DNA from: Anadara kagoshimensis
Lineage: Eukaryota; Mollusca; Bivalvia; Arcoida; Arcidae
Reading direction: 5' to 3'
DNA length: 64,000 bases
Assembly (NCBI GenBank): GCA_021292105.1
Contig: CM037869.1
Coordinates: forward strand, 35,033,835 to 35,097,834
How positions within the stretch are numbered: the first letter of the stretch is position 1; every line of letters begins with the position of its first letter. Positions 1-64,000 of this stretch are shown piece after piece. Under the pieces are notes generated by a model. It was given only the letters and a program-made list of their open reading frames with translations. It was not told the origin of the DNA and ran no database searches. The position numbers and the translations under genes were made by a program.

Positions 1-402
1 GAGGAGCCATGTTTATCTGCCTATTTGGCACCAATTTGTTAGCTTAGCGTTAAACCTTCGACAGGTCTGATTCGGCACCAATTTGTTAGCTTAGCGTTAA
101 ACTTTCGACAGGTCTGATTCGGCACCAATTTGTTAGCTTAGCGTTAAACTTTCGACAGGTCTGATTCGGCACCAATTTGTTAGCTTAGCGTTAAACTTTC
201 GACAGGTCTGATTCGGCACCAATTTGTTAGCTTAGCGTTAAACTTTCGACAGGTCTGATTCGGCACCAATTTGTTAGCTTAGCGTTAAACTTTCGACAGG
301 TCTTATTCGGCACCAATTTGTTAGCTTAGCGTTAAACCTTCGACAGGTCTGATTCGGCACCAATTTGTTGGCTTAGCGTTAAACTTTCGACAGGTCTGTG
401 AC
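1..402. repeat. 47-bp tandem satellite made from a MITE end
   Basis: Eight head-to-tail copies of a 47-bp unit start at positions 27, 74, 121, 168, 215, 262, 309 and 356. Copies differ at only a few bases, so the array is young. Each unit holds the motif TTAAACTTTCGACAGGTCTG, which is the terminal inverted repeat of the MITE family seen repeatedly later in the window (for example 14092, 31653, 42450). The first 26 bases resemble that MITE's interior. The array therefore appears to be an amplified MITE 3' end. It is cut by the window start, so its full length is unknown. Confidence 0.93.
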
Positions 403-659
403 AGGTCTGTTATTATATGTGGGTTGAAATCACGATATATTATTCAAATTTATAAAACACATCTGCTTCTTAGAATTAATAAGTTTAATAAGTTCGTCTA
501 AACAATGTCCACATTTCAGTTTTATTAAAACGACGTGTATCATATTATTTGACTCAAACATTCTTATTTTCAGCCCACCAAAGTAGTAGACTGAACTTCT
601 TGCGACTGAGAACTTTTTCACTAAAACGACCTCTTCGCCAGCACCAATAACAATTAAAC

Positions 660-880
660 TTGCTAGAAGTGTCCAGTGTTTTAGGGTTTTCCAGGTTTGT
701 GACCTTCGTTCACATATCGTGTTTTGGGTCCAGGTTGACCTTGACCTCCGTTCACATCCCATGTTTTGGGTGTTTCCATGTTTTTGAACCAGGTTGAAAT
801 TAACCTTCATTCCCATCCCGTGTTTAGGCTGTTACCAGATTTATGAAGCAGGTTGACCTTGACCTGCGTTCACTTTGACT
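660..880. repeat. Degenerate short tandem repeat
   Basis: A motif like GACCTCCGTTCACATCCCAT followed by GTTTTGGGT recurs about four times (near 700, 743, 802 and 862) with spacing of 43-60 bases. Copies are diverged. A 128-codon minus-strand open frame (430-816) runs through it; its low-complexity, repetitive C-terminal part and lack of a recognisable domain argue against a gene. Confidence 0.6.
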
Positions 881-1087
881 CTTAATGTTTAAAAAACCTT
901 CTTGTAACAAATCGCAAATAAGCTCAACTTTCATATATATTATCTGTGCTTAAAGGTAACCGGATGATTTGTTTACGCAAAATTGAACCATCGTAGACGT
1001 CATTTTACAGGACACTAATCAACGTTTACCATGTAGTCGTACAGTAAATAGTGAAAACGAGGAATCTGACTTATTTTCATCCAAATT

Positions 1088-1660
1088 GCAGTGTATTCTG
1101 AACACTCGTGTTGACAAAAGTATCCCATATCCCTCATTCGTCAAGCCCGTTTTGGATATTTTTTTCAGTTGACACATTGACGTTTTTGTCAAACCTAATT
1201 ATTATGAGGGTAAGTTTTCTGAACACTCGTGTTGACAAAAGTGTCCCATTTTCCTTATTCTTCAAGCCCGCTTGGAATATTTTTTCAGTTGACATTGTGA
1301 CGTTTTTTGTCAATAAACTTAAATGTTATGAGGGATGGGTTTTCTGAACACACATGTTGACAAAAGTATCCCATTTTCCTTATTCTTCAAGCCCACTTGG
1401 AATATTTTTTTTCAGTTGACATTGTAACGTTTTTTGTCAATAAACTTGATTTTTATGAGGGATGGGTTTTCTGAACACACGTGTTGACAAAAGTATCCCA
1501 TATCCCTTATTCTTCAAGTCCGTTTGGAATATTTTTCAATTGATACTGTTTTGCCACCAAACTTGCAATGAATTCTGAGCACTCATGTTGAAAAAAATAT
1601 CCCATATTTCTTATTCTTCGAGCCTGCTTGGAATACTTTTGTTTAGTTGACACTGTTCAG
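1088..1660. repeat. Tandem repeat, about 123-bp unit
   Basis: About 4.7 copies of a unit beginning TTCTGAACACTCGTGTTGAC start near 1092, 1216, 1340, 1465 and 1571. Each contains CTTATTCTTCAAGCCCG and TTTTTTCAGTTGACA. The fifth unit is shorter and more diverged. An open frame at 1108-1347 is produced by the repeat and is not a gene. Confidence 0.9.
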
Positions 1661-1784
1661 AAAACCGATTTCTGACTAAAATCGATGCAAAACTTTGTCA
1701 TGTTTCCTTTAAAAAAATAGAAAATTAAAAAAACCAAGTTTTCACAACGCATCACAATATTAGTAATTATTATCAAACATATTT

Positions 1785-1890
1785 TAATTTTGCAGCACTA
1801 AACAATCGTTTTGGAAAGAAATTCGTCATCACGCGTGCTCAGACCAAAGTTCTAAAACCTTCAAGTATTTTTAAATGATAAAAATGATAA
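1785..1890 (-). mobile_element. Diverged retrozyme-like copy with a degenerate hammerhead
   Basis: Read on the minus strand, this segment aligns with the ribozyme end of the retrozyme family (see 51915-52155). It has AGCAC for the 5' strand of stem I, TGATGA from the core, and TTTAGTGCT for the 3' strand of stem I. Core positions are altered: the C before TGATGA is G, and the GAAA box reads AAAA. It is likely inactive and the most diverged of the six copies. The upstream body of the element is hard to follow. Confidence 0.55.
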
Positions 1891-1938
1891 GAAAAATAGC
1901 AGGACAGAATTTATGTTATCAAATCCACTAAATACAAT

Positions 1939-2118
1939 TACAGTCAATCCTGTCTATAAAGGCCATCCAAGGGAACCAGTAAAAGTGGCCTTTATGGGCA
2001 GGTGGCCTTTATATATAGGTTCAAACAGTATGAATAAAGAAGAATTGGGATACAATTCTACTGGCCTTTATAAGAAGGTGGCCCTTATATAGAGGTGGCC
2101 TTTAACGGAGATTGGACT
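1939..2118. mobile_element. MITE with CAGTCAAACC-type inverted ends
   Basis: A segment of about 175 bp starts with CAGTCAATCCTGTCTATAAA and ends with the complement, GGAGATTGGACTG. Internally GGCC(T)TTTATA motifs repeat in both orientations. Related copies lie at 14819-14999, 57391-57560, 60322-60487 and 63273-63455. In most of them TA flanks both ends, which fits a TA-targeting DNA transposon, probably of the Tc1/mariner superfamily. It has no coding capacity. Confidence 0.85.
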
Positions 2119-2782
2119 GTAGTTGGATGAATTTTAATCTTAAGACGCATTAATTCCCACCATGTTACAAAACGTGAGATAAAATTTATGTTTTGTACAA
2201 ATTGTTATTTTAATTCATCTGGTTTTGGTTTTTTTTTAAATTGATAAAAATGGAAAAAATTGAAAAACAGTTTCTAAAAATGTTCTGTTTGTTTAATCAC
2301 TAAACAGTGTCTTTCTTTTGTTTAATTGTACATTTATGACTAGAATATGAATTATGAATCACGATTCTTACATTTTAAAAAATTACTATTAACGAGGTTT
2401 TGTTTGAATGACAGTCAAATTTTCTTTATTATTCTAGATAAATAATATTTGTTTGACATATTGAATTTTCTAAGAATATAATTTTTTTAATTATTAATAC
2501 ATCATTTTTTTATCTTCTTTATTACGAAGTTCGTCTTTCGTGCTTTCGGTCAACATATGCCTTTTCTAAAATCCAAATTGTCTGCAAACTACATACTTTC
2601 AAGCATCTTTATAACGAAGTTCTTCTGCAGCGCATTCGGTCAAAACATGCTTTTCTAAAAACATTAAATTGCATGCTAACAATAAAGTCCTGAATTTGGG
2701 TCACTCACCACACTTATATACATTTCGCATTCAAGACAAGTTAACTCATTGTTTTCGTAACTGAAAATGGCAAATCCCACTG
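2119..2782. other. AT-rich sequence with one local duplication
   Basis: Mostly unique AT-rich DNA. At 2510-2690 a block of about 98 bp is duplicated in tandem; both halves contain ACGAAGTTC and ATTCGGTCAA-like sequence. I see no gene. Confidence 0.6.
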
Positions 2783-3865
2783 GCCACATGGCGGGAATTT
2801 TACATATACCTTATTGCCACATGTGTCAAATGGGGGTATCTAGGAATCATGGGCACATGATTATTTTCGTACCTGAAAATGGCACATAGCGGGATTTAAA
2901 GTTGACCTTATTGTCAGATTTGGGGGCATCTAGGAATCATGGCCACATGGCGGGATTTACAGTTGACCTTATTGTCAGATTTGGGGGTATCTAGGAATCA
3001 TGGCCACATGGCGGGATTTACAGTTGACCTTATTGTCAGATTTGGGGGTATCTAGGAATCATGGCCACATGGCGAGATTTACAGTTGACCTTATTGTCAG
3101 ATTTGGGGGTATCTAGGAATCATGGCCACATGGCGAGATTTACAGTTGACCTTATTGTCAGATTTGGGGGTATCTAGGAATCATGGCCACATAGCGGGAT
3201 TTACAGTTGACCTTATTGCCACATGGGTCATTTGGGGGTATCTAGGAATCATGGCCACATGGCGGGATTGACATATACTTTATTGCCACATGTGTCATTT
3301 GGGGGTATCCAGAAATCAAGGCCACATTGCGGGATTTACAGTTGACCTTATTGCCACATGGGTCATTTGGCCACATTGCGGGATTTACAGTTGACCTTAT
3401 TGCCACATGGGTCATTTGGGGGTATCCAGAAATCAAGGCCACATTGCGGGATTTACAGTTGACCTTATTGCCACATGGGTCATTTGGGGGTATCTAGGAA
3501 TCATGGCCAAATGGTTGGGTTAAAGTTGACCTTATTGCCATGTGGGTCATTTGGGGGTATCTAGGAATCATGGCCACATGGCGGGATTGACATATACCTT
3601 ATTGCAACATGTGTCATTTAGGGGTATCGAGAAATCATGGCCACATTGCGGGATTTACAGTTGACCTTATTGCCACATGGGTCATTTGGGGGTATCCAGA
3701 AATCAAGGCCACATTGCGGGATTTACAGTTGACCTTATTGCCACATGGGTCATTTGGGGGTATCTAGGAATCATGGCCACATTGTGGGAATTACAGTTGA
3801 CCTTATTGTTACATGCGTCATTCGGGGGTATCTAGGAAACATGGTCACATGACGCGACTTACAGA
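2783..3865. repeat. 60/66-bp satellite array
   Basis: About 17 tandem units share TTTACAGTTGACCTTATTG, GGGGGTATCTAGGAATCATG and GCCACATGGCGGGA. Units between about 2890 and 3200 are 60 bp with ATTGTCAGA; units after 3200 are 66 bp with GCCACATGGGTCA. The two unit types form blocks, so the array grew by at least two local amplifications. Units 2941-3180 are nearly identical. Open frames here, such as 3242-3442 on the minus strand, are repeat artefacts. Confidence 0.95.
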
Positions 3866-4119
3866 CCCTAATCGCTGTACATGTGACATGACAAATGTAT
3901 TGCAACAAACAAGGTCCACTTTTTGCAAAAAAATATAAAATTACAATTTTATATGCATCAATTTTTAGAAGAATTCGAAGTGTTTTAAGTCTTGTATTTA
4001 TATGTCTTTTAATGGGCCAAAACTGGGGAGCTGGTATTAATGGAAACATAGCAGTCGTGGTATTGTTGTGTTGTATATAGTAGATATAATAGAATGATTT
4101 GATGGCAGAATTTCTGGTC

Positions 4120-4270
4120 CGGATCTTCTAGCCTTGTTGTAGAACGCTCGCTTTCCGCTCGGGAGTGCTGGGTTCGATCCTGAGCCGGGGCACTCGGCGA
4201 GGAAACTTTTTCTGGCGTTTTCTCCTTCCTGTTACATATATATCAGTATCTGAAGATACTAATGTATTGT
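4120..4270 (+). mobile_element. tRNA-derived SINE, copy 1
   Basis: A tRNA-like head has an A-box region (TAGCCTTGTTGTAGAACG) and a B-box (GGTTCGATCCTG), followed by a short body ending CTCCTTCCTGTTACAT. The same body follows tRNA-like heads at 35283 and 35490. These are RNA polymerase III promoter remnants. The acceptor stem does not pair well, so it is not a functional tRNA gene. Confidence 0.7.
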
Positions 4271-4476
4271 ATCGGAATTAACTCTTTTAGAAGTTATATT
4301 GCATGTTGTAATTGCCTGATGTGTCAGAAGGAAGGTATCTGGTCCATAAACCTGAGTATTTAATGAAACAAAACACATTATAGTTATCCTAGTGTATAGG
4401 TTCTTCACGGATTGACTACAAAGCACAATTCATGTATCTATTTACTGATTTCAATGTTTCATATATTCATTCAGAT

Positions 4477-4682
4477 GTACCGTACAGACTTGTCGAAAAT
4501 TTAACACTTAGCCGAACTAATTTTGGCAGCTTAACTCGACTTCTCTTTATGGCTTTCTGTCACCTGAGTTCTCCCTTTTGGCAACTTTTTGGTAACCAGC
4601 TGCCCGGATCTTGGTCATTCAGTAGCCGAGATTTGACGCCTTTTCGTTAGCTCAGCGTTAAACTTTTGACAGGTCTGTACTA
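4477..4682. mobile_element. CCTGTCGAAAG MITE, complete copy
   Basis: The element starts TACCGTACAGACTTGTCG and ends with the inverted form GACAGGTCTGTACTA, about 205 bp in all. The inverted ends extend some 35-40 bp (AGTTTAACACT...AGCTAACG in the consensus). The interior carries GGCAGCT and GGTCACTCGGTAGCCGAG-like stretches typical of this family. The element has no coding capacity. It is the most abundant inverted-repeat family here; flanking TA is visible at several copies. Confidence 0.85.
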
Positions 4683-4767
4683 TGTTATTGCTATTTAAAA
4701 CTGCATGTCTGGTAATGTACCCAGAAGAATTAGGAACTTGGTAACACACAACAAAACAGATCATAAA

Positions 4768-4988
4768 ATACAATTCCGTCGAAAGTTTAACTTTGAGCTA
4801 ACGAAACGAAGTCGACTTTCGGCTACCAAGTGACCAAGGTATAGCTAGCTAGTTACCGAACGTTGCCAAAAGGTAGAAAGCAGTTGCCAAAAAGTTGTGG
4901 AGATCCAAGATCTAATTATCGGGACGCCGAGATGATCTGCTCCGAAATTCGTTAGCTTTGTGTTAAATTTTCGACAGGTATGTACTTT
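4768..4988. mobile_element. CCTGTCGAAAG MITE, second copy
   Basis: It starts at CCGTCGAAAGTTTAACTTTG and ends TTAAATTTTCGACAGGTATG. The interior contains TCGGCTACCAAGTGACCAAG and GCCGAGATGA. It lies 90 bp downstream of the copy at 4477 in the same arrangement. Confidence 0.8.
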
Positions 4989-6278
4989 ACAAGGGTATTA
5001 CGATTAAAGCAGTGTTCTAATAACAAGCATCTATAATTCATAGACCTCTTTGTCAAGGTGTGTTTTGGATTTGAAATAGATGACAAGTGTTATGAAGTGT
5101 AATGAATTGTTTTAAAACTGATGGATTTTACCTTAGTAATTATTCATCAGTAACCTTTTAAGGAAACAATAGAAATTATTATTGTACCGGGTGTCTATTA
5201 TTAAATTTGTATTATGTATATAAAGAAATAAAAACGACTTATTCAGGTTTCCATTTCTGTGTTTTGAATTGGCATGAAATACTAATGAATGTGACAATAC
5301 CGTGCATTAGTTGTTAAAAGCATTAGGACAATTTCTATTCCATTAAAGAAATTGATATTTTAGAAAAAAAATATGATGAATTTATTATTTATATGAAATA
5401 AATGAGTCGAATGTAACTTGAGGATGATAATAAAAGATTAAAATGAAAAACTTTTGAATGTTTTTATTGAAATTAGTAACTTGCCCTCCGAGAAACCGAA
5501 ATAAAGGGAAAATGAATTTATAATTTATAATAATGTTATTTAATTATTTAAATGAAATAAATAGGTCCTTGTGTATGATATCAATCTGATAAATGGTAAA
5601 TGATAAGACAAAAATAAATAAATAAATAAAAAAGAAAATAAAGTTGGTTTTATATAGCGCAAAATACCAACAAAATACGGTAGTAATCAGATATTAAGAA
5701 CAATGATCACGGCATGAAAACAACAATACTACCATTTGCAACAATGTCAATTTTTTTTTAGAATTCCTTATATTGAATCAAGATTGAAGTTCGTCCAGTT
5801 GCTTACTATATATAGACCATTTGTCAGTTCCGTGAAGTGTTACGTTGCCCGGTCTGTATTTTACAATTACATCCGTTAACATATGTACCATCAAGAAAAA
5901 AAAGAGTTCCAAACGGACAATTCAAGGAGACTGTTTTATATAATAGTTCCCCACTTTGTTCCGGAATCCTTTATTGTTTGTATTGTATGAATTTGTTTTA
6001 ATGTATGTTTATCAAAAGATACTGTTAAAACTAAATAAATCTAAATTAAATTTTGGCAGATATATGGATGACGTTTCATTATGATCCAGCAGAATCCAAA
6101 CTATAGTGTACATCTGAGTCCATGGAATGGTGACATCAGTATACACGTCATTTAAATCATAGCCAAGTATATCCCGATAGATTGATAGCAGGAAATGCAA
6201 TTAATTTCAATTTGCCCAATCCAAACTTTTGTAGAAGGAACAAAATGGTGCTAGATGTTCTTTATTATACAGAATTAT
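4989..6278. other. Unique AT-rich stretch
   Basis: No repeat shared with the rest of the window and no convincing gene. There is a short AATA microsatellite at about 5610-5632. Open frames of about 60 codons (such as 6012-6200, minus strand) look random. Confidence 0.5.
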
Positions 6279-6279
6279 C

Positions 6280-6580
6280 AACAAAATCAAAAACAAACAA
6301 ACTAATCCATGTCCGAAACACAATCCAGAAGCAAAATACAAACTTTGGAACTGACAAGTTAGGTTAGGTACGTGACACTTCCACCAGGAAAGTGAGACCG
6401 GGTGCTCCGGAAGAGTAGGCACTTCCTGTTAAGCTAGCTATACCCGCCACGTGTGTAATCAAAATTGTGTGAAAAGAACATGGAACTATAGGACGTTAAA
6501 TATATCCAGGACAATCCTAGACACAGAAACATCAAACTTATCAACAATACTGTGATGACGGCCATAAAGTTTTTTGAGTG
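6280..6580 (+). mobile_element. 290-bp interspersed repeat, near full length
   Basis: It runs from AATCAAAAACAAACAAACTA through CAGAAGCAAAATACAAACTT, GTGAGACCGGGTGCTCCGGA and GCTAGCTATACCCGCCACGT to GATGACGGCCATAAAG. At least 18 copies or fragments occur on both strands. Several copies carry (AATC)n next to the CAATCAAAAAC end, suggesting a simple-repeat tail as in SINE or LINE tails. Translation of the middle gives a shared peptide, GCSGRxSTPCL, in several copies; I cannot tell whether this is a coding relic or chance. Confidence 0.8.
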
Positions 6581-6965
6581 GTAATTCCTTAGAATTATTT
6601 AAATATCAGTTCTTTCTATGAACAACAGATGTCTTTTTTCTCTTTATGTATTAGTATTGTTAGCAAACATCTTTATAACAAAATGAATTATTCAAATTAT
6701 ATTAAATGCATTTTTGCCGTGAATAATCGTGATAAAAGTTAACATGTGGCGTCGTATTTGTTTTCAAGTCAGGCAGAAAATACAAAATTCTAAAACACGC
6801 CGAGTTAAATATAAATCTGTTTATAATATGTTCCTAATCCGAAGGGTTCAGAAAAAGAAACAATGCGAAACTACATCATATGTACATAAATCTATGAACC
6901 ACAATCCTGGTATTAAGTTTACAGGGGGATTAATTCTCCGTGTGAGGCTGAGATCTCGATCGCGA

Positions 6966-7334
6966 GACGCGCGTTGGTTATGAATTTGCAATCAAGGGAA
7001 ACATTTGGCGCGAAGCAATGCCGGGGTCGGATCGTCTGCTGAACTAATGATCTGACCAACACGCCTTGGTTATAATTTTGCAATCAGGAGAAACATTTGG
7101 CGCGAAACAATGTTGGGGTCGTATCGTCTGCTGAACTAATGATCTGACCAACACGCCTTGGTTATAATTTTGCAATCAGGAGAAACATTTGGCGCGAAGC
7201 AATGCCGGGGTCGGATCGTCTGCTGAACTAATGATCTGACCAACACGCCTTGGTTATGATTTTGCAATCTGGAGAAACATTTGGCGCGAAACAATGTAGG
7301 GGTTGGATCGTCTGCTGAACTAATGATCCGATAC
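6966..7334. repeat. 92-bp tandem array, four units
   Basis: The motif ACATTTGGCGCGAA recurs at 7001, 7093, 7185 and 7277, exactly 92 bp apart. Units also share GTCTGCTGAACTAATGATC and CCAACACGCCTTGGTTAT. Because 92 is not a multiple of three, the minus-strand open frames here (7136-7348 and 7228-7446) switch frame each unit and are not genes. Confidence 0.93.
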
Positions 7335-7348
7335 AAAATGCCTGACAA

Positions 7349-7639
7349 TTGTGTGTTTTTGGGATCGATTTTGCAAGCAATAGCAATAATGAAATATTTG
7401 ATGCGAAGAATACCAAGAATGTGGTAGAAAGTGATGATTGCAACATCGAAAATATTTTAGAAAAACTTACTTGTTCGAGGTGTTTTGATGTTCAGATTGA
7501 CATCAATGTCGTGAAAAGTGAGCGAGATTTGTTGTATGTCAGTTTGGAAATCCCCAGGTCACCTTTGGATGCGATGCCCGATTCTTTGATTCATTTGGCT
7601 TTTTCAAGCATTTACTTGCAGTGTTTACGTTCTTGGTAA
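7349..7639 (+). CDS. Possible coding fragment or exon, unknown protein
   Basis: An open frame of 96 codons directly follows the 92-bp array. Its composition looks protein-like: balanced acidic and basic residues and little low complexity, for example NVVESDDCNIENILEKL and VVKSERDLLYVSLEI. Codons favour purine-start, pyrimidine-end forms. It has no ATG near its start (the first codon is TTG) and no domain I recognise, so it would have to be an exon or a decayed gene fragment. An acceptor-like TTTTGCAAG lies near 7370. It could equally be a chance open frame. Confidence 0.25.
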   Translation: MCVFGIDFASNSNNEIFDAKNTKNVVESDDCNIENILEKLTCSRCFDVQIDINVVKSERDLLYVSLEIPRSPLDAMPDSLIHLAFSSIYLQCLRSW

Positions 7640-7786
7640 CGCTGACTAGGTGTTGTCACGAACATGCTTTTAGCAAAAAACTTCTATTATCTATGTAAAC
7701 TAATTAATGCCAATGCATAAACATCAACCATTACTTTCTCCAACTACAGAGATGCCTTCAGTATAATAACACTGTATCCAAACTCC

Positions 7787-8240
7787 TACAGTGCAGATCT
7801 GTCAAAAGTTTAACACTGGGTTAACTTAAAAGGAATCCAAGCTCGGCTACCTACCGAGTGGCCGATATATGGTTAACTTGTGGCTTAAAGATGCTATTAG
7901 ATACAGTACAGACCTGTCGAAAGTTTAACAATGGGTTAACTTAAAAGAAATCCAAGCTCGGTACCTACCGAGTGGCCGATATATGGTTAACTTGTGGCAG
8001 AAAGATGCTATTAGATACAGTACAGACCTGTCGAAAGTTTAACACTTGTCTAACGGATAAGTGTCGAATTGGCATGTAATCTCAGTCCTTGGTTAGCTGT
8101 TTCTCGTCAGTAGCTACATGTATATGTCATTTGGAAGCTTTTCGGCTACTGGCAATCCTTATCTCAGATACTCGACAGCCGAGATACGACTACTTGTTTT
8201 TTACCAAAGTGTTAAACTTTTGAAAGGTCTTTATTGTAGA
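7787..8240. mobile_element. CCTGTCGAAAG MITE with tandemly triplicated 5' end
   Basis: The MITE start (ACAGTACAGACCTGTCGAAA) occurs at about 7789, 7903 and 8017, each 114 bp apart, and the last copy continues to an inverted end near 8238 (GTGTTAAACTTTTGAAAGGT). The 5' part of the element has therefore been amplified in tandem. The 114-bp period matches that of the array at 10215-10830, which carries the opposite end. Confidence 0.85.
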
Positions 8241-8546
8241 TATCAACACCAGAAAAGCTGTAGAGATATAGCTAACGAGGGCCGAGCTGAGCTGCCATCT
8301 ACATCTACATAAATCGTTGGCTCCGTCACTCACGACGCGCTGGTCATAAGAAAACGGGAGGAAAAATAGAAGGCTAGAAACAAATTAAAATAAGAAAGAC
8401 AGAAAAAGTGAGATTCCAGCTGTATTTTCACCCCCTCAACCCAAGCTTCCTCGATCGGATACCGTGGCCACCGCCGGTACAGCCTTGAGTGTCACTGTCG
8501 ATTTCACTTAACCTAGTGTTAAACTTTCGACAGGTCTGTACTGTAA
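8241..8546. mobile_element. CCTGTCGAAAG MITE fragment with internal insertion
   Basis: MITE interior (GCCGAGCTGAGCTGCC) at about 8281 is separated from a MITE end (GTGTTAAACTTTCGACAGGT, 8519-8538) by some 200 bp of unrelated, more GC-rich sequence starting near 8310. That block may be an inserted fragment; I do not recognise it. Confidence 0.65.
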
Positions 8547-9553
8547 CTTCTTTTACGCAGTCTGTTTTAAAACTCATTTAAAATTCCAAGAAATAATGTA
8601 AAATAAAAAGAATATAAAAAAACACTAAGCTAATTATTCTACAAAGAAAAAATATTAATAGAAATTCTAAAAGCAGCCGTCTAATTATGTTTAGTAGTAG
8701 TAGAATTAAGCCGATATTGGATCTCAACCACAAACCCTTTTTTGTAAAGAAACTGTGGATAATCCCTTCATCATTTTCTAATATACCAAGGTCCTTTTTA
8801 TAGTATTAAGTAACAACAGCTACGCCTATTGTTCACGGCATTATAACGCTTTTATGTTGAGCTTAATGTGTTTTTATGTGATATGAATTGCAATAGTTGA
8901 TGTATGCGGCCTTTTGTCGTGATGTATGCGGTCTTTTGTTGTCCAAACAATCGTCTGCTATCAAATTCACCATATGAGATTATTAGTGTACATATTACCG
9001 GGTTTTTGTGAATAATAAACCTCGTGTAAACTGGATAACCTTACAGACTCTTTCTTCTATACTCTTGTCGATGCATTTACACATGCGTGATTCCTTGTAA
9101 AATGCAATATGTTGTTAAAGTTTCGGGGCACGGGGGCTGTTATTTGAGCTGAAGAGTTGTTGCAATCACACTATTCATACAATCAATTGCTGTTAGGTTA
9201 TATTATACTTTTTTGTAAAGTTTTCAATTTAGTAGATGCGTTTAACATAGAGTATAAAGGTAACAGATGCTGCATAATTATGAGAAACCTCTAATGGCTT
9301 TGTAAGAACTTGCATTAAGGACAGGTAACAATATTTATTGAATACAGATAATACAAACGGGGTAAAACATAAAAAAGATTCATTAAAAAACTTATCTGAA
9401 AATCTAACTCTTTTCTCAATGGTAGCATTGTTAATATTTTCTAAAAAAGATGAAATATGTTTCAACTAAATGACATAGTTATAATATGCATTTTGTTATG
9501 ATGATCAATTTCAATGTTAATGGGATTCTAGATAGTGTCATATAATACATGAG
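8547..9553. other. Unique AT-rich stretch
   Basis: Nothing recognised except a short local repeat, GATGTATGCGG(C/T)CTTTTGT, near 8899 and 8921. No gene seen. Confidence 0.5.
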
Positions 9554-9796
9554 GTACAAACCTGTCGAAAGTTTAACACATAGCTTACAAATTTCGGCAA
9601 CTCGTCTCGACTACATCGCCACAGCTTTTTTTGGCAACTGCTTTTCTACAGTACAGACTTGTTGAAAGTTTAACACTCGGATAACGAGAAAAAGTCAAAG
9701 CTCGACTGTTAAATGGTCTAGATATGGAAAGCTAGAGACTGGAAAACTGTCGAGAGATAGATATAACAGTTGCTGAGATGTAGCTAACGCGGGGCC
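9554..9796. mobile_element. Two adjacent CCTGTCGAAAG MITE 5' ends
   Basis: MITE starts at 9554 (ACAAACCTGTCGAAAGTTTA) and 9650 (ACAGTACAGACTTGTTGAAA). The second copy continues to GATGTAGCTAACGCGGGGCC at 9796, where a SINE is inserted. MITE sequence resumes after the SINE at about 10193. Confidence 0.8.
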
Positions 9797-10192
9797 GGTT
9801 GGTTGGTTGGTTGGTTGGTTGGTTGAATGTTGCTTAACGTCGCATCAGCAATTGTTCAGCTATTCGCGACGAGAACTATTTTATTAATCTCTATGGATTA
9901 ATCTATGAACAATTTTTGTGTATGCATGTGAAGTGCTAGTGTGTTGTATGGTCTGCCTTGTAATAGCGCGCACTCAGGGCGACTTTAACGTGCTAGCTCA
10001 CAGAGTCAGTACGCCGCAGACAAGCGTACCACTCCCCCAGTCCATTATACTGATACCAGGTGAATCAGTAAAGGCCAACGGTAAGGAAAATTCACTTTCC
10101 CACATGTGGTCTGAGCGGCATTCGAACTCACAGCGGTGAGAGACCCTGGATTTGAAGACTGACGTCTTATCCATTAGGCCACCGCGCCCTCT
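9797..10192 (-). mobile_element. tRNA-derived SINE with (AACC)n tail
   Basis: On the minus strand the element starts with a tRNA-like head, GCGGTGGCCTAATGGATAAG (A-box), with the B-box GAGTTCGAATGCC at 10117-10129. A body of about 300 bp follows, ending in (AACC)n, seen as GGTT repeats on the plus strand at 9797-9824. A second, closely similar copy is at 30425-30808 in the same orientation. It is transcribed by RNA polymerase III in principle and has no protein. The insertion splits a MITE, with diverged candidate duplications AACGCGGGGCC and AATGAGGGGTC at the two sides. Confidence 0.85.
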
Positions 10193-10830
10193 CTAATGAG
10201 GGGTCGGGATAAGCTGCCAATTCGACTTAGTGTTAAACTTTCGACAGGCCTGTACCGTTCCTCTCCGCAACTTTTCGTTAACTAGCTGTCCCGGTATCTT
10301 GGTCACTCGGTAGCCGAGATTCGATTCTTTTTTCGTCAGCTCAGTGTTAAACTTTCGACAGTCCTGTACCGTTCCTTTCCACAACTTTTTGTTAACTAGC
10401 TGTCCCGGTATCTTGGTCACTCGTTAGCCGAGCTACGACTTCTTTTTCGTAAACTCAGTGTTAAACTTTTGACAGGCCTGTACCGTACCTCTCCGCAACT
10501 TTTCGTTAACTAGCTGTCCCAGCATATTGGTCACTCGGTAGCTGAGATTCGATTCTGTTTCGTTAGCTCAGTGTTAAACTTTTGACAGGCCTGTACCGTA
10601 CCTCTCCGCAACTTTTCGTTAACTAGCTGTCCCGGCATATTGGTCACTCGGTAGCTGAGATTCGATTCTGTTTCGTTAGCTCAGTGTTAAACTTTCGACA
10701 GTCCTGTACCGTTCCTCTACGCAACTTTTCGTTAACTAGCTGTCCCGGCATATTGGTCACTCGGTAGCCGAGATTCGATTCTTTCCGTCAGCTTAGTGTT
10801 AAACTTTCGACAGGTCTGTACTGCATGACA
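10193..10830. repeat. 113-bp array made from a MITE 3' end
   Basis: TGTTAAACTTTCGACAG starts at 10231, 10345, 10459, 10572, 10685 and 10797, giving a period of 112-114 bp. Each unit includes CTCCGCAACTTTTCGTTAAC, CTAGCTGTCCC and GGTCACTCGGTAGC. The array closes with a normal MITE terminus (GACAGGTCTGTACTG). It is therefore an expansion of the MITE end rather than an unrelated satellite. Confidence 0.92.
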
Positions 10831-11382
10831 TAATGGTTGACTAATTATAAACCTTCTCGACACCGACACGCGATACCTGAAATAGATTGTTTTTTCAAAA
10901 AATGTAAATTTTGAATATTAAGCCATTGTATCACTTTTTATTTGGATTCAAAGTTAACTAAAGAACTTGTTTTTGAATGACGTAATGTACTTCACGATGA
11001 CAAAAAAGTCAAAATCACTAACAACACACGCGCCTATACAGAAAAAAATACATTACAATATGATAAGAACAAAAAGCAAATATATACTAAGCTTATAAAA
11101 TAAGATGCATGTTAAAACATCTATGGAGTGAATAAAGGTAATGGAGATTTACGACCCAGTCAATATTCATCAGCTTAAATGGAGGCGGTCACCTCAGAGC
11201 GTCCAGAGAAAACCACCAACTGTCAACAAGCAAACCAACAAACTTTTCTCACACTAGAATTTGTTTTCCAGAGTGGAATTGGAATCTAAGCGGTGAAAGG
11301 CGCTGAGGTCTGTAAGTCGGCAGCTTTAGATTACACTGTCACCGAGAACCCTTCATAGTAAAAATCTGAGTGAAATTCTAAT

Positions 11383-11732
11383 TGGTCGTCCAGTTCTTTA
11401 AAATTAAAACTGGTATAATATGTTATAAACCACTGAGCCGGTATCTCTGCTGGTGGATGTTTCCCCAAGAATATCACAAGCCCAGTAGGAAATTATTGCG
11501 TATTATTGTCAGAAATATACTATTGTCAAAATTTTCCTCATAAACCTAAGGTATACTCCCTCAGGCAAAGTATTTCCTTAGCTACATTTGGTAAAATATA
11601 TTTTGGTCCTATGGGTATCGTTTCAAAATCTTGGAAAAAATTTGATTTCATAAATTTGGTCCAAGCACTGCTAATGAGGAATTGTATTCCGAAACGGTCG
11701 TCTAGTGCTGTAAATTGAAACTGGTATATGAA
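11383..11732 (+). mobile_element. Retrozyme-like element, longest copy
   Basis: The element begins with a partial ribozyme, GGTCGTCC at 11384-11391 followed by AAATTAAAACTGGTATAATA. It ends with a full-length hammerhead (11664-11709) followed by the matching AAATTGAAACTGGTATATG. The equivalent cleavage points, after 11390 and after 11702, are 312 bp apart, which would be the unit-length circular RNA. Body motifs GTATACTCCCTCAGGCAAAG, TATTTCCTTAGCTA and TTTGGTAAAATATATTTT are shared with five other copies. Retrozymes depend on enzymes of other retroelements; no protein is encoded. The 70-codon open frame at 11506-11718 is not a gene. Confidence 0.8.
11664..11709 (+). ncRNA. Hammerhead ribozyme, one core substitution
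   Basis: Stem I pairs AGCACTG (11664-11670) with TAGTGCT (11703-11709). The core reads CTAATGA (11671-11677) in place of CTGATGA. Stem II is GGAAT/TGT/ATTCC (11678-11690), fully paired. GAAA is at 11691-11694 and a tiny stem III is CG..CG, with cleavage expected after GTC at 11702. The single G-to-A change at the invariant G of CUGAUGA should abolish or strongly reduce cleavage. Confidence 0.8.
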
Positions 11733-11739
11733 ATTCTTC

Positions 11740-12354
11740 CGCTGTCAAGACAAAATAGTACACCTATATTTCTATATTCCAACTAATGAATATGCTTTTA
11801 AATGCTTTACTACCAAAGGCATCTACGTTTTGCACAATAAACAAATTGTTTCCTTTTTAGGGAAATATGGAAGATTGATCATATGAGTTCTTACAGGTAA
11901 ACAAATCTTCCATATCACCGTCAATTTCAAATGAGTTCACTATGCGGAAGTTAACGTGTTTAACTTAATTTGCCAGTTTCATTTATTTTTACTTTGCTTT
12001 GGGATTATGATTTTGGCAAAGATTGGTATGTTAGTTTTTGATTCATTGTACCACAATGAAGAATAATCATGAAACTAGACAAAATGGCAACAAAATTTAA
12101 TAATAAATGCCTGAAAAGTTTAGCACAACAATTAGCCACATCAGTTAGTTTTTAGACAAAAGGAATAAACGAATTAGTGGCAACATCATACACAACATGA
12201 TGGAAAAAATTAAAAACATGATATGATAGTTAATGGACTTTTTTTATTTTTAAAATAGTTATAAGTACAGTACTTAAACCAAACCATCAAACATTAAGAA
12301 TAAGATGGAAACAGAAAGTCACAAAATGAAAGAAAGACTTACTACATAAGCTGT
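11740..12354. other. Unique AT-rich stretch
   Basis: No repeat or gene recognised. The segment directly before the LINE fragment may be more of that element but lacks a readable frame. Confidence 0.45.
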
Positions 12355-12621
12355 GACATCAGAAGGAGAAAGTGAAACTGGCGGCTCGGATGCATACTAA
12401 GGAAAGAGGGAACAAATGACTGCACGACAGCACTAGAGTGGCAGCCAGAAGGAAAAGGGAAAAGGAAAAGACCTTAGTCCACATGGAGGAGAACAACAGA
12501 AAAAGAAAGAAACGCCGCTGGATGGACTAGCTGGAACATAGCCAAAGCAACAGCAAATGACAGACAGAAATGGAAGGATAGCGTTGCGGCCTTTTGCGCC
12601 TTCTGTCGAGGAGACCATTAG
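12355..12621 (+). pseudogene. LINE reverse-transcriptase protein, C-terminal fragment
   Basis: One frame reads DIRRRK, stop, NWRLGCILRK, then LEWQPEGKGKRKRP, stop, STWRRTTEKERNAAGW, then ANDRQKWKDSVAAFC and CRGDH before the terminal TAG at 12619-12621. This is the C-terminal tail that follows the reverse-transcriptase domain in many animal LINEs: the RRRxWRWLGHxLR, WxPEGKRKRGRP, TWRRTxEKE and DRxxWRxxVxALC blocks. Two in-frame stops (12373 and near 12472) show it is dead. The insertion is 5' truncated, with only about 89 codons left. Confidence 0.85.
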
Positions 12622-12755
12622 GGTAAGGTAAGAATTAGACATTATACCAGTACCCGTCCAAATTCGTGAATTTTAAAATCAGCTGTCCCAATATCTATTG
12701 CCATGTTTTCTTCGATTGTTTTATCATATTTATAATGTGCCGTGTTTTTGCTTAC

Positions 12756-13012
12756 TTTGCTCAGTTGCCAAATACTCGTTTTCTCGTTGCAAGTCGCCTG
12801 AAGATGAAGTTTTGCTTAGAAATATTTGTAGATGTCCAATTTGCATGATCTAAGTGTAGATTCCTGTTTTCAGAGGGGTACTGGTCAAATCTATCTGATT
12901 AACCAATATTAAACAGTACATGTAAATTATACAGCAGCGTGGAATGGTGAAATAAAAACATCATTCGAACGATTTTGCTCAGTTGCCAAATACTCGTTTT
13001 CTCGTTGCAAGT
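12756..13012. repeat. Exact 39-bp direct repeat around a 180-bp core
   Basis: TTTGCTCAGTTGCCAAATAC and the next 19 bases occur identically at 12756-12794 and 12974-13012, 218 bp apart. The sequence between them includes AAATATTTGTAGATGTCCAA, and a similar stretch recurs near 23325. This may be a pair of tandem units or a small element with long direct repeats. Confidence 0.8.
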
Positions 13013-13056
13013 ATTTTGTGCTTAATTTAAAGGATTATCACACATAATTTGTCAAT

Positions 13057-13300
13057 ACATGTCCAATTCACAACCCCCAAAAGCAAAATAATATTTTTTG
13101 AAAACAGACAAAATACGGTACACACGCAAACTTCCAATAGGGAAGTGAGACTGGGCGCTCCAAAAGGTTAAACGCCTCCTGTTTAGCTAGCAATAACCGT
13201 CAAATATGTAACCGAAATCGAAAATGAAAGAAACATTGGAGTGTGGCTGGCTAATATTTTCAGGATAATTTTGATACAGAGAACATCTTTTATCAACATT
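13057..13300 (+). mobile_element. 290-bp interspersed repeat, degenerate copy
   Basis: It contains AGTGAGACTGGGCGCTCCAA, CCTGTTTAGCTAGC and AATGAAAGAAACAT, in the same order as the copy at 6280-6580. The 5' third is diverged. Confidence 0.7.
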
Positions 13301-13700
13301 TACATCAAATATAATATATAGAGTAACATAGTCATGATTAACTTAAAAAATTTGGGTCATATTTTTCTAAACGAGGTGTTTTAATCGACCTATATTAGGG
13401 AGCAAGCAAGCGCGACTCGTAGTGATACGGCTACGAAAAAAAGGACAGACCTGATACTGAGGGTTGTACCTACACACTGTGTATATAATATGTATGTATC
13501 ATAATTTGCACGATTCTTTTCAAAAATGACTTTTATCAGCTCCACTAATATGTGAGCATTTTGTTATATGTTCTGCATTATATTTGCAATAAGAAATAAA
13601 CTACATGTATATAGAAAGTAAGACAATTATGAAAGTACTCTAGCAGACATTGACAAGACAGACAGATTATCCAAAGACGGTTAACTAGTACTTATTCATC

Positions 13701-14092
13701 TACAGTACAGGCCTGTCGAAAGTTTAACACTAAGCTAACGAATGATTGGCAAATCTACACACCATCTCTTGGAACATTTTCTCGTACAGAACAGACCTGT
13801 CGAAAGTTTAACATTAAGCTTACAAATTATTGTCGAATTGTCAGCTCATTTCTGTAAGAAATATATAACCAGCTTCTCGCAGCTGTAATCAATTTCTCGA
13901 CAGCTTAAGGTCATGTTTCAATCACTTGGCATCCGATCTTTGACTCTGTTCCGTTAGCTCAATGTTAAACTTTCTATCTATCCTTCTGAAGCTTTTCTAG
14001 GTCACTAGCTAATGTTTCGGCCACTCGACAGCTGAACTTCGATTTCTTTTCGTAAGCTCAGTGTTAAACTTTCGACAGGTCCGTACTGTATA
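13701..14092. mobile_element. CCTGTCGAAAG MITE cluster (nested or doubled copy)
   Basis: MITE starts are at 13703 (ACAGTACAGGCCTGTCGAAA) and 13791 (ACAGAACAGACCTGTCGAAA). MITE ends are near 13960 (incomplete, GCTCAATGTTAAACTTTC) and at 14092 (GACAGGTCCGTACTGTA). This looks like one copy inserted in, or recombined with, another. TA flanks the outer ends. Confidence 0.82.
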
Positions 14093-14818
14093 TGTATTTT
14101 GACAATTGTGTAAGAAAAAACAACATCCAGACAGTTGTTTAATTCATATTCAGTGTAAATGAGACATGAAAGGGACAACAATATTTACATCAAATTAGAG
14201 CGTACAGTTGTCGATTTCTTGTAGAAATCTATTTCAATTAGGTGGTCTGAGGCTTCCGTTTGCCTCCCTCGGGTATAATGCATGTGTCACTCACACAGTT
14301 AGTTAGACGGCTTTCAGTTATTATTTCAGCGCATTTAGTGATAATACATGGATCTCTATGAAAAGACTGAACACACGTACATTAGCAATGAAGAGAGCAG
14401 ATGGAATTCTGGACAAAACAAGGTGTTGAGCTACTAATGAGCATGGTATTTAGAAATAAAAGCTACTTATTTAAATTATTGACCCGTATTGGACAAAACT
14501 GTGGGGGAGATTATAACAGCTTCTTGGCTTCCGTTGATCATGTTCTTTACGATTGATAAATACAAATTTATAATTAATTACTATTGCACTTTATGCGCGT
14601 TCTCAAAACATGTATATTTGAAGAAAAAAAAAATTCTCTTGTTTTTTATGAATTGCGTCAATTAAAATGGCAAATGAGTTCGTTTTAGCTTTTTTCATTA
14701 TTATTATTATTGTTATTACCATTACGGTAGGGTAAAGCGGAGGATTTGCAGAAAATGGCAGCTGTAACAAACCTCAAACATTGTGGAAATATATACTCTG
14801 TCATCCAAAAATAACTAC
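14093..14818. other. Unique AT-rich stretch
   Basis: Only a short ATT repeat (about 14697-14713) stands out. No gene recognised. Confidence 0.5.
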
Positions 14819-14999
14819 AGTCAAACCTGTCTATAAAGCCACCCAAGGGAACTAGTGAAAGTAGCCTCTATGGGCAGGTGGCCTTTATATACAGGTTTAA
14901 ATAATAAGAATAAAGAACAATTGGGATACAATTCTAGTGGCCTTTATAAGCAGGTGGCCCTTATATAAAGGTGGCCTTTAAGGCAGGTTGGACTGTATA
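14819..14999. mobile_element. CAGTCAAACC MITE, complete copy
   Basis: Starts CAGTCAAACCTGTCTATAAA and ends GGCAGGTTGGACTG, with TA immediately outside both ends. About 180 bp with GGTGGCC and TTTATATA motifs in both orientations. Confidence 0.88.
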
Positions 15000-15104
15000 C
15001 TTTGTTACTTTTTACTTTGCATGAAAACACCACGGTCTAACATACGTGTATTTTTAAATAATGAAAACAGACAATAAATGAATTCATGATTATTATCGTC
15101 AAAG

Positions 15105-15215
15105 TCATGGGCGGACATGCCCGAGTGGTACTGTCACTAACTTTCAAGTCAAGGGATGTGGGTTCGAACCTTTTATGATGTACTGCTCTCATGGTGTCTC
15201 TATGATAGTGACAAG
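15105..15215 (+). mobile_element. tRNA-like SINE head
   Basis: A-box-like GGACATGCCCGAGTGGTAC and B-box GGGTTCGAACC at 15170-15180 are spaced as in a tRNA gene. The acceptor ends do not pair convincingly, so it is a SINE or a tRNA pseudogene. Single copy in this window. Confidence 0.5.
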
Positions 15216-15429
15216 ATGTGTACATAAGGATAGCTTTAATTCACAATACTGTTACACAGGCAGATCTAGAGAGCATATAGTTCTTTAGGTATAAAAAACC
15301 GGTGTCTAAATTTGAAAAGAATTATCTTTAATGATTGAAACTGTTTCAAATGTATCATTTTCTTTAATTTTAATAAATCAACTTGAAACTAATTAGGCAA
15401 CTTAAAATCGAACCATATTTCTAAATAAC

Positions 15430-15665
15430 AATAAGATATATCACTTTTTGTGTTCAATTTGCAAGCTTTAAAATTGAAGATACGTTTAAAAAAGGGTTTT
15501 TGACTTTTTTTTAAATTTTCAAAACACTCATCGCCTATTCCGGAATAAAGTATATCACTTTTAGTGTTCAATTTTTAAGATTTAAAATTGAAGATACTTT
15601 TAAAAAAGGGTTTTGACTTTTTTTAAATGTTCAAAAACACTTATCGGTTATTCCGGAACAAAGAA
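15430..15665. repeat. Two-unit tandem repeat, about 115 bp
   Basis: ATATCACTTTTTGTGTTCAA near 15436 and ATATCACTTTTAGTGTTCAA near 15551 start two units. Both continue with AAAATTGAAGATAC and TTTAAAAAAGGGTTTT and end CTATTCCGGAA or TTATTCCGGAA. Confidence 0.85.
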
Positions 15666-16630
15666 TTATCCGGGTAACGAGTTGAATCGATTTTCTTTTT
15701 TGACAAGTAGGTACTCTCACACTTATGTTAATAACATAATTTTCCTTTTAAAGAAATCTGAAAATTTAATTCAACACAAGTGACTTCCAAATCATGTATT
15801 ATATTCAGTATAAGTCTTTATTAATTATATTTAAGTTTATTTACAAAATCAATAGCAGAAGGAACTATGTATTTGTTTAAAGATATCACACCTCCGATAT
15901 TTAATAAAGAAATTACAAATACGCTCTTTCACGCCTTTGTGCCTTTATACAAATCCAAATATATACTTTACCCCCGTCAAATAATGCTTTTGATTTTCAT
16001 TGTTTGAGTTTTGCAATACTTCTATAGAATACTAAATATTTGGTTTTAGCGATCGTTTTTGAATAAAAGAAGTTTAAAAGGCCATTTGATCCTCATTGGT
16101 AAAGATTAATTCATTAGTACTTAATTACTATTTTTATCAGGGTACAAAAGCTAGCCAAATATACTTAGCTTCGATAACCACATGTGTCAATGTTAATATA
16201 AGGATCGCCATTGAAAAAAAATCCGTTTTTTGTATTCTAATCATTATGGAGTAGCTTAAATCATGATCAGTATTTATGACAAGAGTACTATCGTTTTTAT
16301 TGACTCTGTAGAAACAGTTTTAAACTTTTTATGAAATTTTCATTTAAAATTTAAGGATTTCAAATTTAAAAAATAACTGATTCAAGTGACATATGACATT
16401 ATATTTTGTTAAAAAGACATTGATCCATTCAACTCAAAAGTGCCCATCGATATTCAATAGGAAGGTCCTTCTGAACTCTTCTTGACTTGCTAAGTAACTT
16501 CACTTAAACTCGGCTACTTCAAAAAATGGGCATAGATCGCGATCGGTAATAAGGATTACCTATTGTACCATGGTAGGTTTTCGAACTGCCCCATGTCTTT
16601 TCAACATTCTCAATGATTTTGCCCTTTAAA
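15666..16630. other. Unique AT-rich stretch
   Basis: No shared repeat and no gene recognised. Confidence 0.45.
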
Positions 16631-16870
16631 GTACAGGCCTGTCGAAAGTCCTTTCGAGGAGCCGAGATGAGATGTCAAAAATAGTTAAAAAATTCAGAAC
16701 CGGCATCAATTTGACATCAGCGCTATAGTTCATCCAAGGCCCCTTCTGGGCAATTTCAGGCGTACGAGTGGCTCCTTTTGCGCCCTGGATGTCGTCGTCC
16801 GACTGTCATCCTCGGCGTCCACCATCTCCCTTTCTGCCTTCAGTCTCCCTTACCACGTTTGACACAGCGT
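16631..16870. mobile_element. CCTGTCGAAAG MITE fragment followed by a GC-rich block
   Basis: It starts ACAGGCCTGTCGAAAG at 16633, then jumps to MITE interior (GAGGAGCCGAGATGAGATGT). At about 16700-16860 the sequence becomes clearly more GC-rich than its surroundings (GCCCTGGATGTCGTCGTCC) with no match elsewhere in the window. That block may be a captured fragment; no frame gives a protein I recognise. Confidence 0.5.
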
Positions 16871-17407
16871 TTTAGAGAAAATTCAGCGGTATGCACATTG
16901 GGCACAAGACCAGATGTAGACGATAAAATTCATCAACAACAGTAGTCATTTGGAAAAAGACGATACACGCAAATGTTTAAAGCCAATACGAAGCTTCAGT
17001 TACTGAATGACCAGTCTACATCAATAGGTGTCGTGTTTTTTAAAACTGATTAATCTTTAGCTGTCATTAGATAGTTAGACTGTGTATTTCAATCGCTTTA
17101 TGTCTTCATAGCAAATAATTAAATTACAACACAAACCTTCATTAATGAAGTTCAAGTACTAATTTGAAAAAGAGTCTCTCCAGTGTGGCCAACCAGACCA
17201 AAAAGGGAGATTTTCTACACCATCGGAGAACTTACGTACTACCGAAACAGTCTTTGCCGGGGTTGGGAGTGGTGGTGGTGGTAAAATACCTTTTCTCCAT
17301 TTCTTGGAAGTACGGTATTCTGTATCGTAATCGACAAAAAATGAAAAAAAATCAATGGCGTCTTGAAGGTTTTTATTTCATTTTCATATACAACGTACAT
17401 AATTGAA

Positions 17408-17668
17408 CAACAATGGAAGTTATAACGCCATTTCTAGACAGTTCAATGGTTATATTTAAATTTCGCAATTTTTGAAAAAAAATGTCTTATTTTTGGATTT
17501 TCTTTTAAAACACTGTCGTGTACGGCATGCAATTCCAATTGCTAGAACAACCATCAATGACGTCACACGTCACGGGTATAGGCGTAAGCAAGAGATGAGT
17601 GACGTTACATTAGCAAATGTAATTATAGTCCTATAATTTTATTTGGTCTTAAACAGAGTTTAATACGA
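17408..17668 (+). mobile_element. CRE-containing interspersed repeat, copy 1
   Basis: It contains ATGGAAGTTATAACGCCATT, ACAGTTCAATGGTTATATTT, CACTGTCGTGTACGGCATGC, ATGACGTCAC, AGAGATGAGTGACGT and AATGTAATTATAGTCCTATA. Related copies are at 33036-33640 (plus) and 40861-41234 (minus). All three hold one or two TGACGTCA-like sites, the binding sequence for CREB/ATF factors. This copy lacks the hairpin arm found in the other two. Confidence 0.8.
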
Positions 17669-19340
17669 TCAAGATCATAAATGAAAATATTGCACAATAA
17701 CAGAATTTATACTAGTTCACCTCCAAGTCAGATAACGCCGTAATTTCCCACACCTACCGGTGACAACACGTGCAGTCTTTTTTTACTTTTATTACATAAA
17801 GCGACTCACAAATTGTTGTATCCAATATCGCATTCAAATAAAATTTCTCTCATAACACTAATAAAGTTATTAAGTAAAACTACTCAAAGAATTAAGTCAT
17901 TTTAAGCTAATACTCTTATTATAGTCCAAAATAAACTCGCTTTTGACGCGTTAAAATCACTTCAAATAAAAAAAACCTCTTTACTTAACGCGTAATATAA
18001 AATGAATTTATTCAGATAAATTGCAATACAAAAACATCCTTTAGTGCTTTTATTAAAGCGGTGAAATCAGAAATTAATCATGAAAGCCGGTCGTTCTCGA
18101 GTCGAACACTTGACATTTTTAATCTTTTAACAATAGGGTATAATGGCAGGTTTAAAGAACTACAACTGTGCTTTGTGTGGTTATTGTCAAACTCCAATAA
18201 TAACTTGAATTACGCATGAAAGGCAGTTTATTCATCGGCCAAATGAAATTATCATACATTTTAGCACCTTTGAACCTCGTCTATTCATCGTCTTTTGATA
18301 GCTTTTGTGATTTCAAAATAAGTGCTACTTATGTTGAATTGGCTTTATACAGCGGTATTCAATACGTTCCCCGGCGTTCGTAGATTCATTTACCCACTGC
18401 CATTCTTTACTTCTGACAACGGCCTCAGGATATTGCTGAACAAAAGACAACAAAGGGTAGCAATTTTAAACACAGGTGGGAGAAAACCAATCTTTAAAAA
18501 GGTTTACGCCAAATTTAACAGTTTTCTTTTCATTAAATTCACGATGATATTGAAACCCTGTCTGTTTCAATAAAAACTGATTTAGATGCGCATAAAAGAG
18601 ATAGACTTTCCGATGTTTTTCTTCCGCGGGTGACCAGTTGGAAAATCTGATATCAAAGGAACTTAAATTAATGTTAAAATTCACTTTTGTTGTATGCTTT
18701 TATTCAAAAACAACTTATCGTTTCAATAAATATTACAATACGGAATGAATGCGTTACGGTATGTCCTACAGTTCGGATTTTTTTCATATAAACCGTGACT
18801 CATTTTGTGGAATAATATTTTCATTCGCATCATCAAAACTCTTGCTGTGATAACACTTCAACGCAAAGCATTCAAATAATGTCACAAGTTAAAAAAGCAG
18901 TGTACGACTAATTAGCTACACACAATACGACACTAAGTGAGCCTAAAGCTTGAAGATAAATTGCATCATATCAAATGTAGGCAGGAACTTTGATGTGTAA
19001 ATGCTTGACGGCATCTAAAGTGATTATATTAGTGAGGACCATGCTAGAATTCTCTGCTGTGTGTATATTTTATTTATATAAAATGGAATACAAATATAAA
19101 TTCAATGTTCCGTGATTATTGTCACAGAGAACCAAACAATGCACTCAACAATAAAAAACAACATTTTTCTATTTTCATTGATATATGATATATTCATTGT
19201 TTGTTTAATGACGCTGGGGGGTTGGGGTTGTTAAGTAGGTTTGGAACTGTTTTATCAGGAAAGTCGTCACTTGTGGAATGAATGGCGACAGAAGATTGTT
19301 ATTTCTCAGCGGCAACTGTGGTCTCTTTGAGACATTACCT
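17669..19340. other. Mostly unique sequence
   Basis: AT-rich and without repeats shared in the window. An open frame at 18322-18573 (83 codons) has mixed composition but no recognisable motif, and an overlapping open frame lies on the other strand. I do not call a gene. Confidence 0.4.
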
Positions 19341-19625
19341 ATATTACAGACCTGGCCAAAGTTTGACACTCGCTCGGGAACAGATGTCAAATCTCCGTCC
19401 CTCGTTAGCTATGTAATGTGCTGATTTTTCACTTTTCTTAAAATAATACATTCAAAATCAGCACAAGGAAGATATATCTAAGTAGCATTTTTGGTAGCCG
19501 CTATCTATATCCTAATTGTTTTTTGCCACTAAAGCTAGTTATCCATATCTCGGCTACATGACAGCCAAGCTTCGGATCTTTTTCGTCAGCTCAGTATTAA
19601 ACTTTCGACAAATCTTTGCTGTAGG
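19341..19625. mobile_element. CCTGTCGAAAG MITE, diverged copy
   Basis: It starts ACAGACCTGGCCAAAGTTTG and ends GTATTAAACTTTCGACAAAT. A short hairpin (TGTGCTGATTTT and AAAATCAGCACA) at about 19418-19466 interrupts it. Confidence 0.7.
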
Positions 19626-19627
19626 TA

Positions 19628-19825
19628 CAACAGTACAGACCCATCCTAACGAATTAGTGTGAAATTTCTGCCTCTTGTTAGCTGCAATTTTTTGGCAGTC
19701 GCTATCTATATCCTAGTAGCTTTTTGCCACTACAGCTAAATATCACTTCCTCGGCCAATCAGCAGTCGATCTTCGACTCCCTTTCATTAGCTCAGTATAA
19801 AAGTTTCGACTAGTCTTTACTGTTC
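19628..19825. mobile_element. CCTGTCGAAAG MITE, diverged copy 2
   Basis: It starts ACAGTACAGACCCATCCTAA (part of the end deleted) and ends AAGTTTCGACTAGTCTTTAC. Interior GGCAGTCGCTATCTATATCC is shared with the copy just before it. Confidence 0.72.
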
Positions 19826-20095
19826 TATAAAAATGTCGCTTTCGCATTTGAAACACATTAAGTATACCTTAACATATGTAGAGATAAGACTGGCTGACTT
19901 TTCTCAGATTATATACCAGAGTGAAATTCCAACTAACAATGTAATCTTATGGATGGACTTTGATTTAAAAAGTTCAATTGATCATGGAGACAGTACGATG
20001 AATTGAACACACTGGAGAAGACGCGTTAGTGTGTAACATTTGAAAGTTAAAAATCCAAACAGCGGCGTGAAAATTTGATTAACTTGTTAGTATGG

Positions 20096-20198
20096 GGTGT
20101 GAAAAAGAATGGCTATAGTGTCAGGAAAAGGTGTGAAAAAGAATGGCTATAGTGTCAGGAAAGGGTGTGAAAAAGAATGGCTATAGTGCCAGGAAAAC
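20096..20198. repeat. 34-bp tandem repeat, three units
   Basis: Starts at 20096, 20130 and 20164; the unit contains GTGTGAAAAAGAATGGCTAT and AGTGTCAGGAAA. The units are almost identical. Confidence 0.95.
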
Positions 20199-20457
20199 AT
20201 GTCAAATTATTTGCTCGGTTAAAGCAAATATAATGAAGTTGTAAACAACAAACAACTCTCCGGTTAATGTTAGTACAGTTTGGTTTGGGCGTGAAAAGTT
20301 TTCCATGGGCAGCACGAATGTTTTCTTGGCTAATGGTCGACTTTGTTTTGTTTAACTTTATTTTTATTTACTTTTGGTTTTATTTTTATTTGAATATTGC
20401 AACCAATCCGCTTGCGAAATCGGTCTCTGTAATGGTTAAAATCTCAGGATTGAACGA

Positions 20458-20530
20458 CACATGTGTCATATACCATTTTTTTTAAATTTAATCATAAAAT
20501 ACGTTCAAAAAATGGTATCTGACACATGTA
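20458..20530. repeat. Short inverted repeat (hairpin)
   Basis: ACATGTGTCATATACCATTT (from 20460) is complementary to AAATGGTATCTGACACATGT (ending near 20529), with a 20-25 base loop. One mismatch in 20. It may be the remnant of a small foldback element. Confidence 0.8.
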
Positions 20531-20831
20531 CTAACGACATCGTTCTGACATATAAAAGACTTTTCAAATGTGTTACCGCGTTTGCAATAAAAATTACTTT
20601 GTAATTTGTTCACACGTTTAAACATTCAACATTTTGGGTTTGGGATAAGAAATAAAATCTTGTTTCTATGTTTCTTCTTCGGACATAATGGTCTAAAGAA
20701 TATAAAAATTAAAAAAAAAACTAATATTTTTTGCGACTTTAAGTTTTCTGTGTCGAGATTTGTGATCAAAACCCTTATGTAGAAACATAGTCAACGAACA
20801 AATGCTTTCGGATTGAAGAGCTGAAACTACA

Positions 20832-21375
20832 TGTATGACCACACACTATATATTTATTCAACGGTTGATTACAGTATTATCCAACTTCAATACGTAAGCA
20901 AAACATGTCGCGTAAAACACATATGCATATTATATTGCATTTAGTTTTCGACATCAGTGGGAAGTTGTGGGTTTCGATCCCCGGTCGAATCTAAACCAAG
21001 ACTTGAAAGTAGGTGGTGTCTGTTCTCTAGCCAAGCGCTCGGCACAACGAAATGTAAGTCACGGTCGAGTCTTTTGGTGGGAACTTAAAATAAACGAGGT
21101 CCCGTGTCACAGTAGGCGTTGCACGTTGAAACCGGCTGTATAATACCATCAGCGCATCACACAGACAAAATTCCTGCACCTTCGCCTAAAGCTGGCGAGG
21201 TCTTGGTATAAGTGAAATATTAAACCCCCAAACAACCAATCAATATATATGACCACACAAGTATATGTTTCATCAACGGTCTGTCATCACAGTATTTTTT
21301 CCAACTTTAGCGTAACTCTAAGCAAAACATGTCGCGTATTACCCACGTGTATATTATATTCCATTAAGTTTGCGC
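20832..21375. repeat. Direct duplication of about 120 bp flanking a SINE
   Basis: TATGACCACACACTATATAT...CAACGG...AAGCAAAACATGTCGCGTA occurs at 20835-20950 and again, diverged, at 21249-21375. The SINE at 20945-21240 lies between the copies. Confidence 0.78.
20945..21240 (+). mobile_element. tRNA-derived SINE (GGTCCCGTG family), head partly lost
   Basis: It has the B-box region GTGGGTTTCGATCCCCGGTC, then AAGACTTGAAAGTAGGTG, AAATAAACGAGGTCCCGTGT, TAATACCATCAGCGCATCAC and a tail ATAAGTGAAATATTAAACC. The A-box half of the tRNA-like head is degraded. Other copies: 22370-22895 (minus, dimer), 45053-45440 (plus) and 54950-55236 (minus). Confidence 0.82.
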
Positions 21376-22365
21376 CATCATTTGTTTGAAAATAACGCAT
21401 TACAAAGGGAATTACCTGCTGATGCAGAAAAGCCGCGTAATACACAAAAGAGAAAAACTTTTGTTAGCATTGTTTAATATCAGGGGATTTTATTGTCGGG
21501 ATTATTTAACGTGAATGGATTAATGATAATGTAATCTTTATTTTTATCACGGTAACATGGATGGATGTGGTTCTCATTAGTTTAGTAAACAATACCGATT
21601 GTTTAACCAACAAAAGGGCATAATAGAACTTGTTATATTTCTGAACACTAGATTGTGATAATCAATCATATAACATCAATGTTCATGTCATCAATGATCA
21701 GAGAGCCTATTGTCACAAACATCCTCCATCCGGATACCTTTTGTTGTAATTCCGAATGGTATACAAAGTAAAATATAGATAAACCACATTGATTAAAACA
21801 TCTTTTTTATGTTTTTGTAAATTAATAAAAAATATAATATCTATTTCCCATTGGAAACAATGATTTGTTGTTCAACATCTTTCATCAGCTGTTCTTTCCG
21901 CATCAATGATGTCCATTGTATACGCGTAACACGTTACTTCATCGAATTATTAATTTATTAATTTTAAATTGCAATTTACATTTACATTCGGTAAAGGTGT
22001 AGTATTTCATGATCAATTACAGCCTGAAAGACAGAATTATTTGATGTTTTCAAATAATCTTTACCTCATTTGAATGCAATAACTCAGTTTAACATATGTT
22101 GCAAGTCAAAGTATGGACCTTTCAGAAACCAGAAACGCCATATCATATTTCCAGTAATGGAGATGAGCACTACGGTGACACATTTTTGATATAAGGTGTT
22201 TATGTTTTCTTAAAACAATATTAGTACGCGGTTCAAATCCTAAGTTTCATCAACCCTTGTCACATAAGCATTTGGCTGTTCTTAAGCCAAACACATGGAA
22301 AAATGAAAGTATAAGGTTTCACTAGTGGTCCTTAAAAAGCGATACCTGTTGGTTGAGTTGCGTTG
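21376..22365. other. Unique AT-rich stretch
   Basis: No shared repeat and no gene recognised. Confidence 0.45.
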
Positions 22366-22895
22366 AGTTGAGTTAAATAATGGTGTTTAACATCCTAGTA
22401 AAATTTGTCACTTATATTGAGATATCACCAGCTATAGGCGAAGAAGCAGAAATTGTGTCTGTGGGTTGTTATAATGGCATTATACAGCAGGGTTCTTTAT
22501 CGTGCCACGCCTACCATGACACTGGACCTCCCCATCCGAAAGAACCGTAACTTTCAATTCGTATTCGTAATGTCGAGTGCTTGGCGAAAGAACAGTCACT
22601 TTCAAGTCTTGTGTCAGGCCTAGTCGGGGTTCGAGATGTCACTAGCTATAGGCGAAGAAACAGAAATTTTGTCTGTGCGTTGCGATGATGACATTATATA
22701 GCAGGGTTCTTTATCGTGCCACACCTACCGTGACACGGGACCTCCCCATCCGAAAGAACCGTGACTTTCAATTCGTATTCGTAATGCCGAGTGCTTGGCT
22801 GAAAAACAGTCACTTTCAAGTCTTGGGTCAGACCTGGTCGGGGTTCGAACCAACGACCTCACACTTACAGAGCACTTCAACAACTGAGCCACTGC
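22366..22895 (-). mobile_element. tRNA-derived SINE, head-to-tail dimer
   Basis: Two copies of the GGTCCCGTG SINE are on the minus strand, about 216 bp apart (GCTATAGGCGAAGAA at 22431 and 22647). The upstream copy keeps a complete tRNA-like head near 22830-22893 (TGGCTCAGTTGTTGAAGTGC for the A-box, GGTTCGAACCC for the B-box). The second has lost its head and joins directly to the tail of the first. Confidence 0.82.
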
Positions 22896-23467
22896 AGTAG
22901 TAAAAACGACAAAAATAGCATAAGTAGCATATTTGATAATTAGAATAGTGACTTATATAGAAACAAAGGTATGGGATTCTGTATATATGAACTGATACAA
23001 GAGTCTTAAAACCACGTCGGTAGCACTTTTAAAAATCTAACGAATCGAATGCATATCCATTCATGGTTGTAACAATTCTGTAAAGAATTACAAAGTTTGG
23101 ACCGCATAAATTGAGCGAGAAATTGCTCAAACAACTTCGTGCATATTGGAATAGATAACAGAAAAATCGTGCAAATGCATGATGATGATACAAATATCAA
23201 ACTTGGCACAATCAATCTCCAAGGGCTACTGATTTAATCTACCCGATTGGTCACTTTAAAATCCAAGATGGTGGCCATTTTTCAAGATGGCCGTCAAAAC
23301 AGTCGCACGAATTTGATGCTTTCCTTAGAAGTATTTGTAGTTGTCCAATTAGCCTGGCCTAGGAGTTCGTTTGAAAATTGTCAGTGATTTTTTCGTACTA
23401 GAAAAACTTCCTCCACCATCACGGATCTGACCGCCTTGATGTAAGTGAAAGAATTTTGCCCTGACTT

Positions 23468-23483
23468 GGGGGGGGGGGGGGGG
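23468..23483. repeat. G16 homopolymer
   Basis: Sixteen consecutive G bases. Confidence 0.98.
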
Positions 23484-23849
23484 AACTAAATAAAACCAAT
23501 TAACTCGGTGTTTATGTCGCTGGATTCAAAAACCTTCCTCTTTGCGAGCCCCGTTACAAAATATATTTTGATTTTATGATTATCGTATTATAATTTGTAA
23601 AAATATGTACAAAATCTGTTGCATATGTACAGGTGCTTCATTGATATAACAGTGTATTATACAAGATGAATCCATAGAGTCTTTGTTGTTATTTTTTCTT
23701 GCAATATGCATTTATTTTTATCGTGCTGTCATATTATAAATTTTTGAATTTTCTGAATGAAATATTATATTATAAATTTTTGAATATTTCATTCAAGTCC
23801 ATTCAATGTGTAAATACAATATAAATTCTGCTAAAGAAATCATGCACCG

Positions 23850-24560
23850 ATTTACTTAAACGATAGGTGCTTACCCTTCCTGAGCACCCAGCCTCACTTT
23901 CCTGTGGAAATTCGGTTGTTTTACTTTATTTGCCAGTTTTAAAGTTTTCATTTTGCTTTAAAAATGGATTGGATACTAGGAGTTTGTTTTTTATTACTCA
24001 CCCAATCAATCAATAGATCAATCAATAGATCAATCAATCAATCAATCAATCAATCACGGGAAGTGCTTATCCTTCCGGTGGTCTGTTTCAAAGTTTCCGT
24101 TGGGATTCTGATTTGGACATGGATCGGATATGTTTGTTTTTAATTACTAACCCATTCACTCACTCATTCACTCACTCAGTCTGTCAATCAATCAATCAAT
24201 CACTTAAACGGGAGATGCCTATCCTTCCGGAGCACCCGGCTTCACTTCCTTGGTGGAAGTTCAAGTGTTTTACTTAATTCGTCAGGTTCAAAGGTTTCAT
24301 TTTGCTTTGGGATTGTGATTTAGATATCAATTGGATGTGTTTGTTTTTAATTACTCATCCAATCAATCAATCCATCCATCCATCAATGGATCTCTTAAAC
24401 AGGAGGTACTTATCCTTCCGGCGCACCCGACCTCACTGCCCTGGTGACAGTTCACGTGTTTAACTTCATTTGTCAGTTTCAAATTTTCACTTTGCTTTGA
24501 GAGTATAATTTGGATATACATGACTGACCCAATCAGTCTATCCATCCATCAATCAAAAAT
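23850..24560 (-). mobile_element. Four tandem 290-bp-repeat fragments joined by (AATC)n
   Basis: Four minus-strand copies of the 3' half of the 290-bp interspersed repeat (CTTACCCTTCC-like cores at 23871, 24066, 24218 and 24409) are separated by AATCAATC or ATCCATCC tracts at 24003-24058, 24186-24203, 24362-24385 and 24540-24558. The simple repeat always follows the TTTGTTTTT end, so it behaves as the element's tail. The array probably arose by slippage or repeated insertion at the tail. Confidence 0.85.
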
Positions 24561-24661
24561 TGGTGTGTTTTATGTTTGAATGTATCAGCGTTTGTCAATG
24601 GGCAGTCTATTCAGCTTTTGGCAGATTATGAATATATGAGGAAGCACGGTCATGTTTTATA

Positions 24662-24990
24662 AGCACAGTACAGACCTGTCGAAAGTTTAACACTGAGCTA
24701 TCGAACAGTCGAAGTTCCGCTACCGAGTGACCAAGATATGGACAGCTAGTTACTGAAGTGTTGACGTCAGGTATATAGCAGCTTCTAAAAAAAAAACTGT
24801 TGAGATGTAGCTAACGGAGAGCTGAGATGAGCTGTCAAAATTCGTTACCTTAGTGTTAAACTTTTGACGGGACTGTATTGTAGATAGCAATTGCCAAAAA
24901 CCTGTCTAGATCTATCTTACGGGGAGATGAGATAAGCTGTCGAAATTCGGTAGCTTAGTGTTAGACTTTCGACCGGTCTGTAGTTTGGGT
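24662..24990. mobile_element. CCTGTCGAAAG MITE with duplicated end
   Basis: Starts ACAGTACAGACCTGTCGAAA. Two ends follow: GTGTTAAACTTTTGACGGGA near 24855 and GTGTTAGACTTTCGACCGGT near 24958. The interior shows GAAGTTCCGCTACCGAGTGA and GCTGAGATGAGCTGTC. The last 105 bp duplicates the 3' end. Confidence 0.85.
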
Positions 24991-25039
24991 TAAATTACCA
25001 ACCCACTGTTACGTACTCGATCACCCTGTATCAGTCACC

Positions 25040-25545
25040 TTATAAAACGGTTAGTATAATTAACATTTCCTGGTTATTAGGAATCGGTTCCGATAAACTA
25101 TCTTTGCGACATTTATGTGAATTTTTAACAAACAATCGGTGGAGGGTAAAACTTGACATTAGCGGTCAATGGAGTTTGTTAACAGTAATTGTTATTTTCT
25201 GGTTTTGAAATTATTGAATCATTTTTCGGGAATCGATCCCGATAGACTATCTATGCGACATTTATGTGAATTTTTAACAAATGAGTAAAAAAATCTCTTT
25301 AATTGAAACAATCAGTGGAGGGTAAAAATTCAACAAAACTGGTCAATGGAGTGTTTCAATGTAACGGTTAGTAATTAAGATTTCCTGGTTGTTAAAAAAT
25401 TGATTCATTTTTGGGGAATCGGTCCTGATAAACTATCTATTCGACATTTATGTGAATTTTAAATAAATGAGTCAAATGTTCTTCAATTGAAACAATCGGT
25501 AGATGGTAAAACTTAACAAAAACGGCCAATGGGGTTTTTGAAAGA
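25040..25545. repeat. Tandem repeat, three units of 150-186 bp
   Basis: Units share GGAATCGGTTCCGATAAACT (25080, 25230, 25416), GCGACATTTATGTGAATTTT and GGTCAATGGAGT. Units 2 and 3 are longer by an insertion near AATGAGTAAAAAAATC. Confidence 0.85.
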
Positions 25546-26886
25546 ATTGTTTTTGCAGGGACACAAGGGAGTTATTTTCTAATAAATGATCACTTTGAAG
25601 TGAAGGCTGTACAAAGCTTGGTCTTTTATAACGTGATAATAAACTTCAATTAAAATATATTAAAATTATCAAAATAAATATTTATATTGAAATAACATAA
25701 AAATGATAGTAAAATATAATATAAAAATATAATCAAATTTTATACAAAAAATAAAATAAATAAACAATAAAAGAAAAGAAAAAGAATCATCCCTTTTCTT
25801 CTTATGCTTGTCCTCGGTGAGTTTATAAATTGTCGAAAGTATTTAAAATAGGAAAGTTATGATTAAGTTCAAAAGTAAACATGAATAGAAAGAATATCTT
25901 TTGATTTTTTGTTATAATAATAATTATTTTATTTTTTGATAAAGCACCCGGATATGTTTATATCCTATTTTAATCATGCTTTTATTTGTATCATGTTCAA
26001 TTCGAAGTCATTAAGATTGATTTCGGTGATAAGACGAGTGTCTTTTTCATTTTTATCTTTAAGAAAAAAAATTATTGTCAATTTCTTCTTTTGTAAAACT
26101 AGCGCATCAGTCCCCTGGTGCATTGGTCACCAATATGATTTATAACGGCCAATAATAAAAACGCATGTGTTGAGACAAAACTGACCACTGTGGCAGTAAA
26201 TGAGATACGATATTTTGATATTTTTGCGTTTTTTGCTAATTATTGAGTTTTTTGGGTAAACAGACAATTTAAATAATTATCTTAAAAGCTTTGATTTTTG
26301 ATAGATTGAAGATTCTTTTTGTAGACTTTTTATTTTTTTTTTATCTGTCATCAGGCAAAGGTGGCTGGCGGCATTTTCTTATCTTGAAGATCCCAATAAG
26401 AAAACTACTTGTGGCAGATGATGCGAATCGACATAAATGCCAATTGCTTATTTATTTGTCCAATTAGTGTATTATTATTTTTCTTTTTTATTATCGGCAT
26501 TTTCAACTTGTGAAATTAATTTAATTATATTTCTTTAATATATAAATGTACTTCTTCATAATATGACGTCTATATATTATTTTTTAATGTACTTCTATTG
26601 AAATTATACTATGGCATGGGGAAGGTTAAATGATTATTTTTTTAATATCGTTTTTATTGTCCCAGACTTTATTACAGGGCTTACACTGGTGCCAAGGTTG
26701 GGTGCCATGGGTTCACCAAATAACTGTTACAGATGAAAGGCCACAATTTTTTTTGTGAAATTCCGAAAACCAAACTATCACTGTTTATGTTGAGGCTTTG
26801 TTGAAAGTTATATTTTTAAAAATAATACGATTAACGAGATATTCAAGAATTTTCAAAATTTAAATTGTGATGGTTCTGTATTACAT

Positions 26887-26925
<39 letters not shown>

Positions 26926-27412
26926 ATCAAAATTATTCTATTTTACACACATTTTTCATATAAAATTAAAAATATCGTAATTTGTCACAATGTAATAAAT
27001 GTGCCTTAGTTTAAACTATATTTTAGTCACAAAATACAATGATACAAAACAAATATACATAGTGAAAAGGATTCGAGAACAAGACCAAGGTCTTATATAA
27101 ACTCGTCTCCACTCGCCTATCATTTCAGCTCTTTATTAAGTATTATTTTCATTTTTTTCAATGTATTACGAAATACTGTTTGTCATTCACAATTTTATAT
27201 ATGATGTAGTTTTATCATGTGTGCATAGTTCATCCCATACAATCATGTTAGCGAGAAGGCATTCAAGTGGGCGGTGCTTTTTCACACTATGTGACGATTG
27301 AGGGCGGAGTTAAGAAGGCGGAGCTATGTAACACATCGATATGCTCAAATCAGCTGTGATAACGATGTAAAAGAATGTTGTGTTTCATGCCGTGTGAGAT
27401 ACTTCAATACCA
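25546..27412. other. AT-rich stretch with a TG microsatellite
   Basis: Very AT-rich. A (TG)n tract of about 35 bp lies at 26887-26921. Several short open frames look random. No gene recognised. Confidence 0.5.
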
Positions 27413-27775
27413 GACCCCAGTTTCACAATCGCAATAATTTCTTAATGATTTTTCTCGACTTAAATATGACACATGTGATACTGTAAGAATTCTGTTAACT
27501 TTTAAGATATCAAGAAATTTAGCTTTCACTAACCTTATTACAGCTATATTTTAATTTTTGTCGATTTTATTACGTCTAGTACCATAAATTGGTGCCAAAT
27601 TACTAGTTTTGTCAAAAGTTAATGCAGATGCCAAAAGCTTGATGGAATCTTTAAAATGACATTTATATATTTTAATTTTGTCGAATTTTTAAATATTTTT
27701 TACCATAAAATGTTGCTAAAATTTACCTGATTTTAGATAGGGAAATCTTAGTTTAGGAATGATTATTAAATCAAG
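27413..27775. mobile_element. CCCCAGTTTCACAA element, degenerate copy
   Basis: It starts ACCCCAGTTTCACAATCGCA and shares its interior (CTGTTAACTTTTAAGATATC) with the copy at 54417-54657, which has clear inverted ends. The right end here is degraded. Confidence 0.6.
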
Positions 27776-28845
27776 TTATTTGCTAAAATATGACTATAAC
27801 CCGAGTTTTCTATGGCGCCTATCTATCAAAACCATAAAATAGTCTCTACGTTTGTAAAAAGTTAACGAAAGAGTGCATGGTTTTACACAAAATCAGTATT
27901 TTTCTGTCCTTTTCTTTGTACCCCTTTCTCTCTTCCTATCCGACTAAAGCTTATGGGGCGGCGTTTTAAGCTCAAAAATTTCAATCAGATAAAAAATTGA
28001 ACACAAGTCCAAAATGGGCACCATAGATTGACCGATCGGCGTTGCACATTTGGGCGATAGCATAGGACAAAAGAGCGAGAAAAAACGGACGTTTGAGGGA
28101 CGAAGTAATGGACATTTTAGCGACAGAATTTTAACCTCTTCCTTTAGCCAGACTAAAGTCTGTTGCCCCCTGTCCACTGCAGGGATATGGAAGTAGGATT
28201 TTGAGCAGGATAAAGTTTTCCAAATTAAAATTTATAAAATCCATTAAAAGTTTATCACTACATTAAAAAAAACTGTGTTAAAAACTTTGTAAAATTTACA
28301 GGACAAAGCTTAAAGTAAAAAGTAGTATGTTTTTGAAAAGCACAAAACATGAATTCTACGCCCTGACCGACATACCTTGTACCTGTCTAGGTAACTGGTG
28401 CCCGTCTAGAAAGACAATGATGAGCTAAACCTTGTCTAATTATTTATACAGGAAACAATTCCGGAGACCAATTATTTTCAGAGAAGACAGGTTCCCCATT
28501 CAGGATTATTTATATATACTTCCAAACACTGAAAAGTTCTTTACAAATTATCTATAGTGTTACTTACAATAGGAAAATATAACAAACGTACAAAATAACT
28601 CTTCATATTAACATTTTGTTTTTATAAAGGCTTGACTATTTATTTAGTAAATTAACACAGACGTACAAATGTACGTAATATTATTGTTAATCCAGACTTC
28701 TTTTGAAACTATTTGTGTAAGGCAACAAGCAAGCACAATCATGCCGGTCCATGTTCAAAACAAACCCCGAAAGCATATAAAAATGTGAATTTTCACAGGG
28801 CAAGTAATATGCTTCCGCAAGGTAAGAAAAACATTCAATTCAGTT
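27776..28845. other. Unique stretch
   Basis: No repeat shared with the window and no gene recognised. A minus-strand open frame (27944-28177) has no recognised motif. Confidence 0.4.
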
Positions 28846-29062
28846 AGATAATCAATGTCCGATTCACAATCAAGAAGCAAAGTAAAAACTTTGAAACTGA
28901 GAAGTTAGGTTAAACACGTGGATTTCCATCAGGGGAGTGAGGCCGGTTACTCCGGAAGGTTAAGCAGCTCCTGTTTATCTAGCTGCACCCGCCACGTTTC
29001 AAATAAAAATTGAGAATGAAAAGAACATGGATCTTTGGGACGACAAATATATCTAATATCCC
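28846..29062 (+). mobile_element. 290-bp interspersed repeat
   Basis: TGTCCGATTCACAATCAAGA, GCAAAGTAAAAACTTTGAAA, GTTACTCCGGAAGG and CTGTTTATCTAGCTGCACCC occur in the family order. Confidence 0.8.
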
Positions 29063-29582
29063 ATGCAGTTCATTTTGTCATTTTTCTCCAATGGTTATAT
29101 TTTCAAAGCATTGCTAACTCTAGAGTTTTGACAGTTTCAGTTTATCTTCTACAGCCGGCGATGTTGCACCACGAAGGTTATCACATGTGATAAACTAACA
29201 ATTACCAGGTTAAAAACTATTTCCAGTTGTCTCATGGAACTTTATTACTACAGAGGTGTCCGAGACATGGGACATCGGAGTTCGCAAGCGAAACACGTTA
29301 TCAATACCTCTTTAAGTTTGTGCGGAACGTTCTGGAAACCGTTTACGGCAAAATTTCCCAGAGAAACGTCATTTTTAGTGGAATGAAGCTTTATAGCTAA
29401 AAAAGGGCCGAGAACTGTCATTAACTGGTATAGCTTAGTTGTTATTTCTACAGACAAGAAATATTTGAGATACAAGGGTGACTCGAACTTTACTTAAATC
29501 TGACAATTTTTGGCAGTATTTATGGTACTTCAAATAAAAAAATCCATGAAATTAGAATAATGATGTAATAACCTATGATTAT

Positions 29583-29840
29583 GACCTTCAAATCAAACGC
29601 AAACATACCCATTCATTTCCAAAGCACAATTCCGAAGCAAAGTAAAACTTTTGAAGCTGACAAACCAGGTAAAACGCGCATGGAATTCCACCAGGGAAGT
29701 GAGACCGGGTGCTCTGGAAGGGTCGACACTATCAAAATGTCTCCTGATTTATGAATACTTTAAAAACTTACTAAATTATTCAGATTTAAATTTTGCTAGA
29801 TTTTAGTGAAGGTAAAATGATTGTGAAACCAGGACCAGGA
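29583..29840 (+). mobile_element. 290-bp repeat fragment and an end of the CCCCAGTTTCACAA element
   Basis: AAGTGAGACCGGGTGCTCTG at 29696-29715 belongs to the 290-bp repeat, which stops near 29735. TGATTGTGAAACCAGGACC near 29818-29837 is the inverted end of the CCCCAGTTTCACAA element. Confidence 0.65.
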
Positions 29841-30061
29841 ACGAGTTTGGCTCGAAGCAGGAATGACACCGATAACTTTCAATACAAGTTATAATTAGCG
29901 TGAATTCTTTAGTACCCGGAATGAATTGTGTTAAAGGTGTAGTATACCATCGACATCATTATTCATGGTATTTATTCCAGTGTTTTTATCTCAGGTTTAC
30001 CAATAAATCACATACGATACAGGCCTGTTGAAAGTTTAACACTCAGCTAACGAACCGAAAA

Positions 30062-30249
30062 GGAATCAGAGGTAGGATTAATAGAATCTATCACTACTTG
30101 TGGTGCCAGATAGGGAAATCTCAACCCTCGTTCTAATATATTTGGTCCAGAACGAGGCTTGCCGCTTGTGATTGATTCTATTTCTTGCATCAAAAAGTAC
30201 AATTTTTCAATTTTAAATCAATTTCAACTTTCGATGCACCTCTGATTTT
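30062..30249. mobile_element. Small foldback element
   Basis: AATCAGAGGT (30064-30073) pairs with ACCTCTGATT (30237-30246). Inside, AATAGAATCTATCAC pairs with GTGATTGATTCTATT, and CCTCGTTCT pairs with AGAACGAGG. This gives a nested hairpin of roughly 190 bp. Confidence 0.7.
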
Positions 30250-30424
30250 GTTGATAAAATTTTGCGGGAAAAACAGCGTGTAGGCTATCTTGCACAGGGG
30301 GGTACAAGATGGAGATATCTTGCACCTGACTTTTTATGGATTTTTTATCTGGGGTGGAAGAAAGGCCGATATAGAATGGCCAAGATAGGTCGGATAGCTA
30401 GTGACAAAAAAGCAATCAAGAAAT

Positions 30425-30808
30425 GGTTGGTTGGTTGGTTGAATGTTGCTTAACGTCGCATCAGCAATTTTTCAGTTATTCGCGACGAGAACTATTTTAT
30501 TAATCTCTATGGATTAATCTATGAACAATTCTGTGTATGCATGTGCAGTACGAGTGTGTTGTATGGTCTGCCTTGTACTAGCGCGCACTCAGGGCGACTT
30601 TAATTGCTTGCTCACAGAGGCAGTAGCCGCAGACAAGCGTACCACCCTCAGTCCATATATACTGATACCAGGTGAATCAGTAAAGGTCAACGGCAAGGAA
30701 AATTCACTTTCCCACATGTGGTCCGAGCGGGACTCGAACTCACAGCGGTGAGAGACCCTGGATTTGAAAACAGACATCTTATCCATTAGGTTAGGTCATC
30801 GCGGCCTC
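30425..30808 (-). mobile_element. tRNA-derived SINE with (AACC)n tail, copy 2
   Basis: Same family as 9797-10192, in the same orientation. The B-box (complement of GGGACTCGAACTC) is at 30729-30741. The A-box region carries a small duplication (TTAGGTTAGG). The tail is GGTT repeats at 30425-30440. The open frame 30521-30751 is the SINE body, not a gene. Confidence 0.85.
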
Positions 30809-30912
30809 TCATCAGCTGTCATGATAAAGTTAACAAGGGGCCCGGATAAACTGCTGATTCGGCATCAATTTGTTAGCCAAGTGTTAAACTTTCGACAGGT
30901 CTGTACTGTAGG

Positions 30913-31425
30913 TATTTACTGCCACCTTTAAAAGAAAAAATAGAAATAAAAATTATTTTCTCAAATCCATTTGACTCCGTAAACCACCACGTGTATGTAG
31001 CTAAAATTGTTGTCCTTTTGTTACGAGTTCATTTTCTTCGATAAAGATATTGTTTGGAGAAGAATGGGACTCACAAAGGACAACAATGAAGGCGTTAAAG
31101 CCGAAACAGTTTAATTTTCATCAAAGTTGGTTTGTGTTTATCCTGATTAATAGAGCTATTTAGATTTTAAATAGGTACACTATCGCGAGGTTGTACTGGT
31201 AAAAATCACATTATACTTTCCTATTGTCCACTTTACACTCGGTTGACTGACCCATGAATTAGCAACTGTTATCATAACAATAAAATTATTTTAAAAGAAA
31301 TCTAGTTTTACGATGGACTATTTTAAACAATAAACCAGATAAACATAATCGTCTGAATACTTCCAGTCCGGAACTTTTGTCCCGGAGAATAAACTTTTGT
31401 CCGGGAGAATAAACTCTGAGCCAAT
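30913..31425. other. Unique AT-rich stretch
   Basis: No shared repeat or gene recognised. A local duplication, ACTTTTGTCC(C/G)GGAGAATAA, lies just before the next MITE (about 31372-31411). Confidence 0.5.
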
Positions 31426-31426
31426 T

Positions 31427-31653
31427 CACAGTATAGACCTGTCGAAAGTTTAAAATTAAGTTAACGAATTATTGGGAAATCGGCACACCACCGCGTTAAC
31501 AACATCTCGACAGCTTCTATGGAAGTTGGTATTTACTAGCGTCTCTCTGCAGCTTTTCTGAACTTCTAGCTATTTTTTCGGCCACCCAGCAACCGAATAT
31601 CGACCCCTTTTCCGTTAGCTCGATGTTAAACTTTCGACGGGTCTGTACTGTAC
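31427..31653. mobile_element. CCTGTCGAAAG MITE, complete copy
   Basis: Starts ACAGTATAGACCTGTCGAAA and ends ATGTTAAACTTTCGACGGGT then CTGTACTGTA. About 225 bp with both inverted ends present. Confidence 0.88.
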
Positions 31654-32382
31654 ATACAACCACAGTGAATCAGTTTTTGTTTATTTGAAATTTAATATTG
31701 ATCAGGAGATTTGAAATATACAAAGATAAATAAACAACAGGTTTTGTTGGAAATCACCATAAAATAACAAAGATTAAACTTTTCATTATCTTAAGAAAAA
31801 CATTATTTTTATATCTTGTTCGTTTCTTTATTATGGTCTAGAATTTCAGGAAAACAATGTTTATTTTAAAATATGGCGATAGTGTTTCCATTTTAATTGT
31901 AATGTCGGAATGTAAAGCGAAACTAGTTTCACTCAAAACCTTGTTGAATTGTTGACATAATGAAAATATGGAAATCTTCAACGTACATACACGTTATTTT
32001 TTATACCTGTCGAAATCGTCACAATCACGGATAATGGATACTTTGATTTAAGATATTGATGTAGTATATTACAACTTTGCAATTACGAAAGCCAATAGGG
32101 AAACATGCAACAGGAACAAGGGCAAATGTATTGACACCATTGGCTCTAAAATGACCGAAAAACAATCAAGCGGTGTTCTTCGACGGCACTTTTATTTGTT
32201 TTGTTAAAAGCTATCTATGTAGTTAATAAAGGACAGAAAGTTTCAGATTATAATTGTGTTGTTGAAGCAGGAAGTACTAAATAACAATTTTAATAATCCA
32301 TCATAGATTAACATTTCGGTGTTCAACTAATCACCTTGAAATTTCAATAAACACAACCAGATACTCACTAGTCTTGTAAGGA

Positions 32383-32475
32383 GGTGCTTTGGTGGCTGAG
32401 TGGTCAAAGCATTGACATAAGACTCACAGCGCCTCTCGCTCCCTAGGTTCGAATCTTACCCTGGCTGGTCCTTGT
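32383..32475 (+). mobile_element. tRNA-like sequence (Ser/Leu-type SINE head or pseudogene)
   Basis: GGTGGCTGAGTGGTCAAAGC (A-box) and AGGTTCGAATCTTACC (B-box) with an extra stretch between them, as in tRNAs with long variable arms. The ends (GGAGGTGC / CCCTGGC) pair poorly, so a functional tRNA is unlikely. No second copy in this window. Confidence 0.5.
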
Positions 32476-33035
32476 TTGTGAAATTTTGTCAATTTCTTTG
32501 CCGAAGATCATTGGGTTTTTTTTCAGGCAACCAATTTTTTCACTATCACAGAACTAACCGCCTCAAAATAAGCAAAACACTCATAACAGGGTAAAGCACC
32601 ATTACTCGAATCCACTTAACTTCTTGCAAAACTAAAGCAGAAAAAGCGAAGGATAAAATGACTTCAAGGGAGAAAGGGAGACAACTAGGTATACGTAATT
32701 AAACATTTAAAAATCATACCGTGATATAAACCTTGCATGTCTAAATACATAACATAAGGTGTATAATGTTTAAAAGTGTAATTTAAATAATAAGAATTAA
32801 ATAACTGATAAATACAATGTTTGTTTTAAAATGCAACAAAATATGAAGAAACCATGAGTGTGAATAACGATACATCTATAGAGTATAAGGGAGCAACATT
32901 GACCTGTCAGCTCGACCTTTTATTAGGAATACTCATATCTAGGAGAATTCGCATTTTCATACATGAACCGTGTTCGTGTTTAATGTTTCTCCTTATGTAG
33001 ACGAATAAACACGTGCGTTCCATATATTTAACTAT

Positions 33036-33640
33036 TAGACTGTCTAAAATGGCGTTTATAATGCTATATAACTTCCATTGCTGTGCAAAGCAAACTGAGT
33101 AACGAGACTAACGCGTTATGATAAGTTTGTTTTGTATGTCAATGGAAGTTATAGGACAATAAATGCCATTTCTAGACAGTTCAATGGTTATATTCACATT
33201 TCTCATTTTAAAAATTCTTATTTTTGGTTTTTAATTCTGAAATAAATCTAAAACATTGTCGTGTACGGTATGCTTTTCCAATTGTTGGAACAGCAAATCT
33301 ATGACGTCATGCATATAAGCAGCAGCAAAAATGAGTGGCGTCATTTAAGCAAATGTAATTATAGTCCTATAAACGCAAATCAAAAAAAGCACTTTTTTGG
33401 ACACCACAGGGAAAAAGAAAGCCAGGAAGACCAAAACAGACTATAAAGGCTGAACTACTCGAAGACCTTGGACTATCCGGGGGGGGGGGGGGGGGGGGGG
33501 GGGGGCGGACACAAAAAATGGTAAATGACAGGGTGAAGTGGAGGCAACTGGTTGTGGCCTTTTGTCCCATCAGGGACGAAGAGGATAGGTAGGTAGGTAG
33601 TTAATTTGATCTCAAACATAGTTTCATATTATAAAACAAT
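33036..33640 (+). mobile_element. CRE-containing repeat, copy 2, split by a LINE
   Basis: It begins with an inverted-repeat arm: AACTTCCATTGCTGTGCAAA and its complement near 33145-33165. Body sequence follows (GTCGTGTACGGTATGC, ATGACGTCATGCATATAAGC, AATTATAGTCCTATAA). It stops at about 33371 and resumes at 33602 with TTAATTTGATCTCAAACATA. The inserted 230 bp is the LINE fragment. Confidence 0.8.
33374..33592 (+). pseudogene. LINE protein C-terminus, open frame with a Gly9 run
   Basis: The frame reads ALFWTPQGKRKPGRPK, then IKAELLEDLGLSG, nine glycines, then VNDRVKWRQLVVAFC and PIRDEEDR, and stops at 33590-33592. WTPxGKRKxGRPK and DRxxWRxLVxALCPxRDEEDR are the usual end of many animal LINE reverse transcriptases. 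The 27-G tract (33479-33505) keeps the frame and replaces the usual linker. (TAGG)n at 33583-33601 is the 3' simple-repeat tail. It is 5' truncated and was inserted into the CRE-containing repeat. The product cannot be functional alone. Confidence 0.85.
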
Positions 33641-33877
33641 ACAATTGCAAATATATATAAAATATATATTTATAAATTAAATCAAAGGTCAAGCTGACAG
33701 GTCAATGTTGTTTTCCTGGATAGATTACATAGTGTAATTATCAGCTCTTTGTTGTTTTTGTGTGTTTTTTATTGCGTGTGTTGTTTAAAACTACTGAATA
33801 GATAATAAAACATAAATGAAGCCATTATTTCAGAACCATGACGATGTAATTCATACGTGCTACTTTACATTGTTATA

Positions 33878-34332
33878 CAGTATAGACCTGTCCAAAGTTT
33901 AACACTTGGCTAAAAATATTATTGCCCAATCGGGGCATCTCACCGATATCTCACCCCTAGTTATCTATATTTTTAAACATACTAAATCTCTCTCTCTCCT
34001 CTCTCTCTCTCGCTTTCTCTCTCTCTCTCTCAGCAGCTTTTTGGCCACTGGCTATCAATATTTCGGGCACTCGGCTGGCGTGCTAAGACTCCTTTTCTTT
34101 AGTTTAAACACTATTTTATTTGAAAATCAAAATTTTAATGAATAACGTTATGAAACAATTTTACAAATCAGGATCCTGGAACAAGAGTAAAACTCTTATA
34201 TTAACCAGTTTCCTGTGCATTAGTAATATAACAACTTATACAACATGTCATTAAATACATACAATTAAGTGAAGCATTCAGTAGAACATTTTACTTAGTT
34301 CAGTGTTAAATTTTCGACAGGTCTGTACTATA
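33878..34332. mobile_element. CCTGTCGAAAG MITE with a CT microsatellite
   Basis: Starts ACAGTATAGACCTGTCCAAA and ends GTGTTAAATTTTCGACAGGT then CTGTACTATA. A CT-rich microsatellite (33987-34032) sits in the interior, and about 150 bp of AT-rich insertion precedes the right end. Confidence 0.82.
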
Positions 34333-34604
34333 GATGATGAAAAATTAATCTGTTTTTTCACAAAGATATAATAGTAATTCAAGAGAATTAACTTGGGTTA
34401 TAAATTGGTTTTAAACACGAAATCTGAAGTTAAACACCCAATTATTATGCCTTTGTTTTCTCAACTGTTATTAATAAAATATCACTTTTAAAATAGATAT
34501 ATCGGAATTTGTATACATTATTTGTAACATAAGTGGGGTGGTTAGTAGATCTAGTAGTACAAATGTACTATAACTTCACCATTGTGCATTAATTTTCTTT
34601 AAAT

Positions 34605-34862
34605 TCTTTAATTACATATTATACCATTTTTTTAAATTTTACAGCACTAAACGGTCGGTTCGAAATACAATTCCTCATCAGTAGTGCTTGGACCAAAATT
34701 ATGAAACCAAAATTGTCTTCAAGATGTTGAAAAGATTACCAAAAGAACCAAAATATATTTTACCAAATTTAGCTAAGGAAATACTTTGCATGAGCTAGTA
34801 TACCTTAGCTTTTGAGAAATTTCAAATTTTAATTTGCAGCAAATTTAGACATTGTTTTAACA
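34605..34862 (-). mobile_element. Retrozyme-like element
   Basis: On the minus strand the body (AGCTAAGGTATACTAGCTCA, AAGTATTTCCTTAGCTAAAT, GGTAAAATATATTTTGGTTC, CATCTTGAAGACAATTTTGG) leads into a full-length hammerhead at 34643-34688, followed by AATATGTAATTA. Its 5' boundary is not clear. Confidence 0.8.
34643..34688 (-). ncRNA. Hammerhead ribozyme, nearly intact
   Basis: On the minus strand, stem I is AGCACTA/TAGTGCT and the core CTGATGA is intact (34675-34681). Stem II GGAAT/TGT/ATTTC includes one G-U pair. The GAA box is present, but the next base, which should be A pairing with U at the cleavage site, is C (34658). Stem III is CG..CG and the cleavage triplet is GTT. All strictly catalytic bases remain; only the closing pair of stem III is broken, so reduced activity is possible. 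Confidence 0.82.
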
Positions 34863-35274
34863 TGTGCTTCTTTTAATTCCCGCTCTATATCTTGTTTACC
34901 TGTTTTGACATCACCATATGCATGTCGTGTTCATTGTAACGCTGGTAACATGAACTTGTGTAATTATATATTGAAATATATACAATTTATCAACAAACCA
35001 AGTTGCAATTTCGTAAGTGGTTCCACAACTAAAACCTGCACTCACTGAGCACCTGGTCTCACTTGCCAGTTTTCAAATTTTTTACTTTGTGTTTCGGTAT
35101 GGATCGGTATGCTCGTTGGCGATTTCTCGTTAGTTTCTAACTCAAAGTATTAAAATATCTGGCATATGCCATATAGTTAAAGGAATCAAATTTTATATAT
35201 TTCCAAACTACTTTAAAACATGCAATTTTGCAAACCTTGTTTACCTTCGATTTGCACTTATTACAACCAGTTAT

Positions 35275-35400
35275 TACTGTAGCAGTCTGGGAAGCTCAGT
35301 TGGTCGATCACTCTCCTATAGTGCTCTAGGTCCGACCCTGCATTTTTCTCCTTCCTGTTACAGTTTGGTGGTCAATGTAACGAAGTGGCGAACTGGCAAT
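35275..35400 (+). mobile_element. tRNA-derived SINE, copy 2 (head degraded)
   Basis: GGGAAGCTCAGTTGGTCGAT forms the A-box region; the B-box is damaged (AGGTCCGACCCTG). The body TTTTTCTCCTTCCTGTTACA matches the SINE at 4120. Confidence 0.65.
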
Positions 35401-35485
35401 TTCGGGCCGAATACAGCCCTTCTGAGGCAATTTGTGCAATATTTACCACTTTATATCTTGGGAATCTAAAAAATAACAGGACAAG

Positions 35486-35588
35486 AATGTGTTGGTAGCT
35501 CGGTTGGTAGACTCGCCTATAGTGCGGGAGGTCCCTGGTTCGATCTCCGGTCCGACCCTTGCATTTTTCTCTCCCTCCTGTTACATTA
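35486..35588 (+). mobile_element. tRNA-derived SINE, copy 3 (best head)
   Basis: GTTGGTAGCTCGGTTGGTAG (A-box) and GGTTCGATCTCC (B-box) fold into a recognisable cloverleaf with loop CTATAGT (anticodon-like ATA). The body ends CTCCCTCCTGTTACAT. The acceptor stem has a mismatch, so it is a SINE head rather than a tRNA gene. Confidence 0.7.
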
Positions 35589-35589
35589 C

Positions 35590-36660
35590 GTATACAATAA
35601 ACAATTTATAAGCAGTCTAGCTATAACGTATATTAATGGAATTCTGAATCCTTAAAGAATACCATTTACTGTTTTCACAATCAAATAAAGGGAAAAAACA
35701 ATATTATAATGTTTGTTTGTTATTCTTTTTGCAGTATACAATTTGTCATAATTATATGTAAATGTAATTGTCTTGGTTATTTCTAAGTAATTGTCTAAAG
35801 ACGGAACGTACCATTATCTTATTGACCCCATGTAATTTGTTCTGATCTTGGGCACAAATTATCGTTAATTTGCTGTGAAATAGAAAGTATTGAAATTCCG
35901 GCATTCATCTTAAGCGCTCAAATCAAATTACGTCAATTTTTCTAAAAACCGCCAATTATTTTGTGACTTGAAGCTGAATGCTTCTAATAGAATTACTTGT
36001 ATTCCAAGTTCATTTTGTCTTTCCCTTTTAGCATTCTACAATCAACCAATGATTCTTCGGAGAAACTCATCCCTTTGAATAGTTAAATATCTTTGCAAAT
36101 GGGATGAATTGAATGATAATGTGAGAAACTAAACGTTTAAATGGTTGGCATACAAATAAGACACTATGGATGAAAAACAAATTTACAAACACTAATTAAT
36201 ATACTCTTATTTAGGGTTTAGTACCAAAGCGATTTAACAATCATGACTTGGTTAATTGTTTCTTATTGAAGCCGGTAGAAAATTAAGTGTTTCTAACCCC
36301 CAAATGTTTATTTTAATTTAAAATTATTAAATTTAGTTGATTTGACAAATTATCTTTAATTATGGCAATTTTGTATATTAATAAGCCCTGAAGGAAAAAT
36401 TTGAAGGAACAGATCTGACAAATGAAACGGAATATTATTTCAATGCTTGATGCAGTCTGTTGAAATTAGGCATTCTGCAAACATTTTGATTATCATGAAT
36501 AGCAAAACAATCCAAGGAGATTTTTGCAAGTGCTTATGCAACTGCTCCTGGAAATTTTTGACCTCAACATTTTTACACCTGGAGGAGGTCGGTACGAAAT
36601 TTTGAAAATCCGTTAGAAGCATATGCGATGCTGTAAAATACATGCAAAGAAGATGGTTTG
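35590..36660. other. Unique AT-rich stretch
   Basis: No shared repeat or gene recognised. Confidence 0.45.
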
Positions 36661-36664
36661 GTCC

Positions 36665-37395
36665 ACCATTCTAACCACAACACTGGATAAATTTGTTTCC
36701 CATATTTACCAATATTCCTCCATAGCCACTTCTGGAAATTTGAAATCAGTGGAGTGGAAAGGAGTAGTGGTGTTTTACGCCAAAGTCAATATGCTTTCAC
36801 TTATTCGAAGCGGTCGGTTTTAGAATGATGGGGTATCAGTACTCGAGGGTATAACCGCAACACTAGATATATTTGTTTCCCATATTAACCAATATTCATC
36901 CATAGCCACCTCTGGAAATTTGAAATCAGTGGAGTGGAAAGGAGTAGTGGTGTTTTACGCCAAAGTCAATATGCTTTCACTTATTCGAAGCGGTCGGTTT
37001 TAGAATGGTGGGGTATCAGTACTCGAGGGTATAACCGCAACACTAGATATATTTGTTTCCCATATTAACCAATATTCATCCATAGCCACCTCTGGAAATT
37101 TGAAATCAGTGGAGTGGAAAGGAGTAGTGGTGTTTTACGCCAAAGTCAATATGCTTTCACTTATTCGAAGCGGTCGGTTTTAGAATGGTGGGGTATCAGT
37201 ACTCGAGAGTATAACCGCAACACTGGATATATTTGTTTCCCATATTAACCAATATCCGCCCACCTCTGGGGATTTTGGAATCAGTGGAGTGGAGTAGAGT
37301 ATCCGTTTTTGCGCCCAAGTCAAGATTCTTTCACATATATAGAGGCGGTCAGTTCTGGGATGTTGGTGAAAACTGGTACTCAGAGAAAAGCACAG
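36665..37395. repeat. 180-bp tandem array, four units
   Basis: ACTCGAG(G/A)GTATAACCGCA starts at 36841, 37021 and 37201, exactly 180 bp apart. The unit contains GAAATTTGAAATCAGTGGAG and ATTCGAAGCGGTCGG. The two central units (36841-37200) are almost identical, while the first and last are diverged and the last is shortened. This points to recent expansion in the middle. The open frames here are repeat shadows. Confidence 0.95.
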
Positions 37396-37659
37396 GCCTT
37401 TGGCAAGCGAGCTGACATACTTTCACACACTAGGATCTGCCCGGGTAGGATTCGAACATAGGCAGAAAGGCGGTATGATCCGTAAACTCGCATCTTAGAC
37501 CACTCGTCAACCGAGATCCCTTAATAACCAATGAGCTGCTTCTATATTGCATTTAATTGTGTCTCTTGTTCTAGCTTACCTTACCTTTTGCAGTGTTTCC
37601 AGCAACGAGCTGCTTACACTCTCTATTATTTGTGATATTAGGAAATTAAGACTGACTTG

Positions 37660-37838
37660 TTAAGTTTTTGGCGGATGTAGCTAGCTAGACAGGGGGTGCT
37701 TAGCCTTCCGGAGCACCCGGCCTCACTTCCCTGGTGGAAGTTCACATGTCTAACCTGACTTGTCAGTTCCAAAGTTTTTACTTTGCTTCTGGATTGTGAT
37801 TCGGACATGGATAAGTATGTTTGTTTTTGATTATACAA
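37660..37838 (-). mobile_element. 290-bp interspersed repeat
   Basis: GTAGCTAGCTAGACAGGGGG, CTTCCGGAGCACCCGGCCTC, GGTGGAAGTTCACATG, TGGATTGTGATTCGGACATG and TATGTTTGTTTTTGATT. The translated core gives HQGSEAGCSGRLSTPCL on the minus strand. Confidence 0.85.
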
Positions 37839-37954
37839 AATTTATACTAAGCTTATGCCATGGGTAGAAAAAATATGAATCTTGATTAATTTTAGTAGTT
37901 GTTTGTTGAGCTTAAATCAATGTAACTGTAGATTGTTTATTTAAACTTAGAGGG

Positions 37955-40900
37955 TCTCTCTGTCTTGGTTAAAATCAAACTTTCAGGGAAAGTTTGCCAG
38001 TTTACTTGCTGGATGCTCTGGTGTCAGCACCACCACAGATCATTTTTGATTGGCCTTCAAACACTATTATTCAACTTCACTTCGCTCCGCTCATGTATTT
38101 CAGTAAGTTCCATAAGACAGACAGTTCCTGTAAAGTTAGATGCAAAAATGTTTAAAATCAATTTGAAAATTAATAGAATTTTTAATTTTGATGAATTTAT
38201 AGTTGTGCGTCATTTGTTATAATTTTTGACATATTGTGTATTCCTTTTCCCGTCATTTTGTTGCCTAAGTTCGAATTTCAGTTTGTCATTTCGCGAGTGG
38301 AATGTCGGTGGTTTTATCCGATTACTCCGGGTTCCTCCACCATCACAGAATTGCCTCAATACAAGTAAAAGAGTGATGATTAGGTCTCCAAGACCTCAAA
38401 TCCCATTACCCCATTCCACTTTGCTCCATTTTATATTTCAGTTAATTCTATAAATTAAACAGTTCTGTTAATTAAATTGCAAAAATGTTAGAAACCAAAT
38501 TAAGAATTAAAAATTTAAAAAAAGATTTTTGAAAACTAATTAGTAGTGCGTCATTTGAACTATTATTTGAAATAATGTGTATTAAATTCCCAGTCATTTT
38601 GTCCCCTAGGTTAGAATTCCACTTTGGCAGATCTTGTCACGTTTCGCGGAAGTTTGTCAGTTCTGTTGCCGAATGCCGAGGTTTTTATCACATCAACGAC
38701 AGCCTCGATGTGAGAAAAAGTTGATAAGGCTTCAAATACCATTACTCCACTCCACTTTTATGATGTTATATTTTAGTATAAACTCCATAAAACATACAGT
38801 TTCTGTCAAGAAAGATGCAAAAATGTTAAAAATGGAATTAAAACATTAAAAGAATTTAGATGAATTTTTAGTTGTACGTCAATTGTGCTATTATGACATA
38901 ATTGTGTATTCCTTTCTGCTTCATTTTGTTGATAAGGTTTGAACTCCTGTTTGTCATTTCGCGAGTGGAATATCGGTGGTTTGATACCCCCCCCCCCCCA
39001 CCATCACAGAACTGCCTCGATATAAATGAAAGCTCAAACGTCATAACCCCATTCTACTTCGGTCCACTCATATATTTCAGTAAGTTCCACAAGACATCCA
39101 GTTCCCGTTAAGGTTAAGTTAGATACAGAATTGTTCAAATATCAAATTAAGAATTAAAAATTAAAAGAATTTTAATTAATTATAAGTTGTACGTTATTTG
39201 GACTATTATTTGTCATATTGTGTATTTCTTTCTCCGTCATTTTGATACTAGGTTCGAATTCCAGTTTGTCATTTCGCGAGTGTAATGTCAGTGGTTTTAT
39301 CCGGATATTCTGATTTCCTACACCATCACAGAACTGCCTCGATATAAGTGAAAGAGTGATGATAAGACCTCAAACATCATAATCACATTCCACTTCGCTC
39401 CAGTCATATATTTCAGCAAGTTCAACAAGTCATGCAATTCCCGTTAAGTTAGATAAAGAATTGTTTAAATATCAAATTAAGAATTAAAAATTAAAAGAAT
39501 TTTGATACAGAATTGTTTAAATATCAAATTAAGAATTAAAAATTAAAAGAATTTTGATGAATTATTAATTGGACTATTATTTGTATTGATGAATTGTTAG
39601 TTGTACGTCATTTGTGCTATTATGTGACATATTGTGTATTCCTTTCTCCGTCATTTGTTTCCTAGGTTCGAATTCCAGTTTGTCATTTTTGAGAGTGGAT
39701 TGTCGAAGGTTTTTTCCGGATATTTTGATTTCCATCACCATCACAGAGCTACCTCGATATAAGTTAAAGAGTGATGATTAGACCTCAAACATCATAACCC
39801 TATTCCACTTCGGTCCACTCATATATTTCAGTAAGCTCCATAACACATACAGTTCCCGTTAAGTTAGATAGTTAAATAAGAAATGTTTAAATATCAAATT
39901 AAGAATTAAAAATTTAAAAACAAAGGTTTTTGAAAACTAATTAGATGTGCGTCATTTGGACTATTTTTGACATAGCGTGTATTCAATTCTCAGTCATTTC
40001 GTTGAATAGGTAAGAATTCCAAATGGGTAGATCTTGTCACGTTTCGCGGAAGTTTGTCAGTTCTGTTGCCGAATGTCGGTTTTTATCCGGTTACACCCGT
40101 TTCCAACGACAGCCTCGATGTGAGAGAATGTTGATAGGAATTCAAATACCATTACTCAACTCCACTTTAATGATATTATATTTTAGTAAACTCCATAAAA
40201 CATACAGTCTCTGTCAAGAAAGATGCAAAAATGTTTAAAATGGAATTAAAAAATTAAAAGACATTTGATGAATTTTTAGTTGTACGTCAATTGTGCTATT
40301 ATTTGACATAATTGTGTATTCCTTTCTGCTTCATTTTGTTGATAAGGTTTGAACTCCTGTTTGTCATTTAGCGAGTGGAATATCGGTGGTTTTATTCGGA
40401 TATTCTGATTTCCTGCACCATCACAGAACTGCCTCGATATAAGTGAAAAGGTGATGCTTAGACCTCAATCATCATAACCACATTTTACTTCGCTCCACTC
40501 ATACATTTCAGTGAGTTCAACAAGTCATGCAATTCCCGTTAAGTTAGATGCAGAATTGTTTAAATATCAAATTAAGAATTAAAAATTAAAAGACTTTTGA
40601 TGAATTATTAGTTGTACGTTATTTGGACTATTATTTGACATATTGTGTATTCCGTTCTCCGTCATTTCGTCGCCTAGATTCGAATTCCACTTGGACAGAT
40701 CGTGTCTGAGAAAATTTGTCATTTCGCGAGTGGAATGTCGATGGTTTTATCCGGATATTCTGATTTTCTCCACCATCACAGAACTGCCTCGATATAAGTG
40801 AAAGGGTGATGATTAGACCTCAAACATCATAACCTCCACTTCGCTCTACTTGTATATTTCAATATTTACATTTATAACGTTTGATTTTGTTAAACTCTGT

Positions 40901-41400
40901 TTGAGACCAAATGAAGTTATAGGATTATAATTACATTTGCTAATGTGACGTCACTCATCTCTTACTAACGCCTATACCAGTGACGTCATTGATTGGCTGT
41001 TCCAACGATTGGAATTTCATGTCGTACACGATAGTGTTTTAAATTTATTTCAGGATTCAAAAACAAAAATAAGATTTTCAAAAATTGAGAAATGTAAACA
41101 TAACTGAATTGAACAACTTCCATTGCCGTGCAAGCAAACTAATTATAACGCGCTTGTGCCTTATTCAGTTTGCTTTACACGGCAATGGAAGTTATAGCAT
41201 CCATAAACGCCATTTCTGGACAGTTCAATGGTTAAGTAAGTTCCACAAGACTAACAGTTCCCATTAAGTTAGATACAGAAATGTTTAAATATCAAATTCA
41301 GAATTAAAAATTTAAATAATTTTGATTAATTATAAGTTGTACGTCATTTGGACTATTTTTGACATCTTGCGTATTTCCTTTCTTCCCCATTTGTATTATT
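37955..41400. repeat. Array of about ten units of 316-350 bp
   Basis: The anchor GTGTATT(C) occurs at 38237, 38577, 38904, 39220, 39634, 39977, 40314, 40645 and 41369. Each unit carries AGTTTGTCATTTCGCGAGTG, CCACCATCACAGAACTGCCT, CGATATAAGTGAAAG and TCAAATTAAGAATTAAAAAT. The 414-bp spacing near 39500 includes a duplicated 50-bp block. The large last spacing is explained by an inserted element (40861-41234). One unit has a C13 run (38987-38999). Units are moderately diverged, so the array is old. Open frames inside are repeat shadows. Confidence 0.92.
40861..41234 (-). mobile_element. CRE-containing repeat, copy 3, inserted in the array
   Basis: The array sequence TATATTTCA / AGTAAGTTCCACAAGAC is split here, so both boundaries are visible. 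On the minus strand the element starts TAACCATTGAACTGTCCAGA, then an inverted-repeat hairpin (ACTTCCATTGCCGTG...CACGGCAATGGAAGTT), then a body with TGACGTCA-type sites at about 40948 and 40981. It is about 374 bp long with no protein. Confidence 0.88.
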
Positions 41401-42240
41401 TTACACAAAGTGTTCATTCTTCCTCAACTTTCCATTATTCCAATTACATTTTTTTATTTTGTTAATTCTGAAATGAATTTGATTTTAGGCTCATAGTAGG
41501 GGATTGTTCTATTAATTTAGTTATATGAAGAATTAAAGAATGAGTTAGAAAAGAAAAAAAACCTTATTAAAGAAAACAAACAGCGTAATACAGTCTTCTA
41601 TTATGCCTTATAAATTAAAAGACTCGAGTTGGTGTTGTAACGTATTAATTTCAAATTAACTAAGAAAAAGCGTGTGAAATTGCATAAAGTTTAATTGAAA
41701 ATTTAATAGATTTCCTTAGAAATCATTCATTTTAGAATAAAAAAACTGTTTAAAAAAAGCTATGCAGGTCAAAATGAAACCAATGAAGGAAATAAAGGAA
41801 TAAGAAAACATGTTTAGTTATAATTCACGGGGAGAAAATGAGTAGCGAGGTTTTTATGTCAAAATAAAGCCTTATAATATCAACAAACTTCATCAAATGG
41901 TATTTGTTCAAGAAGCCTTGTCACATAATATCATTACAAATCTTATTATCTCTTAGTGTTGTATAGATTCATTCCATATCAACCTCTATCAATCCTAAAT
42001 TAAACAACGTGGTATTTTTACGTTGATTAAAACGCAAGAAAACAACAAGAGAGAATTCTGTTCCTATATTCATTAATCTTGCAAAGGCGATTATTTGATA
42101 AATATCAATCTATTGTAGAATTTCTTTTGGCTGCTTAGGAAATAAGACAAAATACTGAATGGATATTTTTAGTGAATAAAGTCGGATTTATCAAACCAGC
42201 TGATATTGTCTGTCTTCTCCGGCTCGGATTTTATCCATTG
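41401..42240. other. Unique AT-rich stretch
   Basis: No shared repeat or gene recognised. Confidence 0.45.
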
Positions 42241-42243
42241 TTG

Positions 42244-42452
42244 CTGTACAGACCTGTCGAAAGTTTAACACTATGCAAACAAATTAGTGTCGAATTGGCA
42301 GCTCAACTTGGCTATATCTCGACAGCTTTTTGGCAGCTGATTCCTATCTCTTGGCAGCTGCTTATCCATATATCAGCCACTTGACAGCCTAACGTTGACT
42401 CCTTTTCGTTAAGCTCAGTGTTAAACTTTCGACAAGTCTTTACCGTATAGCC
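42244..42452. mobile_element. CCTGTCGAAAG MITE, complete copy
   Basis: Starts GTACAGACCTGTCGAAAGTT and ends GTGTTAAACTTTCGACAAGT then CTTTACCGTA. About 208 bp. The open frame 42172-42384 overlaps it and is not a gene. Confidence 0.88.
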
Positions 42453-42993
42453 TGTTTTTGTTTAATATTAAGGGCTTTATTTTCTATTAAGTTCATTTCT
42501 TTCATTAATCCTTTTTACTTATCCTTAGACATCTGATGTTCGGAAGTGTCCTTACCAAAGCAACAAAAATAATTTGTTCATCTTAAATACATCTATGAAG
42601 AAAACGGAAACAAAACCGGAGATTCCGTAGGCTAAATGCGTTGTATTCGCTTTTGTGACAATTAAAAGAGCTCACAAACAATGTTTTTAATGAGAAATTC
42701 TGGAAACGCAATCTGTTATTTGTACGATTCAGGTGTGATTCGGGCATTTTAGATGTATCAATGTCGAGAGCATATAATTCTTATCAATTAGGAACAAAAA
42801 TTTTATTCATTGGGAGTCCGTCTCTACGGTGCTCTTTATTGAATTCTCTTCAAACCTTAAGGGAAATTTTCCATAACTTGTGTCATTTATTTCTTTTTAG
42901 TTTCACACAATATCACATGTTTTGGACTAATTGTGGTATTACTAAAAATAACTTTTTCTCTTATAAATCAGAGTTTATAGTTTCATAAAAAGA

Positions 42994-42995
42994 TC

Positions 42996-43030
<35 letters not shown>

Positions 43031-43100
43031 TAAATGTAATAATAATAATAGTAATAATAATAATTTATGTTATAATAATAATAATAATAATAATTCATGT

Positions 43101-43135
<35 letters not shown>

Positions 43136-43195
43136 ATGTTATAATGATAATAATCATGAATAATAATCATGAATAATAATGATGATGATGATAAT
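42994..43195. repeat. AAT microsatellite with higher-order units
   Basis: (AAT)n of about 200 bp is broken by TTATGTTATAATAATAATAA and TTCATGTTATAAT blocks repeating every 45-50 bp. Confidence 0.95.
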
Positions 43196-43351
43196 TCAAA
43201 AATCTCATTGCAAATGCCACCAATTTGAAAAAATGGACTGTAAAAATATTTGTTTAAACTGTTTCTTTTTTTTTTACTTTATAATCAGTGGTCCTTATGC
43301 GTTTGTCTTTTTTCATCTTGTTGGATTGAAAATGACAAGCTTTTTAAATAA

Positions 43352-43480
43352 TAGTACAGACCTGTCGAAAGTTTAACTTAGAGGTAACAAAAAAGGAATC
43401 AAAGTTGACTGCCGAGTGGCTGAGATATATATTGATAGCTAGTTGTCGAAAAACTACCAAGACAATATCAGCTTCCGGAT
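43352..43480. mobile_element. CCTGTCGAAAG MITE, 5' end only
   Basis: AGTACAGACCTGTCGAAAGT begins it; interior GACTGCCGAGTGGCTGAGAT follows. No matching right end is seen within 500 bp. Confidence 0.75.
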
Positions 43481-43868
43481 TCATATTAGTAGATTTTTAT
43501 AGAAATTAGTCATTTTCACAATTAAATTTTAAATAAATTTTCCGAATTTCATTTATCAACTAATAAGATTAATTTTATTTCGATAATATTACGATTTATT
43601 TCAGGCTAGAATGGAACAAAAATAATTTAAAAAAATATATATAATGAGTTACGGTAAGCAAGAAATATTATGTAAATGTTACGAGATCGTTAAATAATTT
43701 ACTCATGTTCTTACGATTACGTATTCCGGATCCGTTTTTCATCTTCAAAGCAATATTTTCATAACCTTTATCATAACCGTTATTTGTTTATTTATTTATC
43801 TAGTTTATAGAAAATAATTAAAAACATCTTAAAAAGAAACGTGTCGTGGTTTTGCACGTGCATAAGGG

Positions 43869-44111
43869 TTGCAATTTGACATCGTTAATCATTTTATGTA
43901 TCTTAATTTTCAATTTATTAGTTCAATGCACGGCCCGCTCCCCGCGGGATACTACTATTTCGTCTCTGATTTCCTTTATTTTGGCGCGGAACAGCTCGTG
44001 CAGTTATGGAATAATCATTTTCAAGGTTATAGGTGGCCTTTATTTGCTCGTGATTTTCAATTTTCCATAACGTACACACAGACAGAATATCGCTTAATAA
44101 AATCAGAATAG
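43869..44111 (+). CDS. Possible coding fragment, unknown protein
   Basis: An 80-codon frame whose central part is richer in G+C than its neighbours (CCCGCTCCCCGCGGGATACT). It reads GYYYFVSDFLYFGAEQL and LWNNHFQGYRWPLFARD. The composition is protein-like, but no family is recognised and a second frame (43846-44070) overlaps on the same strand. It may be an isolated exon or chance. Confidence 0.2.
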   Translation: MQFDIVNHFMYLNFQFISSMHGPLPAGYYYFVSDFLYFGAEQLVQLWNNHFQGYRWPLFARDFQFSITYTQTEYRLIKSE

Positions 44112-45052
44112 AAGATTTGTCAAGATGATAAAATCATTTCAATAAGATGTTGTATATGTATTCATTTTAATTATTCTTATAACATGTACGACTTAAGCAA
44201 ACTCCATGGTGCAGGTCATGGGGATGTCGTAGAAATGCTCTCGTTTTTATTCTTTTTTACCTCCCCTATATGATATCAAATGATTCAATTACTTTTTTGA
44301 TCTTATTTTCTCATGAAAATGTAATTCACATGCTTTTGTGTGTGTTTTTCTTTCTTTTTCATAAACGATAAAACATATTTCTTTTTTTCCTTTATAAAAA
44401 TTTGATGCATTTTTGTATCACAATCTACCGCAGTGCTTGTTTTAACAATGAGTTATGGCATTCCAAGACGCATTTTTTGTTTTGGCAAGAAAATATCAAA
44501 TTTCATGTCAAATGACATTGCCTACTGTCGCGAACACTTTTTACTATTATCAATTTCAATAATTTCACACTTTCATTGGGAATTCATTTTCTTAGTTTTA
44601 TGCGATAACCGTTCAGATCGCACGTGAAATGTTTCACCATGATTCACTTCCTGGGTAAATAAAGCATGAAATTGATCATGATGTGCACGAGCACGGTTTC
44701 CGGTTCATTTCAAGTGTCAATTTTCTTAATAGAGCTATCGTTTTATGAAAGGGTTAATCTTATAATTCTTAAAGATATGAAAGCACTCGCTGATAATTAT
44801 TTTACATGTTTTCTGCCACACCGCGAGGGTTAAACTTATTTGACAAGTTCTTTGCCACATCGATAGAGTGAATAGAAACTTTTATAAATCCTACTTCATA
44901 TTATTATATAATGTTCCTGTCTGAAAGATTCCAAAGATTCAATATCAATAGAGAGACATAATCATTTTTGTCGTCAACGTCCCTTTTTATTGATGGTCCG
45001 TGAATAAAACTAAAACACAGACTTAATACATGCATCTCATATTCAATTCAAA

Positions 45053-45440
45053 CCACTGCTGAAGCTCAGTTGGTAGAGTGCTCTGTAGCAACTCCTAGTG
45101 AAGTCTAACGCCCAATGAAGTCCGGACTTCATTAGGACTTGAAACAATGCTCGCTCCGTAAGTGAAAGATCGTGGGTTCGAACCCCGACCGAGTCTTACC
45201 CAAGACTTGAAAGTGGGTAGTGACTGTTCTTTCGCCAAGCACTCAGCATTACGAAATGAAAATCGCAATTCTTTTGGATGGGAACTTAAAATAAACGAGG
45301 TCCCGTGTTGCGGTAGGCGTGGCACGATAAAGAACCCTGCTGTATAATGCCATCAGCGCATTACAGAAGCAAAATTTCCACACCTTTGCCTATAGCTGGA
45401 GCCGTCTCTATATAAGTGAAATATTCTTGACTGGGAAGTA
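45053..45440 (+). mobile_element. tRNA-derived SINE (GGTCCCGTG family) with an insert in its head
   Basis: A-box AGCTCAGTTGGTAGAGTGCT, then about 75 bp extra including a perfect 20-base palindrome (45114-45133), then CGTAAGTGAAAGATCGTGGG and B-box GGTTCGAACCCC. The body continues AAGACTTGAAAGTGGGTAGT, AACGAGGTCCCGTGTTGCGG and ATAATGCCATCAGCGCATTA, with a tail ATAAGTGAAATATTCTTGAC. Without the insert the head would resemble a tRNA with CGT at the anticodon position. Confidence 0.85.
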
Positions 45441-46225
45441 AAACATCTTTACTCAAGTCAACTCATATTCAAATCAAAATTGTGTCTTTTAATGCCTATC
45501 AAAACACTATAATTTAACATTATAAGGCTATCCCATCTATACCGTATGTTATTATATGATGATGAAGAGATTTGCAAATGTATAAATGTTATGTTGAATT
45601 CCATAATAATAAAAATATAAAAAAGAAAAAGATATACTTGACAACAACAAATGTGTCTAAAACACGAAGCAATAAAGGTTAACTAAAGAAACAATCAAAT
45701 AAGACACACAATAGAAATAGATAAGGCCCAGTTTTCAGGATATCTTAAAAATTAAACTATATTATTCAGGTATCAAATTTAAATTTAAATTGTGAAACAG
45801 GTGCCTGGTCTATACTTTTAAAGTGATTAAAATAAATAATTTTCAAAATTCAAAATAATTATTCTGCCTATTTCTAAAATATAAATCATGACAATATTTG
45901 ACAGTTATGTTTAATGGAATACTAGATGAATAAAATCTAGAATTAATGTAATAAATAATATAAGCAAAAAAAAGTTTATTAAGATTTTCTCGCTAATGAA
46001 AACATTTCGAGTTTTTCGCGTAATTCTATTTTTCACATTCAGATGGCAATCAAAACAAACGGGAGTTAATGTTATTAATTTTTTTGCGATAATTTATTTT
46101 CGTGTTTTGTAACTCTCGAAAATTTACACAGAAATAAAAAGGGACGCGAAAAAGTGCCGATTTACAGTGTATACATCGGGAAAAAGACGAACGTACATTA
46201 GACTTTGTAATTACTGTTCGAGTTA

Positions 46226-46677
46226 TTCTGTTTGTGACAGTGGAAATCGCTTAATTTCATAGAAATCAAATAAACTTGAATAATGTTTGATATTATTTAC
46301 TTACTTGTACCTAGTCGTAAGTGAAAATCTGTATGCGCTTCCGCGATTGCCATAAAGTAATTTTAAGAACGGAAAATGTTTGCGCTATTGGGATTTTACA
46401 TGGCGAAAATGGTGATGTTTACACTTGAAGTGGTGTCCTTGGTGACGTTTTACGTCATATGCGCAACTGGATCCGCTATTTGCCTATTTATTCAATATGA
46501 TAGATCCCAATAACGCCAACGTTGTACTCTGAGCAGAAATATGCTAGCCTAATCGCGGATGCGCATACAGTTTTCCTGTTACGGCTTGGTACAAGTAAGA
46601 GAAAAATATCATTATTTATTTTAATCTATATGGGGTTTTATGGAAATAAAGAGTAATTCACTGTCACAAACAGAATG
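46226..46677. mobile_element. Foldback element, about 450 bp with 170-bp inverted arms
   Basis: The left arm begins TTCTGTTTGTGACAGTGGAA; the right arm ends TTCACTGTCACAAACAGAA. Arms match over TACTTGTAC(C)TAG/GCCGTAA, CTGTATGCGC and TCCGCGATT to the ATTGGGAT / ATCCCAAT motifs near the centre. The centre (46400-46505) holds GACGTTTTACGTCATATGCG. Arms are imperfect, so the copy is old. It has no coding capacity. The transposase family cannot be told without clear target duplications. Confidence 0.88.
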
Positions 46678-46679
46678 AT

Positions 46680-47885
46680 TTTAACAGAAGAACAAAACTT
46701 ATGTCAAAAAAGTAGACTGACGTCAGTTTTATTAAAGTAAACAAGACAGAAAAAAAACGCTACAGAAAAATAAAATTTAAAAAAATTAGGAAAATAAAAG
46801 TTTTTATTTTCTTTTTAAAGAATGACTTTTATTTCCGTCACGTTCAGAAGATAATGAAATATCAACTAAATGTAACAGTAAAAGCCAATGTATATTGAAG
46901 TATCAAATCGTGTTTTATTTCTAATGAAATGTACATCATGGAGTAGCCAGAGGTTAATAGCGCCCCCTTGTGTTTGTCAAGTATCCTCTTTACAAACGTT
47001 ACTTTGAAATTGAGCACGCTTTGGTATCGTTATAGACGTGTAAAAGTCTAATGAAACATTACAATACATGTCATTTTACTATTCATTAAGAATGTACAGC
47101 TCTTTCAAATCCTTTTCAGTTTCATGAAGGTTGTAATTGACATCTCTACTATACTTCTTTAAATGATTATTACACTCTTTCAGCTCGCGTGACAAAGTTC
47201 ACGATGGGTACTATAGAAACATTCAATTATCTTTCTTCTTCTTTCACATCTCAGAATGAAGACTTCATCGGAAATTCCTACGTTTCTAATGACTCTTTAG
47301 AAATAGTCTTAAGTGACTGAATGGCAACTCCAATGTTTCATTTATTTCAATTCAATTTTTCTCATTACGATGGAACCGGCTTGGTTTATCATTTCTCGAG
47401 AAAAACACTGATTATTGTAAATATAATTTAGAACAGGGAATAGGGAGTATTTTCTTCCATTTTCGTCTATTTTTCTCCACAATAAAAAGAGAGACTAGCG
47501 TTTCATTTCAGATTTAATTCGTATTTGCAAGTGAATTAAACAGTAACCGCGTAAGAGACGGAATTTGTCGGTAGTAAATCGACTTTTCTTTCTCTGTAAA
47601 AATATCTATAGAAGCAAAATTGATGAAGGGAAATTCGCCAATTTGTTGCTAATAAATTATACCATCTCCGTGGTGATTTAATCACGAGGTATTTACAGCC
47701 GTATAAACGCCGGGAAATTACCGGTAATGATGTGTAAAACACATTTTTAACCTCTGTTTGCGAGGCTGCTAATCACAGTGTACCTTTAAAAGGATTACGA
47801 ACTAAATAACGACTTCTATTGTAGTGTTTCTTTGAGGAATATCAGAGACGAATAAATGGTTTTGTTATGATATATACATAGAAAA
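46680..47885. other. Unique AT-rich stretch
   Basis: No shared repeat or gene recognised. Confidence 0.45.
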
Positions 47886-48545
47886 AGAAAATAATTCCAC
47901 ACCGGCCTTTATAGAGACATATAAAATATTTTCTAAGAAACTATACTTTGTTGTTCTTATTTAAAATATATTATTATCAGCATTAATACCAAGGTACGCG
48001 ATTTAACCGTTCAGATAAAAACACATGCAAACAATAACCAAATAATAATAAAGAAAATTCTGCCGGCCTTTATATAGCTGTATCATATATTTTTATGAAA
48101 CTATACTTTGTTGTTCGTATTCAAAGAATATTTTTCTCTACATTAACATCATCATATACGTATTAACCGTTGAAATAAAAACACAAGCAAGCATACCATG
48201 TCCAAATCATAATTCCAAAAGATAATTCTCCTTTATATAGCTTTATCAAACATTTTCTATGAAACTATACTTTGTTGTTCTTTATTTTTATCCACATTAA
48301 CACTTAGATACACGATTTAACCGGTAAAATCAAATCAAAACACAAACATAAAATGTCCAAATTATAATTCCAAAAGAAAATAATTCCACCGGCCTTTATA
48401 TAGCTGTATTAAATATTTTTTATGAAACTATACTTTGTTGTTCTTATTCAAAGAATATTGTTATCCGCATTAACACCAAGATACACGTTTTAACCGTCCA
48501 AATCAAAACACATTATTCTATGTCCAAATCATAATTCCAATAGTG
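47886..48545. repeat. Tandem array of about 162-bp units
   Basis: Four units carry CCGGCCTTTATA (47902, 48063, degraded at 48223, and 48387), GAAACTATACTTTGTTGTTC and CACGATTTAACCGT. Each unit contains a 5' piece of the 290-bp repeat (AAAACACAAACATA and CCAAATCATAATTCCAA), and the last unit runs into a longer copy of that repeat. Confidence 0.88.
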
Positions 48546-48690
48546 TCGTTAAAACTATCGAAACTGGTCAATCAATTCAAAGTTCCATTAGGAAATTGAT
48601 CATGAGACCCGGTGCTCCGGAAGGGTAAAATACTTTTGTCTAGCTAGCTAAAGCCACCATGTGTAAAATCAGCAAAAGTGTCTAACAGTA
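48500..48690 (+). mobile_element. 290-bp interspersed repeat
   Basis: ATGTCCAAATCATAATTCCA, GAGACCCGGTGCTCCGGAAG and GTCTAGCTAGCTAAAGCCAC. It is contiguous with the array to its left. Confidence 0.75.
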
Positions 48691-48914
48691 ATGATAACGA
48701 TTCACCAGCTGACGCCCTTTGAAAAATTTAGTATTTCCATTGAATAAAAATATATTTTTGTTCTCCCTTTCGTAGACTTTCGTTATACTTTAAATTGAAT
48801 TACTTTTATCTGGATAACAATATGTTTTTGGATATATACACAAAAAACCTCTGACAATAATCAACAACCAAAGTCAGGAAAATGAAAAAATAAAGAACTG
48901 ATCCCATGACACAT

Positions 48915-49390
48915 GGCGAATTGAGTGTCGCTAGACAGGAGGGTAATACGTTTCTGGAGCACCTAGTCTCATTTCTCTTTGGATGTTAACATGTTTAACT
49001 TGATGTACCATTACAAAAAGTTTTAACTATGTTTTTTTAATTTTGAATTGAACATGAAACACATGACGGGTGAGTCTCAGGAAGATATGGCATTTCTAAA
49101 GCACCTGGCCTCATTTCTCTGGTGGAATAAGTTGTTTAACCAGGTTTAAACTATGCTTTTGAAATTTTGAATTGAACATGTGCCAGTATGTTTGTTTTTG
49201 ATTGAACAATTGTACAAGGGTACAATAAAATTGTAATCTTGTAAGTCAAAAACAAATATACTAATCCATGTTCACAATCCAGAGGCAAATTAAAACTTTG
49301 AAACTGACAAGTTTGGTTAAACACTTGAACTTCCACCAAGAAAGTGAGACCGGATGTCCAGAAGGGTAGCTAGTAAGTATTATACTCCTG
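48915..49390. mobile_element. Three 290-bp repeat fragments, two minus and one plus
   Basis: Minus-strand pieces are at 48925-49050 (GGAGCACCTAGTCTCATTTC) and 49065-49210 (AAGCACCTGGCCTCATTTCT); a plus-strand piece is at 49240-49390 (TACTAATCCATGTTCACAAT). The last two are tail-to-tail and form a potential hairpin. Confidence 0.78.
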
Positions 49391-49554
49391 TATTTAAAGA
49401 AAAAACCAAAGAATTCAAGAACGCATTAAATTGAGACATTTGTGTAATTTTGTGGCAAAAACATAGCAATATCCAATGTAGTCAAGATAACAATCAAACG
49501 TTCAATGCAACTTTAAACACGACACAATTTTGATGACTTCCATGCAATCATCAA

Positions 49555-49820
49555 ACACAGATATACAAATCCATGTCCGGAGCACAATACAGACACAAAT
49601 TAGAATTTTTGAAACTGGCAAACACGTGGACTTCCAACATGGAGGTGAGACCGGGTGCTCCGGAAGGGTAAGCACCCCTTGTTTAGCTAGCTACACCCGT
49701 CACGAGTGTAATCAAAATTGAATGAAAGGAACATGGAACTATTTATGGGACACACGGAGACACAAAATACTTATAAAGAATACTGTGATGACGACCATAA
49801 ACCCCTTTGAGGGCCTTGAT
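49555..49820 (+). mobile_element. 290-bp interspersed repeat, near full length
   Basis: AAATCCATGTCCGGAGCACA, GAGACCGGGTGCTCCGGAAG, TAGCTAGCTACACCCGTCAC and CTGTGATGACGACCATAAA. The translated core contains GCSGRVSTPCLASYTRH. Confidence 0.85.
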
Positions 49821-51450
49821 GAGCCTAGAACATGAAACAACTAACGATATAGACACGATGCACACATATTTATACAGTGGTTATAAATTTTGCTGAAAGA
49901 TTCTAATGACAAAAACTACTTGTGCTATGTAAGTACTTCTATAATTTTACAAACTTTCAATGGGTTGATAAAAACTCTTAGGAACAACTTCTAGTGCAGT
50001 TGTTCAATAATTCTCTTTGAGAACAACCTTAAAGAGCAGGGATTTAAAGTTCATTTGAGGCAATTTCTATTGAAGTTGTTCAATGCTTCACAATTTTATT
50101 ACCACTTCCAAAATCTTGTTTATACTCCGTAAAACACAACCATTTGAAAGTTATTTCTAAAATAACCTATGGTTTAGGTCTACAACATTTTTTATAGATT
50201 TTTCGGCAGTAAAATGTTCATGTTTTAACAATGGACCAACTCTTGATGTCTGAGGTCAAATCATACAGTCATATTAGTAACATATTCTGCTCACTGTGAT
50301 ACACTTGTCCATTACACGATGTCTGACTAATTCATTAAGACAAAATCTATTTATACTTCCTAGAAATCATGAATTACTTGATTCGGGCCATAATGCCTGT
50401 CAAAGGTTTTCCCCTTGGCGACACATTGCGATAGTTTCCTGCACAATATATTTTCAATATCCATTTCAGTTCACATCATTTTCACATGCATGCCTCATTG
50501 TGTTCGACGTCAGGATCTTTCACTCTTCTTTTGATGGACCACTTTTGACTTCTTCGTTTTCCCATAAAAGAAATCAAAAGAGAATGAACGTGTATTGAAA
50601 ATGTAACTCTTGCAGAAAATTCATGAACGGCATTGATGTATATATGTGTTGTCACCATTGACCCGAGATAAATAAAAAGCCGTCCATTCAACTAAATGAG
50701 AAGAAAGGGAAAGAACACGCCTCTAGAGAATTTGTTTTTGATTTAAAACATCAGAAATGACTAGAGATTCAATCAATTCAAAATTGGGTGTAATGGGGGA
50801 TAAGAAAGATCACATGATAGGTAGAAAGAAACCATTCTTCTTAAGAAGTCAAGAGATTTACTAGTGAGAATTGAATTTGAATATATTTAGAAATAACACA
50901 ATACACTATTACATGATACATATGAATTCCATTTTAGTTATTAATGCAATATTGAAATTACGTCTTGTAAAACCTTTCTACAGACGAACTTTCTTTTGAT
51001 ACCGAGTGAAAAGAATCATTATATTTGCGATAGATTTAGTTAATAAATGTAATATGAAGCGTAAGATAACAAGAAATGAAACTAAAGGAATAAAGTTCTG
51101 ACAAGAAATCCTTTTTAGAATTCTCCCCACGATGAAAGGAATCAGCAGTGAAGTCAGTGTGAATAGCTACATGCATTATAATTAATTGATAAAAAAGAAC
51201 AATGGTTATAGTTGACATCAGAAGAAAAATAGAACAAAAGTTTATTATGTATAACATTAAAAGATTTTACTTTTATGGTTTGTGTCATTTTAAGAATAGT
51301 GAAAGTTGGAATACAAAAGATCGACCCTTTTTTTTAAAAAAATCAAACGATAAAAGATTTTGCCTGCACTAATACCCTTTGGGTTATCACCGCAATTTCT
51401 ACGAATATTAAATATTAAAACATTGATTTGTAACGAAAGTTTATAAGGAT
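49821..51450. other. Unique AT-rich stretch
   Basis: Open frames at 50296-50598 (100 codons) and 50482-50691 overlap on opposite strands and show no recognisable motif. No shared repeat. Confidence 0.4.
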
Positions 51451-51914
51451 AAAATACCATTGGACTGAAAAACCGACCCGGGTTGACGAGGATTAAGACA
51501 TCCGGTTTGACATAGTCAACAGGGGTTGATAAGGGCCAAATACTTTCGAGCTGATGTTATTTTTTGGGGAAATCAGACAAGAGACCCTCGGGCCGATATG
51601 GACAACTCGAATTGAAGGGAAGAAATACTATCTGACTGATATAGGTAAAGATCAAGGACCCTCGGTCTGAGATTGGCAACTTTCAAGCTGATGTAATCCA
51701 TTTTAGGAAATCGGTCCAGAGACCCTCGGGACGAAATAAATTACTCGGATTGATAGGGAAGAAATACCATATAGGACTGATATCGGTAAGGATCAAAGGA
51801 CCCTTGGTATGATATAGCCAACAAGTATATGTACTGGTTAGAACAAAATACTTCACAACTGGTGTAGTCCACTGGCGATAATCAGGACCAGAGGCCTCGG
51901 GCCGATATAGATTT

Positions 51915-52155
51915 CCGCGATTTCCTGAAAATTTTATCTAAATAAGTTAAAATTTGAAATTCCTTAAAAACTAATGTATACTCCCTCATGCAAAGTATTT
52001 CCTTAGCTAATTTTGGTAAAATATATTTTTGTTCCTAAGAAATCTTTTTAACATCTAAAAACTGGTTTCTTAATTTTGGTCGAAGCACTACTGATGAGGA
52101 ATTGTATTTCGAAACGACCGTCTAGTGCTGTAGAATTAACACTGGTATAATATGG
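51915..52155 (+). mobile_element. Retrozyme-like element with an intact ribozyme
   Basis: About 240 bp inserted into the array just described. The body (ACTAATGTATACTCCCTCAT, GCAAAGTATTTCCTTAGCTA, TTTTGGTAAAATATATTTTT) leads to the hammerhead (52084-52129) and a short 3' part, TAACACTGGTATAATATG. Compared with the copy at 11383 the 5' part is missing, probably by truncation. No protein is encoded; movement would need reverse transcriptase from another element. Confidence 0.85.
52084..52129 (+). ncRNA. Hammerhead ribozyme, type I, all core bases present
   Basis: Stem I pairs AGCACTA (52084-52090) with TAGTGCT (52123-52129). Core CTGATGA is at 52091-52097. Stem II GGAAT/TGT/ATTTC is at 52098-52110 with one G-U pair. 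GAAA is at 52111-52114. Stem III is very short: the last A of GAAA pairs with U52121, and C52115-G52120 and G52116-C52119 can pair around AC. The cleavage triplet is GUC (52120-52122), with cleavage expected after C52122. The short stem III is typical of hammerheads in animal Penelope-like elements and retrozymes. Self-cleavage is a prediction from the motif. Confidence 0.9.
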
Positions 52156-52674
52156 AATCGATTAGGATGAAATACCATCGGACTGATATTGATAAGGATC
52201 AAGAATCCTCGGCCTGACATAGTCAACAAGGATTGATAAAAATCAAATGCTCTAAGACTGGTGTAGTCCACTGGGACCAAAGACCATCGAGATGATATAG
52301 ACCACTCGAGTTGACAGGGACCAGACTATCAAGCTGATATAGTACGCTCGGTTTAATAGGGACTCTGGACTGTCAAGCAGAAGTGAAAGAATTGGGTTGA
52401 TGTTGTAATGTTGGTATAGCCGTGTGATATTTTTTATTCATCATTAAAATGACCAGAACCAAAAGAAAAGCACTCGGGATGATTTAGAATTATTGAGTAA
52501 ATACGGACCCAAGACACTTGGTTTTATAAGGACCCCGGGCCGTCGAGCTGAAGTCGAAGACTTGAGTTGGTGTTGTGATGCTGGTTAAGCCCTGTTATAT
52601 TCGGAAAGGTATGGACGATTTGTGTTGCTAGAAATGTAAGGAGGATTTAGAAATGCAAATTGTTGTACAAATCA

Positions 52675-52958
52675 AAATTGTAAATCAGAAACAAACATAC
52701 TAATCCATGCACGAATCACAATCCAGAAGCAAAGAAAAAACATTGAAAATGACAAGTTAGGTTAGACACGTGAACTCCCACCTTGAAAGTGATGCCAGGT
52801 GCTCCGGAAGGTAAGCACCTCAAAATTGAGTGAAAGAAACATGGAATTATGGGACGTCAAATATACCCAGAGCAATCCTGGACACATAAACATCAAACTT
52901 ATTAACAAAACTGTGATGACGGCCATAAAACCTTTTGAGGGCCCTGATAAGACATCTA
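52675..52958 (+). mobile_element. 290-bp interspersed repeat, near full length
   Basis: AGAAACAAACATACTAATCC, CAATCCAGAAGCAAAG, GCCAGGTGCTCCGGAAGG and GATGACGGCCATAAAACC. The block for CTGTTTAGCTAGC is deleted. Confidence 0.82.
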
Positions 52959-52959
52959 G

Positions 52960-54020
52960 ATTTTTTATTTTTACAGATCAGATACGAATATAATTATTTA
53001 GATACATACATGTAGACACATGTATAGACCATGTATATAAATACATGCAATTTGCACATGTAAAAGAGTGATTAATACATAAATAGAAAAATGGGCTCGA
53101 CCCATCAATCAGATGAGTCTTAAGTCGCTTAGATACAAATGAAACTTATATAACTTGTAATTTATGTTTGTTTGCTTTTCACGCGTTACATAATAATCTA
53201 ATTGTTTGAAGAGTAGAATGAACTTGAAATAAAGAAAAGAAATTGGTCTTGTATTTTTGGGCGTCATTTTTCTTTTTTCAATAAAATTCCTAATATTTTG
53301 AATTTAATACTCTTTTGTAGAATTTAATCATTTCGTAAAAATAAATATTTGTGAATATTTATACTTTTTGAATAAAACAAAATTACTTCAAAATTATTTA
53401 AAGTTAATTATTATTCTTGGTAAAATATCGAACATTTTGAAATTGTTATAACAAATTTATTACTCTATCAAAAACATTTATTCACAGCGATACAATACCG
53501 GCTAGCCATTTGAAATAAAATAATGACATTTATAAAAGCAATTTTGTTTGAAAACAATTTTTTATCAATAAAACCATTGTTTACTATTGAAAATAAATAA
53601 CTCCACCAGGATTTAAAAATATGTTTATAAGATAGACTATATAAGTTTGTGAATTCATTTTTAAATATACTGTGCCAAGGTTTTAATTTATCTAATAGCT
53701 CATAAAACATATATTTAGTCAAAAATAAAATATGGGTGCAATATTAAAGTTTTGTTGTCAGACAATGGGAAAACAAAATGGAAAGAGTTTTTGAACACCA
53801 TTTATAATTAAGAAAGACCAAGACTATTTTCGAATTACAAACAGCATTTATACATAGAAACAGGAAATACATGTAGTTAAAAATATATACGTATCTATAC
53901 ATGTATTTTACTCATTCCATACATTGTTCTCATTACAGACACTTCATAAAGCGACGCAAGCTACTAACAAATGATTGTTGATGCAAAGATGTTGTAAACC
54001 TAGATTTATCAAGATCCTCA
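52960..54020. other. Unique AT-rich stretch
   Basis: No shared repeat. The minus-strand open frame 53468-53722 is AT-driven and unrecognised. Confidence 0.4.
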
Positions 54021-54024
54021 AAAA

Positions 54025-54385
54025 TCAAAAACAAACATACTAATCCATGTCCGAATAACAATCCAGAAGCAAAGTAAAAACTTTAGAACTGACAAGTCAG
54101 GTTAGACACGTGAACAGGGAAAATTTTTATGGCTATCTTCATAGTAATCGTCAAAATTATCCTAAATATATTTGACGTCCCATAGTTCCATGTTCCTTTC
54201 ATTCCAAATTTTGATTACACAAGTGGCGAGTGTAGCTACCAAAAGAGGAGGTACTTAATCTTCCAGATAGAACCGGTCTCACTTCTCTGGTGGAAGTTCA
54301 CAAATTTGCCAGCTTCAAAGTTTTTACTTTGCTTTATGATTTTGGTTTGAACATGGATTCGTATGTTTGTTTTTGATTGTATATG
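54025..54385. mobile_element. Two 290-bp repeats in inverted orientation
   Basis: A plus-strand 5' part (54025-54118, AAAACAAACATACTAATCCA to TTAGACACGTGAAC) directly abuts a near full-length minus-strand copy (54120-54385, TTTTTATGGCTATCTTCATA to TATGTTTGTTTTTGATTG). The outer 95 bp of each can pair, giving a large palindrome. Confidence 0.85.
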
Positions 54386-54416
54386 TTAAGGAACCAGAGA
54401 GTTAATATATATGTAC

Positions 54417-54657
54417 AGGCCCCAGTTTCACAACCATTCCTTAGCTATGATTTTTCTTAACTTAAATCTTGCAAAATTTCATATCGTTATACTAAGTAAT
54501 ATGTTAACTTTCAAGATATTCAAGAATTTAAGGTGTCATTTTAAGTAAACTATTTGTATTTAATTTTGACAAAATATTCACCAGTAGTTAAAAAAAAGAT
54601 TACAAAAATTCAATAAAGGGAAGTCTGTGTGGAAGATTGTGAAACCGGGGCATGTTA
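54417..54657. mobile_element. MITE with CCCCAGTTTCACAA ends
   Basis: Starts GGCCCCAGTTTCACAACCAT and ends GATTGTGAAACCGGGGC, a clear 15-17 base inverted repeat. About 240 bp, no protein. Related pieces at 27413 and 29818. Confidence 0.85.
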
Positions 54658-54949
54658 TACCGTTTGTTCAAATGTAAACTGTATTTGTGGTTGAACCTTC
54701 GTTATTCCATGATTTGATTGGTTTATATAACAAAAAAAACAATTTGTAATAATATCTATATGGCAGGTTAAAAGACAAGTAACTCAATGTTTATCTTGGA
54801 TTTATCTTATCTGCCGTGGAAGATTAAAAAGTTCATTTTGCTTTTACGATTTCGATTCATTTGAACATGGATCGGTATGGTTTTTTTTCTAGGATTGAGA
54901 GTTGAATAACGGTTATTAACGTACCAGTCAAAAATATTTCACTTTTATC

Positions 54950-55236
54950 GAGACGTCGCCAGCTTTAGGAGAAGGTGCAGAAATTATTCCTGTGCGTTGC
55001 GCTGATGACATTATACAGTAACGTTCTTTATCGTGTCAAGCCCACCGTGACACGGGCCCTCGTTTATTTTAAGTTCCCATCGGAAAGAGCAGTAACTTTC
55101 ATTTTGCAATGCCAAGTGCTTATCGAATAAACAGTCACTACCACTTTCAAGTCTTGAATCAGACCCGGTCGGGGCTTGAACCCATGATCTCCTACTTACG
55201 AAGCGAGCACTCTACCAACTAGGCTACTGCAGTGGG
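54950..55236 (-). mobile_element. tRNA-derived SINE (GGTCCCGTG family)
   Basis: On the minus strand: head GTAGCCTAGTTGGTAGAGTG (A-box), GGGTTCAAGCCCC (B-box, one change), body AAGACTTGAAAGTGGTAG and AACGAGGGCCCGTGTCACGG, tail near ATAAAAGTGAAATATTTTTG. Confidence 0.85.
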
Positions 55237-55391
55237 CTTTTTTATTCTAGAGATCTACCAACTTAGTGCAGTCTCACAAAATTTGAAGAAAGTATAAAAA
55301 TGATAACCGAACTGGTCAATGATTTGATTTTAGCATTGACAAAAACAATCATTTCTGTAGTTCATATAATGATTTTGGGTGTGCTTACCTT

Positions 55392-55730
55392 TGTAATATA
55401 TAATATAGAAATGCCATGGCGATTGGGAGAAGGGATTTCTTAGGATGTCTATGTAGTCCAGTAGTTGCCAATGCGTATGAAATGTGTCTCAACAACTCGT
55501 TTTTGGACAATAATTGTGTATTATTGTCAAAAATATAGTATAGTTTAAATTTGCTGCAAGTTAAAATTCAAAATTCTTCAAAAACTAAAACTCCATCATG
55601 CAAAGTATTTCCTAGCTAAATTTGGTAAAAATATTTTTTTGTCCTTTTGATAATCTTTTCAACATCTTGAAAACAATTTTGGTTTCACGACCATGTAGTG
55701 CTGTAACATTAAAATTTGTGTAATATGTAA
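55392..55730 (+). mobile_element. Retrozyme-like element with ribozyme core deleted
   Basis: The body shares AATTGTGTATTATTGTCAAA, CATGCAAAGTATTTCC and TTTTCAACATCTTGAAAACA with the copies at 11.4 and 34.6 kb. Where the ribozyme should be, the sequence goes from TTGGTTTCA straight to CGACCATGTAGTGCTGTAAC. This removes the 5' strand of stem I, the core and stem II, leaving only the 3' strand of stem I. It cannot self-cleave. Confidence 0.78.
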
Positions 55731-55734
55731 TTCA

Positions 55735-56855
55735 TCAATTTTAATTTTTAATTAAATTTTATTATTTTTTTCTAGAAATATTTATGCGGAAATGTAACGA
55801 AAAGCCTGGAATCATTTTGATATAATATATTTTTGCTTACAATACGATACATACTATACTTAGGGATATGCCTTATAATTTGTTATCGAATGCACTTGTA
55901 TATATTGACAATTGCAATGTGACATACTTGATGAACACATGCAGAAAACAGAGAAGGTAAGCGTTTTTGTTTTCGTCTATAAGCCACCAAACATTTTAAT
56001 TATAACAAACAGTTTCCTCCATATACTCTTTTAAAACACAAGAATAAAATATTTTAAGCTGTAGCCATTGCAATGAAAACAAAACCCAAATTATCAATAA
56101 AAGATTGAAGAATGCGTTTTATCGAAGTAAGACTGCCGCTGGTCCAGTGTAGCTAGGTTCAAAGATAGAACCATTATACACAATGTATTCACTTCATTCT
56201 CTATTCAATTATCAAACAATTTGATTTTCAATTTTAACCTTTTGGTGTAATTCTAAATTGAAACATGTAAGCAAATAACTTTGTAACAAACGGTTTACAA
56301 TATAGTAATTTTAAGTCAGGCATAATTATACCAATACTATAGTTCTAAGGCTACTTTAAAACTTGATCATCGTCATTTGATCAGTCATACTTTTGCGTTA
56401 TACAAGTCTGTCCGGCGAGTTATTTGCCCCTTCTAAAGTTTTATATTTTGTTTCCTTTAAAATTTTAATTGATTTAATTAGGACTGTTTTAAAATATATC
56501 AGATATGACAAAATTATTTTGTATCAAGAAAATAAATGTTAAACATTTCCTTTCAATTTAGAGCCTCTTAAGACTCCAGTAAATGACTATTTTATCTACA
56601 TTTTTTATTCTTTTTATAAACATATAACCATGATTTATTCGTAAATGCAGGATATTTCAGATATAGTCACAAAAAGTTCTGGACGGACCTGTAGTTTGTC
56701 AGTAAACCGAGGAAGGATCATTAAGAAAAACGTAGCAGATTAGCAGATATAGATTATAGGACTTCAAAATAATGTGACGATAAGTGAAGCGTATTGAGTG
56801 GACATTAATTCAGTTATGACATATCCTAAAATCATTTCTGTAACATAGATAGAGA
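55735..56855. other. Unique AT-rich stretch
   Basis: No shared repeat or gene recognised. Confidence 0.45.
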
Positions 56856-56857
56856 AA

Positions 56858-57095
56858 GTATGATGTCTCTGTCTCCAAAATTATCCTGGTAAAATTTGAC
56901 CTCCCATAATTCCTTCCATTCTCAATATCGATTTCACACGTGGCGGATGTATCTAGAAGATTGGAGATGACAATGCAAACGGAGTACCTAGACCCGCTTC
57001 CCTGTTGGAACTTTACGTGTTTAACTTAATTTGTCATTTATTAAACTTTTTACTTTTTGATATTGTCATTTGGTCATAGAGTGTTTATTTATTAA
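56858..57095 (-). mobile_element. 290-bp interspersed repeat, diverged
   Basis: AATTATCCTGGTAAAATTTG, TTCCTTCCATTCTCAATATC, CACACGTGGCGGATGTATCT, CCGCTTCCCTGTTGGAACTT and ACGTGTTTAACTTAATTTGT. Confidence 0.75.
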
Positions 57096-57390
57096 AGGGG
57101 AAACGTTCAAATACTATGATGATCATGTAATTTTATGATAAACATGTAAACGTTTTTGAATAAGAAAACACAATTCAGTGAATATTATTATTGTTATCTA
57201 ATATTTTCGTTAATACAATTGTCCACAGGAAAATGCTTTTTAATAAATACAATATTTCAATTGGTAAATGTAAACTCGTGGACACGTCTTGAAAAAACCA
57301 GCTTTTTATTTTCAAGCTTGTCTTGCATAGAACGTTTTGTTTGTTTTCAATAACCACTAAATATTTTTAATAACATTGTTATTCAATACA

Positions 57391-57560
57391 GTCCAACCTG
57401 CCATAAAGGCCAACTCTATATAAGGATCACCTGCTTATAAAGTCCTATAGAATTGTGTCCCAATTGTTCTTTATTCATATTATTTGAACTTATATATAAA
57501 GACCACCTCCCCTTAAAGGCCATTTTACTGGTTCTCCTGGGTGGCCTTTATTGACTGTAG
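57391..57560. mobile_element. CAGTCAAACC MITE
   Basis: Starts CAGTCCAACCTGCCATAAAG and ends GTGGCCTTTATTGACTG, with TA outside both ends. Confidence 0.87.
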
Positions 57561-59160
57561 TTAATATTTTTAATAATTCAGACATGGATTAGTATGTTTG
57601 TTTTTGATTAATGCACAAACAATAAGGAAAACAAAGATTGAGATAATACCCACTATTTCTCTAATTATTAAAGATAGAAATACACTTACGGCTAAAATTA
57701 CAACAATTACAATTATCCCCTAAATTTGACTTTATTGCAGATCACATTATACTACATGGTGTTACATTTAATTGCAATATGAAATGTATTCCGATAAAAA
57801 ACTAAGAAATCTCTTTAGAAAGAAAGTATTACACGATATATTAAGACAATAACTTAAATTAGTTAGGAATCGTTTGAAAATCTTTAATAAAAAGCCATTT
57901 CTCAAATAAAAATAGTGATAAAATTAACTTATTTTATTATTTGAACTATAAAAAATAAAATATAGTATACATATTTCGGTACACCCTGAGTTATTTTACA
58001 ATTTGAAAAATTGTTTCAGTGAAAGCAAACACTATTTTCAATTTACAATAAATTTATTTTGTTATTGAATATCTTTGTTAATACATTAAGCTAGAGAAGT
58101 AGGAATCGGTTTTATAAGAGAAAACATTCTCTGCCCACTGCTGTGCACTCGCTACTCAATATGCAATTTGATTATTGAAAGACACTGATGCTAAGTGAAA
58201 CAAACCTTTTGGAAAAAGTTAATATTTACAACCAACATTGTTTTATTGTTACATACATGCAATACTTTTGTTAAAAGATACAAAACTTAAGAATATTTCT
58301 TCTGAAAGAAGACTTTCTCTTCCTACTGCTACAATTATTACTCAAAATGCAATTAGTGACAAAGACAGAACCATTACACACACTACGAGTATTATTATCT
58401 GTAGTCAACGCCTGAATCCAAATTCAATCATTGAGCAATTTTGGGGTCAATTTTACCCCTCTTGAGTTGGCACTTTCTATATTGAAGAGCACTCACTATA
58501 CGAAATGAATGGAGAATTTGTTATAATGAATCATCTTAAGAAAAAGTCCATAAGAAACAATAATTATGTACAAAGAGAGTTTTACAATAAAACGTTTTCT
58601 TGCCAAGTGGATGTGATATTATTCATTTAAAAATACAACATGGAGTGTTATATTGTCTTCAATCAAAAACAGATTTTAAAAGATTATTTGATTTGTTTAA
58701 AATGATGTTCTCGGGCTTCCTGCAGATTGAAAAATTCGAGCATTTATTCGTTTATACGATGAAGTGTTTTGGTGGTATAATGTGCATCTTATATAGAAGA
58801 AATAGTGTTAAATCTTGACATGAATGTGAATTATTTAATTTAAAACTGAATTTAAAAAAGCAAATTTGATTATTTATACAGAAAATATAAGCGCTGATTA
58901 GAAAAAACATTGGGTCATTTTTGAAATGAAATTTTAAAAAACTATTTCCATCAATTATATTTGACTGTTTTTATTTCTATTATCTTGCGTAATTGTAATT
59001 TGATCTTTTTACGTCATAGGTTATGTTTAGTATCAACACACCAGAAACACAAATGCTGATAATAATAAACTGTTTACACAGGGAAATTAAAAGTATAGGG
59101 TTATCAAAACTTATATGTCTTCACAATATTGGTGATAAATATTATACATGCATATCTGTA
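57561..59160. other. AT-rich stretch with one terminal repeat fragment
   Basis: GACATGGATTAGTATGTTTG then TTTTTGATTA (57582-57611) is the end of a 290-bp repeat. The rest is unique; no gene recognised. Confidence 0.5.
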
Positions 59161-59162
59161 TA

Positions 59163-59358
59163 CAAAATTACCATGGATATGTTTGAGGTTTCATTGTTCC
59201 GTGTTCCTTTTATTCTCAATTTTCATTTGCAAATTGGCTAAACAAGAGTTCCCGGTCTCATTTCCGTGATGGAAGTTTACGTAATTTACTTAGTTAATTT
59301 TTGTTTTGCTTTGGCATTGCGATTTGGACATGGATTGGTATGTTTGTTTTTTATTATC
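59163..59358 (-). mobile_element. 290-bp interspersed repeat, diverged
   Basis: GTTCCGTGTTCCTTTTATTC, CCCGGTCTCATTTCCGTGAT, GATTTGGACATGGATTGGTA and TGTTTGTTTTTTATT. The middle (CTTCCGGAGCA) is deleted. Confidence 0.75.
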
Positions 59359-60024
59359 TAAGTATTAACTGTTGAAACTAGGACTGTTTCTGAAAGAGAT
59401 AAACACCCCAATTCCAGTTGTTGGTGGTGACAAATGATTGTAGGTGATAGGTTCCTCTGATACCTTGCATCTGTACAATTTACAGCTAAATTCTAAGAGT
59501 GAAAATTGTAGTCTGGAAATTGTAACAATTCCGTTGATAATTCCATCGCAAACGTACAGGTTCTTATGATGCTTAACATTTGTGCATAGTTTTAAAAGTT
59601 GGATCAATATAACCTCCGGAGAAAAATGTGTTTACGAACAGACAGACTGACGGACGGACACATTGATACCAATGTACCCTAACTTTGTCGGTGTATAAAA
59701 ATATTACTATTATCGAAATTTGATTGTTTGAATGAAATCATTACTGAAATGTGTTAATTTTTAGGTGTATCAAGTGTAAGTCAAAAATGAATACACAGAC
59801 TTTTGCAGTAAAGTTAGAATAAAGGTTATTTCTCCCTCATACGTATGTTACAGTGAAAATTTTTATTTCCATAATGTCGTAACTTCCTGAGACACTGGTC
59901 ATCGAATTAACATGTCAACGAAATACTATGTAAATATTTTTATCAACAAATATGACGAATAAAGGTACTTACTTTTAAATTGTCGATTCAGGGTTATTGA
60001 AATCCCTACTTAATCAAGTTTCTC

Positions 60025-60318
60025 AAAAAGTTTTATGGCCGTTATCACAATTTTGTTTATAAGTATCATTTATCTTAATACAAAATTATCTTAAATATAT
60101 TTGACGTGTCTTTACACTTAGTTTTGATTGCACACGTGGCAGTTTGGCTAATAAGGAGGTGCTTACCCTTCCGGAGCGCACAGTCTCACTTCCCTGTAGG
60201 AATTTTACGTGTTTTACTTATTTTGACTGTTCCAAATATTTTTAGTTTGATTTTTTAGTTTGATTTTTTAGTTTTGTGATTTGGATATTGATCTGTATGT
60301 TCCTGGTTGATTGATTAA
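60025..60318 (-). mobile_element. 290-bp interspersed repeat, near full length
   Basis: AGTTTTATGGCCGTTATCAC, CACACGTGGCAGTTTGGCTA, GGAGGTGCTTACCCTTCCGG, TCCCTGTAGGAATTTTACGT and GTGATTTGGATATTGATCTG. A small internal triplication of TTTTTAGTTTGAT lies at about 60240-60270. Confidence 0.83.
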
Positions 60319-60321
60319 AGT

Positions 60322-60487
60322 ACAGTCAAACCTGCCTTAAAACCCACCTCTATATCGGGACAAACTGCTATTAAAGGCCAGTAAAATTTTATCCCAATTG
60401 TTCCTAATTCATTTTTTAACCTTTTTATAAGGGTTATCAATTTTACTGGTTTCTTTTAGTGTTCTTAATATACATGTTTGACTACAA
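60322..60487. mobile_element. CAGTCAAACC MITE, diverged
   Basis: Starts CAGTCAAACCTGCCTTAAAA and ends ACATGTTTGACTACAAT; right end degraded. Confidence 0.78.
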
Positions 60488-60767
60488 TGCATTATTTATA
60501 GTATATCATTTCCGTTTTAACCACGAACTTATCGCACGACAGCCAAATGGTACCTTTTCTTAGAACCTCGAATATTGGACCCCGCAAAAAATAAATTGCT
60601 CCAGTTACTTTCCATACATTTATCACAAACATACCAATCTATGTTTACTTCTAATAAGGTAGTGAGGTCTTTTTTATTAAATGTTAAAATACGTTTGATG
60701 GTTGGTAATTATCCCACTAGTTTTATAACCAATGATTTTAAATTTCATCTTTTGAAATTATAAATAC

Positions 60768-60957
60768 TGTAAACTTAATTTCGCGTGTATTTATTTTCGC
60801 GGTATAAGGAATTAAGAAATATCAGCGTAGTTAAATATTCGCGTTTTGAAATATATACTAAAACACAAAAAGCGTAATATAATTTTCAAGCAAAACAAAC
60901 GACCGCGAAATAAGCAATAATAAGTACACCGCGAAAATATATACGTTTACAGTAAAA
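60768..60957. mobile_element. MITE with CTGTAAAC / CGCG inverted ends
   Basis: Starts TACTGTAAACTTAATTTCGC and ends GCGAAAATATATACGTTTAC then AGTA. TATTTTCGCGG and CCGCGAAAATA are inverted within the arms. TA flanks both sides. About 190 bp, no protein. Confidence 0.87.
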
Positions 60958-62752
60958 ATTTTATAGCAGACTGAGAACCAACGGTGTATATATACCAGTG
61001 TTTCTCCCCAACATTACTGTTTCTGATGCAATGGGGATGGGGAAAATTTTGATTTCATTCCCAATACCAGAAAACAACTACAAAAATATAGAATTGGTAT
61101 GAAAACATTATTCCTAATATTGATGAAAACTACAGTGCAAAATTTAGTTTTCCCAAAAAATGACAGTAGGACAGAGAGACTACTAAGTAACAATACTCAG
61201 AAACAATATACTAGTATTAAAGTTAGCACTACTGGTTAACTGGATAATAGTGCTTGTTTCTAAGCACATAAAATATGCAGAAATATTAGCGGGAAAAATG
61301 GATGAGACGTATAAATAAATACTCTAGAAATCGAAAAAGGAGTGCCTAATGCAAACATTTATGCTTTAAATATACCCTTTTCAAAAGCATGTTGTATTTA
61401 AGAAGGGATATGAATGCATTGAAAACAGTTAAACAGTAATATGTGTGTTTTATAAGAAATGGAATAAAATAAGTTATAAAAATATATTTATCGATTTCAG
61501 AGCAAAAGTATTAGGCATTACAATAAATTCTTTGATTTGAGATCCATATAAATACACATCCGCATAAAATATCAATTTAGTCTCGGTAACCATTTATACA
61601 AATTTAATTCTGTTTTTGTGTCAATTTACATCATATTCTTTCATGCACATATTTATTGAATACTCAATGCACGACGACCGGCAATGCAATAAATATACTT
61701 CATTTATATCTTAAAGAAATATTCCTGAGTTCTCAATCACAAATTTCTATATGCCAGTCAATAACTTAATACAAAACCCGTAATTAGCGGATACAAAAAT
61801 CATGTTTGATTTTTTAATTAACAAAACCTCATTGTCCCTTCCAATACGCAAGCTATTGTGTAACTCTGAAAAGACCAAATCTAAATTTTGTCTGACGGAA
61901 AAAGTATCAATTGCCTTTAAGGGTTAATTTTTGCCTCCCAATGACATGGCTATTCATTACCCGTAAAACTGTCAATATTTACAATGGAGAATTCAATAGA
62001 GGCAAATTAGTGTTTTGTGTTGCCTTCAAAATACCTTTTGTTACAGAGCGACACTATCTCTATTCAGTCTCATAATAGATTCTGCAAAATTAAACTTATT
62101 CATAAGAATGAACAAATTCCTGTAACGATTTTCTATAGTTAATTTGTGTACATACATCAATGGAGGGTCGGGTTTTTACACAACCAAATTTAACAGAGAG
62201 GTAGAAATCAATTCTTTATTAAAGACTTCACCAAACGGTCCATAGAATATAACAAATTACTCTTTTAAACATGATTGTGCACAAGTAATTTAGATCGGGT
62301 CGTTAGAATTGACTTTAACAACACAATATAATTTTTCCCGGTTCAATTTCGTTCTTTTCATCTCTATTGCGGCATTTGTTACAATCAAATTTTCTGAATT
62401 CAAATGGAAGGAAACCATGCCATATTTTAGAAAACTGATTAATTTTATTCATGTATTATTCAGACCGGGGATTTTAGTCACACCCAAAGAATATACTATA
62501 TCATTAAAATTGAATACTATAAAATGATTTACCCATTTTTCAGAAAATGCACCGCCCATTGCAGCAAAAATAATAATTTACAAAATATTTTACAAAAAGT
62601 ACATTATTTTATGCACAAAGAATAAAATATCCTGCAGAGTGTCTCATTATTTCAATTTGCAGCGCCACAAAGTTAAAATATAAGAAATTTCAAAATATTT
62701 CAAAATTACAACATATACGCTTTCAGACATACGCTTCAAACAAAGACCACTG
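60958..62752. other. Unique AT-rich stretch
   Basis: No shared repeat or gene recognised. Confidence 0.45.
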
Positions 62753-62754
62753 AA

Positions 62755-62870
62755 TGTTATTTTGGGTGGAGGTTCACGTGTTTAATTATCACAGTTTAAA
62801 AGTTTTTACTTTACACTTTACTTTTTGGGATTGAGTTTTACATAGACCTGTATGTTTGTGTTAATTTTGT
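62755..62870 (-). mobile_element. 290-bp interspersed repeat fragment
   Basis: GGTGGAGGTTCACGTGTTTA, AAAAGTTTTTACTTTACACT and ATAGACCTGTATGTTTGTG. Only the tail half is present. Confidence 0.65.
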
Positions 62871-62897
62871 AAAGTATGCCTGGTGACAGAACTGAAC

Positions 62898-62962
62898 CTG
62901 TCCAAGTTCGCCGAGAATCTATCTTGTGTTCTTTCTCGGATGGAACAACCACTGTGTAATAA
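62898..62962 (-). CDS. Possible short exon, unknown protein
   Basis: Within a 115-codon minus-strand frame, most is hydrophobic and AT-driven, but one stretch reads VVVPSEKEHKIDSRRTWTGS and is richer in G+C. It is preceded by a pyrimidine-rich tract ending TTACACAG (acceptor-like) and contains ACAG followed by GTTCAG (donor-like). This could be a single exon of 50-60 bp; no family is recognised. Confidence 0.15.
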
Positions 62963-63272
62963 GGACAATAACACAATAGTATTGATTTCAATATGTAAAA
63001 TAAAAAAGACAAAAGAACACTGTAAACATATAGAAGTATAATACCAAACTCAAACTTGTGCAAAATGACGAAGATATATGATTGTAATACCTGTACGAGT
63101 GATATGAGAATAAATACCAAACATGCATATAAAATATTGAGACTTACTTGTAACTGAAATGACAAGATTACGAAACCTATACAAAAAATAACACTGAACT
63201 ATTTTATTTTGATAAATCAGCTTACCATTTCCAGTCTTATTAGAGATGTTCAAAATGTTTTAGTAAATGTGC

Positions 63273-63455
63273 GTACAGTGAAACCTGCCTTAAAGGCCAC
63301 CTCTATATAAGGACCACCTGCGTGTAAAGGCTAGTGCAATTTTCTCCCCACTGATTGGTCTTTATTAATGTTATTTGAACCTCTATATAGAGGTCGCCAG
63401 CCCATAAAGGCACTTTTACTGGTTCCTTTTGGTGGCATTAATATACAGGTTTGAC
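63273..63455. mobile_element. CAGTCAAACC MITE, complete copy
   Basis: Starts CAGTGAAACCTGCCTTAAAG and ends TATACAGGTTTGACTG with TA outside both ends. Confidence 0.88.
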
Positions 63456-63647
63456 TGTATTACTGGACTAAGGCTGGTGGATGGTTTTGCTGTTTCACTT
63501 AATCTTCACCACATCGATGGACATTACATTTACGTCTGTCTCCTGACTTCAATGGCAGTGGTCTATTTTGTCTTGTTTCATATACTATTGACTTGTATTT
63601 TGTACTTTTCATGCTTGTTTTAACATCTTGTTTTCTTTTTATTGAAA

Positions 63648-63850
63648 TTGAATATTATACCAGTGCTCATTTTCTAGCACTAGACAGTCCTTTCGGAATA
63701 CAATTCCTTACTAGAAGTACTTCGATCGAAATTATGAAACCATAATTTCTTTTCATGGGCTTAAAAAAATTATCCAAAGGATCGAAATAAAATCAACAAA
63801 ATTTAGCCAAGGAAATACTTTGAATCAGGGAGTATACTTAAGTGTTTGAG
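63648..63850 (-). mobile_element. Retrozyme-like element with a degenerate ribozyme
   Basis: On the minus strand: ACTTAAGTATACTCCCTGAT, AAGTATTTCCTTGGCTAAAT, then a ribozyme region at about 63676-63722 and GGTATAATATTCAATTTCAA. Stem II (GGAATTGTATTCC), GAAA and GTC followed by TAGTGCT are intact. The core box reads CTAGTAA in place of CTGATGA, and the 5' strand of stem I is altered (AAGTACTT). Predicted inactive. Confidence 0.78.
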
Positions 63851-64000
63851 GTTGATACCATCGGTATGCTTCTCTTTTGACTTGTATTATGTATTTTTTT
63901 GGTTGTGTTTGCTTTTGCCAAATACAAAATTGTCAGACGCAAATTTCTTTGTTTTAAAATAATGAGAGGTCTTAGTATATGTTGATCTTGTCTTTTGTTT

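Follow-up and report, generated by a model that had tools for sequence, protein, structure and literature searches.

The window, meaning the whole stretch of 64,000 nt analysed here, lies within contig C13 of the genome that was searched (1.115 Gb in 36 contigs, 19 of them large). It carries a type I hammerhead ribozyme motif, whose parts are listed below.

52084..52129, + strand: type I hammerhead ribozyme motif (direct reading, pattern counts, shuffles, covariance models)
52084-52090 (AGCACTA) with 52123-52129 (TAGTGCT), + strand: stem I, 7 bp
52091..52097, + strand: catalytic core CTGATGA (direct reading)
52098-52102 (GGAAT) with 52106-52110 (ATTTC), + strand: stem II, 5 bp including one G-U, loop TGT
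52111-52114, + strand: GAAA (direct reading)
52114..52121, + strand: stem III with its loop, ACGACCGT; the window copy breaks the 8-nt palindrome of the consensus, ACGGCCGT
52120..52122, + strand: GTC, with predicted cleavage after 52122 (direct reading)

Every hammerhead element that a first-pass annotation had placed at 52084-52129 is present, and the type I architecture that it gave (7-bp stem I, CTGATGA, 5-bp stem II, GAAA, minimal stem III and GUC) was confirmed by direct reading. Stem III of the window copy, also read directly, consists of two base pairs, A52114-T52121 and C52115-G52120, with the loop GACC. The core CUGAUGA...GAAA...NUH, the three stems and the open end at stem I place the motif in type I. 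Self-cleavage after the GUC is predicted from the sequence.

The core-only pattern was matched once in the window, against 0.11 matches expected. A descriptor requiring the three stems and the NUH triplet found this single site in the window and was matched in 0 of 300 dinucleotide shuffles. In the whole genome, the exact 32-nt consensus core was counted 3061 times (0 for the reversed control), as against 20 times for the exact core of the window variant. The shuffles and the 3061 consensus cores bear out the earlier statement that the motif is not a chance match.

An Rfam scan of the whole window returned nothing at the gathering threshold. With E values up to 10, no hammerhead was listed for the 401 nt around the site, for the whole window, or for a tandem array of the same family (L010). 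For a 67-nt stretch, the best Rfam match was RF00163 (Hammerhead_1), at 18.5 bits and E 0.016 with stem I out of register. The curated cut-off of this family, 34 bits, is not reached, and the motif is classed here on its core and stems without being counted as an Rfam member. The related copy L098 scored 28.1 bits (E 0.0005) against Hammerhead_1, in register and also below the cut-off. Rfam was rejected as a yes/no test: the L010 array is unlisted, and L096, L098 and L099 carry one identical 46-nt core, of which L098 alone is listed. The first-pass annotation had proposed a covariance-model search, with the lack of a significant hit to count against the hammerhead. No hit at threshold was obtained, which is formally the adverse outcome, but we judge it uninformative for the window's form of hammerhead because the Rfam filters lose this form.

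A family covariance model (R1), trained on 73 sequences including five of the window copies, recovered five of the six window copies, all five being members of its training alignment. Across 73 distinct copies, many of them recent, the stem cells were paired in 90.1%, and covariation in the stems was not above that of shuffles. The idea of a chance hammerhead look-alike would fit the score under the Rfam cut-off and the absence of covariation above shuffles. It is nevertheless very improbable, given thousands of copies with all core letters, the shuffles that never matched the descriptor, and the in-register match of L098, even if that too lies under 34 bits.

By blastn, the motif belongs to a 215-bp element copy that sits in a degenerate repeat array visible on both sides. 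The copies found in the window are given here, with unit positions numbered from the first base past the cut (u1).

51944..52158, + strand: 5'-truncated solo retrozyme unit, unit positions 155-339 and then 1-36 (blastn, two-unit query)
52123..52158, + strand: 36-nt tail, from the cleavage site to the 3' end of the element (blastn mapping)
1771..1884, - strand: related copy of the older subfamily, core mutated (CGTGATGA, CAAAA) (blastn, two-unit query)
11371..11728, + strand: related copy, core mutated (CTAATGA) (blastn, two-unit query)
34607..34851, - strand: related copy, core mutated (GAAC, GTT) (blastn, two-unit query)
55508..55732, + strand: related copy without a recognisable hammerhead, 3' end at unit position 37 (blastn, two-unit query)
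63642..63850, - strand: related copy, core mutated (CTAGTAA) (blastn, two-unit query)

The six related copies reported earlier for the window were thus recovered, the count including the hammerhead copy itself. The hammerhead region is kept in 5/6, with an intact core only in the copy at 51944-52158. No ORF of at least 120 aa in the window overlaps the element. The first-pass annotation had called the hammerhead intact and the functional end of a mobile element. Its core is indeed intact, but both words overstate the case for a solo 5'-truncated unit that differs from the consensus at two ribozyme positions, the G-U in stem II and the broken stem III palindrome. As a solo truncated unit, it could be cut at most once and could release no circle. 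The window hammerhead is probably a weak ribozyme in a fossil insertion, and the copy itself is ordinary. The element end at which the ribozyme had been placed is the 3' end, the window copy stopping 36 nt past the cut. A 5-nt CGATT pair, noticed by eye at 51918-51922 and 52159-52163, is a possible target-site duplication of this copy. In addition, the segments at 1771-1884 and 52060-52160 have partners (L046 and L011, respectively) of 98-99% identity 754-755 kb away on the same contig, the flank of L011 being similar as well. The window region is probably part of a segmental duplication that spans 50 kb or more, and with a near-identical partner in a similar flank the window insertion is probably older than that duplication.

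A 101-nt query gave 2336 first-look candidates in the genome, of which the 40 scored have 93-100% identity and lie on all 19 large contigs, as expected of the dispersed mobile family that had been proposed. The retrozyme identity of this family and its tandem unit of ~339 bp had been missed. The clearest array, L010, has nine hammerhead copies at a spacing of 336-339 bp, and the exact consensus core occurs in five of the nine; another (L009) holds three. The loci contain 120 matches to the hammerhead region, 104 of them of at least 50 nt; the core is intact in 45 of these 104 (44/66 in the first locus set and 1/38 in the divergent set). Metazoan non-LTR retrozymes lack LTRs, a PBS, a PPT and coding capacity, are expressed as circular RNA, and have target-site duplications, where these occur, of more than 4 bp. 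They are recognised by tandem units ~150-450 bp long that each bear a type I hammerhead, and by a G+C content below 50%; the present units are ~339 bp long, each carry such a motif and have 33% G+C. By its anatomy, the family is of the known metazoan non-LTR retrozyme kind. Highly self-paired circles have been reported for most retrozymes (PMC7229834). Folding of the 339-nt circle showed no excess over shuffles (z -0.15; 81/200 as low), and a highly self-paired circle is unsupported here, this feature being typical of retrozymes and not defining.

The hammerhead is better kept than its surroundings. Between the older-subfamily consensus and the other one, 45/46 hammerhead positions agree, compared with 43/60 over the upstream 60 nt (P=0.0004); over the downstream 30 nt, 24/30 agree. 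A second well-kept block is found in both subfamily consensuses upstream of the hammerhead, at unit positions ~196-248, from CTCATGCAAAGTATTTCC to TTTTGGTCCTTT, and could be a candidate promoter or RT-binding site.

Nearly all of the retrozyme copies examined end at a fixed place. In 52 mapped segments, which include a few duplicated loci and so are not all independent, and most of whose loci were retrieved with a query ending near position 38, the 3' ends fall at u34-43 in 46 and at u27-43 in 50, the remaining two being at 17 and 181. The 5' ends of the same segments are scattered over 41 distinct values, and circular concentration is 0.96 for the 3' ends versus 0.22 for the 5' ends. Because the original query ended near position 38, the test was repeated with a query covering unit positions 60-260, which retrieved 22 loci besides L010, with a readable 3' side in seven. 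Six of these seven loci, chosen without the hammerhead, end at 36, 37, 36, 39, 37 and 40, and the other runs into another unit; the cleavage junction is crossed by all seven. An RT that initiated on a cut monomer, at its 3' end, should leave copies ending at 339, but none of the six does; the template would thus have been circular, or a multimer left uncut. A fixed start combined with ragged 5' ends is reminiscent of target-primed copying. Target-site duplications were not found above random pairing, with a flank match of at least 8 nt in 0/43 insertions (43 of the 52 segments).

These ends also bear on the possibility of an ordinary satellite, with arrays that arose by amplification of DNA and a hammerhead inherited as a passenger. 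Several loci are duplicated together with their flanks (L014/L015, L024/L025 and window/L011), and the L010 units are nearly identical, with 0-3 substitutions, both as a satellite would predict. Against this, the 40 scored places are spread over all 19 large contigs with mostly different flanks, a single fixed 3' end goes with variable 5' ends, and the hammerhead is better kept than its surroundings between the subfamily consensuses. We therefore regard a satellite origin as improbable.

Stem III and its loop read ACGGCCGU in the consensus; this 8-nt palindrome is present in 36 of the 45 intact copies, while the window type, ACGACCGU, is found in seven. The palindromic ACGGCCGU would let two ribozymes dimerise, and the ACGACCGU of the window copy breaks this palindrome. 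Folded by itself, 52082-52132 does not take the hammerhead as its minimum-energy structure. As monomers, the window copy gave -6.0 kcal/mol for the hammerhead fold versus a minimum of -11.4, and the family consensus -8.9 versus -13.4 kcal/mol. For the consensus dimer, the minimum-energy structure is exactly the double hammerhead, at -36.7 kcal/mol. For the dimer of the window copy, the double hammerhead reaches -20.0 or -22.6 kcal/mol, depending on how the middle mismatches are counted, versus -30.1 for another fold.

Genome-wide, altered copies number 133 for the core position G5, 135 for a loop II position and 409 for the stem III tetraloop position. Purifying selection on existing copies was considered and rejected: mutants at G5 are as common as those at the loop II position, which means that dead copies persist and inserted copies simply decay. 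Among the matches listed, 12 of the 13 variants at the tetraloop position have A. Because the tetraloop position is the more variable, the type seen in the window appears to be a propagated variant, and the A-type tetraloop is probably a propagated sub-variant without the palindrome.

Penelope-like elements are found in the same genome. The GIY-YIG family gave 50 genome matches, and of five open RT/endonuclease frames tested against Pfam, GIY-YIG exceeds the cut-off in all five. RVT_1 does so in L076, L077 and L084, is below its cut-off in L075, and is unlisted in L085, which has a shorter frame. RT and GIY-YIG frames together define these elements as Penelope-like. The retrozyme has no such pair, its 339-bp unit being too short for such a frame; it does have the other Penelope-like trait, a fixed 3' tail past the hammerhead, mostly ending at u34-43. 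The retrozyme thus resembles a Penelope-like element in its fixed tail without being one.

A hammerhead scan with strict pairing found none in nine Penelope-like loci (0/9). By eye, two of the nine, L078 and L082, have a hammerhead-like arrangement of CTGATGA core, stem and GAAA. The first stem II pair is missing in both, the contiguous stem I pairs number three in L078 and six in L082, and Rfam lists no hammerhead in either. Their stem III letters are palindromic (ACAUGU and AAGCUU). In both loci, a frame with C2H2 zinc-finger-like spacing was noticed by eye just after the RT-endonuclease frame. A probe made from the L078 motif gave 43 matches, of which 34 reach the probe end; the other nine stop short of it, each in an A+T stretch 61-68 nt downstream of the presumed cut. 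The retrozyme tail and the Penelope-like tail have little in common beyond their A+T-richness and a TAATT end. Retrozyme sequence was also looked for within the nine Penelope-like loci, and the only instance was a retrozyme copy located in L076.

LINE and SINE copies, too, typically share one fixed 3' end and are truncated at scattered 5' positions. The retrozyme could thus be mobilised by a LINE-type RT (RTE, CR1 or L1-like), the fixed 3' end being its recognition end. The retrozyme ends show just this pattern, and the motifs on the Penelope side are no more than hammerhead-like. By eye, however, the ends lack a consistent poly(A) or simple-repeat tail, although a few abut one (e.g., L016, L018 and L098), and their distance past the ribozyme is fixed, as it is in this genome's Penelope-like family. 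We hold a LINE-type enzyme to be a serious candidate, if a somewhat doubtful one. The ends of both kinds of element suggest, without proving it, that retrozyme RNA, as a circle or a multimer, is copied from an internal start by a Penelope-type enzyme. More broadly, animal retrozymes may be parasites of Penelope-like elements, both having putative dimer-forming palindromic hammerheads and a fixed tail: the Penelope RT would start at that tail on circular RNA and roll past the ligated junction, leaving the fixed 3' end as its signature. This proposal is tentative, and we put its chances at a little under even.

Several known systems can be compared. The retrozymes of the mussel Mytilus galloprovincialis are 350-390 bp long and have about 5000 copies, as given in PMC7229834 (Cervera and de la Pena 2020). 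According to the same text, they have a low G+C content and share their genome with Penelope-like elements, as the present family does. The present family differs from what is given there in its own ~339-bp unit sequence and in the many examined copies that are solo and truncated. It also has the fixed 3' end ~37 nt past the cut, which the accessible text of PMC7229834 does not describe, and the 8-nt palindromic stem III. The satellite hammerheads of newt and axolotl (HHR_Amex1 and HHR_Amex2), as covered in that text, have a ~330-bp unit and are reported to cleave mainly as dimers. Their stem III is very short, with a palindromic tetraloop in Amex1 and two base pairs plus a tetraloop in Amex2 (PMC7229834). 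Unit size and very short stem III are thus shared, as far as that source goes, while sequence and host are different, and here the two base pairs and GGCC form an 8-nt palindrome.

A Penelope-like protein from a lizard initiates reverse transcription internally, where the sites match the genomic tails, and prefers ATT targets (PMC11167929). The hammerhead of the lizard element was dispensable for insertion in vitro (PMC11167929), which by analogy calls for caution with a Penelope partner for the retrozyme. Penelope-like elements and the present family have in common a hammerhead-like motif near a fixed tail, an internal RT start (predicted for the retrozyme), tandem or partial-tandem copies and a very short stem III; Penelope-like elements encode RT and a GIY-YIG endonuclease (PMC11167929), whereas the retrozyme appears to encode nothing. 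In its accessible part, a review states that no motif points to the element that mobilises animal retrozymes (PMC7761336). In the parts consulted of the retrozyme and Penelope-hammerhead literature, a scope that mostly leaves aside subscription papers, we saw no mention of retrozymes having a fixed 3' end. The kind of object described here is already known, and the fixed 3' end past the predicted cutting site appears to be a useful new observation. With a 3' end sharply set at a constant distance from the ribozyme, and with tailed Penelope-like elements in the same genome, the question of the RT becomes directly testable. If animal retrozymes are parasites of Penelope-like elements, the fixed 3' end would supply the signature that had been lacking for their mobilising enzyme. 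Penelope-like elements with minimal hammerheads were reportedly described by Lunse in 2017 and by Cervera in 2014.

Taken as a whole, the window feature is best explained, with high confidence, as the 3' end of an animal non-LTR retrozyme copy that is dead and truncated at its 5' end. For this retrozyme we infer the following life cycle. Tandem units of ~339 nt would be transcribed, and each hammerhead would cleave after its GUC, most efficiently as a dimer held by the palindromic stem III. The monomers would then be circularised, and an RT would initiate at the fixed internal site ~37 nt past the cut. It would pass the rejoined (or never cut) junction and often halt early, leaving 5'-truncated copies, or multimers when it circles more than once. 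A Penelope-like element, with its similar tail behind a hammerhead-like motif of its own, is the likely source of the RT. The sequence itself displays the motif and its family, the tandem unit, the fixed 3' and scattered 5' ends, the crossing of the junction and the palindromic stem III, whereas the cutting, the circles, the RT start and the identity of the RT are deduced from these.

Two other repeats were noted in the window. An HDV-like ribozyme candidate lies at 28137-28209 on the - strand, with 33.8 bits against RF02682 (cut-off 44) and an E value of 3.8e-5 when 141 nt were scanned or 0.017 when the whole window was. For a query of 111 nt around this site, the genome gave 195 first-look candidates. 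The 40 scored, which include the window itself, have 81-100% identity; 32/40 start at query position 12 and 9/40 reach the query end. This candidate looks like a dispersed repeat of ~90 bp that is scarcely more than the putative ribozyme. Finally, a dispersed family around TACAGACCTGTCGAAAGTTTAACACT is present in many copies and both orientations, at 4467-4546, 8005-8084, 13690-13769 and 31416-31495 among others, and tandem arrays of 47 and 113 bp related to it lie at 23-398 and 10229-10821.
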